From contig JAQURG010000007.1 in NCBI GenBank assembly GCA_028715725.1, positions 1-64,000 of the forward strand: a DNA stretch of 64,000 bases. Direction: 5' to 3'. A model generated the notes under the pieces. The model ran no database searches. It saw only the letters and a list, made by a program, of their open reading frames with translations, and was not told where the DNA came from. A program made the translations under genes and the position numbers. Position 1 is the stretch's first letter; every line of letters starts with the position of its first letter. Below are positions 1 to 64,000 of the stretch, one piece after another. Origin of the DNA: Methylococcales bacterium. Lineage in GTDB: Bacteria > Pseudomonadota > Gammaproteobacteria > Methylococcales > Methylomonadaceae.

Positions 1-603
1 CAAGCGGCAGCACAGTCATTCACCACCGCCTTATGCCGGTTTCCCTGGTTACCCTTGAGCGCCAGGATAGAGTCGGCTTGCTGCTCCAAAATCTTTCGGG
101 CAATGACATGCTGGCAACCCATCGCGTTCAGGGTGACGATGTTTCCTGCCAGGGACAGACTCTCCAGCCGTTCTGGGATGGCGGTAATCTCGTTGGCTTT
201 GCCATCCACCGCCCGTTGCCCAAGGCTTAACCCTTGCTCGGTAGCGAAGGCGCTGACGGAAAGAACGACTTACGGTTTTCCCATCGATCGCGATGACTTC
301 CCGATCCAAAGCCTCGGCATAGCCGGCGACCCCCTGGTAAAAACACTGTTCGAAGTTACGGGGGTTAATCAAGGTGAACACCCGGCGAAAGGTGTCATGC
401 GAGGGAACACCATCGCTTAAATTCAGGAAAGTAGCAAGCCAGTCCTTCTTCATGTCGCCGTAATGGGCAATAGCTGTCCAGGTTTCTGCACCGGCAATGA
501 CGGCGCTGACCGCAATAACCAGGATATCAAGCAGCTTATGCTGAATACGCCCCGGGCGGCGTGGATCTGATAACTCCGAAAAAGATTTTACAATCCCATC
601 CAC
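1..603 (-). pseudogene. Decayed ISAs1-family transposase, cut by window edge
   Basis: The reading from 603 downward gives a typical ISAs1-type N-terminus: SELSDPRRPGRIQHKLLDIL, then VIAVSAVIAGAETW and the catalytic-region block EVIAIDGKTVSRSF. Near 262 the homology jumps to another minus-strand frame, which reads VSAFATEQGLSLGQRAVDGK, NEITAIPE and LALKGNQGNRHKAV down to base 1. Intact relatives have roughly ten or more extra residues at the jump, so a small internal deletion with loss of frame is likely. The C-terminus lies outside the window. I did not find terminal inverted repeats or a target duplication, so the element boundary is unknown. It is almost certainly inactive. Confidence 0.85.
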
Positions 604-713
604 CCTGACTTTTCTCTACTGTTTTAAAAAGTGGAAGATTATCGCTTATAGTCAGGATGATTTTAATGCGTAACCCTTGGTACATCGGCACTAATTTCCA
701 ATATATAGTCAGC

Positions 714-884
714 CTATCTAATAGCGCTTTTGTCATGTTTGCCTTTACCGTGAGTAATGCGAACTCTACCTTCAAAAATATAAAACTGTTCACGAATCCT
801 TTCTATCTTCCAATTCTTACGAATTTCAGGATATATAGGGCGGCTGCGAGTTTCATCTTCGGTTTCACTATTACTTCCTTCCAT
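714..884 (-). pseudogene. Possible remnant of a type I restriction R subunit N-terminus
   Basis: A 56-residue minus-strand reading contains SETEDETRSRPIYPEIRKNW, RIREQFYIFEGRVRI, and ends at TAG. Past the stop the same frame continues ADYILEISADVP to another stop. The order ETR..I.P, REQFYI..GRVR, then ADYIL resembles the N-terminal nuclease domain of HsdR subunits, where a conserved acidic and EAK segment follows. If so, this is a remnant broken after about 70 codons. No HsdM or HsdS is nearby. The match is by eye and the fragment is short, so the family call is tentative; the alternative is an unrelated small hypothetical protein. Confidence 0.35.
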
Positions 885-984
885 CTGCCAGCCTTAAACA
901 CCTTTAAAAATTATTGCCGAATAATACGGGATTACGACTCTATTGTCAGTAGCTGCCCAAGAAGCGTACCGGTAGCAAAGTAAC

Positions 985-1647
985 TTATTGCGCTATCTGC
1001 CCATCCACGATACGAATTTGCCGTTGCGCGCGATCACCTAAAGTCTGATCGTGGGTAATAATCATCAGTGTCACACCTTGGTGGTTAAGACTTTCCAGTA
1101 ACTCGACAATTTCCTTGCCGGATTTACTGTCCAGGTTGCCGGTCGGCTCGTCCGCCAGCAAGATTTCAGGCTGCATGATCATGGCCCGAGCGATGGCGAC
1201 GCGTTGCAGTTGTCCGCCGGAGAGCTGATCAGGCCGGTGGCTGGACCGGTCTTGCAGGTTGACGGAAGCGAGTGCATGCGTGACTCGCAGTTTTCTTTCT
1301 TTAGCCGTTATGCCCGCCAGAATCATCGGCATTTCAATATTTTCTGCGGCTGTTAAACGCGGAATTAAATGAAAAAACTGAAACACAAACCCGATATTTT
1401 CGCGCCGGACTTTGGCAAGTTCATCGTCGCTACGCTGTGTAACGTCCTGATTATTCAATAAATAGCGACCGGATGACGGCTTATCAAGCAGGGCGATGAC
1501 ATTCAACAAGGTTGATTTGCCCGAACCTGACGGGCCCATGACTGAAACATATTCGCCCTTGTTAATAGACAGTGAAATATTATTTAGCGCATGGACAGTT
1601 TGCTCGCCCACCTGGAAATAGCGGTGTATATTTTCGAGCTGGATCAT
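985..1647 (-). CDS. ABC transporter ATP-binding protein, LolD/MacB type
   Basis: A 220-residue ABC ATPase. The Walker A motif GPSGSGKS lies near residues 39-46, the signature [14 protein letters not shown] near 142-155, and Walker [13 protein letters not shown] just after. The pattern is that of the small ATPases that power MacAB, LolCDE and FtsX-type mechanotransmission pumps. It overlaps the upstream adaptor gene by 4 bases, so the two are translationally coupled. In this family an FtsX-like permease normally completes the operon, and none is present: downstream lie only gene remnants. The substrate cannot be deduced; peptide, lipoprotein or macrolide-type cargo are all possible. The ATPase itself looks intact. 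Confidence 0.9.
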
Positions 1648-2786
1648 TTTCTTTCACGAGCATAAGCGCCTGCAACCACGCCTTCCTGACCTACCGACAG
1701 CACCACCTTATCGTCAGCATTGAGGCCGGATAAGACTTCCACGGTATTCCAGTTGGCAAGCCCTGGCGTGAATATGCGCTCTATCAGCAAACCATCATTT
1801 TGCATCAATAATACGCGGTTGTTTTCCAGGACCGCCTCGGCCGGCACTTTGAGTGCGTTTTGCTTGCCGGCTATCAAGACTTCAATATCGGCGCTATAAC
1901 CAGGCAATAAGTCCTTGATATCATTCGGGTCAGTCAATTTAACCTCCACCTCAACGGTGCGCGCTTGTTTTTCTTTTTCCTGCACATAGGGGGCTATGCG
2001 GCTTACCGTTCCCGAGCAGCGTTTTTCGGTGAAGGCGTCCAGCGACACACAGGCGGACATGCCCGTCCGTATTCGCGGCGCATCCACTTCATCAATCGGC
2101 GCAGAGACATATAAACAGCTGACATCCAGCAAATCAATGGCTGGCAAAGTGGCGATGCCGGGAGGCGAAGGAGTGACATACTCTCCGAGTTCGACATTGA
2201 TTTCTGCAACGCGTCCGTCAAAAGGCGCCAGCACAAGCGTGCGTTCAACAGCCACCCGAGCGGCATCAAGGTTGGCCTCGCTCACAGCAACGGTCTTTCG
2301 CGATGCCTTGCAGGACGCCCGCTTGGCTTTTGCATCGGTAGCCTTTGCATCAAGCGCTTCTTCAGAAACGATATCGTATTTTTTCTGGAGATAAGCGCGA
2401 CGGGCATCGCGTTCCGCTACCGCCGCAAGCTGACAGACCTGCTCGGCGGTCGCCTGATTAGCTTTGACCTGAAACTCCTGTAATTTTACCTGCGCTTTCA
2501 TGTCCTTGTTCCAGACTTCCATCAGTAATTGATTTTGCCTGACACCATCGCCTTCCCTGACATGAAGTTTCTCAACCTGCCCGCCTGCCGCCGGAGCGAC
2601 ATAAGCCCGCCGGCATGCTTTAACAGTACCTACGCGGGTATTGGAAACCGTCTCCGTTACCTCTCCCTTTTCAATGCGGACTACTTCAACATCAATAAAC
2701 TTAGGTTCTTTACTTAAGAAGAAAATTACAGCAACCGCTGTCAGGCACAGAATGACGATTAGTTTTTTACTACCAGTTAAATTCAT
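1644..2786 (-). CDS. Periplasmic adaptor (membrane fusion) protein, MacA/HlyD family
   Basis: A 380-residue protein with an N-terminal membrane anchor (residues about 8-25, LIVILCLTAVAVIFFLS). It then has the usual adaptor order: a lipoyl-like half (VAPAAGGQVEKLHVREGDGV), a coiled-coil hairpin rich in Ala, Lys and Gln, the second lipoyl half (LAPFDGRVAEINVELGEYV), and a beta-barrel and membrane-proximal region ending near PAEAVLENNRVLLMQNDG. Such adaptors link an inner-membrane pump to an outer-membrane channel. It is coupled to the ATPase gene by a 4-base overlap. Neither the permease nor a TolC-like channel is in the window. Several Cys residues in the hairpin region are a little unusual for the family. 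Confidence 0.88.
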   Translation of the reverse strand: MNLTGSKKLIVILCLTAVAVIFFLSKEPKFIDVEVVRIEKGEVTETVSNTRVGTVKACRRAYVAPAAGGQVEKLHVREGDGVRQNQLLMEVWNKDMKAQVKLQEFQVKANQATAEQVCQLAAVAERDARRAYLQKKYDIVSEEALDAKATDAKAKRASCKASRKTVAVSEANLDAARVAVERTLVLAPFDGRVAEINVELGEYVTPSPPGIATLPAIDLLDVSCLYVSAPIDEVDAPRIRTGMSACVSLDAFTEKRCSGTVSRIAPYVQEKEKQARTVEVEVKLTDPNDIKDLLPGYSADIEVLIAGKQNALKVPAEAVLENNRVLLMQNDGLLIERIFTPGLANWNTVEVLSGLNADDKVVLSVGQEGVVAGAYARERK

Positions 2787-3239
2787 AATATTTATAAAGG
2801 TATGTTCTTTACCGGAATGTCAGGGTAGATTAAACGCTTAAGCTCAGTGATGCCATACCGCAAATAACCTGCATTTTTTGCAAGGTAACGTATGGTTTTT
2901 GATGGTTGAGTTTTTTCAAGGCAATCAGTTAAGCTCTCTTTTCAAATGCCCGGATTTATTAATCAACCATTTTGAATATTAACTGGAGTTGATCGCGATT
3001 GTAACCGATTAGCCGATCAGTTGCTAAAAGTTGACTCCCGGTTGGATTTGTTTCTGCCGGTCGATTTACAAGGTAAGCCATCAAGCCAATTCTTTGCGCA
3101 TTTTATTGGCTGGCCTGAACGATAACCTCGATGCGGATAGCCATTAGAAAAGTGTTTTTACATTGCATATTGCAAATACATCGCTTTGAATAATAAGTTA
3201 TAATTTGCGGTTTGTTAGTAAATACAGTCAATCAAAAGC
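2787..3239. other. Intergenic region upstream of prfC and the adaptor gene
   Basis: 453 bases between two divergent genes. I see no convincing protein remnant or stable hairpin. A TATAAT box at 3199-3204 lies 36 bases before the prfC start and is a plausible -10 element, but no good -35 sits at the right distance. The AT-rich stretch near 2787-2800 could drive the adaptor/ATPase pair. Confidence 0.4.
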
Positions 3240-4820
3240 ATGTCAGAAAACCATTCAGAACTGCAACGGCGGCGCACCTTCGCTATCATCTCACATCCTG
3301 ACGCCGGTAAAACCACGATTACCGAAAAGCTCTTGCTGTTCGGCGGCGCCATTCAGCTTGCAGGTTCGGTAAAAGGGCGCAAGGCAGCGCGTCATGCGAC
3401 CTCTGACTGGATGGAGATGGAAAAGGAGCGGGGAATTTCGGTAACCACCTCGGTCATGCAGTTCGAGCATAAAGACTGCATTATCAACCTGCTTGATACT
3501 CCCGGTCATGAAGACTTTTCCGAAGATACTTACCGCACTTTGACAGCGGTGGATTCGGCATTGATGGTGATAGACGTTGCCAAAGGCGTCGAAGAGCGAA
3601 CCATTAACCTGATGGAAGTCTGCCGGCTGCGCACTACGCCGATTCTTACCTTCATTAATAAACTGGACAGGGAAGGGCGCGAACCGATCGAATTAATGGA
3701 TGAAGTCGAGAATGTGTTAAAAATCAAATGCGCGCCGATGACCTGGCCTATTGGCATGGGCAAGCGTTTTAAAGGCGTTTATCACCTTTATAAGGATGAG
3801 ATTCATTTGTTCAGCGCTCAACATGGCGGCAGAATTGCCGAAGCCGAAGTGATTAAAGGCTTAAATAATCCCAAGCTGGATGAATTGCTTAAATATCAGG
3901 CCGAAGAATTGCGCGATGAAATTGATCTGGTGAAAGGCGCGAGTCATGAATTTGATCTTGAAGACTATCTGGCGGGTAATTTAACGCCGGTGTTCTTCGG
4001 CTCGGCCATTAACAATTTCGGGATTCTTGAATTACTCGATGCCTTTGCCGAATATGCGCCGTGGCCAAGACCAAGGCAATCGGAACAGCGTGAGGTTGCG
4101 CCCGAAGAAGACAAGTTTACCGGCTTTGTATTTAAAGTGCAGGCCAATATGGACCCGTCTCATAGAGACCGGGTTGCATTTTTAAGAGTATGTTCGGGTA
4201 AATTCGATAAAGGCATGAAGATTCATCATGTCCGTATCGGCAAAAGTATCCAGGTCGCCAACGCCATTACTTTCCAGGCCGATACCCGTAAAAGCGTCGA
4301 AGAGGCTTATCCCGGCGATATTATCGGTTTGCATAATCACGGCACCATTCAGGTAGGCGATACTTTTACTCAGGGTGAAACCCTTAAATATGGCGGCATT
4401 CCCTATTTTGCTCCGGAATTATTCCGACGTGTGGTGTTAAAAGATCCATTGCGAGCCAAAGCCCTGCAAAAAGGTCTGGTGCAATTAACCGAAGAAGGTG
4501 CGACACAGTTATTCAAGCCCTTGAAGAATAATGACCTGATTTTGGGGGCAGTCGGCATTTTGCAGTTTGATGTGACTGCCTTCCGGCTTAAAAGCGAATA
4601 TAACGTTGAGTGTGTTTATGATGCCGTGCCGATCTCAACCGTGCGCTGGGTAAACTCGGACAAACCTGCAAAACTCGAAGAATTCAGGAAGAAAGCCTTT
4701 GATAATCTTGCTGAAGATGGCGGCGGCTATCTGGTTTATCTGGCCAATAGCCGGGTGAACCTGCAATTGACCGAAGAACGTTGGCCGGATATTAAATTCA
4801 GTGCAACAAGAGAGTTATAG
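3240..4820 (+). CDS. prfC: Peptide chain release factor 3
   Basis: A 526-residue translational GTPase. RF3 removes RF1 or RF2 from the ribosome after peptide release, using GTP. The G domain motifs are in order: SHPDAGKTT (G1, residues 18-26), the [10 protein letters not shown] switch I region, DTPGHEDF (G3) and NKLDREG (G4). FGSAINNFG follows, then the beta-barrel domain II and the RF3 C-terminal domain ([20 protein letters not shown]). Length matches the family (about 525-530). The ATG start has only a weak ribosome-binding site. It is followed after 30 bases by a TPR protein gene on the same strand, with no visible terminator between, so cotranscription is possible. Confidence 0.97.
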
Positions 4821-4850
4821 AAAAGGTTAGAGAAAGAGCGAGGTAGGGCG

Positions 4851-6050
4851 TTGGCGCAGTTTCAAAAAGATGGCGCGGCATCGAAATGGGCAATTCACTC
4901 AATGATAACCGTCATAATGCTCGTTTTCTTACCTCTGCTTTGGGCGGCTCCCTTTGTTCCGGATGACGATGAACAGGTGCTTGAGCGTCTGCCACTGTCT
5001 GTCAATTCGGCCAGCCGCGAGCTGCGCGCCTTGCGAAATGCGCTTAATGCCAATCCCCGACAGCTTGATCTTGCGGTAAAGCTGGCGCAACGCTACGTTG
5101 CTCTTGGCAAAACCGAAGCCGATCCACGTTATTACGGCTATGCGCAAGGGATCTTGACGCCTTGGTGGAGCGCGCCTGAACCGCCGCCAGAGGTATTACT
5201 GCTGCGTGCGTTGATTCTGCAAAACCGCCATGATTTTGATGGCGCTTTAAAGGATTTGACAGAACTATTGCGGCGGCAGCCGAATAATGCTCAGGCCTGG
5301 CTTGCACAGGCCATCATTTTGCAGGTGCGCGCCCGCTATGAAGAGGCGCAGCGTAGCTGTTTGCCATTACTGGAACTGGAGAGCGCATTGGCTGCCAGTA
5401 CGTGTCTTGGAAATATCGGCAGCTTGACGGGACATGCCGCCAAAAGTTACGAGTTTTTACGCGATGCGCTGCAACAGGCACAGGAAGTTTCAACCGATCA
5501 GCGTCTATGGAGTTTGACCGTATTAGCTGAAATTGCAGCCGGAATGGGTAAGAATGATGAGGCTGACCAGTATTTTAATGACGCGCTTAAGGTGCGCGCT
5601 GAGGATGTCTATTTACTTGGCGCTTATGCAGACTTTTTACTGGATCAAAAGCGTCCTCTCGAAGTTGTCGCACTGCTGGCCGATAAAACCCGCATCGACA
5701 GTTTATTATTACGCGTAGCCTTGGCTAAACAGCAGCTTGGCTCCGATGATTTGCCGGATATGATTGCCCGGTTAAAGGCACGCTTTGAGGCAAGCCGACT
5801 GCGCGGAGAGAACCTGCATCAGGGCGATGAAGCCCGCTTTGCGTTATTTCTGCTAAAACAGACGCAACAAGCATTGCGCCTGGCTCAGTTAAACTGGATG
5901 TCGCAACGCGAACCTAAGGATGCGCGCATATTGCTGGAGTCCGCAATTGCGGCGGATGATCCTGCGGCAGCGCAGCCCGTTATTGAACTGTTGAATGACA
6001 CCGGGATGGAGCATGTGCAGCTACGGCGACTGCTGCGCGGCTTGAGATAA
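4851..6050 (+). CDS. TPR-repeat protein, secreted or membrane-anchored, resembling CcmI C-terminal region
   Basis: A 399-residue protein. An N-terminal hydrophobic stretch (residues 18-33, MITVIMLVFLPLLWAA) looks like a signal peptide or anchor. The rest is alpha-helical with tetratricopeptide character: LALRNALNANPRQLDLAVKL-like helices, DFDGALKDLTELLRRQPNNA, and NDEADQYFNDALKVRAEDVY. It resembles periplasmic TPR domains in general; a specific function is not visible. The start used is TTG at 4851, preceded by a good GAGGTAGG site. An ATG at 4902, directly before the hydrophobic segment, is an alternative. It follows prfC closely and ends at a hairpin shared with the convergent gene. Confidence 0.75.
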   Translation: MAQFQKDGAASKWAIHSMITVIMLVFLPLLWAAPFVPDDDEQVLERLPLSVNSASRELRALRNALNANPRQLDLAVKLAQRYVALGKTEADPRYYGYAQGILTPWWSAPEPPPEVLLLRALILQNRHDFDGALKDLTELLRRQPNNAQAWLAQAIILQVRARYEEAQRSCLPLLELESALAASTCLGNIGSLTGHAAKSYEFLRDALQQAQEVSTDQRLWSLTVLAEIAAGMGKNDEADQYFNDALKVRAEDVYLLGAYADFLLDQKRPLEVVALLADKTRIDSLLLRVALAKQQLGSDDLPDMIARLKARFEASRLRGENLHQGDEARFALFLLKQTQQALRLAQLNWMSQREPKDARILLESAIAADDPAAAQPVIELLNDTGMEHVQLRRLLRGLR

Positions 6051-6051
6051 A

Positions 6052-6085
6052 ACCGGGACACCATTCAAGGCATCCCGGTATCTTT
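6052..6085. terminator. Hairpin between convergent genes
   Basis: Inverted repeat ACCGGGA (6052-6058) and TCCCGGT (6073-6079) with a 14-base loop, lying between two convergent stops. A short T-rich stretch follows on the plus strand (ATCTTT), so it could end transcripts from both sides, though the T tract is weak. Confidence 0.6.
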
Positions 6086-6093
6086 AGGCTATA

Positions 6094-7227
6094 TCAGGTT
6101 TCGGCATGTGAATGATGATGGCATGCGCATTTACGCCGCCACCAGACAATCAAGCCAATAATCAGCGCCAGCAGAATGATGCCCGGAATAACGACATATT
6201 TCATGATATACGGCCAGCATGGGGGTGTCGGATTTTGCGGCCTTGCCGGCCAAGGCTCTGCAAGGTAAGGGAATATGGTCAGTAACGGCTTATCGTTAAC
6301 GGTTGCGCGCGGCCATTGTTTGGAATCAATAAAAGCATTTTCCTGTAACGGGCAATCTCCCTGGTTACAGGTCAATAAAGCAACGTCATCGGCCAGCCGC
6401 CGCCCATTGGGGAATCCGGGTTTAAGTTGATTGGTATAAACCATGACATCGGACACATAATCATAATGTCTGATTAAAAGCCCGCTCAACTGGTTCAAAT
6501 TGGCCAGAGGAGGCAAGCAGGCCTGTAGAAATTTCTGAATTTTATCGGCGGATTCGGCTGCCTTTTTAATTGCAGAGACATGCTCACTGGGGGGAAGCGT
6601 GTTCAATATTTCAAAACGGCCCAATTGCGTACGGTTAGACCGGCCCACATGGTCGAACTGCTTGCCGTCTTCAATACGCCTGGATGTCGCCCAGAGCAGC
6701 CAGTTTTGCTGGTTTTCAGAAAAGGATGATTTTGGAATGCTCAGCACCATGGTAATGACGTTGACATTGAAAAAACGCGGAAAGATGAAAGGATCGTCGC
6801 GAACCCCTGTATAAAGTTTGATATTTTCGGGATTCTTCAAACCTTTGAAAGTTTTTTCCATGACACTAACATCATTGTTAAGGCGGATCTTTATACTGAT
6901 GTCGGGCAAAATACCGTCAGGGTTAACGATGGTTCCGCCATAACGCGCAAGATCCTGGGCATTGTTAAAAGCCACCTTGCTGTGGGTGTCCATATTGATG
7001 GTGAATTCAAACGGGTCGAGAATATAAGGCGGCGCTTCTGTTAAAGAGCGTCTAACGTCCAGGATAGCAATCAACTGATCGCCTTCCGGAAAAAAGAAAA
7101 GTCCTGTTAAATTGGCAGCCTGTTCATCCGGGCCGATCTTGAACGGGTCCGCATGATCTGAGGCATGACCGGTGAATGGGAAAAAAAGCAGTGAGAAGAC
7201 AAATAACAAAATACATACGTTTCGCAT
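6094..7227 (-). CDS. DUF4331-like protein with signal peptide and C-terminal membrane anchor
   Basis: A 377-residue protein. A signal peptide (MRNVCILLFVFSLLFFPF, cleavage near HAS) is followed by SDHADPF and a beta-rich body typical of DUF4331, whose members begin with an Asp/His-rich motif (S.H.DAP). It has FTINMDTHS-like and VITMVLSIPKSSF segments in the expected places. Near the C-terminus (residues about 343-365) is a transmembrane segment, VVIPGIILLALIIGLIVWW, followed by a tail rich in basic residues, Cys and His (RRKCACHHHSHAET). The tail could bind metal; that is inference. No partner gene is obvious and the family's function is unknown. It is probably a single-gene unit. Confidence 0.7.
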   Translation of the reverse strand: MRNVCILLFVFSLLFFPFTGHASDHADPFKIGPDEQAANLTGLFFFPEGDQLIAILDVRRSLTEAPPYILDPFEFTINMDTHSKVAFNNAQDLARYGGTIVNPDGILPDISIKIRLNNDVSVMEKTFKGLKNPENIKLYTGVRDDPFIFPRFFNVNVITMVLSIPKSSFSENQQNWLLWATSRRIEDGKQFDHVGRSNRTQLGRFEILNTLPPSEHVSAIKKAAESADKIQKFLQACLPPLANLNQLSGLLIRHYDYVSDVMVYTNQLKPGFPNGRRLADDVALLTCNQGDCPLQENAFIDSKQWPRATVNDKPLLTIFPYLAEPWPARPQNPTPPCWPYIMKYVVIPGIILLALIIGLIVWWRRKCACHHHSHAET

Positions 7228-7463
7228 AATACAAACCTCAATTTATAAGTTTGCTTTATAGGGCGGCAAGCAGTTGTAGACTATATTTTTAAATCGGAAA
7301 TGCTATTCGTACAGGCAATGCGGCGGAATCTTATCAGCCTTATCTTCATGTTATACCTGTCTATATACTGGCACAAGTTTTCAATAAGTTACTTTAAATA
7401 AATGGCAATTTTTTTAAATAATTTAAAGGCCGTAAAAGTGCTTATTGCCGGCTGCTGAATAAC
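7228..7463. other. Intergenic region
   Basis: AT-rich sequence downstream of queG and upstream of the DUF4331-like gene. It should contain the promoter of the latter. I see no distinct terminator hairpin for queG and no small gene. Confidence 0.3.
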
Positions 7464-8540
7464 TCATGAAGCTGTTTTTTCAAGTTGCCGGTCCAATGCC
7501 CACCGCACATGCTCTCTCACCAAGGCGGAATGATGATTCAGCATGAGCTTCAAGGCCTCGATAATAGACGATGCAGGAGCGGCGTTACCTAAAGCTACGG
7601 CGATATTTCTCAGCCAGCGCTCATGGCCGATGCGGCGTATTGCAGAACCTTCAGTTTTAGTTAAAAACTCGGCTTCGCTCCAGGCGAAAACATCCAGTAA
7701 TTGCCGGGTATTAAGCTGATGACGCGGACTAAAATCCTTCTCTCCGGTCATTTTTGCAAACCGGTTCCACGGACAAATAATCTGGCAGTCATCACAGCCG
7801 TAAATACGGTTGCCCAGCAGCGGCCTTAAGTCTTCAGGAATCGAGCCATGCAATTCAATGGTCAGATAAGAAACACAGCGCCGTGCGTCAACCTGATAAG
7901 GCGCGACAATCGCCTGAGTCGGGCAGATTTTCAGGCAGGCGCTGCACGCGCCGCAATGCGCTGTGGCCTTAATATCCTGAGGCAGGGGTAAATCAGTAAA
8001 AATTTCACCCAGAAAAAACCATGATCCTGCTTTGCGGTTGATTAAGTTGGAATGTTTGCCGATCCAGCCTAAACCCGCTTTTTCAGCCAGCGCTTTTTCC
8101 AAAACCGGAGCGCTATCGACAAAAGCGCGATAACCGAACGGGCCTGTTTTTTGTTGAATTTTATCGGCCAGTTTTTGTAAGCGGTTGCGCAGCATTTTGT
8201 GATAATCGCGGCCCAAGGCATAGCGCGAAACATAAGCCAAAGAAGGATCGGCCAGGGACTGACTCATGGCGTCGGCCGATTCCGGCAGATAATCCATCCG
8301 TACCGATATGACACTTTTTGTTCCCTCCTGCAATAAAGCCGGGCGACTGCGTTTGGCGCCGTGGCGCTGCATATAGTCCATTTCGCCGTGGAAGCTTTTG
8401 TTCAGCCAGTTATGCAAATGAGTTTCCGCTTCAGATAAATCGGTGTCACTGATGCCCACCTGCTGAAAACCCAGTTCCTGCCCCCATTGTTTGATTTGCA
8501 AGGCAAGGTCTGCCATTTCCAGAGTGCTGATCGATTTCAT
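7464..8540 (-). CDS. queG: Epoxyqueuosine reductase
   Basis: A 358-residue enzyme for the last step of queuosine synthesis in tRNA: reduction of epoxyqueuosine to queuosine, using cobalamin and two [4Fe-4S] clusters. The ferredoxin-like cysteine motifs are visible as CGACSACLKICP and CDDCQIICPWN. Upstream are the conserved LPLPQDIK region and a catalytic-domain segment AFVDSAPVLEKALAEKAGLG, which includes the Asp used as proton donor in the family. The C-terminus has a HEAT-like segment (HHSALVREHVRWAL). A queD gene and a B12 uptake operon occur elsewhere in this window, so cofactor and pathway fit together. It lies downstream of comM on the same strand. Confidence 0.97.
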   Translation of the reverse strand: MKSISTLEMADLALQIKQWGQELGFQQVGISDTDLSEAETHLHNWLNKSFHGEMDYMQRHGAKRSRPALLQEGTKSVISVRMDYLPESADAMSQSLADPSLAYVSRYALGRDYHKMLRNRLQKLADKIQQKTGPFGYRAFVDSAPVLEKALAEKAGLGWIGKHSNLINRKAGSWFFLGEIFTDLPLPQDIKATAHCGACSACLKICPTQAIVAPYQVDARRCVSYLTIELHGSIPEDLRPLLGNRIYGCDDCQIICPWNRFAKMTGEKDFSPRHQLNTRQLLDVFAWSEAEFLTKTEGSAIRRIGHERWLRNIAVALGNAAPASSIIEALKLMLNHHSALVREHVRWALDRQLEKTAS

Positions 8541-8612
8541 GGCCGATAAGTTAAGCTGTAAAAGTCAGAAAGAATAAAAGAACGGTATTGGGTCCGGAAC
8601 AGCTATGCAACA

Positions 8613-10121
8613 CTAAACTTTTCGATCCAGCTTGCGGTAACTGATGGCTTCGCTTAAATGCGCTGTTTCAATTCCTTTTGATTTTGCCAGATCAGCAATG
8701 GTCAGCGCCAGTTTTAAAATGCGATGATAAGCACGATGCGACAAGCCGAATTTGTCCATGGCCTGCTCCAGAAGCTGGTGGCTTTGCTCGGATAGGGTGC
8801 ACAATTGTTTGACTTCTTTTGCAGTTAATGCCGAGTTGGCTTTGCCGCTGCGCGCCAGAGCGATATTACGGGCCGCGACCACGCGCGTTCTGATGGCCGC
8901 ACTGCTTTCTTCTCCTCCGGGTGAGCCTTTGCGCAATACTTCATGCGAAATGCGGGGAACTTCCAGGTGCATATCGATACGATCCAGCAAGGGTCCCGAT
9001 ATTCTTGCTCTATAACGGGTGACCTGTTCCGACGTGCAATGGCAGCGTCCGGAGGCATCGCCCAGATAGCCGCAAGGGCAGGGGTTCATTGCGGCTATCA
9101 GTTGGAACCGGGCCGGAAAATCAACTTGCCTGGCTGCGCGTGAAATAGTGATATGTCCGGTCTCCAGCGGTTCGCGTAAGACTTCCAATACTTTACGATC
9201 AAATTCGGGCAGTTCATCGAGAAACAAGGCGCCGTTATGAGCCAGCGAGATTTCGCCCGGTCTGGGATTACTGCCTCCTCCGACCAGAGCCGCCGCTGAG
9301 GCGGTATGATGCGGCGCGCGATAGGGAGGCTTCAGCCAGTTGGCGACATCGAGGCCTTGATCGCTAATCGATGCGATAGCTGCGGTTTCCTGAGCCTGTT
9401 GTTCGGTTAACAGCGGTAAAATGGTCGGCAAACGTGATGCAATCATGGACTTGCCAGTTCCGGGAGGCCCCAGCATGATCAGGTTATGCGCACCGGCGGC
9501 GGCAATTTCAAAAGCTCTCTTGACATAATATTGCCCATGCACATCAGCAAAGTCCAGATCAGTTGCGGGCGCGGGTTGTTCGGTCTGTTGAAATTCGCTT
9601 TTTATTTGCGTCTGCCCGCTCAGATGAGCGCACACTTCCAGCAAATGTACAGCCGGAATAATTTCAATATCTTTGACCAAGGCGGCTTCGGCAGTGTTTT
9701 CCTTGGGCAATATCAGTTTTCTCTGATGGTTTCTGGCCTGTATGGCGATAGGAAGAACACCATTGACAGGCCGTAATTCGCCGCCTAAAGAGAGCTCGCC
9801 AATACATTCGTAGTGGCTAAGATCAGCTCTGGAAAGCTGTCCGGATGCCGCCAGAATGCCTAAAGCAATGGCTAAATCAAAACGTCCGCCTTCTTTAGGT
9901 AAATCGGCCGGCGCCAGATTAATGGTGATGCGTTGGGCGGGAAATTCAAAACGGGAGTTTAATATGGCGCCTCGAACGCGGTCTTTGCTTTCTTTAACCG
10001 CAGTTTCCGGAAGCCCGACAATATTGAGCGCAGGCAAACCGTTGGAAACATGGACTTCTACAGTGACCAGCGGGGCCTCTATGCCGGAGCGGCCCCGGCT
10101 GTAGATAATCGCTAAGCCCAT
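8613..10121 (-). CDS. comM: ComM/YifB-family Mg-chelatase-like AAA+ ATPase
   Basis: A 502-residue protein with the two-part build of this family. The N-terminal Lon-protease-like domain runs to about residue 170 (LPALNIVGLPETAVKESKDR, PADLPKEGGRFDLAIALGIL). An AAA+ Mg-chelatase module follows, with Walker A GPPGTGKS and Walker B-like GALFLDELPEF, then the conserved AAMNPCPCGYLG and the C-terminal YHRILKLALTIADL. ComM is a hexameric helicase that promotes branch migration when transforming DNA is integrated, and it is widespread also in species not known to be competent. Length and motifs are intact. It sits between ubiK and queG on the same strand with a gap of about 70 bases to queG. Confidence 0.95.
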   Translation of the reverse strand: MGLAIIYSRGRSGIEAPLVTVEVHVSNGLPALNIVGLPETAVKESKDRVRGAILNSRFEFPAQRITINLAPADLPKEGGRFDLAIALGILAASGQLSRADLSHYECIGELSLGGELRPVNGVLPIAIQARNHQRKLILPKENTAEAALVKDIEIIPAVHLLEVCAHLSGQTQIKSEFQQTEQPAPATDLDFADVHGQYYVKRAFEIAAAGAHNLIMLGPPGTGKSMIASRLPTILPLLTEQQAQETAAIASISDQGLDVANWLKPPYRAPHHTASAAALVGGGSNPRPGEISLAHNGALFLDELPEFDRKVLEVLREPLETGHITISRAARQVDFPARFQLIAAMNPCPCGYLGDASGRCHCTSEQVTRYRARISGPLLDRIDMHLEVPRISHEVLRKGSPGGEESSAAIRTRVVAARNIALARSGKANSALTAKEVKQLCTLSEQSHQLLEQAMDKFGLSHRAYHRILKLALTIADLAKSKGIETAHLSEAISYRKLDRKV

Positions 10122-10255
10122 CGCGTTTCTGAATAGTTATTTCGCTTCAGCATTGCCATATAAATCCAGACAGGTAATCCTGATTAAGAAAGCATAGAGA
10201 TATTGCAATGCAAAGTCTCTACTCTCAAAAGCATTCCCGGATAGAACGATTGTAA

Positions 10256-10516
10256 TTACATTTCGGACTTGTTAAGAACGCTCTGCTCCATTTCAGCAAC
10301 GCGCTTTTCCAGATCTTCCAGTTTCGAGCGGGTTTTCGCCAAAACCAGCTTTTGTACTTCAAATTCTTCACGGCTAACCAAATCCAGCTTACCTAATGCG
10401 CTTTGTAAAACCGCGCGGAAAGTTTTTTCCATATCTTCTTTCAGGTTGTGCAGGCCGGGAGGAATGGCGCCAGCCAAACGATTAGCAATATCATCAATAG
10501 CTTTGGGATCGAACAT
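10256..10516 (-). CDS. ubiK: Ubiquinone biosynthesis accessory factor UbiK (BMFP domain)
   Basis: An 86-residue protein, matching the family's small size. It opens with MFDPKAIDDIANRLAGAIPPG, contains the amphipathic LKEDMEKTFRAVLQSALGKLDLVSREEF, and ends in a coiled coil (KTRSKLEDLEKRVAEME). This is the YqiC/BMFP pattern. In enterobacteria UbiK binds UbiJ and helps the soluble Ubi complex under aerobic conditions. It is the first gene of a likely comM-queG direction group, although the 134-base gap to comM may hold a separate promoter. Confidence 0.92.
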   Translation of the reverse strand: MFDPKAIDDIANRLAGAIPPGLHNLKEDMEKTFRAVLQSALGKLDLVSREEFEVQKLVLAKTRSKLEDLEKRVAEMEQSVLNKSEM

Positions 10517-10548
10517 GTTGGAATCTCACATTATTTAAGGAGTTGTAG

Positions 10549-10575
10549 GTTGGGCTGCTTTTTTTGCAGCCCAAC
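10549..10575. repeat. Perfect palindrome with T7 loop
   Basis: GTTGGGCTGC (10549-10558), seven or eight T, then GCAGCCCAAC (10566-10575). The perfect 10-base stem with a poly-T loop lies upstream of ubiK and downstream of speE, both on the minus strand. It may act as a terminator for speE, but the T run is in the loop rather than after the stem, so it looks more like an intergenic palindromic repeat. Confidence 0.6.
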
Positions 10576-10616
10576 GTGTGGCGCCATCCCTGGCAGTTGC
10601 AATTTAGGTTGGAGCT

Positions 10617-10641
10617 GCCCTTTGACGAAGCTCAGGACGGC
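10617..10641. repeat. Fragment of a dispersed CTCAGG-type palindromic repeat
   Basis: The bases GCCCTTTGACGAAGCTCAGG followed by ACGGC resemble one arm of a widespread bacterial intergenic repeat, CCCTTCGACAAGCTCAGGG. Only one imperfect copy is seen here. It lies directly next to the palindrome at 10549. Confidence 0.5.
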
Positions 10642-10655
10642 ATTAACCCGACTTA

Positions 10656-11504
10656 CTATAAACGAAAAGCTTTTTTAAAAAACTCAGGCTGCGCTAAAGA
10701 GGCTTTATGTATATCGACATTATAATATACGGTATCAAAAGGCTTGTTTGCCGAATCCTGTTCCCTGAATGCCGCTAAATCAGCTTTACTGGCGATCGTA
10801 GCACTCCACCAGCCGGACGGATAGATGCATTGCGGGAAAAACAAGGTCTGCAAATGGCTGAATCCGGCGCTGCTCATGGACGTGCGCATTTCACCGATGA
10901 GCTTCATATGGTATAACGCGGACTCGCTTTGCTGCACGACCATGCCGTTTTCGGAAAGACAGTTAAAACAATTCCGATAAAATTCATCACTGAATAAACC
11001 TTCAGCCGGACCCACCGGATCGGTACTATCAACAATGATCAAATCGACCGAATCAGGCGCAGCGTCTTTTACCCATTTAATGCCGTCGATAAATTTCAAT
11101 TCGGCTCTGGGATCATTGTTGGACTCGCATAATTCAGGGAAGTAAATTTCCGCCAGACGGGTGACGCGTTCATCAATATCAATCTGTACCGCTTGCTCAA
11201 CCGGTGCGTGTTTCAAAACTTCCTTTAAAGTGCCGCAGTCGCCGCCGCCGATAATCCAGACTCTCTTGGGGTTGGGGTGTGTGAATAAGGCCGGATGGCT
11301 CATCATTTCATGATAAAAAAAGTTATCGCGGGTTGATACCATTGTGCAGCCATCGATTACCATCAGGTTGCCGAAAGTTTCGGTTTCATAAATTTCAAGG
11401 TGTTGAAATTCGGATTGTTCTTCGTGCAGTTTTTGTTTGATTTTTAATGAAAAAGCCGTTTCAGCCCCTGGGACTAGCTCGGTAAACCATTGCGATGGGT
11501 TCAT
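10656..11504 (-). CDS. speE: Polyamine aminopropyltransferase (spermidine synthase)
   Basis: A 282-residue enzyme that transfers the aminopropyl group of decarboxylated S-adenosylmethionine to putrescine, giving spermidine. Visible family blocks are YHEMMSHPALFTHPNPKRV, the nucleotide-binding IIGGGDCGTLKEVLKH, VDIDERV, LIIVDSTDPVGPAEGLFS with the catalytic Asp, and the C-terminal FFPQCIYPSGWWS. The length is normal. It is divergent from speA across a 76-base gap, so the two polyamine genes probably share a regulatory region. The partner enzymes SpeB and SpeD are not in the window. Confidence 0.96.
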   Translation of the reverse strand: MNPSQWFTELVPGAETAFSLKIKQKLHEEQSEFQHLEIYETETFGNLMVIDGCTMVSTRDNFFYHEMMSHPALFTHPNPKRVWIIGGGDCGTLKEVLKHAPVEQAVQIDIDERVTRLAEIYFPELCESNNDPRAELKFIDGIKWVKDAAPDSVDLIIVDSTDPVGPAEGLFSDEFYRNCFNCLSENGMVVQQSESALYHMKLIGEMRTSMSSAGFSHLQTLFFPQCIYPSGWWSATIASKADLAAFREQDSANKPFDTVYYNVDIHKASLAQPEFFKKAFRL

Positions 11505-11580
11505 TTATGAATTTCCTGGAAAATAAACGAATATAATATATAAGCGGGCATTATATTAGAATTTAGCCTCTCACGGCATA

Positions 11581-13434
11581 ATGGAGTTAATAAAGTTGAA
11601 TTTAAGTCAAAGCAAAACCTGGACAACTGAACAATCTGCGCAAACTTACGCGATAGAAAACTGGGGGAATGGCTATTTTTCCATTAATGCCGACGGGCAC
11701 GTGTCTGTAAAACCCTGTTCCGATAAAGCGATTGAGCTGGATTTGTTTGAGATTGCCCAATCGCTGAATGATAAAAACCTGTCATTGCCTGTGCTGGTTC
11801 GTTTTACCGATATTTTAAAGGATCGCGTTAAGCGATTGTCTTGCGCTTTTCAAAAAGCCTGCGCCAATAATGATTATCAGGGCAAGTATACGCCTGTCTA
11901 TCCGATCAAGGTTAATCAGCAACGGCAGGTGGTTGAAGGCATTATAGCGTCTGATAATGTGGGTCTGGAGGCAGGCAGCAAGCCGGAGTTGCTGGCGATT
12001 ATGGCCTTGTCCAATCACGGCGTCGTGGTTTGCAATGGCTATAAGGATAGAGCCTATATCCGCCTGGCTCTTATCGGCCTGAAAATGGGTTTGAATCTTT
12101 TTCTGGTGATTGAAAAACCGCTGGAACTTGAACTGATTATTGAAGAAGCCGCACATCTTGATATTAAGCCTCAATTAGGCTTAAGAGTGCGGCTGTCCAG
12201 CATCAGCGCCGGAAAATGGCAAAACAGCGGCGGCGAAAAATCCAAATTCGGCCTTCATGCCTATGAAGTGCTGCAACTGATTGAACGCCTGAAGCAAAGC
12301 GGTTTGCTGGACACTCTGAAACTGATGCACTTTCACATGGGTTCACAAATTGCCAATATTCACGATATCAAAATAGCCCTGAAAGAAGCCGGACAATTTT
12401 ATGTTGAGCTACATCGCCAAGGCGCACAAATTAAAGTAGTCGATGCCGGCGGCGGTTTGGGGGTCGATTATGACGGCAGCCGTTCACGCCGAGAATCATC
12501 AATGAATTACAGCCTGGATGAGTACGCCCAGAATATTGTGCGAAGTTTTGCCGATTTATGTGCGGAAAAACAGATGCCGCAACCTGACATTATTACCGAA
12601 TCGGGCCGCGCGCTTACTGCGCATCATGCGGTATTAATCACCAATGTCACCGATATTGAATCAGTCTATATGAATAAAGCCGAATTACTGGCTTTACCCG
12701 ACGCAATTAATCCGGTTGAACGTTACCATGACGCCCATTTTGCCTTATCGGAAGCGCGTGCCGAATTTACTCAGGATAAACTGAGCATTATCGAACTTGC
12801 CAAGGCCGAGAATGACTATGCCCTGTTGTGCCAGCAAATTAAAAGCCGGCTGAACCCGAATACTCAAAGCGAGGCCGCTATTCTGCAGGAATTGAATGAA
12901 AAGCTTGCCGACAAGGTTTTTTGTAATTTTTCGCTGTTCCAGTCCATGCCCGATATCTGGGGTATTGATCAAATTTTCCCGATCATGCCCATCCATCGTT
13001 TACATGAGCAACCGACGCGCCGCGCTATTCTTCAGGATTTAACCTGTGATTCCGATGGCCGTATCGACCAGTACATAGACGGTCAGAATATTGAAAAAAC
13101 CTTGCCAGTACATGAACTCGACAAGAAACAACCCTACCTCATCGGTTTCTTTATGGTGGGCGCCTATCAGGAAATATTAGGCGACATGCATAATTTATTT
13201 GGCGATACTCATTCCATCAATATACAGGTGGATGACGACGGCTATCATTTTTATGACTTGCAGGAAGGCGAGCATGTCAGCGACTTGCTGGATTATGTGC
13301 ATATCAGCAGCGAAGAATTGAAAGCCGCTTATCGGGATAAACTGGCCAAAACTAATCTCAGCGAACAGCAGCGGCAAGACTGCGAGCATGAGCTGAGCGC
13401 AGGACTAACCTCTTATACTTATCTGGAAAAATAA
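11581..13434 (+). CDS. speA: Biosynthetic arginine decarboxylase
   Basis: A 617-residue PLP enzyme that decarboxylates arginine to agmatine, the first step of the arginine route to putrescine. The PLP lysine is in YTPVYPIKVNQQ (Lys110). Barrel motifs follow: LEAGSKPELLAIM, MHFHMGSQI, VDAGGGLGVDYDG, and ITESGRALTAHHAV. The second-domain catalytic cysteine is in LTCDSDGRID. Length is close to the E. coli enzyme. It is divergent from speE and followed after one base by a dehydrogenase gene, which suggests an operon. Agmatinase is not in the window. Confidence 0.97.
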   Translation: MELIKLNLSQSKTWTTEQSAQTYAIENWGNGYFSINADGHVSVKPCSDKAIELDLFEIAQSLNDKNLSLPVLVRFTDILKDRVKRLSCAFQKACANNDYQGKYTPVYPIKVNQQRQVVEGIIASDNVGLEAGSKPELLAIMALSNHGVVVCNGYKDRAYIRLALIGLKMGLNLFLVIEKPLELELIIEEAAHLDIKPQLGLRVRLSSISAGKWQNSGGEKSKFGLHAYEVLQLIERLKQSGLLDTLKLMHFHMGSQIANIHDIKIALKEAGQFYVELHRQGAQIKVVDAGGGLGVDYDGSRSRRESSMNYSLDEYAQNIVRSFADLCAEKQMPQPDIITESGRALTAHHAVLITNVTDIESVYMNKAELLALPDAINPVERYHDAHFALSEARAEFTQDKLSIIELAKAENDYALLCQQIKSRLNPNTQSEAAILQELNEKLADKVFCNFSLFQSMPDIWGIDQIFPIMPIHRLHEQPTRRAILQDLTCDSDGRIDQYIDGQNIEKTLPVHELDKKQPYLIGFFMVGAYQEILGDMHNLFGDTHSINIQVDDDGYHFYDLQEGEHVSDLLDYVHISSEELKAAYRDKLAKTNLSEQQRQDCEHELSAGLTSYTYLEK

Positions 13435-13435
13435 T

Positions 13436-14272
13436 ATGAAAGCAGGCATGATCGGTTTAGGCGCGATGGGTCTGGGCATGGCCAGGAACCTTGAAAAAGC
13501 GGGCTTTTTAACTGCTGTTTATAATCGTACAGCTGCAAAAACGGCAGAATTCAAGGCGGCGGCTTTCAATAAGCCTGAAGCACTGGCGGCTGAAGTCGAT
13601 GTTGTGCTGATCTGTGTTTCGGCCGACCGGGATGTCCTGGATGTTGTTGAGGCGATAGCCTTAACCATCAAGCCCGGTTCAATTGTTGTCGATATGTCTA
13701 CTATCAGCGGTGAAACCGCCCAAAAAGCCGCGGCTTGTCTGGCGAAAAAACAGGTGGCCTTTCTGGATGCGCCTGTATCCGGCGGCGTGGAAGGCGCTAA
13801 AAACGGCACATTGGCGATGATGGTAGGCGGTGACGCAGAGACTCTGGAAAAAGCCAGGCCGGTGCTGGAAGCCATGACTGCCCGCATCCTGCATATGGGG
13901 TCTACGGGTTCAGGCCAAGCGACCAAGGCGGTCAATCAAATCATGTGCGCGGGCATTAATCAGGCGGTCACGGAAGCCCTCGCTTTTGCGCAAGCTCAGG
14001 GATTGACAATGGATAAAGTCATCGATGTGATCTCGGGCGGCGCATCGGGTAACTGGTTTTTGCAGCATCGTGGGTTGACCATGACCCAAGGCGATTTTAC
14101 ACCTGGGTTCAAACTGGCGCTGCATCACAAGGACTTAAAAATCTGCCTGGAAATGGCTGCCCGGACGGGTGTTTCCATTCCGTTAGCGGATATGACTGTT
14201 TCCGATTACGAACGGTTAATGGCGGAAGGTTATGGAGACGAGGATATTTCGGCGCTGTACAGACTGAAATAG
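13436..14272 (+). CDS. NAD(P)-dependent beta-hydroxyacid dehydrogenase (GarR/HIBADH family)
   Basis: A 278-residue two-domain oxidoreductase. The N-terminal Rossmann motif is GLGAMGLGMARNLEKAG. Next come the family blocks VDMSTISGETAQK, LDAPVSGGVEGAKNGTLAMM, GSTGSGQATKAVNQIM (containing the catalytic Lys) and FTPGFKLALHHKDL. Members reduce tartronate semialdehyde, succinate semialdehyde or glyoxylate, or oxidise 3-hydroxyisobutyrate. The sequence alone does not decide among them. It starts one base after the speA stop, so it is probably cotranscribed with it; a reductase for semialdehydes from polyamine turnover would fit but is only a guess. Confidence 0.92.
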   Translation: MKAGMIGLGAMGLGMARNLEKAGFLTAVYNRTAAKTAEFKAAAFNKPEALAAEVDVVLICVSADRDVLDVVEAIALTIKPGSIVVDMSTISGETAQKAAACLAKKQVAFLDAPVSGGVEGAKNGTLAMMVGGDAETLEKARPVLEAMTARILHMGSTGSGQATKAVNQIMCAGINQAVTEALAFAQAQGLTMDKVIDVISGGASGNWFLQHRGLTMTQGDFTPGFKLALHHKDLKICLEMAARTGVSIPLADMTVSDYERLMAEGYGDEDISALYRLK

Positions 14273-14374
14273 TCTTCTCAAATAGGTGCTTATTTTAAGC
14301 GTTCGCTCTTTTTTCGGGAATAGAAGAAAAAGGCCGATATTGAAAGACGGGGAAGTTTAGACAGGGAGAAAAGA

Positions 14375-14407
14375 AACTGTAGCCCGCAAACTAGGGGGCT
14401 ACAGTTT
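14375..14407 (-). terminator. Rho-independent terminator of cspA
   Basis: Strong inverted repeat: AAACTGTAGCCC (14375-14386) and GGGCTACAGTTT (about 14396-14407) with an 8-10 base loop. Read on the minus strand it is followed by TCTTTTCTCC, so it suits the end of the cspA transcript. It may also stop transcription arriving from the dehydrogenase gene on the plus strand. Confidence 0.85.
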
Positions 14408-14417
14408 GATTATGCAA

Positions 14418-14618
14418 TTAGATGATGGTTACTTCTTCCGCTTGCGGACCTTTTTGGCCTTGTGTCACGGTAAATTGAACTTTTTGGCCTTCATCAAGAG
14501 ATTTAAAGCCTGAGCCGTTGATGTTACGAAAATGAACGAAAACATCGGGGCCGCTTTCTTGTTGAATAAAACCGAAACCTTTTTCTGCGTTAAACCATTT
14601 AACTGTACCAGTAGTCAT
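14418..14618 (-). CDS. cspA: Cold shock protein, CspA family
   Basis: A 66-residue single cold-shock domain that binds single-stranded nucleic acid. RNP1 (KGFGFI, residues 13-18) and RNP2 (VFVHF, residues 26-30) are intact, as is the opening [16 protein letters not shown]. The family acts as an RNA chaperone. The upstream region is AT-rich and without a gene for several hundred bases, which would allow the long 5' leader common in this family. A strong terminator lies 11 bases past the stop. Whether it is cold-inducible or constitutive cannot be told. Confidence 0.96.
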
Positions 14619-14980
14619 TGTGTAATCCTGTAAAAAAATATGTAACTAAAGCCTCAAGAGGCCGGTGGCGCTGGAAAAATTAAGAATTACTTATGATAAA
14701 CAGGACGAGCAGTTACAGAAAACTTCGTAAAGATAAGCATAACGGTAAAACATTTTACAAGCAGAAAGAATTATATAGATATGTTCCGCAAATATCAATA
14801 TCTACCAGAACTAATTTATAAGGTAAGGAAAATTGCTTGTCTCATCCCGATCCGCTTATAGTTGAGTCAAAATAATCCTGTTCTTCCATGAGCCATCAAA
14901 ACAAACACGTATTTGAAAATATTTGCTGGAAAACATGATGAGCAAGATGACATTTAATTGGATAGTTGCTAACGGACATT
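14619..14980. other. AT-rich leader and intergenic region upstream of cspA
   Basis: About 360 bases without a credible gene. It should carry the cspA promoter and a long untranslated leader. No obvious transposon end or RNA gene was recognised. Confidence 0.35.
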
Positions 14981-15136
14981 ATGAGCAAGCTCCAACGGCG
15001 GGTTATTGATCATCCTGAAAAACTATTATGGCAGGATGCTGAAATCATCAGGTTGTTTAACCCATCGACAGGTGAATCCGGGTGTTATCTTTCCATAAAC
15101 TATAATAACGTCGTTTTCAAAAGACGGGTTTGGTAA
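14981..15136 (+). CDS. Small hypothetical protein, 51 residues
   Basis: An ATG-initiated reading of 51 codons (starts MSKLQRRVIDHPEKLLWQDA, ends NNVVFKRRVW) ending 13 bases before the next gene. The composition is protein-like, with a charged N-terminus and no low-complexity. The ribosome-binding site is weak (ACGGACATT). I do not recognise a family. It may be a real small protein or a leader reading for the following membrane-protein gene. Confidence 0.35.
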   Translation: MSKLQRRVIDHPEKLLWQDAEIIRLFNPSTGESGCYLSINYNNVVFKRRVW

Positions 15137-15149
15137 TTAAGGATTTTTC

Positions 15150-17269
15150 ATGAGCTCATATCGCTATTGGCTCGATATATTCGTTATACTTTGTCTGCTT
15201 TATGCTCCGGTCGGAGCGCTTGGACCGCAATGGTTAAGCCTTGATCATCTGCCAACCGGCGGCGATACGGCGTCGCATGTTTTCTATGCGCACCAGTTTT
15301 GCCAGTATTTTCCAAAGCAGGGACTCACCCAATGGTTGCCGGAAGTATTCGGCGGCTTGCCTTTTCTGTCTTACTATTTTCCCTTGCCTTTCATCGTTAT
15401 CTTTTTTTTGAATCTATGGCTGCCGTTTGGGCTTGCTTTTAAATGGGCGGTTTTTTTGGCGAGTATTAGCACTCCTGCTTGCGTTTTCGGCCTGAGCGTT
15501 CACCGGTTTGGCTTTAGCCGTATAGCCGGGATATTGGCAGGCATTTCGACACTGGCGTTTCTGTTACACGAACAGAATTCGATCTGGGGCGGCAATCTGA
15601 TGTCGGTTCTGGCGGGTGAGTTCGGTTATAGCTACGGTATGCTGTTTTCATTGCTCACTCTGGCGATATGGATCAGAGCCTTACAAGGCCGATATTATTG
15701 GGTTATAGGAGGAATACTTGAAGCGGCGACCGGATTTTCGCATGGCTATGCGTTGTTGATAACCGGCTTTAGCAGCTTTTTTCTGCTTTTTGGGGTAACT
15801 TTAAAACATCGCTGCGTTTTTTGATACTGACTCACACTCTGGCTTTCTTGCTTCTGGCGGGGTGGCTATGGCCCCTGTTGGAAATGCATGCGCTGACTAT
15901 TCCTAATGACGGCATCTATCTATCCCGTCATTGGCAGAATTTCTTGCTAAAAACACTTTGGCCGGTTTTTGTGGGCGGCTTAACAGGCGGCATTTTATAT
16001 TGTGTTCCCGTCATTAATCGGCAATGGCAAGCGCCTCAACGGCAGGCGCTCGCTTTGCTGCTGGCCGCGCTGGCATTAAGCGGCACTTTTTGGCCTGGCG
16101 CTAACCGCATTGGTCTGGCTGATATTCGTTTTTTCCCTTATATAGAGTTATTTGCTGTAATTACCGGGAGCTGGCTACTGGGTGAATCCTTGACGATAAT
16201 ACTGACAAAACTTTATCCGCATACATTTTTATCTGCTAACGGGGTTACATTAGTCATTATCGGGTTCATGTGTTATTGGCTCTATCACACAGTCGACATT
16301 ACTCCTCAATGGTCGGCCTGGAACCATAGCGGTTATGAATACAAGGCTTCATGGCGGCAATTGAGTACTCTGTTTCCGGTCCTGGCAGGCGAACCTGATT
16401 CACCTCGTCTACTTTTTGAGCATGCGCAGGTCAATAAAGATCTCGGCTCTACGCGCTCGCTTGAAGCGCTGCCGATGTTTTTAGGCCGGCGTCCGGTGCT
16501 GGAAGGGCTCTATATGGAATCGGCGTTATTAGCCCTGGCTATTTATTATTTGCAATCTGAAGTAACGAAATTGCCGTCATTGCCATTAGTCCGTTTTCCC
16601 AGTGCGTCCTTCGATATAGCATCCGCTGCTCAACATATGAGTTTATTGCACAGCAATGAAGTTCTGGTGCAGAGCTCCGAAAGTAAGTCTGCCTTCGAAA
16701 AAAGCAGGTTGTTTCAGAAAACAGCAGAATCATCGCCATTTACTGTTTACCGATTGGCGCATTTTGACAGTCAGTTTATACAATTATTGCCGCTTAAACC
16801 TCGTGCAATCAATGATCCTTATTGGATGGAACATGCGTTTAGCTGGTTTAAACATTATCCCAAAATTGATAATTGGCCGATTTATACCCAAAATGAAGAA
16901 CCTCTGGATTTTTATTACACTGCAATCTTGCAACCTGCAACTATTAAACTTCTAACTTTTGAAAGAGAGAAAATTGTTCTTACAACCGACCGGCCTGGCT
17001 TTCCGCACCTGGTTAAAATGAGTTTTCATCCACGTTGGCAATTTAAAGGAAAAGGCAGGATTTATTTGGCTGCGCCCGGGTATATGGTAGTTGTTCCGGA
17101 AGTCAATCCGGTCGAACTGGTTTATGGCGCGACGTTTATCGATAGATGGGGGAAGGCTTTCAGCATCCTTGCCTTAGTGGTTGTTATTATTCAACTGGTT
17201 CGGAAACGGTTAAAATCAGTTACTGAAAACAGGCAGTCGATAGCTGTCGGTAAAGGCTTATTAATTTAA
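15150..17269 (+). pseudogene. PTPS-related (6-pyruvoyl-tetrahydropterin synthase-related) membrane protein, frameshifted
   Basis: Two readings join into one large membrane protein. The first (15150-15824, 224 aa) has the family's N-terminal signature LPTGGDTASHVFYAHQF and FGGLPFLSYYFPLPF, plus several transmembrane helices. It breaks at TGA. The second (opening as TTG at 15821) begins mid-helix, ILTHTLAFLLLAGWLWPLLE, adds more helices, a long extracytoplasmic region, and a final helix near residue 450. Going upstream, the second frame reads NFKTSLRF, so the shift lies within 15785-15805, a stretch with T and G runs. The family is glycosyltransferase-like in topology and linked to surface glycans. 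It could be a true mutation or a one-base sequence error. Confidence 0.8.
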
Positions 17270-17275
17270 CTGGGA

Positions 17276-17662
17276 TTGTTGTCTATTATTGATATTGCAT
17301 TGTATCAAAGCGATCCGGAGCGATTTTACAGGAAAGCATGGCAGGAATTGAACCGGCAAAATTACGCCGCCGCTCGCGATCTTGATCACATTGAAGGGTG
17401 GCGGCGCAGTCTTGCCAGCCGGGAAGAAGCTCTGTTCTGGGCGGCGAAGGCCTATGAACTGGCCGGTGATCGGCAAGCGGCGAAGCGACATTATCAAAAA
17501 CTGACTGATCAATATACCGGATATTGGGTGCCGGAGAGTCTGTATACACTGGCGCGTTTGCAACGTCTGGATAGCTGTCCAGACGCTGCGCTTTCGCTGG
17601 AGCAGCGTTTACGAACGGATTATCCTGAGCACCGGCTGACCCACGCCCTGGATCTGCAATGA
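17276..17662 (+). CDS. Small TPR-like protein
   Basis: A 128-residue soluble protein with helix-pair repeats: FYRKAWQELNRQNYAAAR, EALFWAAKAYELAGDRQAAK, and PESLYTLARLQRLDSCPDAA. The start is TTG (17276), six bases after the PTPS-related gene's stop; other starts are possible. It overlaps the next gene (GtrA-like) by 4 bases, so it is part of the same operon. A scaffolding role for the envelope-glycan gene products is a guess. No enzymatic motif is visible. Confidence 0.7.
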   Translation: MLSIIDIALYQSDPERFYRKAWQELNRQNYAAARDLDHIEGWRRSLASREEALFWAAKAYELAGDRQAAKRHYQKLTDQYTGYWVPESLYTLARLQRLDSCPDAALSLEQRLRTDYPEHRLTHALDLQ

Positions 17663-18048
17663 AAATAGTCCGGTCGTTTATGCGCTACCTTTTGACGGGC
17701 GGTGTCGCCTATGGGGTTGATGTATTACTGTTCGCCGCCTTGCATCTTCTTCTGCAACTGCCTGTTACCCATGCTAATGTGCTGGCGCGTGTAGCGGGGG
17801 CTGTGACAGCCTATGGTATCAATCACGTCTGGACTTTTAAACATCCTGTAGCACTTATCAAGCATTCATCGATACGTTATTTCAGCCTGTGGCTTATCAA
17901 TACGGCTTTATCCACTGCACTGCTGCAAACCTTAAGCCGGCAAACAGCAATACCTTTATCTGCAATTAATATAAAAGCTTCCATTGAACTCATGCTGGTG
18001 CTGACCAATTTTTTTATTTGTAAATATTGGGTATTTAAGAAATCATGA
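17659..18048 (+). CDS. GtrA-family membrane protein
   Basis: A 129-residue protein with four predicted transmembrane helices. Family features are FMRYLLTGGVAYGVDVLLF at the start, ARVAGAVTAYGINHVWTFKH in the middle, and the closing NFFICKYWVFKKS. GtrA-like proteins are thought to move polyprenyl-linked sugars across the inner membrane for decoration of O-antigen, teichoic acid or arabinogalactan. The gene overlaps the TPR-like gene by 4 bases and closes an operon with the PTPS-related membrane protein. Convergent cmoA follows after about 30 bases. Confidence 0.9.
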   Translation: MKIVRSFMRYLLTGGVAYGVDVLLFAALHLLLQLPVTHANVLARVAGAVTAYGINHVWTFKHPVALIKHSSIRYFSLWLINTALSTALLQTLSRQTAIPLSAINIKASIELMLVLTNFFICKYWVFKKS

Positions 18049-18080
18049 TGTGATTTCTCCCCAGCCAAGCGCAAGCGGTT

Positions 18081-18821
18081 CTAGACTTTAATCGCAAGGA
18101 TGCAGGCAAAATTAAACCATTGAAAATAGGTATCTATTCTTTTGAAGCCTGCCCGCTCCAGTAATGCATAATTTTCATCGAGGCGATACGGTATCAAAAC
18201 ATTTTCCAGCGCCTCACGCTTGCGCTGGTTTTCAGTATCGGTATAACCGCTTTGAGATTTTTTAAACTGTAAATAATGATCAATATAGAGGCGGTTTAAA
18301 ACCGGATCGCTGAGAAGAATTTTCTCGGATAACAATACAATGCCGCCCGGCCTGAGCGACGTGAAAATATTCTTTAGCAATCGCTCCCTGTCGATGGGTC
18401 TTACAAATTGCAGCGTCCAGTTAAGAATAACAGCATCGCAGGGCGGTAATTCAGGAAGACAACTTAAATCTGCAAAATTTAATGAGACTTTACCGGCATT
18501 TATTTGTTCTGATAATTTATCACGGGCCTTGTCCAGCATGGACTCTGAATTGTCATAACCGATAAAGCGGGCATTAACCGGACATTTTTCATGCTTGGTA
18601 AGATGCTCTATCGTGGTTCCTGTAGAACATCCCAGATCGCACACGACACCTGAATCTTCAGGTAAAAAATCCATAATAAGATCGGCCTGGATTCGTTGAA
18701 TTTCATTATAGAAAGGTACGCTTCTTGAAACCATATTGTCAAAAACTTTGGCAACACGCTCATCAAAAGCAAAATCTTCTACTCGTCCTGTTTGTTGAAA
18801 AACTTTATCTTGATCTGTCAT
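18081..18821 (-). CDS. cmoA: Carboxy-S-adenosyl-L-methionine synthase
   Basis: A 246-residue methyltransferase-fold enzyme. CmoA converts SAM and prephenate to carboxy-SAM, which CmoB uses to make cmo5U in wobble position 34 of tRNA. Motif I is DLGCSTGTTIEHL (residues about 62-74), preceded by SRSVPFYNEIQRIQADL, and followed by FIGYDNSESML and the family block LLSEKILLSDPVLNRLYIDH. The length fits. CmoB is usually adjacent in relatives but is absent here. The prephenate substrate is made by the aromatic pathway encoded later in the window. Confidence 0.95.
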   Translation of the reverse strand: MTDQDKVFQQTGRVEDFAFDERVAKVFDNMVSRSVPFYNEIQRIQADLIMDFLPEDSGVVCDLGCSTGTTIEHLTKHEKCPVNARFIGYDNSESMLDKARDKLSEQINAGKVSLNFADLSCLPELPPCDAVILNWTLQFVRPIDRERLLKNIFTSLRPGGIVLLSEKILLSDPVLNRLYIDHYLQFKKSQSGYTDTENQRKREALENVLIPYRLDENYALLERAGFKRIDTYFQWFNFACILAIKV

Positions 18822-18904
18822 ATAAAATGCAATTGGATTGTTCAGCTTTTGAGGTTGAACTTCAATAAGATCAACCGTAAAGGATTTTGGTTCTTTATAA
18901 ACTT

Positions 18905-19627
18905 TTATCTCATGGATTTGAGGCGTTCTGTTTTCTTCAGATGGCGGACAATTCCATAAGCGGCGATGACCGTTATCGCAAAAACGGTCAATAATAGCTC
19001 ATATTCGGCCAGTTTATTAGCGATAGCCAGCTTCCAGGTTATCAAGCCCAGCGAAATCATTATCGATGTAAATAGGGTGCCGTATTCTTTAACAGCAACT
19101 GCAGGCCAATCGAACTGGTAGCTGCTGATCGTATCCTTTATACCCGTCAGTCTCGGTATCCAGCGGGGCACATTAGCACAATAAGCCGCATAAGCGTCGG
19201 TAAACGTTGTGCTTAAAAAACTTTCTTCACTGTAAACAATCAGTCGATAAATAGCCAAAAACAGCAATGAACCGACAATAATGCCGACAAGATTGCCGGC
19301 TATAAATAAAAAGCCAATAACAATCAGTATATTGCCTGCGTACAGCGGATTTCTGCAATGAGAGAACAGGCCGTCAGTAACCAGTTTTTTGGCATAAATT
19401 TGTCTGTTTCGTCCACCCCGTACAATATAAACGAGTCCAATAGTGAGTATTCGTAATCCCTGGCCGATGCTAACCATTAGCAGGCCGATAATCATTAAAT
19501 AAACGCCGGGAACATTATCTATTGCGACGGGCGTCCATAAAAACAGCACCGTCGCAATTAATAGCGGAAAAAGTACATTACGGGTATGGAAAAGAAAATT
19601 TCCCCATTGATTAAACAGTTTATCCAT
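18905..19627 (-). CDS. Isoprenylcysteine carboxyl methyltransferase-like membrane protein
   Basis: A 240-residue protein with about six hydrophobic segments. The diagnostic C-terminal ICMT/PEMT block is present: LVTDGLFSHCRNPLYAGNIL, then a glutamate-containing YSEESFLSTTFTDAYAAYCANVPRW. In this family the block binds SAM at the membrane. Bacterial members methylate varied lipids or small molecules; the substrate is unknown here. An 83-base gap separates it from cmoA on the same strand. The C-terminal half has two more helices than minimal family members. Confidence 0.8.
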   Translation of the reverse strand: MDKLFNQWGNFLFHTRNVLFPLLIATVLFLWTPVAIDNVPGVYLMIIGLLMVSIGQGLRILTIGLVYIVRGGRNRQIYAKKLVTDGLFSHCRNPLYAGNILIVIGFLFIAGNLVGIIVGSLLFLAIYRLIVYSEESFLSTTFTDAYAAYCANVPRWIPRLTGIKDTISSYQFDWPAVAVKEYGTLFTSIMISLGLITWKLAIANKLAEYELLLTVFAITVIAAYGIVRHLKKTERLKSMR

Positions 19628-19815
19628 TGTTTTTATTTAAGCCTGTGTTGATCTTTGCCAGATATTGTGGGAGGTCATTCATAATCAAAATGAAACAGCC
19701 CTATAGGTTTTATTGATTGACGGAACGCATTTTAAGTAAAGATGGCTTCATAAGCAAAATTAACGCTTTATTTAGAGTTTGACTTAAAACCGATTCCTGA
19801 CGATCGACCGGTTCA

Positions 19816-20922
19816 TTAACCTTTTGGCATCTGTCTCAGTTTTTCAATAACCTTGTCTCCGAACTGATCGGTACTGATCATCTTGACGCCGCTTCCCGGC
19901 TTGGAAAGATCAGCTGTTGAATAGCCGTCACCGAAAACCGCCTGCATGGCGTTCCAGACATTTTTTGCTTCCTTGCCCATATCAAAACTGTTTTCGAGCA
20001 TCATCGCAACCGAGCCAATCATGGAATACGGATTGGCGATATTTTTTCCGGCAATATCGGGCGCGGAGCCGTGAGAGGGCTCATAATAGGCTTTATCATC
20101 ACCGAGGCAGGCTGAAGGCATTAGCCCCAGGGAACCGAGAATACCGCCGCCCTGGTCGCTCAGAATATCGCCGAACATGTTTTCCATGACCATGACGTCG
20201 AACTGGGTCGGCCTGAGACAAAGGTTAGTGGCGGCTGAATCGACTAATTGATGGATAACTTCGACATCCGGATATTGTACAGCGACTTCATCCAGTACCT
20301 CATTCCAGAGAACGCTGGATTTCAGCACGTTACTTTTATGGATGTTGTGCAGTATTTTCTTGCGTTTGGCGGCAAGTTTGAATGCCTGGTGCAAAATACG
20401 GCTGATTTGCAGCTCATCGTATTCCAGCGTTTCTTTTACATAGCGCAAGCCTTGCTCATTGATACCCGCTTCCTTGTGACCAAAATAGAGCCCGCCCACT
20501 AACTCGCGCACCATAATGATATCGATTCCTTCACCGATGATTTCAGGTTTCAGCGGTGAAAAATGGGCCAATGCCTTGGGTAAAGAGACCGGGCGGAAGT
20601 TGGCGTAGGTATTGTAGCGGCGGCGAAGCGGCAATAACGCACCGCGTTCAGGTTGTTTGTCAACCGGAATTTTTTTGGATTCTTCATGGCTCAATCCTAT
20701 CGTGCCTTTAAGAATGGCGTCAGCCCGGTCACAGATATCGATGGTTGCCTGCGGAAAAGCATCGCCGGTTTCAAAATAGGCGCAGGCCCCGAAAGCGGCA
20801 GGCATGAGTTCAAAAGAGGCGTCATTACGTTCTTCGATGAGCTTGAGAACTTTGATAGCTTCTTTAGTAATTTCGGGGCCGATTCCGTCACCGGCTAATA
20901 CTGCGATTTTATAGTTCTTCAT
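19816..20922 (-). CDS. LeuB-like isocitrate/isopropylmalate dehydrogenase family enzyme
   Basis: A 368-residue beta-decarboxylating dehydrogenase. It has [11 protein letters not shown] at the start, [20 protein letters not shown], the substrate-loop block [11 protein letters not shown], the Lys in HKSNVL, Asp in QLVDSAATN, the metal ligands in FGDILSD, and the NAD-site [14 protein letters not shown]. These points match 3-isopropylmalate dehydrogenase, but several blocks differ from canonical LeuB (DKANVL and DNATM are altered). leuA, leuC and leuD are not next to it. It may be a leucine-pathway enzyme placed alone or a paralog acting on another 2-alkylmalate. It is a single-gene unit with no clear partner. 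Confidence 0.8.
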
Positions 20923-21230
20923 TTATACCTTATGGTGTCTGGACTTTAAAGCAGAACATTTTACTTTATTTTTATGAATTAAGCCGCAGCAAGTAAAGCT
21001 CATAATTATCAGTTTATCATTGCGCCGTTCCGGCTGTACTCGGACAGAATTCATTCGCCGGCATACGGAGATCGACAGGGAAGCTGATAAGATTTTATGC
21101 AATTAGCACAGCAACCCATCTGTTATCTTGGTGTAAAATTGCGAGACTCAAATTGTGCTTCTAAAATAGCCGAAGGCTAACGGGCTGAAGCCATTATAAT
21201 ATTTTCCGGTTTCTAATTTCCGGCATACCT
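20923..21230. other. Divergent intergenic region before recC
   Basis: About 308 bases between the divergent LeuB-like gene and recC. It must hold both promoters. A small inverted repeat (AGCC-GAAG-GGCT type, near 21167) and a TATAATATT sequence near 21194 are visible; the latter may be the recC -10. No gene was recognised. Confidence 0.35.
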
Positions 21231-24200
21231 ATGTTTATCCTGCACAGTTCCAATAAAACCGAGAACCTGGTCGTTCACCTGACTGCTGTTATTGAAAATG
21301 CACCGTTGGCGTCGCCTTTTGAAAAAGAAGTTTTTTTAATTCAAAGCCAAGGCATGGAGCGCTGGTTATCTCAGCAATTGGCCAGCCATTTTAAAGTCTG
21401 TGGCAACTATCAGTTTTTATTTCCCGGCGAGTTTTTCAGTTCCATAGCGCAAAAAATAGACAGTCGTTTAAATGATGCGGCTTTTGACCGTAATCTGATG
21501 CTTTGGCGGATTGAGGCTTTATTGCGCAGACTGGACGGCGATGTATTTTTGCCGGTAAAGCAATATTTGTCCGGCGAGAATGCCGCTTTAAAACGCTACC
21601 AGCTGGCGCAGCAGCTGGCGCAAATTTTTGACCAGTACCAAATGATGCGGCCCGATATGCTCGCCGGCTGGCAAAAAGGCGGCACACTTTATCATACGGC
21701 AACCGAACGCTGGCAGAAAGCGCTTTGGCAGCAAATAAGCGCACAAACCGGCCATAAACACAGAGGTTCGTTATGGCTGGACGTGATAGCCAAGCTAAAG
21801 GCGGCAGAGGAAGGCGCATTTAGCGGATCTTTGCCGGAGCGCATCTCGGTTTTCGGAATTAACACGATGCCGCCGTTATTTTTAAGCTACCTGGAAAGTT
21901 TATCGAAACATTGCCAACTCCACCTTTTTTTGCTTAATCCGGCGCAGACATTCTGGGCCGATCTGGCAAGCAAACGGCAGCGAGCCAATGATGAAAACCT
22001 TGCCGGGCACCCTTTGCTATCGACGCTGGGTCAGCAAGGACGTGAATTTCAGGAGATGCTTCTGGAGCAGGTGCAATTTGATTACGAACCGGAAAGCTTC
22101 GAACTGAACGAGGCGCGGAGTCATCTGCAATTATTGCAAAACGATATCCTGAATAACCGGCTGGATAGTCCGGCAGAAAAGCCACTTATCAAAAAAGACA
22201 AGTCCATCAGTATCCATGCCTGTCATTCCCGAATGCGCGAAGTCGAGGTGTTAAAGAATCAATTGCTGCTGGCATTAGAAAATGACTCTACGCTCGAGTT
22301 GCGCGATATTGTCGTGATGGCGCCCGATATCCAGGTGTATGAACCCTTTATTTCAGCCGTATTCAGCGATATTCAACATGCTATTGCTGATCGCAGCTTG
22401 CGTTTGAGTAATCATGCGCTGGATGCCTTTATCCGTTTTTTAGACTTGAGTCAGGGCCGTTTCGGCTGGCAGGGGATCCTGGATTTACTGGATCAACCGG
22501 TGGTGTATCCGGGTTTTGGTTTGAGTGAAACCGATCTGGAACTCATTAAACACTGGGTACAGGATACGCATGTGCGCTGGGGAAAATCAGCCAAACACAG
22601 GCAGGAACTGGGTCTTCCTCAACTTAACGAAAATACCTGGCAGGCTTCCCTGGACAGGCTGTTGATGGGCTATGCTGTAGGCACTGATGAGGATTTTGTT
22701 GATGATGTATTGCCTTATATCGATATTGAAGGCTCATCTGCGCTGGCATTAGGCGGGCTCTGCGATTTCATGCAGTTGTTGTTTAAAGCCAGCACTGAGT
22801 TAAAACAACCGAAAACGCTCAGGAACTGGAGCGCTCAGCTGTATTACTTCGCCGATCAGCTATTGGCGAATGCTGCTCCATTTGAGCGCCAGCAGCTTAA
22901 CGAATTACTGAATGAATTATCCGCTGATCTGACCGCTGCTGTGCATCATGATAGTGTAGCGCTGCAAGTGATTATCAGCTGGCTGCAAGACAGAATCGAT
23001 GAACATAAATCAGTCAATGGTTTTTTACGGGGTCAGTTGACGTTTTGCTCCATGTTGCCTATGCGTTCTATCCCGTTAAAAGTGATTGCCTTATTAGGCA
23101 TGAATGAGGGTGAATTTCCTAAAGTCGATCGCAATCCGACCTTCGACCTGCTGGCTCATGACTTTCGCAAAGGCGATCGTTCACGACGTACGGATGACCG
23201 TTATCAGTTTCTGGAAGTTCTGTTATCCGCCAGTCAGCAGTTGATTATCACCTATATCGGCCAATCGATCAGCCACAACGAGACTATCCCGCCTTCTATC
23301 GTTATCAGCGATTTGCTGGAAGTCTTGCAGGAAAATTACAGGCTTTCAGACGTGCTTACCGTCGAACCTTTGCAGTCATTCAGTCCGCGTTACTTTGTCG
23401 GGGCTGCGGATTTGTTCAGTTTTTCTGAAATCGACTGCGCAACTGCCAGAGCATTATCAAAACCTAAAATAGCGGTGTCTCCTTCCTGGTGGCGGGGAAC
23501 AATCAATATTGAAGTCGAAGAAATTATCGAACTGGATGAACTGTTCAGTTTTTTCCGGCATCCGCAACGCTTTTTTTTGCGGAGGCAAATGGATATGCGC
23601 TTTAACGGTATTGAGGCAGAAGTCGAAGAACGCGAGCCGTTTACTATCGGTAAAATGGAAGCTTACACCCTCAGTCATGAATGGATACATGAAGCCTTGA
23701 ACGGCGCATCGCTTTCGATAAAAAAATTGCAGGCTCAGGGACGATGGTTATCAGGCGCATTGGGCGAACTGGAGTTTGACCGGCAACAGGAAGTGATGAA
23801 TGAATTTGTCGAACGCATAAAAGCAATCAATCCCGGCAAGCCTCTGGATCATTTGCCTGTCGATATAAAAATCGGAAACTGCCGTTTAGTGGGCAAACTG
23901 ACTAATCGTTATCAAAACGGCAGCCTGTTTTTTCGCTATGCCGAACTCAAGGGTAAGGATTTTGTCAGTGCCTTGCTGCATCACAGCATTAATAATAAGC
24001 TTCAGCAACAAACGACTTTTTTGTTGAGTACTGATGACCATTTAATCTTACTGCCGGAGCATTGCCAGTCCGATCATTTACCGATGTTGTTAGACATTTA
24101 CCGCCAAGGCCAGCAGCAGCCGGATGCTTTTTTTGTTGAAGCGGCTCTGGCTTATATTAAACAGGCCCAAAAATTGAATAACGGCAATCGGGCAAGCAAA

Positions 24201-24386
24201 CCGGCGCTGGAGGCTGCGAAAGAACAGTTAGCCAGAGCGGTCGAACAATCCTACGAACCCGAACTCAGACGACTTTACAGCACAGCAGACATCGGCCTGG
24301 TATTGGGCGAAGCCTTTGAACAGCAATGCCAAACCCTGCTGCAACCGGTTTGGGATGTGGCGCATTCAGGTCCGAAGGATCAGTAA
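21231..24386 (+). CDS. recC: Exodeoxyribonuclease V gamma subunit
   Basis: A 1051-residue RecC. The N-terminus has the family pattern (FILHSSNKTENLVVHL, FLIQSQGMERWLSQQLA). Later come FGINTMPPLFLSYLESLSKH, the conserved HACHSRMREVEVLKNQLL, VVMAPDIQVYEPFI, LGMNEGEFPKVDRNPTFDL and DRYQFLEVLLSA. RecC is the inactive helicase-like subunit that reads Chi and holds the RecBCD complex together for double-strand break repair. The length is slightly shorter than E. coli RecC (1122). recB and recD normally follow directly, but here a convergent transporter gene begins 11 bases after the stop. The partners must lie elsewhere. Confidence 0.93.
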   Translation: MFILHSSNKTENLVVHLTAVIENAPLASPFEKEVFLIQSQGMERWLSQQLASHFKVCGNYQFLFPGEFFSSIAQKIDSRLNDAAFDRNLMLWRIEALLRRLDGDVFLPVKQYLSGENAALKRYQLAQQLAQIFDQYQMMRPDMLAGWQKGGTLYHTATERWQKALWQQISAQTGHKHRGSLWLDVIAKLKAAEEGAFSGSLPERISVFGINTMPPLFLSYLESLSKHCQLHLFLLNPAQTFWADLASKRQRANDENLAGHPLLSTLGQQGREFQEMLLEQVQFDYEPESFELNEARSHLQLLQNDILNNRLDSPAEKPLIKKDKSISIHACHSRMREVEVLKNQLLLALENDSTLELRDIVVMAPDIQVYEPFISAVFSDIQHAIADRSLRLSNHALDAFIRFLDLSQGRFGWQGILDLLDQPVVYPGFGLSETDLELIKHWVQDTHVRWGKSAKHRQELGLPQLNENTWQASLDRLLMGYAVGTDEDFVDDVLPYIDIEGSSALALGGLCDFMQLLFKASTELKQPKTLRNWSAQLYYFADQLLANAAPFERQQLNELLNELSADLTAAVHHDSVALQVIISWLQDRIDEHKSVNGFLRGQLTFCSMLPMRSIPLKVIALLGMNEGEFPKVDRNPTFDLLAHDFRKGDRSRRTDDRYQFLEVLLSASQQLIITYIGQSISHNETIPPSIVISDLLEVLQENYRLSDVLTVEPLQSFSPRYFVGAADLFSFSEIDCATARALSKPKIAVSPSWWRGTINIEVEEIIELDELFSFFRHPQRFFLRRQMDMRFNGIEAEVEEREPFTIGKMEAYTLSHEWIHEALNGASLSIKKLQAQGRWLSGALGELEFDRQQEVMNEFVERIKAINPGKPLDHLPVDIKIGNCRLVGKLTNRYQNGSLFFRYAELKGKDFVSALLHHSINNKLQQQTTFLLSTDDHLILLPEHCQSDHLPMLLDIYRQGQQQPDAFFVEAALAYIKQAQKLNNGNRASKPALEAAKEQLARAVEQSYEPELRRLYSTADIGLVLGEAFEQQCQTLLQPVWDVAHSGPKDQ

Positions 24387-24397
24387 GATTCGCCTGG

Positions 24398-25477
24398 CTA
24401 CTCCGGCAACGGGCGGTCCTTAAGCCATAAAATAAACAGATTATAGCCCAGCGATAAAATCACCGCGCCAACAAAAAGCCCGATAACACCCGAACTAAGA
24501 AGTCCTCCAATTGCACCGATGAAGATAACCGCCATAGGTGTCTTGACGCCACGGCCCAGCAGGATAGGTTTAAGAATATTGTCCATTAAACTGAGCGGAA
24601 TGCTCCAGATTAAAAAGGCCACGGCGGTAAACGTGTCAGCAGTATAAAACAGGTAGATTATTACAGGGATCAGGATTGGGGCGATGCCGATCTGAGCTAT
24701 GGATAAAATCAGGCAAAGCAAGGCCCAAAGACCAGCAGCCGGTACTCCGGCCACCATAAAACCAAGCCCTGCCAGTAAGCTTTGTATCAACGCAACACCT
24801 AAAATACCCGTAGCGACACTGCGAACCGTAGCTTCCGCCAGGTCAGCAAAATCACCGCCTTTTTCATCAGCGAGCCGATAGGTAATTGCACGCGCTGTTC
24901 GACTGCTTCCGCTGGAATTAGCCAATAATATTCCGGCAATAATGATGGCGACTACGAAATGCAAAATGGCGATACCGGCACCGGCGGCCGCTGATAATAA
25001 CCAGCTGCCGATAACTTTAAGTACGGGCGTGAGCTGTAGCAGTGCGTTGTGGATATTTACGGATGCGAGCAACCAAAATTTGGCGAGCGGCTCCCCGATG
25101 ATCACTATATTATGAAGGTTATCGGGCGGCGGTGGAATGAACAGAGAGCCATCTCTTATTTTCTCCGCCACCATTTTCAGCCCGGCGATCAGTGTGTCTG
25201 TAAGCAACACGGTCGGAACAATCAGGATGATCAGAAAGACAAAAGTAAATACGGTAGCCGCAAGCTTGTGCCGTTCACCAAGAATGGCCCGTAACCGGCG
25301 GTAAAGCGGATGCGCTGCAACGGCAATAATCATTCCCCAGATTATCGGAATTATAAAAGGTTCGACAATCCGGAAACACCAGACCGTAATGATGAGCAAC
25401 AAACCTATCCTAATTGACGCCTCAAGCGCTCTGTGCATAAAAACTTTGTCACTGGCAGGTAGATTAAAATTATTCAT
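24398..25477 (-). CDS. AI-2E/PerM-family membrane transporter
   Basis: A 359-residue protein with about eight transmembrane helices arranged as in the family: an N-terminal pair (IGLLLIITVWCFRIVEPFI, IIWGMIIAVAAHPLYRRL), a third helix, a long extracytoplasmic section near residues 100-130, then the C-terminal helices containing GLGFMVAGVPAAGLWALLC and DNILKPILLGRGVKTPMAVI. The last block is the conserved PF01594 signature. Members export autoinducer-like compounds or act as sodium-proton antiporters, and the substrate cannot be assigned. The gene is convergent with recC. Confidence 0.9.
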   Translation of the reverse strand: MNNFNLPASDKVFMHRALEASIRIGLLLIITVWCFRIVEPFIIPIIWGMIIAVAAHPLYRRLRAILGERHKLAATVFTFVFLIILIVPTVLLTDTLIAGLKMVAEKIRDGSLFIPPPPDNLHNIVIIGEPLAKFWLLASVNIHNALLQLTPVLKVIGSWLLSAAAGAGIAILHFVVAIIIAGILLANSSGSSRTARAITYRLADEKGGDFADLAEATVRSVATGILGVALIQSLLAGLGFMVAGVPAAGLWALLCLILSIAQIGIAPILIPVIIYLFYTADTFTAVAFLIWSIPLSLMDNILKPILLGRGVKTPMAVIFIGAIGGLLSSGVIGLFVGAVILSLGYNLFILWLKDRPLPE

Positions 25478-25673
25478 GTGGACGCTCTTTCTTATCAGGA
25501 CTCGGTAAAGAATAATATAGCAATATAGCGGATTGGGTCATATTGCACAGCAAGCCGGTTAGTCTGAGCCATAAATGTTTACGTGGCTAAAACTATTTTT
25601 TACTCTACAGATTTCATATACTGTTAACTTAAAGCCAGGCTTTATACTAACCTCAAAACCATAGCCCTAACCC

Positions 25674-26489
25674 ATGCCTGAATTACCCGAAGTTGAAACC
25701 ACCTGCCGCGGTATTGCTCCGCATATTGAAGGGCAAACCGTTAAACAGGTTGTTATCCGACAACCGCAACTGCGTTGGCTTGTGCCTGAATCACTTAATC
25801 AGATTTTAAAGGGTCTTAGCATTCAGTCGGTTTCCAGACGGGCAAAGTATCTGCTGTTTACCACTGATGCGGGCACAATACTGGTGCATTTGGGTATGTC
25901 CGGCAGTTTAAGGATACTAACGGCAGGGCAGGAGGTTGGTAAACACGATCATATTGACTTTATTTTCAACGATGACACCGTGCTGCGTTATAACGATCCT
26001 CGCCGGTTTGGGGCCGTATTATGGACCACTGCGCCTGCCGCAGAGCATCAACTTCTTAAGGACCTGGGTCCTGAACCGCTGTTAGCCGATTTTAACGGCG
26101 AGATGCTTTATTCGTTATCCAGAAACCGGAAAGTGCCGGTAAAGTCATTCATTATGGACAGCCATATCGTTGTAGGCGTCGGCAATATTTATGCGAATGA
26201 AGCCCTGTTTATGGCGGGCATAAAGCCGTCGCGCCAGGCGGGAAAAATTTCTCTGGCCCGTTATCAAAAACTGGCTGAGTGTATTCGAGTCATCCTGCTG
26301 CATGCTATTCAGCAAGGCGGCACTACCCTCAGGAATTTTGTCAATGAAGCCGGAAAACCGGGTTACTTCAAGCAACAACTCAAGGTCTATGGTCGCGCAG
26401 GGTTGCCTTGTGTTGATTGCCGGCAACTTTTAAAAGAAATCAGAATCACTAACCGCTCAACGGTATTCTGTGATGATTGTCAGCGCTAA
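25674..26489 (+). CDS. mutM: Formamidopyrimidine-DNA glycosylase
   Basis: A 271-residue DNA repair enzyme that removes 8-oxoguanine and formamidopyrimidines and nicks the abasic site. The N-terminus MPELPEVETTCRGI supplies the catalytic Pro2 and Glu3. VHLGMSGSLRI, HDHIDFIFND and YNDPRRFG are conserved. The helix-two-turn-helix block contains VVGVGNIYANEALF, and the zinc finger is C-x2-C ... C-x2-C (CVDCRQLL to VFCDDC). The length is typical. It appears monocistronic; a B12 riboswitch for the next gene begins about 50 bases downstream. Confidence 0.97.
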   Translation: MPELPEVETTCRGIAPHIEGQTVKQVVIRQPQLRWLVPESLNQILKGLSIQSVSRRAKYLLFTTDAGTILVHLGMSGSLRILTAGQEVGKHDHIDFIFNDDTVLRYNDPRRFGAVLWTTAPAAEHQLLKDLGPEPLLADFNGEMLYSLSRNRKVPVKSFIMDSHIVVGVGNIYANEALFMAGIKPSRQAGKISLARYQKLAECIRVILLHAIQQGGTTLRNFVNEAGKPGYFKQQLKVYGRAGLPCVDCRQLLKEIRITNRSTVFCDDCQR

Positions 26490-26540
26490 TTCTTCTGTTT
26501 ATTTGCTTTAAAAATTTAATCCCCCTATAATTGTCGGCTG

Positions 26541-26726
26541 CTTTCAGGTTCCAGAAGATAGTCAAATCTAATGGTTAAACGGGAAGTCGGTAAGGCTTTG
26601 GCCAAATCCGACGCTGCCCCCGCAACGGTATATAAGTAAAGAATCATCGGCACGCCACTGTGTTATTCAGCATGGGAAGGTGATGATTCAGGTTTAACGC
26701 CACTTATAAGCCCGGAGACCGGCCCA
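26541..26726 (+). promoter_or_regulatory. Cobalamin (B12) riboswitch
   Basis: All main landmarks of the B12 element are in order: a 5' GGTTCC, TTAAACGGGAAGTCGGT, the B12 box GCTGCCCCCGCAACGGTA (26613-26630), GCCACTG (26654-26660), GGGAAGG (26674-26680), and the closing AAGCCCGGAGACCGGCC (26708-26724). It lies about 175 bases before the btuB start and should lower btuB and btuM expression when adenosyl- or related cobalamin is plentiful. Confidence 0.97.
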
Positions 26727-26900
26727 AAAGCATAATTCGCTACAGCGGAGGGCTGTTTTGCGTAATGATTGCTGCGTTTTTGTGTCTTTCATCCTCTATT
26801 GTCCTTCGCTGTAATTACTCAATCGTCATGCGCGGGCGGCGCACGACCGCATGGATGCAGAAGCTGGAGCAATGCAGGAGCAATTGCCGAGAGGACAATC

Positions 26901-28742
26901 ATGCAAAAAATTATAGCCGGTTCAATATTGCTTGCGGGTATCAATGCCCAGACGCAAGCCCAGGATAACTCCACTAACAATTCGTTAGAACTCCCCAATA
27001 TGGTGGTTACGGCCACAAGAACGGAAGTTGTCAAAAATCAGCTATCCGCTGCAGCTACCGTTTATACCCGTGAGGATATTGATCGTTTGCAAGTTAAAAC
27101 CTTGCCCGAGCTGTTGAAGGGCACAACCGGTGTCGATATAACGCAAGCCGGCGGTTATGGAAAAACGACCAGTTTATTTATGCGCGGCACTAATTCGGAC
27201 CAGGTTCTGGTGCTGATAGATGGGATTAAAGCCGGTTCTGCGACCTTGGGTACAACCTCTTTTGAATTTATTCCGGTTGATCAGATTGAGCGGATTGAAA
27301 TTATTCGCGGACCGCAGTCAAGCCTGTACGGATCAGAAGCCATGGGCGGTGTTATTCAGATTTTTACCCGTAAAGGCAACATGCAGGAAAAACCAAGCAT
27401 CTCGCTGGTTGGGGGCGGGGGTTCATACAATACCTATAATCTCGCCGGCACCGTTAGTGGAAAATGGAAAAATAGCTGGTATACCTTGGGTTCGTCACGT
27501 TTTGATTCCCAAGGATTTAACGCCCGGCAGCCAACTCCCGGTCGTTTCGGCGTTAATCAGCCTGACCACGACGGCTACCAGAATACGGCAGTAAATGCAC
27601 GGCTGGGCCACCGCTTTGAAAATAACGCCGAGGTTGAAGCGTTTTTTATGCGGGCTGAGGGAAAAACCGAATATGACGGCTTCCAGGATAAAACGGAATT
27701 TGTAAATCAGGTTGTGGGCGTTACAGGCAGCATGGATATTGTTGAAGACTGGCGTTCAACCCTGCGTTTGGGGCAAAGCCGGGATGATAGCGATCAGTTT
27801 GCTCCGGATGGTGATTTTGCCAGCCAATTTAACAGCACCCGCTGGAACGCCAGCTGGCTGAATCAGTTTACTTTATCCGACGAGCATCAACTGATCGCAG
27901 GTGCGGACTATCGCCTGGATCAAGTGGACAGCTCGGAAACATTCGCAGAGAGCTCTCGCTATGATGTGGGTGTATTTACTGAATTACGCAGCCAGTTATG
28001 GGATGATCATTTTGTTAATGCTTCGGTACGTTGGGATGAAAATGAAGCCTTCGGTGATTATGTGACCGGCAATGCCGGCTGGCGCTATAACTGGAATTAC
28101 GGTATTAGTCTATTGGCAAACTTCGGCAATGCCTTCAAGGCGCCGTCTTTCAATGATCTTTATTTTCCGAATTACGGCAACCCCAACCTGAAGCCGGAAG
28201 AGTCAACATCGTTTGAAGCCGGTCTTGCCGGAAATCATGATTGGGGCCAATGGGAAATTCGCGCCTATCATACCAATATCGACAATTTGATTACACCGAC
28301 AATGGACGCGGTAACTTTCGATTTTAGTGCGCAAAACATTGGTAAAGCGCAAATTGACGGCATTGAAACTGAAATCGGCACGCAACTGATGGGCTGGAAT
28401 GGCAAACTGAGCATGAATCTGCTAGGCCCCAAGAGTCGGGAGACTAATAAAATATTGCCCCGCCGCGCCCAGGAAACCTTGGCGTTTGATTTATCAAGAT
28501 CATTCGGAGCTGTCGATGTAGGCGCTAATGTGCTGGCGCAAGGTGAGCGTTTTGATGACATACAGAATACAATCAGGGTTGCAGGCTATGTGACCGTTGA
28601 TTTAAGATCAGCTTATCATTTCAATAAAAACTGGATGGTAAGCGCAAAGCTGAATAATCTGCTGGATAAAAATTATCAAACAGTCGATACTTTTAATAGC
28701 GCAGGTAGAAACTTTTTTGTTTCAATCCATTATAACAACTGA
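26901..28742 (+). CDS. btuB: TonB-dependent vitamin B12 outer-membrane receptor
   Basis: A 613-residue receptor starting at the ATG at 26901, which has a GAGGAC ribosome-binding site. An ATG further upstream at 26769 is in frame but would put the riboswitch output region inside the gene, so I reject it. A signal peptide (to about AQA, residue 20) is followed by the TonB box-like LPNMVVTATR, the plug domain (ELLKGTTGVDITQAGGYG, LFMRGTNSDQVLVLIDG, ERIEIIRGPQSSLYGSEAMGGVI), and a 22-strand barrel ending in an aromatic-poor IHYNN. The riboswitch and the downstream importer gene support B12 as substrate. Confidence 0.95.
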   Translation: MQKIIAGSILLAGINAQTQAQDNSTNNSLELPNMVVTATRTEVVKNQLSAAATVYTREDIDRLQVKTLPELLKGTTGVDITQAGGYGKTTSLFMRGTNSDQVLVLIDGIKAGSATLGTTSFEFIPVDQIERIEIIRGPQSSLYGSEAMGGVIQIFTRKGNMQEKPSISLVGGGGSYNTYNLAGTVSGKWKNSWYTLGSSRFDSQGFNARQPTPGRFGVNQPDHDGYQNTAVNARLGHRFENNAEVEAFFMRAEGKTEYDGFQDKTEFVNQVVGVTGSMDIVEDWRSTLRLGQSRDDSDQFAPDGDFASQFNSTRWNASWLNQFTLSDEHQLIAGADYRLDQVDSSETFAESSRYDVGVFTELRSQLWDDHFVNASVRWDENEAFGDYVTGNAGWRYNWNYGISLLANFGNAFKAPSFNDLYFPNYGNPNLKPEESTSFEAGLAGNHDWGQWEIRAYHTNIDNLITPTMDAVTFDFSAQNIGKAQIDGIETEIGTQLMGWNGKLSMNLLGPKSRETNKILPRRAQETLAFDLSRSFGAVDVGANVLAQGERFDDIQNTIRVAGYVTVDLRSAYHFNKNWMVSAKLNNLLDKNYQTVDTFNSAGRNFFVSIHYNN

Positions 28743-28807
28743 AAAATACACCCAAATTTCATCCCCGAAAACTTATCACAATAACTCACTATCTCTGGAG
28801 GTAAAAA

Positions 28808-29389
28808 ATGAATATAAAACAATGGTTGCAAGCCGAGTATTTACCTATTCCCTTGATCGCACTGATGGTATTGACGCGCTTTCATCATTTTGGCGATGTA
28901 TTACATCTTCCCGACGCTTCGCTGGCGGTATTTTTCTTCGCCGGTTTTTACCGTAAAAAAGCATTGCTTGGCTTCTTATTGGCTTTGGCCGCATTGATAG
29001 ATTTCATTGCCATCAAAAACGGCACCAGCAGCTGGTGCGTTTCTCCCGCTTATGTTTTTCTGATTCCAACCTATGCCGTAATGTGGTTTGCCGGCCGTTA
29101 CTGCTCTACGCTGAAATCCATCAAAGTTGCTGAACTGACTTTGCAGTTGGGCCTGCTGATTGTTGCAACCACGATTGCCTTCGCCATTTCAAACGGCAGC
29201 TTTTATTTATTTTCAGGACGTTATGATAGTTTGAGTTTGGGGCAGTATTTCTCGGCAATGGTTCAGTATTACCCGCCTTATATGGGTTATACGTTAATTT
29301 ATGCGGTTGCAGGTTTAACATTTGTTAAACTGTTTAATGCACTGCCCGACGCGCAATCCAAGTATGGAGAGGTTGACAGAAGGGATTGA
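28808..29389 (+). CDS. btuM: BtuM-type solitary B12 transporter (ECF S-component-like)
   Basis: A 193-residue membrane protein of about six helices. It follows btuB by 65 bases, with a good SD (CTGGAGG). The block SSWCVSPAYVFLIPTY, with Cys77, matches the conserved cysteine region of BtuM, where the Thiobacillus denitrificans protein uses a Cys to bind and decyanate cobalamin (known of the family). TRFHHFGDVLHLPDASLAVFF is another strong block. BtuM can import B12 without the ECF energising module. No BtuCDF is in the window, so this may be the main inner-membrane route, under the same riboswitch. Confidence 0.85.
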   Translation: MNIKQWLQAEYLPIPLIALMVLTRFHHFGDVLHLPDASLAVFFFAGFYRKKALLGFLLALAALIDFIAIKNGTSSWCVSPAYVFLIPTYAVMWFAGRYCSTLKSIKVAELTLQLGLLIVATTIAFAISNGSFYLFSGRYDSLSLGQYFSAMVQYYPPYMGYTLIYAVAGLTFVKLFNALPDAQSKYGEVDRRD

Positions 29390-29433
29390 TAAGGCGGTTG
29401 AGTAGTTTACAGCCGAACTCCACTTGATATACT

Positions 29434-29492
29434 CGGCTATTGCTGCCGTCATTAGCCTTGCGGTTTATGAGGCCATGGCACGACAATAGCCG
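29434..29492. repeat. Inverted repeat between btuM and the next gene
   Basis: CGGCTATTG (29434-29442) and CAATAGCCG (29484-29492) form a perfect 9-base stem with a 41-base loop. GCCTTTTT follows (29496-29503). It may be a weak terminator that separates btuM from the next gene, or a scar of a mobile repeat. Confidence 0.5.
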
Positions 29493-29515
29493 AACGCCTT
29501 TTTGGGGATAGACGA

Positions 29516-30112
29516 ATGACAATGGCAACAAATGACTCAGGCACTAGTGAGACTGTTGAAAATCCGGATGGGACATTCACTGAATATACCTACTTCGAGC
29601 CCACCGAAGAAAAGATGAAAGAGTTGTCGCAGGATTTATTCTCAAAAAACTGGGACAAAATTGTCGTTGGCCCTTGCGTTGAAGGCGCAGTTTTTGAAAT
29701 ACGTTTTGCAGAAGAACCCAGGCTTTCATATTCTGATGGCTATCTAACTGTTGACCTGGGTCACTGGCATTTTCATCTTTGCATTGGACCGCACAGAAAT
29801 TGTCCATCTGAAGAACTGAGAAAGAACCGTCCAGTTGCCAAGTGCGGTTTTTTTAAAATGTGTAGCGGTAAAAACGGCGGCGGCCGTAGTTGGGGTTTGC
29901 GGATGTGGAACGGCTATGGCGATCAATTGACAACCGTCTTTTTGCCGTCGCCGTTTTTATCTGATGGCCAGCAGGTATTGCCTGAACCGCAATGGGAACG
30001 CCTGAATTTATATTACAGTTTGCGGGAAAAATATTTGGGCGAACCGAGGCCGGAAAATTTTAAACCCGCAGACGCGTCCGATAGTAATCCTTTTTTGAAT
30101 GGGTATGGCTAA
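29516..30112 (+). CDS. Unrecognised conserved-looking protein, His/Cys-rich
   Basis: A 198-residue soluble protein with no signal peptide. I do not recognise the family. A dense polar core is visible: DLGHWHFHLCIGPHRNCP (several His and Cys in 18 residues), then RPVAKCGFFKMCSGKNGG, and RSWGLRMWNGYGDQLTTVFL. The C-terminus has PQWERLNLYYSLREKYLG. Together the His/Cys cluster and conserved Trp/Arg residues suggest a metal, heme or tetrapyrrole site, but that is inference. It lies 127 bases after btuM on the same strand, behind an inverted repeat, so riboswitch control is possible but unproven. Two in-frame ATGs (29516, 29522) compete as starts. Confidence 0.75.
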   Translation: MTMATNDSGTSETVENPDGTFTEYTYFEPTEEKMKELSQDLFSKNWDKIVVGPCVEGAVFEIRFAEEPRLSYSDGYLTVDLGHWHFHLCIGPHRNCPSEELRKNRPVAKCGFFKMCSGKNGGGRSWGLRMWNGYGDQLTTVFLPSPFLSDGQQVLPEPQWERLNLYYSLREKYLGEPRPENFKPADASDSNPFLNGYG

Positions 30113-30151
30113 ATGCCTGATATCTGCTCTTCGGCAGGTTTGGCGTATGCT

Positions 30152-31732
30152 TTATCTGATTAGCCATTTTTGCATGCAGAGTTCAACTTCCCTGTTCATG
30201 GTATCCTCATTCCAGTTAAGAACTTTTGCAGCGGTTTCAGCGAGGCGTTGCAATTCGTCGGGCGTCACTTTCGCCAGAATTAGCAAAGGCAGTCGACGGC
30301 GTAATAAGTCTTCCAGATGCACAACCATTTCATGCTTAGCGCAAAAAATAAGATCGGCCATGATAAACGGCAGTGAGGGCATTATTCTTTTAGCCAATTC
30401 AGCATCTTGTTCAATCAGCTCGAAAATAGCTGATACTTGGCTGCCATGGCGGCGCAGCAGCCAATGTGCGCTTTCATCGTCGATGCCTAAAGATATTGCT
30501 TCACTTAATGCAGCGTCCGACCATTGCTGATAATCCTCAACAGGCGACCAAGGAAAGGATTTGCCAGTGGTCTGACAGGATTCATTACAGCCCAGATTCT
30601 TGCATAAAATATCGACAATAGAGGCAGCATCTTCTCGGGCGGAAGTGAATTTGCCACCGATAGAAGAAAGAAGGCCGTTGTCTGAAGTTATTAATTCCCA
30701 ATCACGATTAATATTGGAAGGTGATGCACTGGCGCTGGGCTTTAACACACGCAAACCTGCGAAGCGGCCGATAATATCCTGTTCTGTCCAGTTTACTGTC
30801 TTGAGTATATGATTGGCTTCAGTCAGTAAATAATTAATATCTTCGGCTTCAACCGTTACATGATCAATATCACCGCTATAATCATTATCCGTTGTACCCA
30901 GCAGGGTCAGTCCATACCAAGGAATAATAAAAAAAACGCGCCCGTCAGTTTTCGTCGTGAGCAATAAGGCTTCATCCTCAAGTATTCCGGGCATAATTAA
31001 ATGAACGCCTTTTGTTAACCTTCCGTATTGAGTTTTACTGTGCGGGTCTGATGACCATTGTCCTGTGCAATTAACAAGCTGGGCCGCATGAACCATGGTT
31101 GTTTCGCCGCTGACATTATCGTATATCTCAGCACCGCAAAGCTGTCCATTGACTTCTACAAAACCAATGACTTTGCAATAATTAAGACAAACCGCTCCGG
31201 CAGTTTGAGCGCCATTGATTAATTCGAGCACAAAACGGGCATCATCGGTCTGCGCATCCAGATACGTGTAGCCTGCTTTTAAGCCTGTGTTGTCAAGACA
31301 GGGGAAACGTTCAGCAAACTCAGTAGGCGTAAGGCGTCGATGATGCTGATCCCTTGGAACAGTGCCGGCAAGCCAGTCATAGATCATTAAACCGATGCTG
31401 AGCCGGAAAGAACCGATTCGACTATGGTTATAAACTGGAACTCCGAATCGCAAGGGCCAGACCCGGTGCGGGGCTGCTTTAAACAGCATCTGGCGTTCAG
31501 CAAGGGATTTGCGCACCAGTTTGAAGTTCAGCATCTCCAGATAACGCAAGCCGCCGTGAATCAACTTGCTGGAAGCTGACGATGTTGCACACGCCCAGTC
31601 GCCTTGATCGACGACGGCCACTTTCAGGCCACGCAATGCTGCGTCGTAAGCTGTCCATGCACCATAAACACCGCCGCCGCAAATTAACACATCAAAACGC
31701 TGATCTTTGACCTTTGAAAAATCCCGCTGCAT
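30152..31732 (-). CDS. glpD: FAD-dependent glycerol-3-phosphate dehydrogenase
   Basis: A 526-residue flavoprotein that oxidises glycerol-3-phosphate to dihydroxyacetone phosphate at the inner membrane and feeds the quinone pool. The dinucleotide motif ICGGGVYGAWTAYDAALRG is at residues 17-35. Family blocks follow: SSASSKLIHGGLRYLE, a catalytic-region HLIMPGIL and FFIIPWYGLTLLGTTDNDY, and a second FAD site with IGGKFTSAR. The C-terminal helical domain is present. No glycerol facilitator, kinase or regulator gene is adjacent. The convergent upstream gene ends 40 bases away. Confidence 0.92.
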   Translation of the reverse strand: MQRDFSKVKDQRFDVLICGGGVYGAWTAYDAALRGLKVAVVDQGDWACATSSASSKLIHGGLRYLEMLNFKLVRKSLAERQMLFKAAPHRVWPLRFGVPVYNHSRIGSFRLSIGLMIYDWLAGTVPRDQHHRRLTPTEFAERFPCLDNTGLKAGYTYLDAQTDDARFVLELINGAQTAGAVCLNYCKVIGFVEVNGQLCGAEIYDNVSGETTMVHAAQLVNCTGQWSSDPHSKTQYGRLTKGVHLIMPGILEDEALLLTTKTDGRVFFIIPWYGLTLLGTTDNDYSGDIDHVTVEAEDINYLLTEANHILKTVNWTEQDIIGRFAGLRVLKPSASASPSNINRDWELITSDNGLLSSIGGKFTSAREDAASIVDILCKNLGCNESCQTTGKSFPWSPVEDYQQWSDAALSEAISLGIDDESAHWLLRRHGSQVSAIFELIEQDAELAKRIMPSLPFIMADLIFCAKHEMVVHLEDLLRRRLPLLILAKVTPDELQRLAETAAKVLNWNEDTMNREVELCMQKWLIR

Positions 31733-31865
31733 GGCTCAACTCTTATCTGCAAGGTTCCTGTGGATCATCGGTAATCAGTATAACGACCCCGAGAATAGTG
31801 CATTAGCCGTGTATTTATACCCATTACAGCAATAAGAAGCAATGCTTTTGTACAGCCTGTAAAGT

Positions 31866-32594
31866 TCAGATATAAAGCGACGACATACTCCGCCAATAAT
31901 GAGCACTATGCGCTCGATCGTCCCACACCAGTAATTGATGGCCAATCTCTTTTTTCCACAATATCGAACTTAGCTGTTTATTACTCTGCAAAAACGGATC
32001 TTCATTGCCAATTACCAGGACAATATCCATTTCTCTCAGGTAACCTAAACGCCAGTGACAATCGAGATTAGGCAAAAAATGGTTAGGGGTATGAAAATAA
32101 ATATCTTCATTATAAAAACCATCGAAAAGATCATTAAAATTTTCGATTTTCATCGTGAGGTCATAACGGCCTGAGAATGCGACCAGTTTTTTAAACAAAT
32201 GAGGATGGCGCAACGCAATATTGGTCGCTTGAAAAGCGCCGAGACTGTAACCGTGGGAGATAACGCACTCATGCGGATTCTTGTCTTGCATAAAGGGCAG
32301 CACTTCATTCAGGACATATTCTTCATAAGTTATATGCCGTTGAATACGGCCAGCGGGATGTGCCCAACGGCAATAAAGGCTTTCACTATCGATGCTGTCA
32401 ATGCAATAAAGCTGAAGATAACCCTGTTTTATTTTTTGTTCCAAAGACTTTGCCATGCCCAGATTTTCATATTCATAAAACCGGCCGTAACGTGAGGGAA
32501 AAACCAGTACTTTTGCGCCGGCATGACCGAATACCAATAGCTCCATATTGCGCTCTAACCGGTTGCTCCACCACTTGTGATATTCACGATTCAT
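31866..32594 (-). CDS. Alpha/beta hydrolase, esterase-D-like
   Basis: A 242-residue hydrolase. The nucleophile elbow GYSLGAF gives Ser117. An Asp follows in VIGNEDPF and a His in DDRAHSAHYW, which are the likely catalytic triad. The opening MNREYHKWWSNRLERNMELL and VFPSRYGRFYEYE are typical of the small esterase group related to COG4947. The substrate is unknown. It lies 31 bases downstream of another hydrolase gene on the same strand, which suggests a two-gene unit. Confidence 0.8.
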   Translation of the reverse strand: MNREYHKWWSNRLERNMELLVFGHAGAKVLVFPSRYGRFYEYENLGMAKSLEQKIKQGYLQLYCIDSIDSESLYCRWAHPAGRIQRHITYEEYVLNEVLPFMQDKNPHECVISHGYSLGAFQATNIALRHPHLFKKLVAFSGRYDLTMKIENFNDLFDGFYNEDIYFHTPNHFLPNLDCHWRLGYLREMDIVLVIGNEDPFLQSNKQLSSILWKKEIGHQLLVWDDRAHSAHYWRSMSSLYI

Positions 32595-32625
32595 TTAAAG
32601 CCTCTGCTTTTTTATGCCATTGGGA

Positions 32626-33585
32626 TTATTCGTTAAGAGGTGCAAAAAAATTATCCAATTCAGAAATTAGCTCTTGTTGCTGCCGTTCTTGATCAGGACA
32701 ACTGTGATGCCCCGCATTTAAAATAAACAGTTGCTTTGTTCCAGCTATTGCATTGTATATTGCAAATTGCCCGGGTGGCGCCACACACGGATCAAAGACC
32801 GCGCATGCGCAATGCATCGGAATGGTAATCCGCTTCGCCGCCGAGGCGGCATCATAATACCGTAATGTTTTAAGGGTTTGTTTTTTATGAGTTCGATAAA
32901 ACTGCTGCAAGCTATTTGTGCTGCCCCGTGTTTCCAGCCGTAAGCGTAAAGGATTATTGCCAAAAGTGGGAATATTGAGATGGCCTCGTGCAATTCGTTG
33001 TTCCCAAGCCAGGGCCAAAGCGCCGATGCCGCCGGAAAAACTGATACCCAGATAACCTAAATGCCCAGTAGTCTGCGGAAACAACTGTAACATCGCGCTG
33101 ACCGCCAGCCATACATCTTCAACACAGCCGCCCAGAATATACCGGTCTGCCTGATCAATATTATGCAATACATGATGGTAAGGTTCGGATGGGATGCTTG
33201 GCTGAGCGCTGAGCGCTAAACCGCGAAAGCTGGGAAACAACAGGGCGGCATTCTTGAACGGCAGATGAAAAACGGGTTCATTACGCCCTCCATAGCCATG
33301 GCCGATAATGAAGCAGCGCTTTATAACACCGGTAACCGGTAACAACAACCAGCCTCTAATAGTAAAGTTATCCGTAGAGGTGTAGCTTATTTCCAATAGC
33401 CGCCAGCCCAGCTTGTTTTCATTGATAACCCTTGTTTGCGGTTGAGGATCAACGGTTAGTGCTTTACGGTAGCGCGCTTGCCAGAAGTCATCAAAATCCT
33501 TGGGTTCCTTCGGTACTTTTACAGCCAATAACTGCTGAAGAGAATAACCGTAAGTCGGGTCAAAACCATATTCAGTTGAATCCAT
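32626..33585 (-). CDS. Acetylxylan esterase-like (AXE1) alpha/beta hydrolase
   Basis: A 319-residue serine hydrolase of the cephalosporin-C deacetylase/acetylxylan esterase group. It has the N-terminal PKDFDDFWQARYRKAL, the GYGGRNEP oxyanion region, the nucleophile block GYLGISFSGGIGALAL (Ser182 or Ser184), an Asp in VFDPCVAPPG, and His in NAGHHSCP. The block FDPCVAPPGQFAIYNAI matches the family's D-x-x-x-P-P-S/G-x-x-x-x-x-N pattern. The natural substrate may be an acetylated sugar or another ester. It is paired with the neighbouring esterase gene. Confidence 0.82.
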   Translation of the reverse strand: MDSTEYGFDPTYGYSLQQLLAVKVPKEPKDFDDFWQARYRKALTVDPQPQTRVINENKLGWRLLEISYTSTDNFTIRGWLLLPVTGVIKRCFIIGHGYGGRNEPVFHLPFKNAALLFPSFRGLALSAQPSIPSEPYHHVLHNIDQADRYILGGCVEDVWLAVSAMLQLFPQTTGHLGYLGISFSGGIGALALAWEQRIARGHLNIPTFGNNPLRLRLETRGSTNSLQQFYRTHKKQTLKTLRYYDAASAAKRITIPMHCACAVFDPCVAPPGQFAIYNAIAGTKQLFILNAGHHSCPDQERQQQELISELDNFFAPLNE

Positions 33586-34237
33586 AACTCTTTATTAATT
33601 GATATTTGTATAAACCGTCTTTTATATCACAGTACGTACATTAAAGAATAACCTGCATCCCGGATTATTAATATGCGGCTAAATGATCACGGGAACAGTC
33701 ACTGGAAATCGGTTGTAATCACAATTGATAAGTTTAAAGAAATGCCTTGCAGCATGAATAATTTAATCAGCCGCATAATGGCGACTTTATCAGATTAAAC
33801 AGGTGTTTGATATTCATGATAAATCTGCCATTAAAAAGTAAAGATTGTTCTGAACTGTGCAGATTGTCACTCGTCTTGAAACAGATTATTTTTGGTCAAT
33901 TGACAATTATTTAATAATTAGGTTAAATGATCCACGTTAGTGTTGTGGGATTCCCATTTATAGTGCCCGAGGCAAAAATCCATTCCATCAACAATTGATT
34001 GCCAGCAACATTTGTGCGTCAACAGCTTTTTAGTCAGTAAAAAACGAGTGTTGAAGAGCAAGCGCCTAAGCTGCTTGAAGGCTTGCTCTAACAAGAACCG
34101 GTATTTATTCAAACATTCAGGACCGAAGGCTCAGAAACTGCCATCGCAGTGTAGAAATATCTGCTCTGAATGACGAAAGACGAATAGTTGCTCATGCAAC
34201 ATCGTTTTAAAATATATATTCAGTTTCGGAGAGCGTA
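33586..34237. other. Intergenic region without a supported gene
   Basis: 650 bases of AT-rich sequence between divergent genes. A minus-strand reading of 64 residues (33918-34112) exists but shows no family features. There is an imperfect inverted repeat: TTTAATC near 33761 and GATTAAA near 33792. The 3' end provides the lipoprotein gene's SD (GGAGAG). Otherwise I see nothing. Confidence 0.4.
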
Positions 34238-35995
34238 ATGAAAAAAATATATTGTATAGTCCCCGTAATCTATCTGTTAAGTGGTTGTAATGAGCCGCCG
34301 AAAGCTCCATCAACTCCCCCGACTCCTCCTTCCAAAACATTATCAATCAGCGCTTGCCCGCAAGAGGATAACGAAGAAGGCGATTATAGCCCCACTGATC
34401 AGAAGGCCTTATTGGCGGACGTTCTGGCTGGAAAAAATGAAGAAGTATTCAATGAGGCGTTCGAGAAAGGAGATATCATTTTCGGCACGAGCTTTACTTT
34501 GCAGCAGGGAGGCGGGATTTATATTGGCACTGCGGAGCCTTCGCACTTTACGAGAATACCGCGCGCAGACCAGAACGGTCCGGGGGAATGGGGCGACGTA
34601 AATCGCAAACTGGTACGGCCGACAGGTCCCAATGCGCAATCCTGCGTAGCCTGTCATAATCAGCCTGTTGAAGATGGCGCAGGTTCTACCGCCGCCAATG
34701 TCCATCGTATTCCTCAACTTGAAGAAAATCCGACCTTAACGATTCAGCGCAATACACCGCATGTATTAGGGTCTGGCGCTTTGCAGCGTCTGGCCGAAGA
34801 AATGACTGATGATTTATTAAGAATCAAGCAGGAAGCTGAAAAAGAAGCCTGCAATAACAAAGGCGGCGGTATCAATAAAGAGTTGAAGACCAAAGGCGTA
34901 AGTTTTGGATATTTCACGATGACTTGTGTAGACGGCACGGCCAAGATTGATGAGGTAAATTCAAAAGTTGAAGGCATCGACCCCGATTGGGTTGTCCGGC
35001 CCTATGAATGGAAAAAAAGCGTCGCCTTCTTACGGGATTTTATGCGCAACGCCGGTAATAATGAAACCGGCATGCAAGCCGTGGAATTAACAGGTAAAGG
35101 CCTGGATGAGGATAACGACAAGAAAGTTGATGAGCTCACTGTCGGCGATATGACCGCATTCACTGTTTATATGGCCGCACAACCGCGTCCGACCACCAGG
35201 TTAGAGCTTGATGATCTCGGCATACTTGCAGCGGCAGAGCAACAACTCAAACCGTCAGAACGTGCGCAAATCAAGCATGGCGATGAGTTGTTCAAGACGA
35301 TAGAATGCAGCAGTTGCCACCAGCCGGAAATGACTTTAAACAATTCTTTTTTTCAGGAGCCTAGCGCTTCCGTTTATTATCGCGACAAGAAAGAGGATTT
35401 CTTCAAAAAATACAAGGTGCAAGTCGATATGGAAGCGGAGGGGGTAACGCCTGCTCATCCGGTCAAGTTTGATCTGACCAAAGATCAACCGAATAATCTG
35501 CTCTGCAAGGATAAGGAAAAAATCCGGCTGGGCGCTTTCGAAAAGCGCAATGGAAAAGCCGTTGTACGTCTCTACAGCGATTTGAAGCGGCATTATATGG
35601 GCGACCAATTAGCAGAAACAGTCGATGAACTGGAAGAGCCCGGCGAATATGTCAATGGTCATATGAGCCAGGTTAACTATGAACCTGTGAATGCCATCAT
35701 GCCGGCTGACAGGGATGCTTTAAGCAGCGGCAAAGCCACTTTCGGTACTGAAGAATTATGGGGCGTAGCTTGTACAGGCCCCTGGATGCACGACGGCCGC
35801 GCCACAACTTTGCGGGAAGCGATTCAGCTTCATGGCGGGGAAGCGGCTGCATCACGCGACAAGTTCAATAAACTCAGTGAAAAGGATCAAAAAGACGTTA
35901 TTGCCTCTCTGGGCAATCTGGTGCTTTACCTGAATAATGCCGAAAGCGGCAAAGCACCGGACAGCCTTGCTGATATCTGTGAAGTCAAGGATTAG
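34238..35995 (+). CDS. Di-heme oxidoreductase, cytochrome c peroxidase/DHOR-like lipoprotein
   Basis: A 585-residue exported lipoprotein. The lipobox LLSGC gives the lipidated Cys17. Two c-type heme sites are present: CVACH (Cys136-His140) and CSSCH (Cys357-His361). GDIIFGTSF and the late block CTGPWMHDGRATTLREAIQLHGGEA are typical of DHOR/MauG-related proteins, where the closing HDGRA and HGGEA segments sit near the heme. Members act as peroxidases, thiol or small-molecule oxidases. The specific activity here is not known. It is a single gene on the plus strand, in the periplasm or on the outer membrane face. Confidence 0.85.
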   Translation: MKKIYCIVPVIYLLSGCNEPPKAPSTPPTPPSKTLSISACPQEDNEEGDYSPTDQKALLADVLAGKNEEVFNEAFEKGDIIFGTSFTLQQGGGIYIGTAEPSHFTRIPRADQNGPGEWGDVNRKLVRPTGPNAQSCVACHNQPVEDGAGSTAANVHRIPQLEENPTLTIQRNTPHVLGSGALQRLAEEMTDDLLRIKQEAEKEACNNKGGGINKELKTKGVSFGYFTMTCVDGTAKIDEVNSKVEGIDPDWVVRPYEWKKSVAFLRDFMRNAGNNETGMQAVELTGKGLDEDNDKKVDELTVGDMTAFTVYMAAQPRPTTRLELDDLGILAAAEQQLKPSERAQIKHGDELFKTIECSSCHQPEMTLNNSFFQEPSASVYYRDKKEDFFKKYKVQVDMEAEGVTPAHPVKFDLTKDQPNNLLCKDKEKIRLGAFEKRNGKAVVRLYSDLKRHYMGDQLAETVDELEEPGEYVNGHMSQVNYEPVNAIMPADRDALSSGKATFGTEELWGVACTGPWMHDGRATTLREAIQLHGGEAAASRDKFNKLSEKDQKDVIASLGNLVLYLNNAESGKAPDSLADICEVKD

Positions 35996-36059
35996 GCCGT
36001 TGTTTGATTCTTGTTCCGGCGGGACGGGATAATCAGCCCGCCCTCAACCTTTGTATTCA

Positions 36060-36493
36060 ACTCAGAAGCTGTTGCCGATGGGGCCAAGTCTTATCGGCAA
36101 TGCTGCAACAGGATGTGCCGGCAGACCGGCTCACTGCATCCGGGTGCCTGCATCGGGCCATGAACGGCGCAGCCTTCAAAGAATATCTGCGCGCAGTTGG
36201 GACCGACGTTAAGACCCGGCAATATGGTGATCTGCGATAACCTGCCGGCTCATAAAGTAGCTAAAGTGAAAGCGCTGATTGAAGCTAAAGGCGCAACGCT
36301 GAAATACCTGCCGCCTTACAGTCCGGACCTGAATCCGGTCGAGCAGGTCTTAGCCAAACTGAAAGCTTTGCTGCGCAAGGCGGCTGAGCGAACAGTTGAC
36401 AAGCTCTGTCAGGCTATCGGCCGGAGCATGGATCCGTTCCATACCGATGAATGCCTGAATTATTTTAAAAACTCAGGCTATGCTTTTAACTAA
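36060..36493 (+). pseudogene. Truncated, frameshifted IS630-family transposase
   Basis: The C-terminal half of an IS630-type DDE transposase. A first frame shows a decayed region around 36100-36195 (ADRLTASGCLHRAMNGAAFK, EYLRA). It shifts near 36197 to a second frame that reads GPTLRPGNMVICDNLPAHKV, with the catalytic Asp in ICDN, and LKYLPPYSPDLNPVEQVLAK with the final Glu, ending at 36493. The N-terminal half is missing. It is clearly non-functional. I could not find the terminal repeats. Confidence 0.88.
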
Positions 36494-36532
36494 CAAAGAA
36501 ATGCTCTATAACCTTCCTATTTAAAAAATTTG

Positions 36533-36581
36533 AACCGCGAAGAACACGAAGAAAAATTAAAACTTCGTGTCTTTCGCGGTT
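36533..36581. repeat. Palindromic AACCGCGAAG-type repeat
   Basis: AACCGCGAAGAACACGAAG (36533-36551) pairs with CTTCGTGTCTTTCGCGGTT (36563-36581) with two mismatches in 19 and an 11-base loop. This intergenic palindrome type is seen in many proteobacteria. It sits right after the IS630 remnant and upstream of gcvT. Confidence 0.8.
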
Positions 36582-36696
36582 AATGAGAATTACAAATCAT
36601 TTAATCCCTGACCTGAAGAGCGAGGCTTCAATCCTCTCTTGGATTATCGCTTTTTCAGCGTTACACTAACCTTCCTGCAAGCTAAATTGAGACACC

Positions 36697-37779
36697 ATGC
36701 TAAAAGAGACGCCTCTTTACAATCTTCATCTTGAGCTGGGCGCTAAAATGGTGTCTTTTGCCGGTTATCAAATGCCAGTGCAGTACAGCAAAGGCATTAT
36801 TCACGAACATCTGCATTGTCGAAATCATGCAGGTTTCTTCGATATTTCGCACATGGGGCAATGCCTGATATCGGGCGATAAGGCAGCAGGTGAGCTTGAG
36901 CGATTGACACCCGGCAATATTACCGGACTTCAACCTGGCGAGCAAAAATATACCGTATTAACCAACAAGGATGGCGGCATTATTGACGACATCATTATTA
37001 CACGCCTGACTTCGGGACTGATGATCATCGTTAATGCGGCCTGTAAGGATAAGGATTATGCCTATCTGCAAAGCCATTTATCTGAACAGTGTGATTTTAT
37101 GGAGCTGCCTGATCATGCGCTGTTTGCGTTACAAGGCCCGGCTGCCGCGAGGATTATCGGCAAGTTTTCTGCTGATGCCGCAGAATTAGTGTTTATGCAT
37201 GCCTGCGCAACCGAAATTGACGGTATGCCTTGTAATATTAGCCGCAGCGGCTATACCGGCGAAGACGGCTTTGAAATTTCGGTAGCCAATGAATATGCGG
37301 AACGGCTTGCCCGCTGCTTGCTCGCTGAAGATGAAGTCGAGGCGATTGGCCTGGGGGCGAGGGATACCTTGCGCCTGGAAGCGGGGCTGTGCCTTTATGG
37401 ACATGAACTGAATGAAGCCGTTACACCGGTAGAAGCAGGGCTGCAATGGCTCTTTAAAAAAGGCCATAATGAGTTTCCGGGCGCTGATAAAATCCTGGGC
37501 CAGTTACAGAAAGGTCCGAACAAAATCCGGGCGGGTCTTCTGGTAAAAAGTAAAATACCGGTTCGGGAAGGCAGTGTTATTGTCAATAACGAGGATATCA
37601 TTATCGGTCATGTGACTAGCGGCAGTTTCTCACCCAGTTTGGGCCAGCCTATTGCTATGGCATTGCTTGACCGGAATTCAGCCGACTTGGGCAATACTTT
37701 ATACGGCATTGTTCGTCACCGAAAAATTGCCGCTACTGTGACCAAACTACCTTTTATCCGACATCGCTATCACAGGTAG
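36697..37779 (+). CDS. gcvT: Aminomethyltransferase (glycine cleavage T protein)
   Basis: A 360-residue folate enzyme that releases ammonia from the aminomethyl intermediate on GcvH and transfers the one-carbon unit to tetrahydrofolate. Family blocks: [33 protein letters not shown], the catalytic region with Asp ([17 protein letters not shown]), [13 protein letters not shown], and [20 protein letters not shown]. The length is typical. gcvP starts 5 bases after the stop. The H protein gene that usually accompanies the pair is not in the window. I see no glycine riboswitch upstream. Confidence 0.97.
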
Positions 37780-37784
37780 ACATC

Positions 37785-40679
37785 ATGCCAAAATCCCGTC
37801 CCAGCCTCGACCAATTGGAAATGCGCGGTAATTTTATTAACCGCCATATCGGCCCCAATCAGCTGCAGACACGAGAAATGCTGGCAGAACTGGGGCTGAA
37901 TGAGCTTGAAGATATTATCGGTCAGGCCATCCCTGACAATATTCTTAATCGCGAACCTTTAAAATTAACCGAGACGATTAGCGAACGCGCTGTTATAAAA
38001 TATCTGCGCAATATGCGCGGACGCAATAAAGTGTTTACTTCAATGATCGGCATGGGTTATTACGATACCGTCATGCCATCGGTAATTAAACGTAATGTAC
38101 TGGAAAACCCCGGCTGGTACACGGCTTACACGCCCTATCAGGCCGAAGTCAGCCAGGGCCGTTTGGAAGCCCTGTTAAATTATCAGCAGATGATTATCGA
38201 TTTAACCGGCATGGAGCTTGCCAATGCGTCACTGCTTGATGAAGGCACGGCGGCGGCAGAGGCAATGACGATGTCGCAGCGTTTGTCCAAAAGTTCTGCC
38301 AACAGCATTGTCGTGGATCAGGATTGTCACCCGCAGACCATTGCGGTTATTAAAACCCGCGCCCATTCATTAGGCTATCAGGTTATCGTCGCCGACCCTT
38401 ACCACGATCTCGAGCAATATGACTTTTTTGGTCTGGTAGTGCAATACCCCGGCTCCAGAGGTGAAATAAAAGATCTCAGCCGGATCACCGCAATCGCTCA
38501 TAACAAATCTGCGCTGATTACGGTAGCTGCTGACTTGTTGAGCCTGGTATTATTAAAACCGCCTGCTGCATTCGGCGTTGATATTGTCGTGGGCAGCGCT
38601 CAGCGGTTTGGCGTGCCCATGGGCTATGGCGGTCCTCATGCGGCATTCTTCGCTACCAGGGATGACTATAAACGCTCCGTTCCCGGCCGCCTCATCGGGG
38701 TATCCAGAGACAGCCACGGACAGGTGGCGTTGCGCATGGCCCTGCAAACCCGGGAACAGCATATCCGCAGGGATAAAGCGACCAGCAATATTTGCACATC
38801 CCAGGTTCTGCTCGCCGTCATTGCCGGGTTTTATGCGGTTTATCACGGCGCCGAAGGCTTGCGTTTGATTGCCGGCCGTGTCCATCGTTACACGCAAATT
38901 CTGGCAGCCGGCATTGCGCAGTTAGGTCATCAAGTCATCAGTAAGTGTTATTTCGACACACTGGTTATTCATGCCCCGAACCAGGCAAAACGCATTGCCG
39001 CCCGGGCTGGTGAAAGCAATATCAATTTGCGCATTATTGATGCGAATCACCTTGGCATCTCTCTGGATGAAACAACAACGCGAAATAATCTGAGGGAAGT
39101 CTGGCAGATTTTCGCATCCGCCACTGCCGACCTTCCCGATATCAATGTACTGGATGCAAGTGTGGCTGAATGTATTCCGGAAGCATTATTACGCAACGAT
39201 GAGATCCTGCAACATCCCGTATTTCATCGCTATCATTCGGAAACCGAAATGATGCGTTATATGCGAAGATTAGCCAGACGCGATATAGCGCTGGACCGCT
39301 CCATGATACCGCTGGGTTCATGCACGATGAAGCTCAATGCCGCAACCGAAATGCAGACCATTTCCTATTATGAGTTTAACGGTCTGCACCCGTTCGCGCC
39401 ACTGTACCAGACTTTGGGCTATCAGCAGATGTTTGCGGAACTGGAAGACATGTTGTGCGACTTGACCGGCTTCGATGCCTTTTCGCTGCAACCCAATGCC
39501 GGTTCCCAGGGAGAATACACGGGGCTGTTGGTCATCCGCAAATATCATGAAGTCAGAGGTCAAACACAACGTAATATTTGTCTGATACCGGCCTCGGCAC
39601 ATGGCACTAATCCTGCCAGTGCAATGATGGCCGGCCTTAAGGTGGTCGTGGTTGCCTGCGATGAAAACGGTAATGTCAGTCTGGATGATTTACGGGCAAA
39701 GCTGGCCGAATACCAGGACACCCTGGCCGCCTTGATGATTACTTATCCATCAACGCACGGCGTTTATGAAGAATCCTTCAGGGAGATTTGTGATCTGATC
39801 CATCAGCATGGCGGGCAGGTTTATCTGGATGGCGCCAATTTTAATGCTTTGGTGGGCTTAAGCCGTCCCGGAAAAATCGGCGCCGATGTCGCTCATCTTA
39901 ACTTGCATAAAACTTTTTGTATTCCGCATGGCGGCGGTGGTCCCGGCGTAGGACCTATCGGCGTGGGAGCACATTTGGCGCCTTTTCTGCCCGATCACCC
40001 TGTCGTTGAAGGCGTTAATCCGGCCAAAGGTGAACATGGTACGATAGGCACCGTATCCGCAGCGCCTTGGGGATCGGCCAGCATTTATACAATTTCCTGG
40101 GCTTATATCGCCATGATGGGTGCGGCGGGATTAAAACGTGCGACGCTGACCGCCATCCTGAATGCCAATTATATTGCCAAACGCCTGGCGTCTTATTACC
40201 CGATTTTATATACCGGCAAAAACGGCTGGGTTGCGCATGAGTGTATTATCGATTGCCATGCTTTTAAGAAAACTTGCAGCATCACAGTGGAAGATATCGC
40301 CAAACGCTTGATTGATTACGGCTTTCATGCTCCTACCGTATCATTTCCGGTTGCCGACACGCTGATGATAGAACCCACTGAAAGCGAGGATAAAGCCGAG
40401 ATCGATCGTTTTTGTGATGCGCTAATCGCGATCCGCCAGGAAATCCAGGCCATTGAAGACGGCTCCGCCGATACTGAAAATAACGTATTGCACAATGCGC
40501 CGCATACCCACCGGTTATTGCTGGAAGAATGGACGTTGCCTTACTCTCGCCAGCAAGCCTTCTTTCCTGACAATAATCAGCATGATGATAAATACTGGCC
40601 GCCGGTCGGGCGTATTGATAATGTCTATGGCGACCGGCATGTGGTTTGCAGCTGCCCGCCTTTGTCGGATTATGAGTAA
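37785..40679 (+). CDS. gcvP: Glycine dehydrogenase (decarboxylating), P protein
   Basis: A 964-residue full-length P protein, with both halves fused as in gammaproteobacteria. It decarboxylates glycine with PLP and passes the aminomethyl group to GcvH lipoate. The PLP lysine lies in [16 protein letters not shown] (about Lys709). Other blocks are [35 protein letters not shown], and the second-half [18 protein letters not shown]. It is in an operon with gcvT and ends just before a short gap. Confidence 0.97.
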
Positions 40680-40834
40680 TTGATCAAGGGCAGTACCGCG
40701 TCCTGTACTTGTGCTATGGCTTTATGGCAATCTGCTTTTCATCTGAAATATTCATGCCAACGATTCATGAGTTCGCTCATCCATATTTTTGCCATTAAAG
40801 CAAAGCTCATATTACAAATTCTTAAAGCATCTGA

Positions 40835-41455
40835 ATGACTATAAAAGAACAAATTATGCATGACCATCGCGTTGCATTGCGCAATTGCAGCAAATGCAGT
40901 GCAATGATCGGCCCGGTGGTAAGCGGGAGCCCTGTGCTGTCGCCGATTTTACTGATCGGCCAGGCGCCCGGCGATAAAGAGGGCGGTTTCGGCAAACCCT
41001 TCGCGTGGACGGCCGGCAAAACCCTGTTTAAATGGTTCGAGCGCATCGGGCTTGATGAAGAAAATTTTAGAAAGCGTGTTTATATGGCCGCGGTATGCCG
41101 GTGTTTCCCCGGTAAAAATCCCAAAGGCGGCGACCGTGTGCCGAGTCCTGCCGAAATTGATAACTGCTCGGGCTGGCTGCAGGCGGAAATCGATTTGCTT
41201 AAGCCTGACCTGATCCTTCCGGTCGGCAAACTGGCGATCAGTCAATTAATGCCGGTTAAAAAACTCAACGACGTGATCGGCAGACTTCATCCCGTTACTT
41301 TTCACGGCCATCGGACAGAAATGATCCCGCTGCCGCATCCGTCCGGCGCGTCAACCTGGCACCGCATGGAGCCGGGCCTTACATTGCTGGAATCGGCGTT
41401 GACGATTCTGCAACACCATCGGTCCTGGCAACAAGTTTGCCAAGCCCATCAGTAG
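40835..41455 (+). CDS. Uracil-DNA glycosylase family protein
   Basis: A 206-residue protein of the UDG superfamily. Motif 1 LIGQAPGDKEGGFGKPF (near residues 40-56) and motif 2 PLPHPSGASTWHR (near 168) frame the substrate pocket. An N-terminal CSKC (residues 18-21) plus cysteines in AAVCRCFPG and IDNC could hold the [4Fe-4S] cluster of family 4/5 enzymes. The enzyme would remove uracil from DNA; the exact family is not certain. It is on the plus strand downstream of gcvP with its own presumable promoter. Confidence 0.85.
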   Translation: MTIKEQIMHDHRVALRNCSKCSAMIGPVVSGSPVLSPILLIGQAPGDKEGGFGKPFAWTAGKTLFKWFERIGLDEENFRKRVYMAAVCRCFPGKNPKGGDRVPSPAEIDNCSGWLQAEIDLLKPDLILPVGKLAISQLMPVKKLNDVIGRLHPVTFHGHRTEMIPLPHPSGASTWHRMEPGLTLLESALTILQHHRSWQQVCQAHQ

Positions 41456-41544
41456 GGCGTACCGTGCATTTTTAGAAACGGGGCGCATGGCACACTCTAC
41501 GTAACTTAGACTCTTAACAATGCTTTGGACATCCTTTCAGAAAT

Positions 41545-41724
41545 TTATGCTTCGATAAATTGCGGCTCATAGGGCGGATAAAGTTCCACTTCATCCAGTT
41601 CAAAATTATATTCCTTCCCCAATGCAATCAGCTCTCTGATTTTTTGCACAGCCAACAGCTTTTCCTTTAATTCGGGATCTGTTTTTGCGTGCTCAGAAAA
41701 TGCTTTTATTTGTGTAATTGACAT
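41545..41724 (-). CDS. Nif11-like small protein
   Basis: A 59-residue protein encoded by ATG at 41724 with a clear AGGAG site 8 bases before. It reads MSITQIKAFSEHAKTDPELK, followed by EKLLAVQKIRELIALGKEYN and FELDEVELYP. The spacing of KAF...DPELKEKL...A..LGKEYNFE matches the Nif11 domain, which occurs beside nitrogenase genes and as a leader for ribosomally made peptides. There is no core-peptide extension and no GG cleavage site; the C-terminus PPYEPQFIEA is short. No modification enzyme or transporter is adjacent, so it looks like a stand-alone Nif11 protein. Function unknown. Confidence 0.75.
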   Translation of the reverse strand: MSITQIKAFSEHAKTDPELKEKLLAVQKIRELIALGKEYNFELDEVELYPPYEPQFIEA

Positions 41725-41793
41725 GTATTGACTCCTGTTTTTTTTAAAATATGCTTTGTTTACAAAGCGGTTGGTGAAAAATACGATGTTCGG

Positions 41794-42130
41794 CTAGACG
41801 CTGTAAGGCGTATTAATCGAGTTTTTAAGCACTGCGACATCGCGTTCGGGTAAATAAGAAAAATCTCCGCCCACATCCTAAAAACGGCCAAGCCGCTGTC
41901 GGCACGAACCAGTTTGCCATTCACCATATAGAAGAACCAGGCAAAAGGATAACCGGCTGGCGATCAAAACGGGTTAGCAGGTATTGCAGAGAGACGCCTT
42001 TTTTGCCATGAATATCTTCCAGATGCGGCATGTTTTTTGGCTGCGTATTGATAAGTTCAACATTGATTATTTGTTCTTCAAAGCGCCCGGTATGCCTGAA
42101 AGGCCGCACAATCCAGTCATTGGATAGCAT
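41794..42130 (-). pseudogene. Unrecognised gene with two frameshifts
   Basis: The first part reads MLSNDWIVRPFRHTGRFEEQ, then LINTQPKNMPHLEDIHGKKG, and stops early at 41921. Two other minus frames continue a protein-like reading: AGYPFAWFFYMVNGKLVRAD from about 41950, then GDFSYLPERDVAVLKNSINT to a stop at 41794. Joined, the product would be near 110 residues. Shifts lie near 41957 and near 41873. I do not recognise the family. The start codon is 22 bases from the divergent SIR2-like gene, so a common promoter region is likely. Confidence 0.55.
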
Positions 42131-42152
42131 TTATGAATTTCCGAGAGCCGCG

Positions 42153-42781
42153 ATGAACCAGGAGCTCAAAAAAGGCCGAAACTTTCTAGGCCAGTTTCTC
42201 ACCAAATTATACGGCGATACAGAATGCACGCGGCTATACACGATTGGCTAGCGGAATGGAAGCCGGCTTATATTGTTGATATCACCAGGGATACCCAATT
42301 GCAGGAAAACTATGCCGATAAAGAGCATACGCTGATTGCCGGAATCGCAAGAATCACCGCCAGCCAGTTCCGGTTCAAGTTATATCATTTCGATGGCAGC
42401 GATTATTTTGAAATTTTACAGGAACAGGTCGACCCCGGATTACCCATTTTATTTAAAACGATGGGAACGCCTAAACCGGAAGCCAATTACATTGCTTCAG
42501 ATGCCGATTATGTCGATTATATTACCGAGTTAATGGGCGGCTTTGCTATCCCTGATTTCCTTAAAGAATACCGCAAGGGCAAGCAATACCTGTTTATAGG
42601 CGTGCCGCTGAACAGGGATTCGGAACGCATGGTGATGAGTGATATTGGTGCCGCAGAGAAAAAAGGCTGGGTTTTGAATAAAAATCCGACGGATAAGGAA
42701 CAGCGTTTTTGTAAAAAACAGGCCTGGAAATTATCAACGCAGGTGTTGAAGATCTGCTGGAGGCTGTCTGATGAAGTGTAG
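42153..42781 (+). pseudogene. SIR2-like domain protein, frameshifted near its start
   Basis: The ATG at 42153 opens MNQELKKGRNFLGQFLTKLY and is stopped at 42251. The next frame, from about 42224, continues AIHDWLAEWKPAYIVDITRD and then 160 more residues without interruption, including ASQFRFKLYHFDGSDYFEIL and GGFAIPDFLKEYRKGKQYLF. The order resembles SIR2-like (SIR2_2 type) domain proteins, which can hydrolyse NAD in defence systems. A frame change near 42215-42225 would restore a protein of about 208 residues. The family call rests on overall pattern, not on a complete catalytic motif. Confidence 0.6.
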
Positions 42782-42934
42782 TCACTTTATAAAAGTGAAG
42801 TTGCGGTTGCGGATTTATGAAGATTAACCTCATGCCGTCTTTTGTGTCAACCCGATAAATCATGCATTTGTTGGGTTAACGATAAAGCCGGTTTACCATC
42901 TCATACAAAGCAGTGATCGACTGGATTCTTACGA

Positions 42935-43399
42935 TCAAATACAAGCCAGATCGGGTGAATGTATGCTGACGAACTGATAATCCTTTTTTAAGCAATGATC
43001 CAGCCATTTTTGCAAGAAATAATTTAACCGCCATTTGTAATTCATAATTTCACGGCTCAAGCCCGGATCTTTAAAAACCTGCGCTACGCTGGCCCGGGCA
43101 TGATCGCTTATTACTTCAGCCAGTTGTGCATCCTGATAAATGCGTATTTTGACGGCAGGCTCCAGAAACTCTTCCAGATTTTTATTAAAGCAATGGCTGA
43201 GCTCCACTGTCATTGTGTAGGGCGTTTGTTCGATAACCTTAAGGTGCAGCATGGTCTTATAGGCGGTAAGGCCAATGGCTATCTCTTTAAATGTGAATAA
43301 CTCCGGAATTAACTGTAACAGCTTCTGGTAGTTGGACTCACAGATTTGTTCCAGGCACAAGGATTTATTGACAGGATTAACCAGGCTCATAAGTATCAA
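42935..43399 (-). CDS. DUF1249 (YqiB-like) family protein
   Basis: A 154-residue protein of the DUF1249 group. It contains CESNYQKLLQLIPELF, VIEQTPYTMTVELSHCF, VKIRIYQDAQLAEVISD and the closing NYKWRLNYFLQKWLDHCLKK, which are the family's conserved segments. The function is not established. It overlaps queD by 4 bases on the same strand, so they are cotranscribed. Relatives in enterobacteria lie beside cpdA and nudF, so the pairing with queD is a local arrangement. An alternative start exists at the second Met, residue 4. Confidence 0.85.
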   Translation of the reverse strand: MILMSLVNPVNKSLCLEQICESNYQKLLQLIPELFTFKEIAIGLTAYKTMLHLKVIEQTPYTMTVELSHCFNKNLEEFLEPAVKIRIYQDAQLAEVISDHARASVAQVFKDPGLSREIMNYKWRLNYFLQKWLDHCLKKDYQFVSIHSPDLACI

Positions 43400-43800
43400 T
43401 TTTCATGGTAGCAAGCATGAGCGCTGGCAGTTTCCCATAACACCACCTGGGCAACATTAAAACCGGCCTGTTTTAAATGTTGATAAATCATTTTGCTCAA
43501 TACTTCGGCGGTCGGATGATCATCGAGCGCCAGGAAACGTTCGTTGTTGTCCATCAACATAGGGATGATCGGATCATTTTTATGCAGCAGAAAATTATGA
43601 TCGAGGTTTTGGTGGATGTATTCTTCAACACAATTCCTGATATCGGAAAAATCGCAGACCATGCCTTGATCATTGAGCTGTTCTTGCTGTATTGAAATCG
43701 ATGCCTTAACGCTATGTCCGTGTAAATTCCGGCATTTTCCCGGATGATTCATCAACCGATGCCCATAACAGAAATAAACTTCTTTGGTGATGGTAAACAT
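43396..43800 (-). CDS. queD: 6-carboxy-5,6,7,8-tetrahydropterin synthase
   Basis: A 134-residue protein when read from the ATG at 43800 (MFTITKEV); an upstream in-frame ATG at 43830 would add ten unlikely residues. The zinc histidines are in CYGHRL and LHGHS, with the catalytic Cys in GKCRNLHGHS. VCDFSDIRNCVEEYI and LDHNFLL complete the pattern, and ETASAHACY ends it. QueD is an early enzyme of 7-deazaguanine and queuosine synthesis. queG, the last enzyme, is elsewhere in this window. The gene overlaps the DUF1249 gene downstream. Confidence 0.93.
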   Translation of the reverse strand: MFTITKEVYFCYGHRLMNHPGKCRNLHGHSVKASISIQQEQLNDQGMVCDFSDIRNCVEEYIHQNLDHNFLLHKNDPIIPMLMDNNERFLALDDHPTAEVLSKMIYQHLKQAGFNVAQVVLWETASAHACYHEN

Positions 43801-44023
43801 AATAAAAATACGGCCGTTTTGGCATTTCAATAAGTTAAGAGTAGATTAATTGCCAGCGGTACTGATTGAAGCACTACGACCAAGCTCTATAATATCTGCT
43901 TAAAAGTGTACTATAAAAAGAGACAAGAGTGGGGCACGATTATCAATTATGGAATTTATTTAGAATTAATTGCTAAATTTCTATAAAATTCACTCTTCAC
44001 CTTTAACGCCGGATCACGTCTTC

Positions 44024-44992
44024 ATGGACCTAAAATTTCTTGATTTTGAACAACCGCTCGCTGAACTGGAAGCGAAAATTAAAGAACTTCGTAATGTCGA
44101 GTTTGATAATGACATTAATATTTCCGATGCTATCAGGCAATTGGAAGATAGAAGCCGGGCGCTGGCCGAATCAATATTCAGCAATCTTTCCGACTGGCAG
44201 ATTTCGCAGCTATCCAGACATCCAGGCCGGCCTTATACGCTGGATTATATCGAGCATATCATGACCGATTTCCACGAACTCCATGGAGATCGCGCTTATG
44301 CCGATGATCCGGCTATTGTTTGCGGATTAGCGCGTCTTGATAAGCAGCCGGTCATGGTGATTGGCCATCAAAAAGGCCGTGATACCAAAGAAAAGATTTA
44401 CCGCAATTTCGGCATGCCCCGGCCGGAAGGTTATCGTAAAGCCTTGCGGGTTATGAAAATGGCTGAACGCTTTAAAATACCCGTGATATGTCTGATCGAT
44501 ACACCAGGCGCCTATCCTGGGATCGGTGCTGAAGAGCGGGGACAAAGCGAAGCCATTGCCAGGAACCTATTTGAAATGGCGAAATTGCGGACACCGATTA
44601 TCTGCACGATTATCGGCGAAGGCGGTTCAGGCGGTGCATTGGCGATTGGCGTGGGCGATCGTTTAATCATGCTGGAATACAGCATTTATTCGGTAATCTC
44701 GCCCGAAGGTTGCGCATCTATTCTATGGAAAAGCGCCGAAAAATCCCAATTGGCGGCCGAGGCCATGGGCATTACTTCCGACCGTATTCGCGAGCAGGGT
44801 TTTCTGGACGAAGTTGTCAGAGAGCCTTTGGGAGGCGGTCACCGTAATTTCAAGATTATCGCCTTGAATTTAAAAGAAGCACTGATTCGCCATTTATCCG
44901 AACTCAAGCGCCAGCCAATTGATGAATTACTGGATAACCGCTACCGGCGGATTATGAATTTCGGCGTGTTTTCTGAAGAAGCTGGAAAATAA
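44024..44992 (+). CDS. accA: Acetyl-CoA carboxylase carboxyltransferase alpha subunit
   Basis: A 322-residue subunit that, with AccD, transfers carboxyl from carboxybiotin to acetyl-CoA for fatty acid synthesis. I start it at the ATG of [10 protein letters not shown]; a longer TTG reading from 43970 adds 18 residues absent in the family. Conserved blocks: [73 protein letters not shown], and [15 protein letters not shown]. The length matches E. coli AccA (319). Confidence 0.97.
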
Positions 44993-45051
44993 TACGGCTT
45001 TTGTATTCAAATCGATTACAAGGCTGCGACGCCAAAATATGACAGCGTAAT

Positions 45052-45062
45052 GGGGGGGGGGG
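45052..45062. repeat. Run of 11 G
   Basis: An uninterrupted G11 homopolymer lies 60 bases after accA and 50 bases before the end of the next gene. The exact length is open to sequencing error. It could act as a slippage tract, but it is not inside a gene. Confidence 0.7.
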
Positions 45063-45111
45063 CATACATCTGCCGGGTTAGCGCTTGGGTTGTAAAGAGA
45101 AAACACCATAG

Positions 45112-46065
45112 TCAGGCGCGAAAAAGAATGCTCTGTAGTTCATCCCGATCAATGTGAGTGGCTTCGCGATCAAAAATGTCTGGAATGGCCCGTTTGAGTT
45201 TTTTCTTTAAACCGTTCAGGTCAAACGGATGTTGATATTGGCTCCGCCTGTATGAGTAGATGAAGTGGCACTGCTTGCTGTAGATAATTCTGTCAAATGT
45301 ATAGAAGCCGAGATAGTCGCCACGATTACTTGCACATAGAACTACATCGCCTTGTCTGAATGGAAGTTCGTTTTTCTTGGCCTTGTACGTGAAGAAGTCC
45401 CTTAGTGTAGGCACGTCTCCCTCCGCAGAATTTTCTTGAAGTAATCGAGTGGCTTCTGCTTTGGTTTCCGCTGTGTGTTTGACATCCCAAATAAATAGCG
45501 GCAGCCGTTGATTAGTTTCATCAGACAGCCACTCTTCTAGTGTCGAATAATGTCGTGATCTTGCCATTCCAGCTTGTGTTCGATCATGATTCACACAATA
45601 AGTATTAAATGCTGACTCGAACTGTTGGGACTTAACACTAATGACATTTGGCCTTTCTAATAACTCTTGGAAATGCTTCTCATAGTTGCAATAAAGATCA
45701 GTATTTTTAACAACCAAACAGGTATCGCGCGTGAGGGCAATCCCTGTCGATGTAAAATTTGAACTTCCAATTACAACAATGTTTGGGCTGATTAAATATA
45801 GTTTCCAATGGATGCTTGATTGATATCCAAAGTCCACGAAGGCTTTCAGCTTCTCGCTATCGTGTTTCGCGCAATACTCTATGAATTTCGGAGAAGTAAA
45901 TGCATTGATTGTTCCGACTAGCAACTCAATAGTGTTAGCGTTATCAAGTAGTATTGACAAGATTGGCTCTGTGCCACTAGCGAATGCTGTAACTATTCGA
46001 ATATGTTTTTGTTTGTGGGACTTCAAATAGTCACCCAAGCATGCACTGCTATCAAGTATCTTCAT
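45112..46065 (-). CDS. Phospholipase D-fold nuclease-like protein
   Basis: A 317-residue protein with one PLD-type motif: HWKLYLISPN (His86, Lys88), followed by VVIGSSNFTSTG (Gly100, Ser101, Asn103). The usual Asp of HxKxxxxD is replaced by Ser. One motif means it would work as a dimer, as in Nuc and the BfiI/NgoFVII restriction enzymes. The C-terminal half (about residues 170-317) is not recognised; it ends RDELQSILFRA. No methyltransferase is adjacent, so it is not an obvious restriction system. It is followed by toxin-antitoxin genes, in an accessory region. A DNA-damage or phage-defence role is a guess. Confidence 0.7.
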   Translation of the reverse strand: MKILDSSACLGDYLKSHKQKHIRIVTAFASGTEPILSILLDNANTIELLVGTINAFTSPKFIEYCAKHDSEKLKAFVDFGYQSSIHWKLYLISPNIVVIGSSNFTSTGIALTRDTCLVVKNTDLYCNYEKHFQELLERPNVISVKSQQFESAFNTYCVNHDRTQAGMARSRHYSTLEEWLSDETNQRLPLFIWDVKHTAETKAEATRLLQENSAEGDVPTLRDFFTYKAKKNELPFRQGDVVLCASNRGDYLGFYTFDRIIYSKQCHFIYSYRRSQYQHPFDLNGLKKKLKRAIPDIFDREATHIDRDELQSILFRA

Positions 46066-46087
46066 TTGAACGGTCTCAGAGCGAGTA

Positions 46088-46162
46088 GCCTCGATGCAGT
46101 ATAGCGGAAACTAGGGTTTTCAGACTTCTAATACCCTCGATTTCGTGCCGTTACATCGAGGC
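46088..46162. repeat. Inverted repeat flanking the end of the toxin gene region
   Basis: GCCTCGATG (46088-46096) and CATCGAGGC (46154-46162) are a perfect 9-base inverted repeat with a 57-base spacer between the PLD-like gene and the vapC remnant. It could mark the edge of a small mobile cassette; no target duplication was seen. Confidence 0.45.
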
Positions 46163-46212
46163 CACTTGCTTTGCTGTTTTTATAAGTGTTGAGGTATAAG
46201 CCATTAATCGCA

Positions 46213-46617
46213 TTACTGCCCAATAAATTCTTGCATTGAAAATCCGACTCCCGGCACTGCTTGACGAAGTTTGCGGTCTTCGGTAATGAGCGGGACAGCC
46301 AGATTTTGCGCCAGTGCGACATACTGAGCGTCATAACCGGTAATACCATATTTTGCCGCCACTGCAAGAGACGCTTCCATATCCATCTCGGATTGGGCCG
46401 CTGAAATAAAACGATTGGCAGACTTAAGCAATTCCCGGCATTGCTCCAGCGTCAATAGTCCTCTTCGTTGGTAGGTTGCTAGCACATTGAGCGTCTCATG
46501 CAAGCAAAACCCGGCAGTACGTCAGTCTGCATCTTTTGACCGCAGCAAAGGGACCATTCGCGAGTTATCGCTTTCAATCAGAGCGTAAATCAGTATATTG
46601 GCATCGATGACGATCAT
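46213..46617 (-). pseudogene. vapC: VapC-like PIN-domain toxin with an in-frame stop
   Basis: From the ATG at 46617 the frame reads MIVIDANILIYALIESDNSR, with the PIN catalytic Asp in VIDAN, then LLRSKDAD and TGA (46522-46524). The same frame then continues for 96 more residues, with HETLNVLATYQRRG, TGYDAQYVALAQNLAV, and ITEDRKL, which are standard PIN blocks. At the stop position relatives have Trp (DADW), so one TGG to TGA change explains the break. Without suppression the toxin is dead. The start overlaps the antitoxin by 4 bases. Confidence 0.85.
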
Positions 46618-46862
46618 TTCGATAAGTTTAACTGATCCGCATCGCGATTTTCACGGATAACGGCAACAACATCGACGGAAGCTAATGGTGTTGCCGGCTT
46701 GAGCGGATCGGGCAGCAGTTTGGCCGAAGGGAACGGCGTGGACAATGCTTGTTTCAGTAACACCAAGGCTTGGCGGGTCATGGAACGATGGGAACGCACT
46801 GCTGCTTCTTTGAGTTTTCGATGCAATTCGGGTGGAATGTCTTTTATCAGTAAACAGGTCAT
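46614..46862 (-). CDS. vapB: Ribbon-helix-helix antitoxin paired with VapC
   Basis: An 82-residue protein when started at the ATG at 46862 (MTCLLIKDIPPELH); a longer reading from 46910 is less likely. KDIPPELHRKLKEAA, RSHRSMTRQALVLLKQAL matches FitA-type ribbon-helix-helix DNA-binding domains. The C-terminal part (PLKPATPLASVDVVAVIREN) would cover the toxin's active site. It overlaps vapC by 4 bases. The antitoxin reads intact even though its toxin has an in-frame stop. Confidence 0.8.
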   Translation of the reverse strand: MTCLLIKDIPPELHRKLKEAAVRSHRSMTRQALVLLKQALSTPFPSAKLLPDPLKPATPLASVDVVAVIRENRDADQLNLSK

Positions 46863-46910
46863 GACAATCTCAAAACTATTGTAAAGGTAGCGAAATGATA
46901 GCCTTTTCAT

Positions 46911-47273
46911 GTCAAGACGACAAATTTACTCCTTATTTTTTTACATCAGCCCATATCAACCCATAAGCTTCCTTAACCTCCCCAGCCGCTTTTTAGTTTC
47001 CAGCACCTGTTGCGTGGTTTGCAGTACGGTGTCAGTTATCAATCATACCGACGATTGCAGTGCTAATGAACGTTTTTTATCAGCCTGGCAATTGCAAATT
47101 ATCCGAATTACTGACGTTGATACTCAATTCCATACGAGCCACTTTCCTTATTAAATTTTAAATTGCAATGGCTGGCTGGATGAGCTGCGAATTGCGATTG
47201 CTGCTGCGAAAGTTTGATTAGCTGTTACAAAGTCACAGTTCAGGGGGACAAAAAACCGATAAAAACTAATCAA
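46911..47273. other. Region with degenerate coding traces
   Basis: No intact gene. A minus-strand segment reads TVLQTTQQVLETKKRLGRLR then KLMG and stop (near 46960-47035), which looks like the tail of an unrecognised helical protein. Other frames are broken. It lies between two toxin-antitoxin modules, so it is likely a remnant of accessory DNA. Confidence 0.35.
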
Positions 47274-47528
47274 CTAATAGTGATAACGAAGCTGGGCAAT
47301 CAAAATCGCTTCGCCCTGATGTTTATAAACAATCCTGTGTTCATCATCAATTCGGCGAGACCAGTAACCGGCTAAACTATGCTTTAACGGTTCTGGCTTA
47401 CCAATGCCTTCATAGGGATGTCGTTGAATATCGCTGATCAGTAAATTGATGCGTTTCAGCATCTTTTTGTCGGTTTCTTGCCAATAGAGATAATTTTCCC
47501 AAGCTTTGCTCGAGAAGGTCAGCTTCAT
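47274..47528 (-). CDS. yoeB: YoeB-type toxin, mRNA interferase
   Basis: An 84-residue toxin of the RelE fold. The family features are WENYLYWQETDKKMLKRINL, the PYEGIGKPEPLKHSLAGYWS loop, RIDDEHRIVYK with its Glu/Arg pair, and the C-terminal RYHY with catalytic His83 and Tyr84. YoeB cuts mRNA at the ribosome. It overlaps the antitoxin gene by 4 bases. The pair appears complete and functional. Confidence 0.95.
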   Translation of the reverse strand: MKLTFSSKAWENYLYWQETDKKMLKRINLLISDIQRHPYEGIGKPEPLKHSLAGYWSRRIDDEHRIVYKHQGEAILIAQLRYHY

Positions 47529-47776
47529 TCAAGAAGATCTTTTTCAAGTCCATTCCCAGCTTCTAACTCAGCAATAGATTCCAATAAATGTCTAGCATTG
47601 GCAGGGAACCGCAATAGATAGGTTGTTTCTTCCATGGCCTGATAATCTTCTAACGACATCATCACCACTGCCGCTTCATTTTTACGCGTGATAATCACTG
47701 GCGCATGATCAATACAAACTTTTTCCATCGTTTTCGAAAGATTGGCTCGGACTGCGGTATAGCTTAAGGCGTCCAT
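47525..47776 (-). CDS. yefM: YefM-type antitoxin
   Basis: An 83-residue antitoxin when started at the ATG at 47776 (MDALSYTAVRANLSKTM); an ATG 12 bases earlier is also in frame. The Phd/YefM fold blocks are visible: AVRANLSKTMEKVCIDHAPV, ITRKNEAAVVMMSLEDYQAM. The C-terminus (LAELEAGNGLEKDLLE-like) would wrap the toxin. Together with YoeB it represses its own promoter in known members. Confidence 0.95.
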   Translation of the reverse strand: MDALSYTAVRANLSKTMEKVCIDHAPVIITRKNEAAVVMMSLEDYQAMEETTYLLRFPANARHLLESIAELEAGNGLEKDLLE

Positions 47777-47788
47777 AAATAGCTCCAA

Positions 47789-48237
47789 AATTAAAAGTAC
47801 ATTTTTCCGTACAGATAGTGTAGGGATTCATAAATGAAACGTCAATCACAACAGCCAATAATTCTTAATGTGCATCTATACTTGGGCAGCAAATCCTGAA
47901 TTCCAGTCGGCAGCATTCAACATAAAAAATTTTCAATCTATCTGGCCAGATTTTTGGACTGAACCACGCATATCTCGGCGGCATGGTCGGCTAAGATGAA
48001 ACCAACGCTATGCTGGACGCCACCCGACTTGCGCCAAGCTGAATTTTCCAACGCATTGATGTTTAGTTAGAACCATCCGTAATTTCAACGAAGATTTTTG
48101 GTCTTGATAAGGTATCTCTTATAATGGGACTTAAAATTTGGTTTATTTCCAAAATAGTCGCATAACTTTATTGGATTATAAATAGCGGTATTGCCGTATA
48201 TTTCTGGGTTGTCAATTAATGTAATATATTAATTTTT
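47789..48237. other. Intergenic region before the phosphatase gene
   Basis: About 450 bases with no supported gene. The AT-rich 3' part has TATAAT at about 48119 with a TTGGTC 16 bases upstream, a plausible promoter for the next operon. Sequence near 47960-48060 has the look of a decayed coding stretch, but I could not identify it. Confidence 0.35.
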
Positions 48238-48738
48238 ATGAAAAAAATAAAAGTTCTTTTCGTGTGTATGGGTAATATTTGCCGATCCCCTACGGCTGAA
48301 GGCGTTTTTGCAAAACTGATTAGGGAGCAAAGAGTAGAAGATCAGTTTTTACTCGACTCAGCGGGCACTCATGCTCACCATGTCGGAGAAGCGCCTGACT
48401 TGCGCGCCCAAAATGCGGCATTTGAGCGGGGCATCGAATTAATGCATTTGCGCGCCAGAAAAGTCGTTATGGGAGATTTTGAAGATTTTGATTATGTGCT
48501 GGCCATGGATAATGAGAATTATGGGTTATTGGTGAATGCTTGCCCTAAGGAATACAAAAACAAAATCCGCTATTTTCTGGACTACGCCCCGCAATTGAAG
48601 GTACGGGAAGTACCCGATCCTTATTTTGGGGGTAAATACGGCTTTGAACGGGTGCTGAATATGATAGAAGCCGCCTCGGTCGGATTTTTAAACAGTCTGA
48701 AGGAAACAGGAAGTATTAATGAAAAGGTTAAAGGGTAA
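48238..48738 (+). CDS. Low-molecular-weight protein tyrosine phosphatase
   Basis: A 166-residue phosphatase. The P-loop is VCMGNICRSPTAEG, with nucleophile Cys10 and Arg16. The general acid Asp lies in VPDPYFGG. DSAGTHAHHVGEAPD is the expected second block. The length is normal. Members dephosphorylate protein tyrosine, often in capsule regulation, though the substrate here is unknown. The next gene starts 10 bases after the stop. Confidence 0.95.
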   Translation: MKKIKVLFVCMGNICRSPTAEGVFAKLIREQRVEDQFLLDSAGTHAHHVGEAPDLRAQNAAFERGIELMHLRARKVVMGDFEDFDYVLAMDNENYGLLVNACPKEYKNKIRYFLDYAPQLKVREVPDPYFGGKYGFERVLNMIEAASVGFLNSLKETGSINEKVKG

Positions 48739-48747
48739 GGCGGCATT

Positions 48748-49467
48748 ATGGCGATAATATCAAATACAGTCAATTATCTGGACGGAGATGTCTTGCTGGA
48801 GGCTTTTTTTGCTTATGACGATTCATTCTCAGGCCGCAGGCCGGCTGTTTTAATTAATCATACCTGGGCCGGCAGGGATGATTTCGTTGCAGAAAAAGCC
48901 AAGGCAATCGCTGAGTTAGGCTATGTCGGTTTTGCAGTCGATATGTATGGTAAAGGGATTTCAGGTTCAAGTCCTGAAGAAAACGCAAAGCTCATGCAGC
49001 CTTTTATGGATAATCGGGAAATGCTGCAAAAACGCATGCAGGCGGCGCTTTATGCCGTTAAATTACTGCCCTGGGTGGACGACAATAAAATTGCTGCGAT
49101 AGGTTTTTGTTTCGGCGGTTTATGCTCGCTTGATTTAGCCAGAACAGGCGGTGACCTGAAAGGTGTGGTGAGCTTTCATGGCTTGCTGGGAGCGCCGGGC
49201 AATACTCAGGATAATGCTATCAAGGCCAAAATTTTAGCTTTGCATGGCCATGATGATCCGATGGGACCTGTTGAGCAAGTCATCGCCTTTGAAAAGGAAA
49301 TGACGCAGACAGGTGCCGACTGGCAGCTACATACTTTTGGCCATACCATGCACGCCTTCACTAATCCGGTCGCTAATAATCCGGATTTCGGCACAGTTTA
49401 TCAACCTGATGCCGACCGGCGCTCATGGCTGATGATGAAAAATTTTCTGATTGAAATCTTTGCTTAA
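48748..49467 (+). CDS. Dienelactone hydrolase family protein
   Basis: A 239-residue alpha/beta hydrolase. The nucleophile elbow IGFCFGGLC carries Cys instead of Ser, as in dienelactone hydrolase. The Asp in LHGHDDPMGP and the His in FGHTMHAF complete the triad. AVDMYGKGISGSSPEENAKL is typical of the group. The physiological substrate is unknown. It follows the phosphatase gene by 9 bases and likely shares its transcript. Confidence 0.92.
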   Translation: MAIISNTVNYLDGDVLLEAFFAYDDSFSGRRPAVLINHTWAGRDDFVAEKAKAIAELGYVGFAVDMYGKGISGSSPEENAKLMQPFMDNREMLQKRMQAALYAVKLLPWVDDNKIAAIGFCFGGLCSLDLARTGGDLKGVVSFHGLLGAPGNTQDNAIKAKILALHGHDDPMGPVEQVIAFEKEMTQTGADWQLHTFGHTMHAFTNPVANNPDFGTVYQPDADRRSWLMMKNFLIEIFA

Positions 49468-49509
49468 CTTTTAAGCGTCAACACTTTCGACTCACTAGCG
49501 ACTATTTGC

Positions 49510-49515
49510 TATAAT
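49510..49515 (+). promoter_or_regulatory. Likely gyrA promoter, extended -10
   Basis: TGCTATAAT (TATAAT at 49510-49515) has the TGn extension at its upstream edge and lies about 115 bases before the gyrA ATG. A weak -35-like TCGACT is near 17 bases upstream. The leader between is GC-mixed and shows no strong hairpin. Confidence 0.6.
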
Positions 49516-49631
49516 CTGCAAGTTTTTAAAGTCATGTTGTCGCACCTAACGCAAGGAATCAGGAACGGTGCGCTTGTATGAGTCAACCATGCCGATACAT
49601 TACTACCGGCACACTGTTTATATAGGGATCA

Positions 49632-52262
49632 ATGTCAAACTTCGCAAAAGAAATTATCGCTGTTAATCTCGAAGACGAGATGAAACAGTCCTATCTCGAT
49701 TACGCCATGAGCGTTATCGTTGGTCGAGCCCTTCCGGATGTCAGAGACGGCCTTAAGCCGGTTCACCGCCGTGTGTTATATGCGATGAGTGAGCTGGGCA
49801 ACGATTGGAACAAAGCTTATAAAAAATCAGCGCGTATTGTCGGTGACGTCATCGGTAAATATCACCCGCACGGTGATACTGCGGTTTATGACACGATGGT
49901 GCGTATGGCGCAGCCTTTTTCCATGCGCTATATGCTGATCGACGGGCAGGGCAACTTTGGTTCGGTGGACGGCGACCCCCCCGCAGCGATGCGTTATACC
50001 GAAGTGCGTATGGCGAAAATTGCTCATGAATTGCTGGCGGACCTTGATAAGGAAACGGTTGATTTTATCCCGAACTATGATGAGTCGGAAATACAGCCCG
50101 AGGTATTGCCTACCCGCGTGCCGAATTTACTGGTTAATGGATCATCAGGAATTGCGGTTGGCATGGCGACCAATATACCGCCGCATAATCTGTCTGAGGT
50201 TGTCGGCGCCTGCCTGGCGATGATTGACAATCCCGATGTGACTGTTCATGACCTGATGGCTTATATTCCGGGGCCTGATTTTCCTACTGCCGCTTCCATC
50301 AATGGTGCATCCGGTATTTATAATGCCTATACGACGGGCCGTGGCAAGATTTATTTGCGCGCCCGCTGCCATTTTGAGGATATAGGCGAAAGCAGTCGGC
50401 AAGCTATTATTACCACTGAGCTGCCTTATCAGGTCAACAAGGCCTCTTTGCAAATTAAAATTGCCGATCTGGTTAAGGAAGGCAAACTCGAAGGTATCTC
50501 CGCGATTCGTGATGAGTCGGATAAAGACGGCATGCGTTTGGTGATCGAGCTTCGTCGTGGTGAAATGCCGGAGGTGGTGCTGAACAATCTTTACAAGCAA
50601 ACGCAATTCCAGACCGTGTTCGGCATTAATATGGTAGCTTTGCTGGATGGCCGCCCGCACTGCATGAGCCTTAAAGAGATCATCAGTGCATTTATTAATC
50701 ACCGGCGAGAGATTGTTACCCGCAGAACGATTTATCTGCTGCGTAAAGCCCGTGAAAGAGCGCATGTTCTGGAAGGCCTTGCGGTTGCTCTGGCAAACAT
50801 TGATGAGATGATCGAATTGATCAAGACCTCCAGCAATCGTGATGTCGCTAAAGAAGGGCTGTTGGCGCGAACCTGGAATGCGGGACTGGTTGCATCCCTG
50901 CTGGAACGCGCTGATGCAGCCCGCTCCAGGCCGGATGATCTGGCTGAAGAATTCGGTATTCACGGCGGCATTTACCGCCTTTCTGAAACCCAGGCTCAGG
51001 CTATTCTCGATTTAAGACTGCATCGCCTGACAGGTCTGGAACAGGATAAGATAGTCAATGAATACAGGCAGTTGTTGGAACAAATTGATGAGTACCTGGC
51101 TATCCTGGGCTGCGATAGCCGGCTGATGGAAATTATCAGGGAAGAGCTGGTGGCCATCAAGGAAGAATATTCGGAACCGCGCCGCACTGAAATTATGCAA
51201 AGCCATTCCGACTTGTCCGATAGCGATTTGATTACTGTAGAAGACATGGTTGTTACCATGTCGCACGAAGGTTATGTCAAGTCTCAGCCGTTGAGCGATT
51301 ATAAGGCGCAGCGGCGTGGGGGACGCGGCAAGTCAGCGACAGCCACGAAAGAGCTGGATTATGTCGATAAGCTGATTGTCGCCAATACCCACGATACTAT
51401 TTTATGTTTCTCTTCGCTTGGGAAAGTCTATTGGCTTAAAGTATATCAATTACCGGTTGCCAGCCGCGCAGCCAGAGGCAAGCCCTTCGTTAATTTATTG
51501 CCGCTGGAACAGAATGAAAAAATTAACGCCATATTGCCTATCCGCGAATTCACCGAAAATAGATTCATATTTATGGCGACTTCAGGGGGTACGGTTAAAA
51601 AGACGCCGTTAAATGAGTTCGAGCGCCAGCGCACTAACGGCAAGATTGCGATCGATTTAAGGGAAGGCGATACGCTGGTTGGCGTCGCTGTGACCGACGG
51701 GCATCAAGACGTGCTGTTATTCAGCAGCACCGGCAAGGCGGTTTGTTTTAATGAAGAGGATGTGCGTTCGATGGGCAGGACCGCATCCGGGGTGCGTGGA
51801 ATTCGCTTGCAGGAGGGGCAGAAAGTCATTTCCCTGATTATCGCGACCGAAGGCACCGTGCTGAACATCACCGAGAACGGCTACGGTAAGCGTACCCGAC
51901 TGGAAGAGTTTACCTGCCATAAGCGCGGCGGGCAGGGGCTGATCGCCATACAGACATCGGAACGCAATGGTTCTGTGGTAGGCGCTGTACTGGTTAATGA
52001 TAATGATGAAATCATGCTGATTACTGATGGCGGCACATTGGTGCGCACCCGTGTTGACGGCATCTCGGTTGTCGGCAGAAATACCCAGGGTGTAACCATT
52101 ATTCGCCTGGATAAAAAAGAAAAAGTCATTGGCGTTGACCGTATTGAAGGTCTGGCAGGCGATGATGAAGAGGAAGACGAAGCCGATGCCGTTTTGGGTT
52201 CAGGAGATGTTTCAGATTCAGGCGAAAATGCAAATGATGAGCTGGAACCGGGCGAAGAATAG
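49632..52262 (+). CDS. gyrA: DNA gyrase subunit A
   Basis: An 876-residue gyrase A subunit. The N-terminal breakage domain has the active Tyr122 in MRYTEVRM. The quinolone-resistance region reads [13 protein letters not shown], with Thr at position 83 and Asp at 87. The C-terminal beta-pinwheel includes the GyrA box in QRRGGRGK and repeated blocks, then an acidic tail (residues about 840-876). GyrA negatively supercoils DNA with GyrB. It has its own promoter and is followed by serC after a 120-base gap. Confidence 0.98.
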
Positions 52263-52382
52263 GAATTATCTTTGGCTGTAAAACTATCAATCCTGTGCTC
52301 GAAGTTTTAATAGAGGTCCGAGAAGGCAGATATCAGGTCTGTGGCGCAATCATGTATTTAAAATTTAACCAAGAGGATCATA

Positions 52383-53462
52383 ATGAGCAGAGTATTTAAT
52401 TTTAGTGCAGGGCCGTCAGTATTCCCTGAGCCGGTATTACAGCAAGCGCAACAGGACATGCTGGAATGGCGTAATAGCGGTATGTCTGTCATGGAAATGA
52501 GCCATAGAGGCAAACATTTCCTGGTCATTGCTGAAGAGCTGGAGAGTGATTTACGGAGCTTGATGGCTATCCCTGAGAATTATAAGGTATTGTTTTTGCA
52601 GGGTGGTGCGACTGCCCAGTTTTCATTCATCCCGCAAAATATTTTAAATGGTAAAACCAGTGCTTGTTATATTAAAACAGGCGCGTGGTCTGAAAAGGCC
52701 ATTAAAGATGCGAAGCCTTATTGTGATGTGCTGATCAGTGCGAGTTCGGAAGATACCAAATTCACCACGATACCCGATGCCTCAACCTGGGCTCTGGACG
52801 AGCAAGCGGCTTATTTACACTATACCTCTAATGAAACCATTCATGGCGTGGAATTTCAGGAAACACCTGATGCTAAAGGCTTGATCCTGGTATCGGACAT
52901 GTCATCCAACATTTTATCGCGCAAGATTGATGTCAGCCGGTATGGCTTGATTTATGCGGGCACTCAAAAAAATATGGGGCCTGCAGGCGTTACCGTGGTT
53001 ATTGTCAAAGACGATTTAATCGGACATGCCGGTAAAACAACGCCTTCCGTATTTAACTACGCCGAGCAGGTAAAAAACCAATCCATGTTGAACACGCCCG
53101 CAACCTACAACTGGTATCTGGTTGGCCTGGTGCTTAAGTGGTTAAACGCACAGGGTGGTGTCGAGGCTATGGAACAGCGTAATATTGCCAAGGCCGCAAA
53201 ACTGTATCGGGCCATTGATCAATCGGATTTATATTCCAATCCGGTTGCGCAACCGTTTCGTTCACGCATGAATGTGCCGTTTATTCTGGCCGATGAAAAT
53301 CTCGACAAGCCATTTCTTGCAGCAGCCGAAGCCAATGGTTTGTTTGAGTTAAAAGGGCATCGTTCAGTAGGCGGTATGCGGGCAAGTATCTATAATGCCA
53401 TGCCGGAAGCGGGCGTGCTGGCCTTGATCGATTTTATGGCTGAATTCGAGCGCACTCATTAA
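52383..53462 (+). CDS. serC: Phosphoserine aminotransferase
   Basis: A 359-residue PLP aminotransferase for serine, and also for the pyridoxine route in many bacteria. FNFSAGPSVFPEPVL opens it, FLQGGATAQFSFIP binds PLP phosphate, and the PLP lysine is Lys196 in YAGTQKNMGPAG. The C-terminal block is GGMRASIYNAMPEAGV. An SD (AAGAGG) precedes the ATG. It is the first gene of the serC-pheA-hisC-tyrA/aroA-cmk-rpsA block, with a short gap to pheA. Confidence 0.97.
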   Translation: MSRVFNFSAGPSVFPEPVLQQAQQDMLEWRNSGMSVMEMSHRGKHFLVIAEELESDLRSLMAIPENYKVLFLQGGATAQFSFIPQNILNGKTSACYIKTGAWSEKAIKDAKPYCDVLISASSEDTKFTTIPDASTWALDEQAAYLHYTSNETIHGVEFQETPDAKGLILVSDMSSNILSRKIDVSRYGLIYAGTQKNMGPAGVTVVIVKDDLIGHAGKTTPSVFNYAEQVKNQSMLNTPATYNWYLVGLVLKWLNAQGGVEAMEQRNIAKAAKLYRAIDQSDLYSNPVAQPFRSRMNVPFILADENLDKPFLAAAEANGLFELKGHRSVGGMRASIYNAMPEAGVLALIDFMAEFERTH

Positions 53463-53486
53463 ACGAAATACACAAGAGCCGTAGCA

Positions 53487-54572
53487 ATGACATCCGTCAT
53501 ACCCCTTTCTGAATTAAGAGATAAAATTGATGCAATCGATGAGCAGATTTTGCAGTTGATAAATCAGCGCGCCTCTTGTGCCATGGAAGTTGCCAAAACC
53601 AAAATTGCTCAAGGCGAGCAAGGCACTTTTTACCGCCCGGACCGAGAATCTTTGGTGTTAAGACGCATTATGCACTTGAATCAGGGCCCCTTGTCCGGGC
53701 ATACTGCTGTGCTTTTCTTCAGGGAGCTGATGTCGGCCTGTCTGGCGCTGGAAAAGCCGATGGATATTGCGTTTTTGGGCCCTGAAGGCACATTTACCCA
53801 GCAAGCCGCATTCAAACATTTCGGCCATGCGATTAAAACGATACCGGCGACAACGATAAACGAGATATTTAATGCGGTGGAGTGCGGCTACTGCCAATTT
53901 GGCGTGGTTCCGGTTGAAAACTCCACTGAAGGTGTTATTAGCCATACATTGGACAGATTCTTGACTTCACAGCTGAAAATATGCGGCGAAGTTGAAATCA
54001 GGGTGCATCAAAATCTGATGGGGCACGCAACAAGTCTTGCTGACATCACTGAGGTTTTCTCTCATCAGCAATCGCTGGCTCAGTGTCGTCAGTGGCTGGA
54101 TAAATATCTGCCTCATGCCCGGCTTACGGCTGTCAATAGTAATGCCGAGGCTGCGCAATTGGTATCGACGAATAAACGAACCGCGGCCATTGCGGGTGTT
54201 GTTGCGGCTGAATTTTATAATCTGCCAATCATTAAAAGAAATATTGAGGACGAGCCCAACAATACTACGCGCTTTATTATTATCGGGCGGCAATCGCCTT
54301 CTCTTACAGGCAGCGATAAAACTTCTCTGGTTGTTTCTACAGGCAATCAGCCCGGTGCTTTGTATAGAATCCTTGAGCCTTTCGCAAAATTTGGCATAGG
54401 CATGGTTCATATTGAATCAAGACCTTCACGTCAGGGTTTATGGGATTATGTTTTTTTTATTGATATAGAAGGCCATAGCGAAGATGCCGTCATTGCTCAG
54501 GCTTTAGATACTGTGAAAGACAACGTCAAGATGTTCAAATTATTGGGCTCTTACCCTAAAGCAGTGCTCTAG
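53487..54572 (+). CDS. pheA: Bifunctional chorismate mutase/prephenate dehydratase
   Basis: A 361-residue fused enzyme for phenylalanine synthesis. The AroQ mutase domain (residues about 1-90) starts ELRDKIDAIDEQILQLINQR. The dehydratase domain follows, from FLGPEGTFTQQAAFKHFG to the active-site block of PVENSTEGVISHTLD. An ACT domain at the C-terminus (SLVVSTGNQPGALYRILEPF, ESRPSRQGLWDYVFFID) allows feedback inhibition by phenylalanine. It is between serC and hisC in the same direction. Prephenate also serves CmoA. Confidence 0.97.
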   Translation: MTSVIPLSELRDKIDAIDEQILQLINQRASCAMEVAKTKIAQGEQGTFYRPDRESLVLRRIMHLNQGPLSGHTAVLFFRELMSACLALEKPMDIAFLGPEGTFTQQAAFKHFGHAIKTIPATTINEIFNAVECGYCQFGVVPVENSTEGVISHTLDRFLTSQLKICGEVEIRVHQNLMGHATSLADITEVFSHQQSLAQCRQWLDKYLPHARLTAVNSNAEAAQLVSTNKRTAAIAGVVAAEFYNLPIIKRNIEDEPNNTTRFIIIGRQSPSLTGSDKTSLVVSTGNQPGALYRILEPFAKFGIGMVHIESRPSRQGLWDYVFFIDIEGHSEDAVIAQALDTVKDNVKMFKLLGSYPKAVL

Positions 54573-54631
54573 TCTGTTTTGTCGAGCAATACATCGCGGC
54601 ATAACTAATTTAATACTTCTGATAAAAAAAC

Positions 54632-55744
54632 ATGAACAGTACAGATAACATTTACGATCTTGCGGCAGCGGGTATACGGCAGCTTATTCCTTATAAAGCG
54701 GGCAAGCCGATTGAAGAGCTTGAACGCGAACTGGGACTTACCCGGGTCATCAAGCTGGCTTCCAATGAAAATCCTTTAGGCCCTGGGAAAAAAGCCTTGG
54801 CCGCTATGCAGGCAGCCTTGCCGGCTTTAGCGCTGTATCCCGATGGCAGCGGTTTTATGTTAAAACAGGCGTTAGCTGATAAATATACCATTGATGCAAG
54901 CCAGATTACTTTGGGCAACGGCTCCAACGAAATACTGGAGCTGGTGGCCAGAGCGTTTTTAACACCGGATCATGAAGTGGTTTTTTCACAGCATGCTTTT
55001 GCCGTATATCCTATTGTGACTCAGGCTGTGGGGGCTACTGCTGTGATTGTGCGGGCGCTGAATTATGGCCATGATCTCGACGCCATGCTGCAAAGAGTAA
55101 ACGAAAAAACCCGTCTGGTGTTTATTGCCAACCCTAACAATCCAACAGGAACTTTACTCAGTCAGGCAAGCCTGGAGCGTTTCATTAGCGCATTGCCTCA
55201 TACTTGTGTGTGTGTGCTTGATGAAGCCTATTTTGAATTCGTTGATAGTATGGAGTCGGTCAATTCCATTGACTGGCTGAAAAAATTTCCTAATTTATTG
55301 ATTACTCGCACTTTCTCAAAAGCTTATGGGCTGGCCGGATTACGTATGGGTTATGGTTTATCCAGTCCTGAGATGGCTGATATTCTTAATCGGGTACGGC
55401 AGCCTTTTAATAATAATTCGCTGGCATTAGCAGCCGCAGAAGCAGCTTTGAGCGATGATGAGCATTTGCAGCGAACCATTGCAGTGAATACGTTAGGTAT
55501 GCAGCAATTGACAGACGGCTTTAAAAAATTGGGTCTGGAATGGATTCCCTCGGCAGGAAATTTTGTTTCGGTTGATTTAAAGCAGGCTGGACAACCTGTT
55601 TATGAGGCTTTATTACGCAAAGGCGTTATCGTCAGACCGGTAGGTAATTATGAATTGCCTAACCATTTACGTATCAGCATAGGTACAGAGGCAGAAAATA
55701 AGCTGTTTCTCCAGGCATTAACCGAAACACTGGCTAATGTTTAA
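54632..55744 (+). CDS. hisC: Histidinol-phosphate aminotransferase
   Basis: A 370-residue class II PLP aminotransferase. It reads KLASNENPLGPGKKAL at the start, ANPNNPTGT in the middle, VLDEAYFEFV, and the PLP lysine Lys230 in RTFSKAYGLAG. The C-terminus carries the Arg in LRISIGTEAEN. In this operon position the enzyme often also makes aromatic amino acids from phenylpyruvate or hydroxyphenylpyruvate. Its stop overlaps the next gene by 8 bases, giving translational coupling. Confidence 0.95.
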   Translation: MNSTDNIYDLAAAGIRQLIPYKAGKPIEELERELGLTRVIKLASNENPLGPGKKALAAMQAALPALALYPDGSGFMLKQALADKYTIDASQITLGNGSNEILELVARAFLTPDHEVVFSQHAFAVYPIVTQAVGATAVIVRALNYGHDLDAMLQRVNEKTRLVFIANPNNPTGTLLSQASLERFISALPHTCVCVLDEAYFEFVDSMESVNSIDWLKKFPNLLITRTFSKAYGLAGLRMGYGLSSPEMADILNRVRQPFNNNSLALAAAEAALSDDEHLQRTIAVNTLGMQQLTDGFKKLGLEWIPSAGNFVSVDLKQAGQPVYEALLRKGVIVRPVGNYELPNHLRISIGTEAENKLFLQALTETLANV

Positions 55745-57980
55745 TCGGCTTTGTATTATTGGCGTTGGCTTGATCGGCGGTTCAATCGCTCGTACCGCCA
55801 GACAGCAGAATTTAAGCAAGAGCATTGTTGGCTATGGTCGTCAGCAGGATGTGCAAAACCTGGAGACTGCAAAAAGGCTGGGTGTCATTGATAACTATTA
55901 TTTGCGGATAGAAGAAGCGGTTCAAAGCGCCGATTGTGTTGTTATTGCTACGCCTGTTGCAGCTATAGAAAGTATTTTTGCATCACTTAAACCGGTCTGG
56001 TCAGAGTATACGATTTATACGGATGTTAGTAGTACCAAAGTTAGTGTTGTGCTGGCTGCGCAGCGTGTTTTTGGGTCTGTGCCCGAAAATTTCGTACCCG
56101 CTCACCCCATTGCAGGAGCAGAACAAAGTGGTGTTGAAGCTTCTGTAGATGATTTATTTCTGAATAAACGCCTGATTATTTCCCCTCTCAGTCAGACACG
56201 AACAGAAGCCCTGCAAAAAATTCAAGGTTTTTGGGAAAGGTGCGGGTCTGTGGTATCGGTGATGGATGTCGAACGTCATGATGCCATATTGGCGGCAACC
56301 AGTCATTTACCTCATATTCTTGCCTTTGCGTTAGTGGATATGCTCGGCCATAAAGATGAACAAAGTGAAATCTTTAAATATGCGGCAGGTGGCTTTAAAG
56401 ACTTTACGCGGATTGCATCGAGTGATCCGATTATGTGGAGGGATATTTGTTCAGCCAATAAAGATGAAATTATCCCATTGCTTCAACAAACAAGGGAACA
56501 GCTGGATAAAATACAACACTTGCTGGAAAATAGCGATAGCCAGCAGCTTTTTGCAATCTTTGCGTATGCTAATACCGCACGGCAACGCTTTCTTAATCAG
56601 TTTGAAGGTATTATGTCTAAATCGATCACATTCCAAGTGCAACCAGGCGGTAAGTTACAAGGCGAAGCGCGAGTGCCGGGTGATAAATCCATGTCGCACC
56701 GCTCCATCATGCTGGGCTCATTGGCTGAAGGCGTGACTCATGTTAAAGGGTTTCTCGAGGCCGAGGATGCCCTGGCAACCTTACAAGCCTTTCGAGACAT
56801 GGGTGTTGAAATTGAAGGGCCGGTTAACGGCTGTTTAACTATTCATGGTGTCGGTAAACATGGCTTGAAAGCGCCCAAAGGTGAGTTGTATCTTGGCAAT
56901 TCGGGTACATCCATGCGTTTGTTGAGCGGATTATTGGCGGGGCAGTCGTTCAATTCAGTATTAACAGGCGATAAATCCTTATCCGGTAGACCAATGAAAC
57001 GGGTGACTGAGCCATTAGCGGCAATGGGCGCCGATATTAAAACCACTGAAAAGGGGACTGCTCCGCTATATATTACCGGAAAGGCGGGGCAATTAAAGGG
57101 CATAAATTATGTTATGCCAATGGCAAGCGCACAAGTAAAATCGTGCCTGTTGCTGGCAGGCATGTATGCCGAGGGGGAAACCAGCGTTACTGAACCGGCG
57201 CCCACACGGGACCATACTGAACGGATGCTGTCCGGATTTTCCTATCCTGTCAAACAACAAGGCAGAAAAGTGACTATTACCGCTAACGGGAACTTAAATG
57301 CGGCGGATATTGATGTGCCCAGTGATATTTCCTCGGCCGCATTCTTTTTAGTCGGTGCATCAATTGCGCCAGGCTCTGATTTATTATTAAAACATGTAGG
57401 CATCAATCCTACACGTACCGGTGTTATAGATATTCTCAGATTGATGGGTGCAAACATTGAAGTGCTTAATGAGCGCATCGTTGGCGGTGAGCCGGTGGCT
57501 GATCTGCATGTTGTTTACAGTCCATTAAAAGGCATAGATATTCCTGAAGAATTAGTGCCGCTGGCTATTGATGAATTTCCGGTATTATTTGTTGCCGCTG
57601 CCTGTGCGGAAGGCCAAACCCGTTTAAGCGGGGCAGAAGAGCTTAGAGTCAAAGAATCAGACCGGATTCAGGTAATGGCGGATGGTTTGCAAATATTAGG
57701 TGTAAACGCACAGCCGACTGCGGACGGTATGGTTATTCAGGGTGGTTCAATCGGCGGCGGAGTAGTAACTTCACATGGTGATCATCGTATTGCCATGTCA
57801 TTTTCGATTGCAGGATTGCGAGCTAATGCGCCGATTACAATTCTGGATTGTGCCAATGTAAATACTTCTTTTCCCGAGTTTAAATATCTGGTGAAGCGTT
57901 TGGGGTTGGCTTTAACCAGCGACGATAGCAACAATGTAGAAGTGGAAGCAACTGAAGGATCGATTGCTGAGGAGTCCTGA
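55737..57980 (+). CDS. Fused prephenate dehydrogenase and EPSP synthase
   Basis: A 747-residue fusion of TyrA and AroA. Residues 1-292 are a TyrA-type dehydrogenase with GVGLIGGSIARTA, VFVIATPVAAI-like and DVSSTKVSV blocks and HPIAGAEQSGVEAS. An internal ATG at 56613 marks the junction; the rest (about 293-747) is EPSP synthase: RVPGDKSMSHRSIMLGSLAE, LYLGNSGTSMRLLSGL, RPMKRVTEPLAAMGA and SRDHTERML-like PTRDHTERML. The fusion joins the steps before and after chorismate. It overlaps hisC and cmk by 8 bases and 1 base. Confidence 0.95.
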   Translation: MFNRLCIIGVGLIGGSIARTARQQNLSKSIVGYGRQQDVQNLETAKRLGVIDNYYLRIEEAVQSADCVVIATPVAAIESIFASLKPVWSEYTIYTDVSSTKVSVVLAAQRVFGSVPENFVPAHPIAGAEQSGVEASVDDLFLNKRLIISPLSQTRTEALQKIQGFWERCGSVVSVMDVERHDAILAATSHLPHILAFALVDMLGHKDEQSEIFKYAAGGFKDFTRIASSDPIMWRDICSANKDEIIPLLQQTREQLDKIQHLLENSDSQQLFAIFAYANTARQRFLNQFEGIMSKSITFQVQPGGKLQGEARVPGDKSMSHRSIMLGSLAEGVTHVKGFLEAEDALATLQAFRDMGVEIEGPVNGCLTIHGVGKHGLKAPKGELYLGNSGTSMRLLSGLLAGQSFNSVLTGDKSLSGRPMKRVTEPLAAMGADIKTTEKGTAPLYITGKAGQLKGINYVMPMASAQVKSCLLLAGMYAEGETSVTEPAPTRDHTERMLSGFSYPVKQQGRKVTITANGNLNAADIDVPSDISSAAFFLVGASIAPGSDLLLKHVGINPTRTGVIDILRLMGANIEVLNERIVGGEPVADLHVVYSPLKGIDIPEELVPLAIDEFPVLFVAAACAEGQTRLSGAEELRVKESDRIQVMADGLQILGVNAQPTADGMVIQGGSIGGGVVTSHGDHRIAMSFSIAGLRANAPITILDCANVNTSFPEFKYLVKRLGLALTSDDSNNVEVEATEGSIAEES

Positions 57981-58636
57981 TGCGTATTCCTGTTTTAACT
58001 ATCGATGGTCCTAGTGGAGCCGGTAAGGGCACCGTTAGCCGTTTAGCCGCAAAAAAGCTGGGTTGGCATTATCTGGACAGTGGTTCAATTTATCGATCAT
58101 TAGCTATCGCATTGCAAAATGCTTCAGTTGATTTAGCAAATGAAAACGAGATTATTATAGTAGCGCAAGCTATGGTGTTAGAGTTCGAGTGCAATGATGA
58201 ATTAGTTGCCAGGCTTAACGGCGAGAATATTACCAGTCAGTTAGGGCTTGAAAGTACCGGCAATTTAGCCTCACAGATTGCGGTGTTGCCGGACGTCAGG
58301 CGGGTATTACTGCAAAAACAACAAGATTTCAAACGCCCGCCCGGGCTGGTTGCAGATGGTCGCGATATGGGTACAGTGGTTTTTCCTGACGCAGAAAATA
58401 AGGTGTTTTTAACCGCCAGCGCAGCCAAAAGAGCTGAGAGACGATATAAACAGTTGATAGAAAAAGGGATTGATGCTAATCTAGTTGACATAAGGAATGA
58501 GATAGAAGAACGCGATCGCCGCGATATGGAACGCAAAGCCGCTCCATTGGTCATAGCGTGCGATGCGCTATATATTGATTCTTCTGACATGGCTATAGAA
58601 GCTGTGGTGGAAAAAGTGCTGAATTTAATCCGTTAG
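57980..58636 (+). CDS. cmk: Cytidylate kinase
   Basis: A 218-residue nucleoside monophosphate kinase that phosphorylates CMP and dCMP. The P-loop is IDGPSGAGKGTVSRL (residues 7-21), then WHYLDSGSIYRSLA, the catalytic block VADGRDMGTVVFPDA, and AAKRAERRYKQL. The length is close to 225. The ATG shares a base with the preceding TGA. The conserved cmk-rpsA-ihfB order follows. Confidence 0.97.
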   Translation: MRIPVLTIDGPSGAGKGTVSRLAAKKLGWHYLDSGSIYRSLAIALQNASVDLANENEIIIVAQAMVLEFECNDELVARLNGENITSQLGLESTGNLASQIAVLPDVRRVLLQKQQDFKRPPGLVADGRDMGTVVFPDAENKVFLTASAAKRAERRYKQLIEKGIDANLVDIRNEIEERDRRDMERKAAPLVIACDALYIDSSDMAIEAVVEKVLNLIR

Positions 58637-58649
58637 GATTTTTTTATGG

Positions 58650-58675
58650 CCGCATTGTTGAATGCGGTTTTTTTT
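58650..58675 (+). terminator. Rho-independent terminator after cmk
   Basis: CCGCATT (58650-58656), GTTG loop, AATGCGG (58661-58667), then eight T. It lies 14 bases past the cmk stop and 55 bases before the rpsA start, so the transcript from the aromatic operon is at least partly ended or attenuated here. Confidence 0.9.
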
Positions 58676-58730
58676 AACTTTGATAAAGAAAAGGTTTGTT
58701 CGAGTTTCGACAAGCTTGGGAAATTATAAA

Positions 58731-60392
58731 ATGAGCGAAAGCTTTGCTGCATTACTTGAAGAAAGTTTAACCAAAACCAAAATGAGTCCCGGCGCCATGC
58801 TGATGGGGACAGTGATTGATATCGAAAACGACATGATCATCGTTAGTACTCATTCTAAATCCGAAGGCGTCATTCCTAAATGGCAGTTTCTAAATAACGA
58901 TGGCGAGTTAGAAGTTGCAATTGGCGATGAAGTTGAAGTTGCCCTTGATTTATTTGAAGATGGTTTAGGCGCGACTCTTCTTTCCCGAGATAAAGCGAAG
59001 AAAAACAAAGCTTGGTCTGAACTTGAAACGGCTTTTGAAAAAGAAGCCACTATTATCGGCCGTATTAACGGTAAAGTTCGCGGTGGTTTCACTGTGGCGC
59101 TAGGCGCATTACGTGCTTTCTTGCCTGGATCGTTAGTTGATGTTCGTCCAATCAGAGATACGACTTTCCTGGAAAATCGCGATCTGGAATTCAAAGTTAT
59201 CAAAATTGATCAAAAACGCAATAACGTCGTGTTATCTCGTCGCGCGGTTGTGGAAAAAGAATACAGCGCTGAAAGAGAAGAGTTGCTGAAAACTCTGGAA
59301 GAAGGCGCAATTGTTACCGGTGTCGTTAAAAACCTGACTGATTACGGTGCATTTATTGACCTTGGCGGTATTGACGGTTTATTGCATATCACTGATATGG
59401 CATGGCGTCGTGTTCGTCATCCATCTGAGTGCGTTGAAATTGGACAGGAAATTAAAGTTAAGGTTCTGAAATACGATAAAGAGAAAAATCGTGTTTCATT
59501 GGGTATGAAGCAAATGGGTGAAGATCCGTGGCAAAATATTGCCAGACGTTACCCTGCCGGCACGCGTGTGTTTGGTAAAGTCAATAATTTGACAGATTAT
59601 GGCTGCTTCGTTGAAATTGAAGAAGGCGTTGAAGGTTTGGTACACGTTTCTGAGATGGATTGGACAAACAAAAACGTTAACCCTTCCAAGCTGGTGCAAT
59701 TGGGCGATGAGGTTGAAATCATGGTTCTGGAAATCGACGAAGAACGACGTCGTATTTCTTTGGGTATGAAGCAATGCAAAACCAATCCATGGGATGAATT
59801 TGCCGCAACTCATAATAAAGGCGATAAAATCTCAGGAAAGATCAAATCAATTACTGATTTTGGTATTTTCATTGGCCTGGATGGCGGAATTGATGGTTTG
59901 GTTCACATGTCTGACATTTCCTGGGCTGATGATGGAGAAGCATCCGTTCGTGAGTTTAAAAAAGGCGATGAACTGGAGACCGTAATATTGGCAGTTGACT
60001 CAGAACGTGAGCGTATCTCATTAGGCATCAAGCAGCTTGAACAAGATCCATTCCAGAATTTCTTGGCGACTCACGAAAAAGGTAGCTTGGTAAAAGGCAC
60101 CATTAAAGAAGTTGATGCAAAAGGTGCCGTTGTTACTTTAGCGGATAATGTTGAAGGTTATTTACGGGCCTCCGAGATTCAGCGTGATCGCGTAGAAGAT
60201 GCTCGTACATTATTGAAAGAAGGCGATAAACTTGAAGCCAAGTTTATTGGCGTAGATAAGAAAAGTAAATCAATCTCCTTGTCCATTAAAGCGAAAGAGC
60301 ACGACGAAGAGACTCATTCTATTAAAGATCATTCTCAACAATCAGTGGGAACACCTACATTTGCTGATATATTTAAGCAAATGGAAAAATAA
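58731..60392 (+). CDS. rpsA: 30S ribosomal protein S1
   Basis: A 553-residue S1 that unwinds mRNA during initiation. I start it at [13 protein letters not shown] (58731); an ATG at 58662 would overlap the upstream terminator. Six S1 domains follow. The first two are divergent, the last four have the [17 protein letters not shown]-type motif ([60 protein letters not shown]). The length is close to E. coli S1 (557). It ends at a strong terminator. Confidence 0.98.
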
Positions 60393-60398
60393 AGGCCA

Positions 60399-60443
60399 AG
60401 AGGGTATGAATTATAATTCATACCCTCTGATTTTATTCTTTTT
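60399..60443 (+). terminator. Rho-independent terminator of rpsA
   Basis: A 13-base near-perfect stem: AGAGGGTATGAATT with AATTCATACCCTCT (60399-60428), followed by GATTTTATTCTTTTTC. It begins 7 bases after the rpsA stop and lies ahead of the ihfB SD (ACAGGATAGA), so ihfB needs read-through or its own promoter. Confidence 0.92.
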
Positions 60444-60456
60444 CACAGGATAGAAT

Positions 60457-60762
60457 GTGACAAAATCAGAATTAATTGAAGCGCTTGCTAAAAAACAACC
60501 GCATCTGGCATTGAAAGATGTGGAACTGGCAGTGAAATGCATTATAGAAAAAATGAATCAGGCATTATCTTCCGGTAAAAGGATTGAGATTAGAGGTTTT
60601 GGCAGTTTTTCTTTGCACAAGCGATCTCCACGCATGGGCCGAAATCCAAAAACAGGTGAAACTGTTGCTTTGTCGGAGAAGCATGTTCCGCATTTTAAAC
60701 CCGGTAAAGAGTTGCGTGACAGAGTGGATGAAGCCAGGGAAAATTTTGAAATAATGGACTAG
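60457..60762 (+). CDS. ihfB: Integration host factor beta subunit
   Basis: A 101-residue DNA-bending protein. It begins at GTG (60457), because the neighbouring ATG reads into [20 protein letters not shown] opens the HU/IHF fold, and the beta-arm carries [10 protein letters not shown] with its proline that intercalates in DNA. The C-terminus is [18 protein letters not shown]. The position after rpsA is conserved in gammaproteobacteria. Confidence 0.97.
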
Positions 60763-60785
60763 CCAGTCATCAACGCAACCTCAAG

Positions 60786-60821
60786 TTGATAGAAAAATCA
60801 TGGATGATTTTTTTCTATCAG
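60786..60821 (+). terminator. Hairpin after ihfB
   Basis: TTGATAGAAAAATCA (60786-60800), TGGA loop, TGATTTTTTTCTATCAG (60805-60821). A long, AT-rich stem with an internal T run follows ihfB by 24 bases and likely ends its transcript. Confidence 0.75.
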
Positions 60822-61247
60822 TTATTTATGAAACTTGAAATTCTGGTTCTCTTCGTTTAGCAATCTTAGTTCCCCCAAGTCATTCTTAAAAAAATATTAA
60901 TTCCTGTCAATATAACACTGGCACTGCATTTATTTTGTAATATTTCAAAGAGATGATTAAAAATGCTGCTTCTTGATATCTTCCAAATGTAGACTTTCAC
61001 CCTTAAATTATAACGTCTGGATTTAATTCCTAAATTCTTCTATATATGTTTCATTAGTTCCAGACTTCTTTAGTTTATTTTCCCGCTGTAAATATCGAAT
61101 TGTAACTAAAGCTTGATTAATACAGCCAGGAAACAGAGTTCTCCCATCACATAGACATCTTTAGAGCTATTGTGAATTTATCTAATGTATCCATTCCTTG
61201 CAGATATGTTGAGGAAGGCGCACACGCTCTATCAAATATAACTTCTT
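60822..61247. other. AT-rich intergenic region before feo
   Basis: About 425 bases without a supported gene. The sequence is richly AT and has no clear coding trend on either strand. I see no mobile-element end. It serves as upstream sequence for the feo promoter. Confidence 0.4.
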
Positions 61248-61298
61248 TTGTTTGTACTCAGGTTTATGATATAGTCTTTCTTAATGAGAACTATTATT
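61248..61298 (+). promoter_or_regulatory. Likely feo promoter with Fur box
   Basis: TTGTTT (61248-61253) and TATAGT (61270-61275) are separated by 16 bases, a plausible sigma-70 promoter. Just downstream, CTTAATGAGAACTATTATT (61280-61298) matches 13 of 19 positions of the classical Fur consensus GATAATGATAATCATTATC. Its place over the expected start of transcription suits repression when iron is plentiful. Confidence 0.65.
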
Positions 61299-61354
61299 GA
61301 TTGACGATTATTTCTTGCGTTTTCAATATAAACTCCAATTCTAGGGCTATATCA

Positions 61355-61588
61355 GTGTCAATAAGCTTAAAAAATCTTGCTGCAGGTGACTTGGGAAAGA
61401 TAGTCGGTTTTGCGCAATCAGGCAAGGCCTACCGTAAACGCTTGCTGGCTATGGGCTTGACGCCGGGGACTGAATTCAGTGTTATTCGTTTTGCCCCCAT
61501 GGGCGATCCGGTCGAAATAAAATTGCGTGGCTTTTCATTAACCCTGCGTAAAGATGAAGCAGCAATATTGTTGATAGAGAAAATGTGA
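61355..61588 (+). CDS. feoA: Ferrous iron transport protein A
   Basis: A 77-residue SH3-like protein. I choose GTG at 61355 (SISLKNLAAGDLGKIVGF), which gives the usual size; a TTG at 61301 would extend it by 18 residues that do not look conserved. RKRLLAMGLTPGTEFSVIRF and GDPVEIKLRGFSLTLRKDEA are the family blocks. FeoA works with FeoB in ferrous iron uptake. Its stop overlaps the feoB ATG. Confidence 0.92.
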   Translation: MSISLKNLAAGDLGKIVGFAQSGKAYRKRLLAMGLTPGTEFSVIRFAPMGDPVEIKLRGFSLTLRKDEAAILLIEKM

Positions 61589-63927
61589 TGAAAACTGATT
61601 TTACGGTTGGCGTTGTCGGCAATCCTAATTGCGGAAAAACAACGCTTTTTAATGTCCTCACTGGTGCTCGGCAGCATGTGGGTAACTGGCCAGGGGTTAC
61701 GGTCGAAAAAAAAACCGGCGAGTACCACTTTGCCAGCAAATTTATCGAATTAGTTGATTTGCCGGGTACTTATTCCCTAGAAGCTGCTGATGATCAGGTT
61801 TCCCTGGATGAAAAAGTCGCCAGAGATTATGTGGCATCGAAAGAAGCCGACTTGATTATCAACATTGTTGATGCTTCCAATATAGAGCGAAATCTTTACT
61901 TAACGTCGCAACTTATCGAAATGCGCGTGCCGATGATCTTAGTGCTCAATATGATGGATGCGGTTAAACAACGGGGCATTAAGATTGATAGTGATTTTCT
62001 GAGTTCAAAATTGGGCTGTCCCGTTATTCCTATTTCCGCATCAACCAAGCAAGGTATTCATACATTAAAATCGGCAATTAACAGCTCCGCCATTGCAAAG
62101 CCAATACCATCGGCAACAATCAGCTATACATCGGCTTTAGAGCAAGCTATTGAGGATATTTCACCTTTATTAACTGAAACGGCAAATCAAAACCGCTGTA
62201 ATTTGCGCTGGCTGGCAATTCGATTGCTGGAGGGCGATACCTTGGCCAAACAGATTGCAGGAGAAGCTCTACTACCAACTGTTATAGAATTGCAATGCAG
62301 AGTAGAAGACGAAACCAACGATGAGATTGATATCCTCGCAGCTGACTCCCGCTATGGCTTTGTTAATCAGTTGGCTCAAGGCGCTGTTTGTAAACTGAAT
62401 GAAGTCAATAGACACACAACAGAGAAAATTGACAACATAGTATTGAATCGTTTTTTGGGTATTCCGGTTTTTTTGATGGTCATGTATGCCATGTTTATGT
62501 TCACGATAAATATTGGCAGCGCTTTTGTCGATTTTTTTGATCAATCGGTTGGCGCATTATTGGTCGATGGTTTAAGTCAGGCGCTCGGGCAGCTGAATTT
62601 AGCGCAATGGGTGATTGTATTGATTACCAAGGGTATAGGCGGAGGCATTCAGGTTGTCGCCACTTTTATTCCCATTGTGGGTTTTCTGTTTATGTTCTTG
62701 TCGGCCTTGGAAGATTCAGGTTACATGGCCAGAGCTGCTTTTGTCATGGACAGATTTATGCGTATGATTGGCCTGCCGGGCAAGTCTTTCGTGCCGATGA
62801 TTGTTGGTTTTGGCTGTAATGTGCCAGCTATTATGGCTACACGAACCCTGGAGAATCAACGCGACCGGATCTTGACCAATTTGATGAATCCGTTTATGTC
62901 TTGTGGCGCCCGATTACCGGTTTATGCTTTATTTGCCGCAGCGTTTTTTCCGGTCGGCGGTCAGAATCTGGTATTTGGATTATATTTATTGGGCATAGCA
63001 GTCGCCGTTATGACAGGACTAATCATGCGTCATACGATATTTAAAGGTGAGTCAGCGCCATTTATTATGGAGTTACCAGCCTATCACTTGCCGACATTAC
63101 ATGGCGTTTTTATTAGAACATGGGAGCGGCTCAAGTCATTTTTGTTCAATGCCGGCAAGGTCATTGTACCGATGGTGCTGGTGTTAAATTTTCTCAATGC
63201 GCTGGGTACGGATGGCAGTTTCGGCCAGGAAAATAGTAATAAATCAGTGCTCAGTGAGATCGGTCGAGGTTTAACCCCAGCTTTTAAGCCCATGGGTATT
63301 GAAAAGGATAATTGGCCTGCAACAGTTGGTATTTTCACGGGTGTTTTAGCTAAAGAGGCGGTTGTTGGAACACTTAATGCCTTATATAGCCAGCTTGCAA
63401 CAACTGATACTGCTCCGTCTGATAAAGCGCCGTTTAATCTTAAAGGTGCGCTAGTTACTGCCTGTTTGACCATTCCGGAAAACTTAGCCGCTGTCGCAGA
63501 TAATTTTCTGGATCCGCTAGGATTGAATATCGGTACGGTTAATGATATGGCGTCCGCAGCCGTTGAACAGGAAGTTAATACAGATACTTTCACAGCCATG
63601 CAGAACAGTTTTGACGGTAAAGCCGGCGCTTTTGCCTATCTGTTATTTATCTTGTTGTATGCACCCTGCGTTGCCGCTACCGCAGCTATTTACAGAGAAA
63701 CCAGCTTAGGCTGGACATTACTTGTCGTGTTCTGGACGACGGGTATTGCCTATATGACGGCAACCATATTTTATCAGGCTATGACTTATAGTCGGCATCC
63801 GGAATATTCCCTGGTCTGGATAATGGGTTTATGTGTTGCCTTTTTATCTGTTTTATTCGGGTTGTGGCTAACCGGAAGAAATACGGTTGCAAAACACCCT
63901 CAGGAGTCGTTAAGTGATTTTATCTGA
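61588..63927 (+). CDS. feoB: Ferrous iron transport protein B
   Basis: A 779-residue ferrous iron permease. I use ATG at 61588 (MKTDFTVGVVGNPNCGKTT) that overlaps the feoA TGA. The N-terminal G domain has GNPNCGKTTLFN, DLPGTYSL and NMMDAVK. The membrane part includes two gate-type repeats: VGFGCNVPAIMATRTLENQR and GARLPVYALFAAAFF, then VLAKEAVVGTLNALY. The length is normal. It forms an operon with feoA and feoC. Confidence 0.97.
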   Translation: MKTDFTVGVVGNPNCGKTTLFNVLTGARQHVGNWPGVTVEKKTGEYHFASKFIELVDLPGTYSLEAADDQVSLDEKVARDYVASKEADLIINIVDASNIERNLYLTSQLIEMRVPMILVLNMMDAVKQRGIKIDSDFLSSKLGCPVIPISASTKQGIHTLKSAINSSAIAKPIPSATISYTSALEQAIEDISPLLTETANQNRCNLRWLAIRLLEGDTLAKQIAGEALLPTVIELQCRVEDETNDEIDILAADSRYGFVNQLAQGAVCKLNEVNRHTTEKIDNIVLNRFLGIPVFLMVMYAMFMFTINIGSAFVDFFDQSVGALLVDGLSQALGQLNLAQWVIVLITKGIGGGIQVVATFIPIVGFLFMFLSALEDSGYMARAAFVMDRFMRMIGLPGKSFVPMIVGFGCNVPAIMATRTLENQRDRILTNLMNPFMSCGARLPVYALFAAAFFPVGGQNLVFGLYLLGIAVAVMTGLIMRHTIFKGESAPFIMELPAYHLPTLHGVFIRTWERLKSFLFNAGKVIVPMVLVLNFLNALGTDGSFGQENSNKSVLSEIGRGLTPAFKPMGIEKDNWPATVGIFTGVLAKEAVVGTLNALYSQLATTDTAPSDKAPFNLKGALVTACLTIPENLAAVADNFLDPLGLNIGTVNDMASAAVEQEVNTDTFTAMQNSFDGKAGAFAYLLFILLYAPCVAATAAIYRETSLGWTLLVVFWTTGIAYMTATIFYQAMTYSRHPEYSLVWIMGLCVAFLSVLFGLWLTGRNTVAKHPQESLSDFI

Positions 63928-64000
63928 CTTGCGTAGTTATTTAAAACAACAGCATAGGGTTGCCTTGAAGGATTTGGTTAATCATTTTGATATGGATGCC
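63914..64000 (+). CDS. feoC: FeoC-like protein, cut by window edge
   Basis: A GTG at 63914 opens MILSDLRSYLKQQHRVALKD, followed by LVNHFDMDA, up to the last base. The start MILSDLR.YL and the winged-helix opening match FeoC, which is a small regulator or stabiliser of FeoB. It overlaps the feoB end by 14 bases. Only 29 codons are inside the window. Confidence 0.85.
   Translation, partial: MILSDLRSYLKQQHRVALKDLVNHFDMDA

Follow-up and report, generated by a model that had tools for sequence, protein, structure and literature searches.

DUF7676, a member of the cobalamin uptake regulon with a predicted heme-chaperone-like fold, as a candidate corrinoid handler

The stretch of DNA analysed here (hereafter the window) comprises 64,000 nucleotides of contig JAQURG010000007.1 from a Methylococcales bacterium (assembly GCA_028715725.1). 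Its forward strand carries, in this order, a cobalamin riboswitch, a gene for a btuB-like TonB-dependent receptor, btuM and an open frame of 198 codons (Table 1). The riboswitch, one of two in this genome, meets the test that we used for a cobalamin uptake regulon, namely a riboswitch upstream. The receptor scores 553.6 bits against its best NCBIfam model, below that model's cut-off of 599.7; its start is an ATG picked by reading, the listed open reading frame beginning at 26769. The predicted BtuM matches the PDB chain entitled ‘Cobalamin ABC transporter’, and its Cys77 aligns with the cysteine of FCVSPAY, such that this neighbour of the 198-codon frame has both the similarity to the solved BtuM and the cysteine by which we defined BtuM membership.

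A preliminary description of this DNA, made from its letters alone, had pointed to the 198-residue product as an unrecognised protein bearing HWHFHLC (residues 83-89), PHRNCP, KCGFFKMCSG and WGLRMWNGYGDQ, encoded downstream of btuM on the same strand. The frame, its motifs and its place behind btuM are as described there. ‘Unrecognised’ holds for the function, which is unassigned, but not for the sequence, which falls in Pfam DUF7676 (185.4 bits against a gathering score of 27, covering profile positions 2-166 of 166), with no weighty sequence match in NCBIfam or the PDB. Given the strength of the Pfam match, the frame is, judged by sequence similarity, a genuine conserved gene that is unrecognised in function only. 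It is single-copy in this genome. Elsewhere in the window, positions 34238-35995 encode a 585-aa c-type cytochrome with a Pfam match to di-haem oxidoreductase (DHOR; E 8.7e-13).

Table 1. Features of the window, and related features at homologous loci (L numbers)
Feature	Position	Strand	Evidence
Cobalamin riboswitch (RF00174)	26529..26741	+	Rfam 101.5 bits, gathering score 31.5
btuB-like TonB-dependent receptor	26901..28742	+	best NCBIfam model TIGR01779 TonB-B12, 5.8e-166
btuM, predicted B12 importer; Cys of [FW]CVSPAY = Cys77	28808..29389	+	8c7p/8ovv, E 2.8e-25
Eroded remnant of DUF5522-like small Cys-rich gene, holds inverted repeat	29364..29500	+	alignment with L011, L012, L013
DUF7676 protein, 198 aa, predicted HemS/ChuX-fold corrinoid handler	29516..30112	+	Pfam PF24724, 6.9e-55; model and fold searches
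Codons of H85-x-H87-x-C89	29768..29782	+	conserved His/His/Cys, one predicted strand 85-89 (DSSP on model)
Open DUF5522-type gene	L011:9727-9993, L012:9832-9993, L013:9684-10001		
Hydrophobic protein, ~200 aa, no Pfam match, 3' of DUF7676	L032:8544-9116, L037:8815-9405, L073:10279-10893		

An inverted repeat with perfect 10-nt arms (29433-29442 and 29484-29493) does lie between btuM and the DUF7676 gene, and on its account the linkage had been called possibly casual. This suspicion did not hold up, as btuM also adjoins or lies near DUF7676 at five further loci (L010 to L014). At three of these (L011, L012 and L013) a small Cys-rich gene is still open between the two, and the product of the L012 copy belongs to Pfam DUF5522 (E 8.7e-18); the gene is largely deleted in L010, and the corresponding remnant in the window is closed by stops in each of the three frames. 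The forward strand of the 126-base gap between btuM and DUF7676 showed no terminator-like site, and the gap holds one promoter-like site (29406-29433), fewer than the 2.9 given by shuffles of the scanned region. That DUF7676 is transcribed jointly with the riboswitch and btuB rests only on the shared strand and the terminator-free gap, without transcript data.

The association with cobalamin riboswitches was then counted across the family. A riboswitch lies on the same strand, no more than 15 kb upstream, for 24 of 34 DUF7676 copies (23 of 30 when only near-full-length copies are taken) and in 21 of 27 genomes, where uniform placement of the riboswitches, of which these genomes hold 1 to 10 each, would predict about 0.2. 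For 13 copies the riboswitch lies 2.1 to 2.6 kb away, a stretch as long as a receptor gene, and for a larger number it is no more than 3 kb away. Among genomes collected only once the idea had arisen (the order of G973, without G973 itself, on which the sample was centred), five of seven have the riboswitch, 2.2-2.5 kb upstream. At plasmid loci, it precedes the cluster's receptor gene or its transporter genes in 10 of 12 cases (12 of the 14 matches were fetched; two are near-duplicates).

No riboswitch was detected within this distance for 10 of the 34 copies. At least three of these (in G293, G414 and contig C82 of G568) lie on short contigs, and those of G573, G1439 and G1466 (20.4 kb) lack it despite room upstream; the two plasmid loci without a cobalamin riboswitch upstream are L035 and L037. 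We left out of the count one riboswitch row below the family cut-off (G572 C66, 28.7 bits) and a DUF7676 fragment of 39 positions (G568 C156:10861), and counted a pair of pieces on G568 C375 as one. Among the 34 copies are fragments (G374 C159, G268, G568 C140 and C375) and a stop-bearing copy (G049 C1:11809); loci L066, L069 and L070 carry fragments. The window's own genome and several close relatives from Methylobacter are among the 27 genomes, which are therefore not independent. The preliminary description would have been refuted by homologs scattered without a link to B12, and the opposite is observed: DUF7676 is a member of the B12 regulon, a statement about which we have next to no doubt, and the link is strong, with about as much support as genome data can give.

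The family is rare and patchy. It occurs in 6 of the 201 genomes sampled from the window's family, in 5 of 369 from its class, in all three of its genus and in 3 of 398 in the phylum sample, one of these last three being the window's own; it is also found in 1 of 150 genomes of a Streptomyces genus sample and in 8 of 249 genomes of one order sample, whose alphaproteobacterial lineage is our reading. Apart from that of the phylum sample, each of these counts takes in the genome on which the sample was centred. The 14 plasmid records that carry DUF7676 come from Cyanobacteriota, Actinomycetota and Pseudomonadota, and one Acidobacteriota record adds to these phyla; no match was found among phage records. 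The record of G568 (locus L022), which has several DUF7676 copies or pieces, is titled Synechococcaceae cyanobacterium; a search of its class sample gave the gammaproteobacterial matches already obtained for the class of the window, and the record is probably mislabelled.

The gene neighbourhood follows an order that is usually riboswitch, TonB receptor, DUF7676 and then either an ABC importer or BtuM. Of the 38 loci in the gene table, 25 have a TonB receptor that belongs to a single similarity cluster and 14 have ABC permeases that likewise form one cluster, and together with the riboswitch counts and the btuM genes given above these figures bear out the proximity of homologs to btuB, btuM and riboswitches that had been offered as a check on the B12 reading. 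Receptor, DUF7676, substrate-binding protein, permease and ATPase are annotated in plasmids of Azospirillum, Diaphorobacter, Nostoc, Trichormus, Paracoccus and Halotia (in Paracoccus the binding-protein gene is annotated as hypothetical). BtuM takes the place of the ABC genes in the window and in L010, L011, L012 and L014, and L013 has both, with receptor, DUF7676 and ABC genes followed by BtuM, DUF5522 and a second, broken DUF7676; this copy behind btuM (L013:9953-10600, in G049 C1) is interrupted by a stop and called as two open reading frames, and the contig's other copy, linked to the ABC genes, is intact. In L032, L037 and L073 neither ABC genes nor BtuM but a small hydrophobic protein without a Pfam match occupies this position, making it a candidate inner-membrane B12 carrier. 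Since the type of transporter varies while DUF7676 stays, we infer, as a suggestion, that DUF7676 acts on the cargo and not as a part of the transporter.

Genes for the processing of corrinoids recur as well. L014 has a frameshift-split BtuR/CobO adenosyltransferase between BtuM and DUF7676; L016 has CbiZ, CbiB, an FhuF_C protein and a PduO-type adenosyltransferase ahead of DUF7676, with the riboswitch 11.5 kb upstream; L018 has a CbiB-type sequence immediately upstream of DUF7676, and L073 has CbiZ nearby. An FhuF_C protein also adjoins DUF7676 in L021, L031, L035 and L094 and lies in the same cluster in L068, and the cyanobacterial DUF7676 proteins (L030, L033, L036, L037, L075 and L076) run on into a [2Fe-2S] thioredoxin-like ferredoxin domain, for which the Pfam scores in L033 are just below cut-off. 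From the FhuF_C neighbours and the cyanobacterial fusions taken together, it follows that an Fe-S electron carrier is a repeated partner of DUF7676.

Some loci stand apart. The riboswitch-less DUF7676-ferredoxin gene of L037, on a Gloeocapsopsis dulcis plasmid, sits among thrS, folE, hisI, cysS and COG0523 genes, a set that looks like a zinc-starvation regulon. Zinc or siderophore uptake, which the plasmid contexts had suggested, was dropped as an explanation in view of the riboswitches in most loci, L037 remaining an exception. L093 (G1439) holds a lone DUF7676 copy with no riboswitch near, and a 1253-aa protein close by, which may, from the look of its sequence, be a B12-dependent ribonucleotide reductase. 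Both G973 copies have a carbon-nitrogen hydrolase ahead of the riboswitch and receptor (L072:5645 and L073:5481).

Conservation within the family singles out one of the motifs. H85, H87 and C89 of HWHFHLC are present in all 41 near-full-length homologs (34 of 34 aligned and 7 of 7 further loci), and W46, G57, E61, P68, G75, Y76, T78, N132 and P144 are likewise invariant among the 34 aligned. In the predicted model the three residues lie on one strand (85-89), and from strand geometry their side chains may be inferred to alternate to one face. The proposal that the His/Cys motifs form a metal or tetrapyrrole site is therefore upheld in part: a family lacking conserved His/Cys would have refuted it, and HxHxC is found throughout, but two of the three Cys-bearing motifs, PHRNCP and KCGFFKMC, are not conserved, with C96, C110 and C116 present in only 4, 4 and 2 of the 34 sequences, and there are no binding data. 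The conserved SWGxR..NG segment reflects the fold and contains no evident metal site.

Structure prediction places DUF7676 among the heme chaperones. An AlphaFold2 model of the window protein built on 13 sequences (pLDDT 84.5, pTM 0.83) was matched by VIA-align to ChuX (Z 10.9, rmsd 3.5 over 133 residues), AGR_C_4470 (10.8) and HutX (9.9), then to PhuS and HemS (both 7.7), against 3.5 for the next unrelated structure. A second model, built on the same 13 sequences with the Streptomyces homolog (35% identity with the protein of the window) in the lead, reached pLDDT 88.6 and gave the same list of matches, with ChuX and AGR_C_4470 at Z 11.3 and the next unrelated structure at 2.8. Foldseek assigned probabilities of 0.99-1.00 to the top HemS/ChuX rows, and the TM-scores were moderate (0.42-0.59 for the best match of the window model). 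The fold criterion for the HemS/ChuX/HutX superfamily is thus fulfilled, on two predicted models only. The fold listings contained no CblC or other B12 protein among the matches, which excludes nothing.

At the sequence level the connection is slight. All 34 aligned members match Pfam DUF7676 and none matches PF05171 or PF06228 (HemS, ChuX_HutX) at E up to 5; neither single-sequence nor profile searches of the PDB yielded anything relevant that would link the sequence with the fold; and hhalign was not significant against six HemS halves (P 0.054) or the C-terminal domains of five CobJ proteins (P 0.017), although its alignment brought GAV-EI..DGYL..HFHL into register. The sole bridge, and a weak one resting on profile similarity, is PF22684, which matches 12 of the 34 members below its cut-off (best E 0.0074) and also matches a CobJ-fused ChuX domain (0.0017). 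That family, LFE_1968-like, is represented by PDB 3na2, itself among the top fold matches, and is of unknown function. In the absence of any other sequence joining to HemS or ChuX we do not file DUF7676 as a member, although it probably works like these proteins and descends with them. Among 143 sampled genomes, eight match ChuX_HutX, and in five of these eight (L097, L098, L100, L101 and L103, all gammaproteobacterial) the domain is C-terminal on a tetrapyrrole methylase of a type that we read as CobJ (Pfam TP_methylase plus ChuX_HutX in L101); three of the five have HFHLH where DUF7676 has HFHLC. These fusions support a use of the ChuX/HutX fold on corrins.

The comparison with heme systems extends to gene order, since the place of DUF7676 between the genes for a TonB receptor and an ABC importer resembles the hmuRSTUV operon. 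The predicted fold is shared with ChuX/HutX (Z ~10-11) and, less closely, with HemS/PhuS/ChuS (Z 6 to 8). Unlike these proteins, however, DUF7676 has HxHxC, is a single domain (with a ferredoxin domain added in cyanobacteria) and is found together with a B12 riboswitch and genes for corrinoids, not for heme.

The nearest experimental system is in Anabaena PCC 7120 (the sources cited here were available only in part, and statements resting on them are limited accordingly). There, a cobalamin riboswitch governs the operon alr4027-btuB2-alr4030-btuF-btuC-btuD, which mediates cyanocobalamin uptake; this uptake is ~50-fold lower in a btuB2 mutant and ~4-fold lower in a btuD mutant, and a btuF insertion has no effect (PMC10878165). 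Its layout of riboswitch, metal-binding protein, receptor, ferredoxin-like alr4030, btuF, btuC and btuD (PMC10878165) is that of the Trichormus locus L033 as well, which has its DUF7676-ferredoxin protein at the place of alr4030. In the available part of that work alr4030 is noted only as ferredoxin-like, unnamed and unstudied (PMC10878165). That alr4030 is a DUF7676 protein is inferred from gene order only, without sequence comparison; by this analogy, the Anabaena experiments would fit a B12 role for DUF7676. Our literature search, which left most subscription papers outside, found no report of DUF7676 in B12 handling, nor any under the name DUF7676.

We propose, with confidence that is evenly balanced, that DUF7676, as part of the B12 uptake regulon, handles corrinoids in the cytosol and is to cobalamin what HmuS/HutX are to heme, with cobalt ligation through HxHxC. 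Cobalamin would enter through the TonB receptor and then through BtuM or a BtuFCD-like ABC transporter, to be passed at the inner membrane face to DUF7676, whose cytosolic place we infer from the absence of an N-terminal hydrophobic stretch. H85, H87 and C89, alternating along one strand of a heme-chaperone-like fold, would provide axial ligands to cobalt; electrons from an Fe-S partner, either an FhuF-type protein or the fused cyanobacterial ferredoxin domain, would help cobalt reduction and loss of the upper ligand; and the product would be handed to a cobalamin adenosyltransferase. Binding of a corrinoid is inferred without binding data and seems probable to us. Action on the upper ligand or on the redox state of cobalt, inferred without activity data, is a slightly less than even call, and ligation and hand-over are inferences too. 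Trafficking or ligand removal, the roles already suggested for this gene, likewise remain inference without biochemistry.

BtuM offers one precedent: the BtuM of another bacterium decyanates B12 through a cysteine on cobalt (PMC6072759). DUF7676 is proposed to work on imported B12 as well and, like its neighbour in the window, has a conserved cysteine as a possible cobalt ligand, but BtuM is a membrane protein of another fold, whereas DUF7676 is soluble by sequence. A second precedent is human CblC (MMACHC), a decyanase and chaperone that is soluble, strips the upper ligand and hands over cobalamin, as proposed here for DUF7676; CblC uses flavin (PMC6072759), and the donor proposed for DUF7676 is an Fe-S protein. 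Carried furthest, the proposal would make DUF7676 an unrelated bacterial answer to CblC, in which a heme-chaperone fold has been remade for corrinoids and a cytosolic His/His/Cys site with an Fe-S partner strips imported cobalamin of its upper ligand, giving base-off cob(II/I)alamin to the adenosyltransferase. This extended form we hold only tentatively and consider rather doubtful.

The strongest rival, unlikely in our view but not lightly set aside, is that DUF7676 performs no chemistry and merely binds, passes on or buffers the imported cytosolic corrinoid, as HutX does with heme. The predicted ChuX/HutX fold suits this well, HutX passes heme to HutZ (PMC12670364), and at loci with BtuM the importer already has a decyanation-linked cysteine (PMC6072759), such that a second decyanating protein would be redundant there; yet the recurrent Fe-S partners and the absolutely conserved His/His/Cys suggest more than carriage. 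Less plausible again is a metal-site protein whose HxHxC binds zinc, iron or cobalt and which serves cobalt or zinc supply instead of corrinoid handling. DUF1636 does lie beside DUF7676 in L033 (by Pfam), L037 and L075 and in the Azospirillum annotation, COG0523/CobW genes are present in L030, L037, L075 and L076, and L037 has its zinc-type gene set, but the riboswitch and the neighbouring genes (adenosyltransferase, CbiZ/CbiB, BtuM) speak for the corrinoid itself, and the fold is that of tetrapyrrole binders.

It is distinctly improbable that these operons import a heme-like or other chelate and are merely regulated by B12: the receptors of L013 and L030 score higher against the heme receptor model than against the B12 model, and the fold is that of heme chaperones, but the window receptor is best matched by the B12 model, and Anabaena btuB2 and btuD mutants lose uptake of 57Co-cyanocobalamin (PMC10878165). 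Degradation, in which DUF7676 would open or strip the corrin to free cobalt as HmuS/ChuS do with heme, has still less to commend it; HemS-type relatives degrade heme (PMC12670364) and the Anabaena operon rises on cobalt starvation (PMC10878165), but many loci keep salvage and adenosylation genes for the intact corrinoid, and destruction of a scarce vitamin within its own uptake regulon is unlikely. That DUF7676 is a chance neighbour without a B12 role, for which only the sparse distribution could speak, scarcely deserves credence and is refuted by the genome counts against their expectation unless the sample is freakish.

The proposal of a corrinoid handler bears on how bacteria process cyano- or alkyl-cobalamin after import. 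A 2025 review, in its available part, lists decyanation in Mycobacterium tuberculosis as an undetermined step, and BtuM is the one bacterial decyanating transporter that it names (PMC12713380). DUF7676, soluble and under B12 control, has one clear candidate site in HxHxC and candidate electron partners, and its part in this processing is directly testable. If the proposal is true, a single fold would serve heme as well as corrin once these have been taken up, by way of operons that share one layout, and if the reading of DUF7676 as a counterpart of CblC is true as well, it would supply a missing step of bacterial B12 use.
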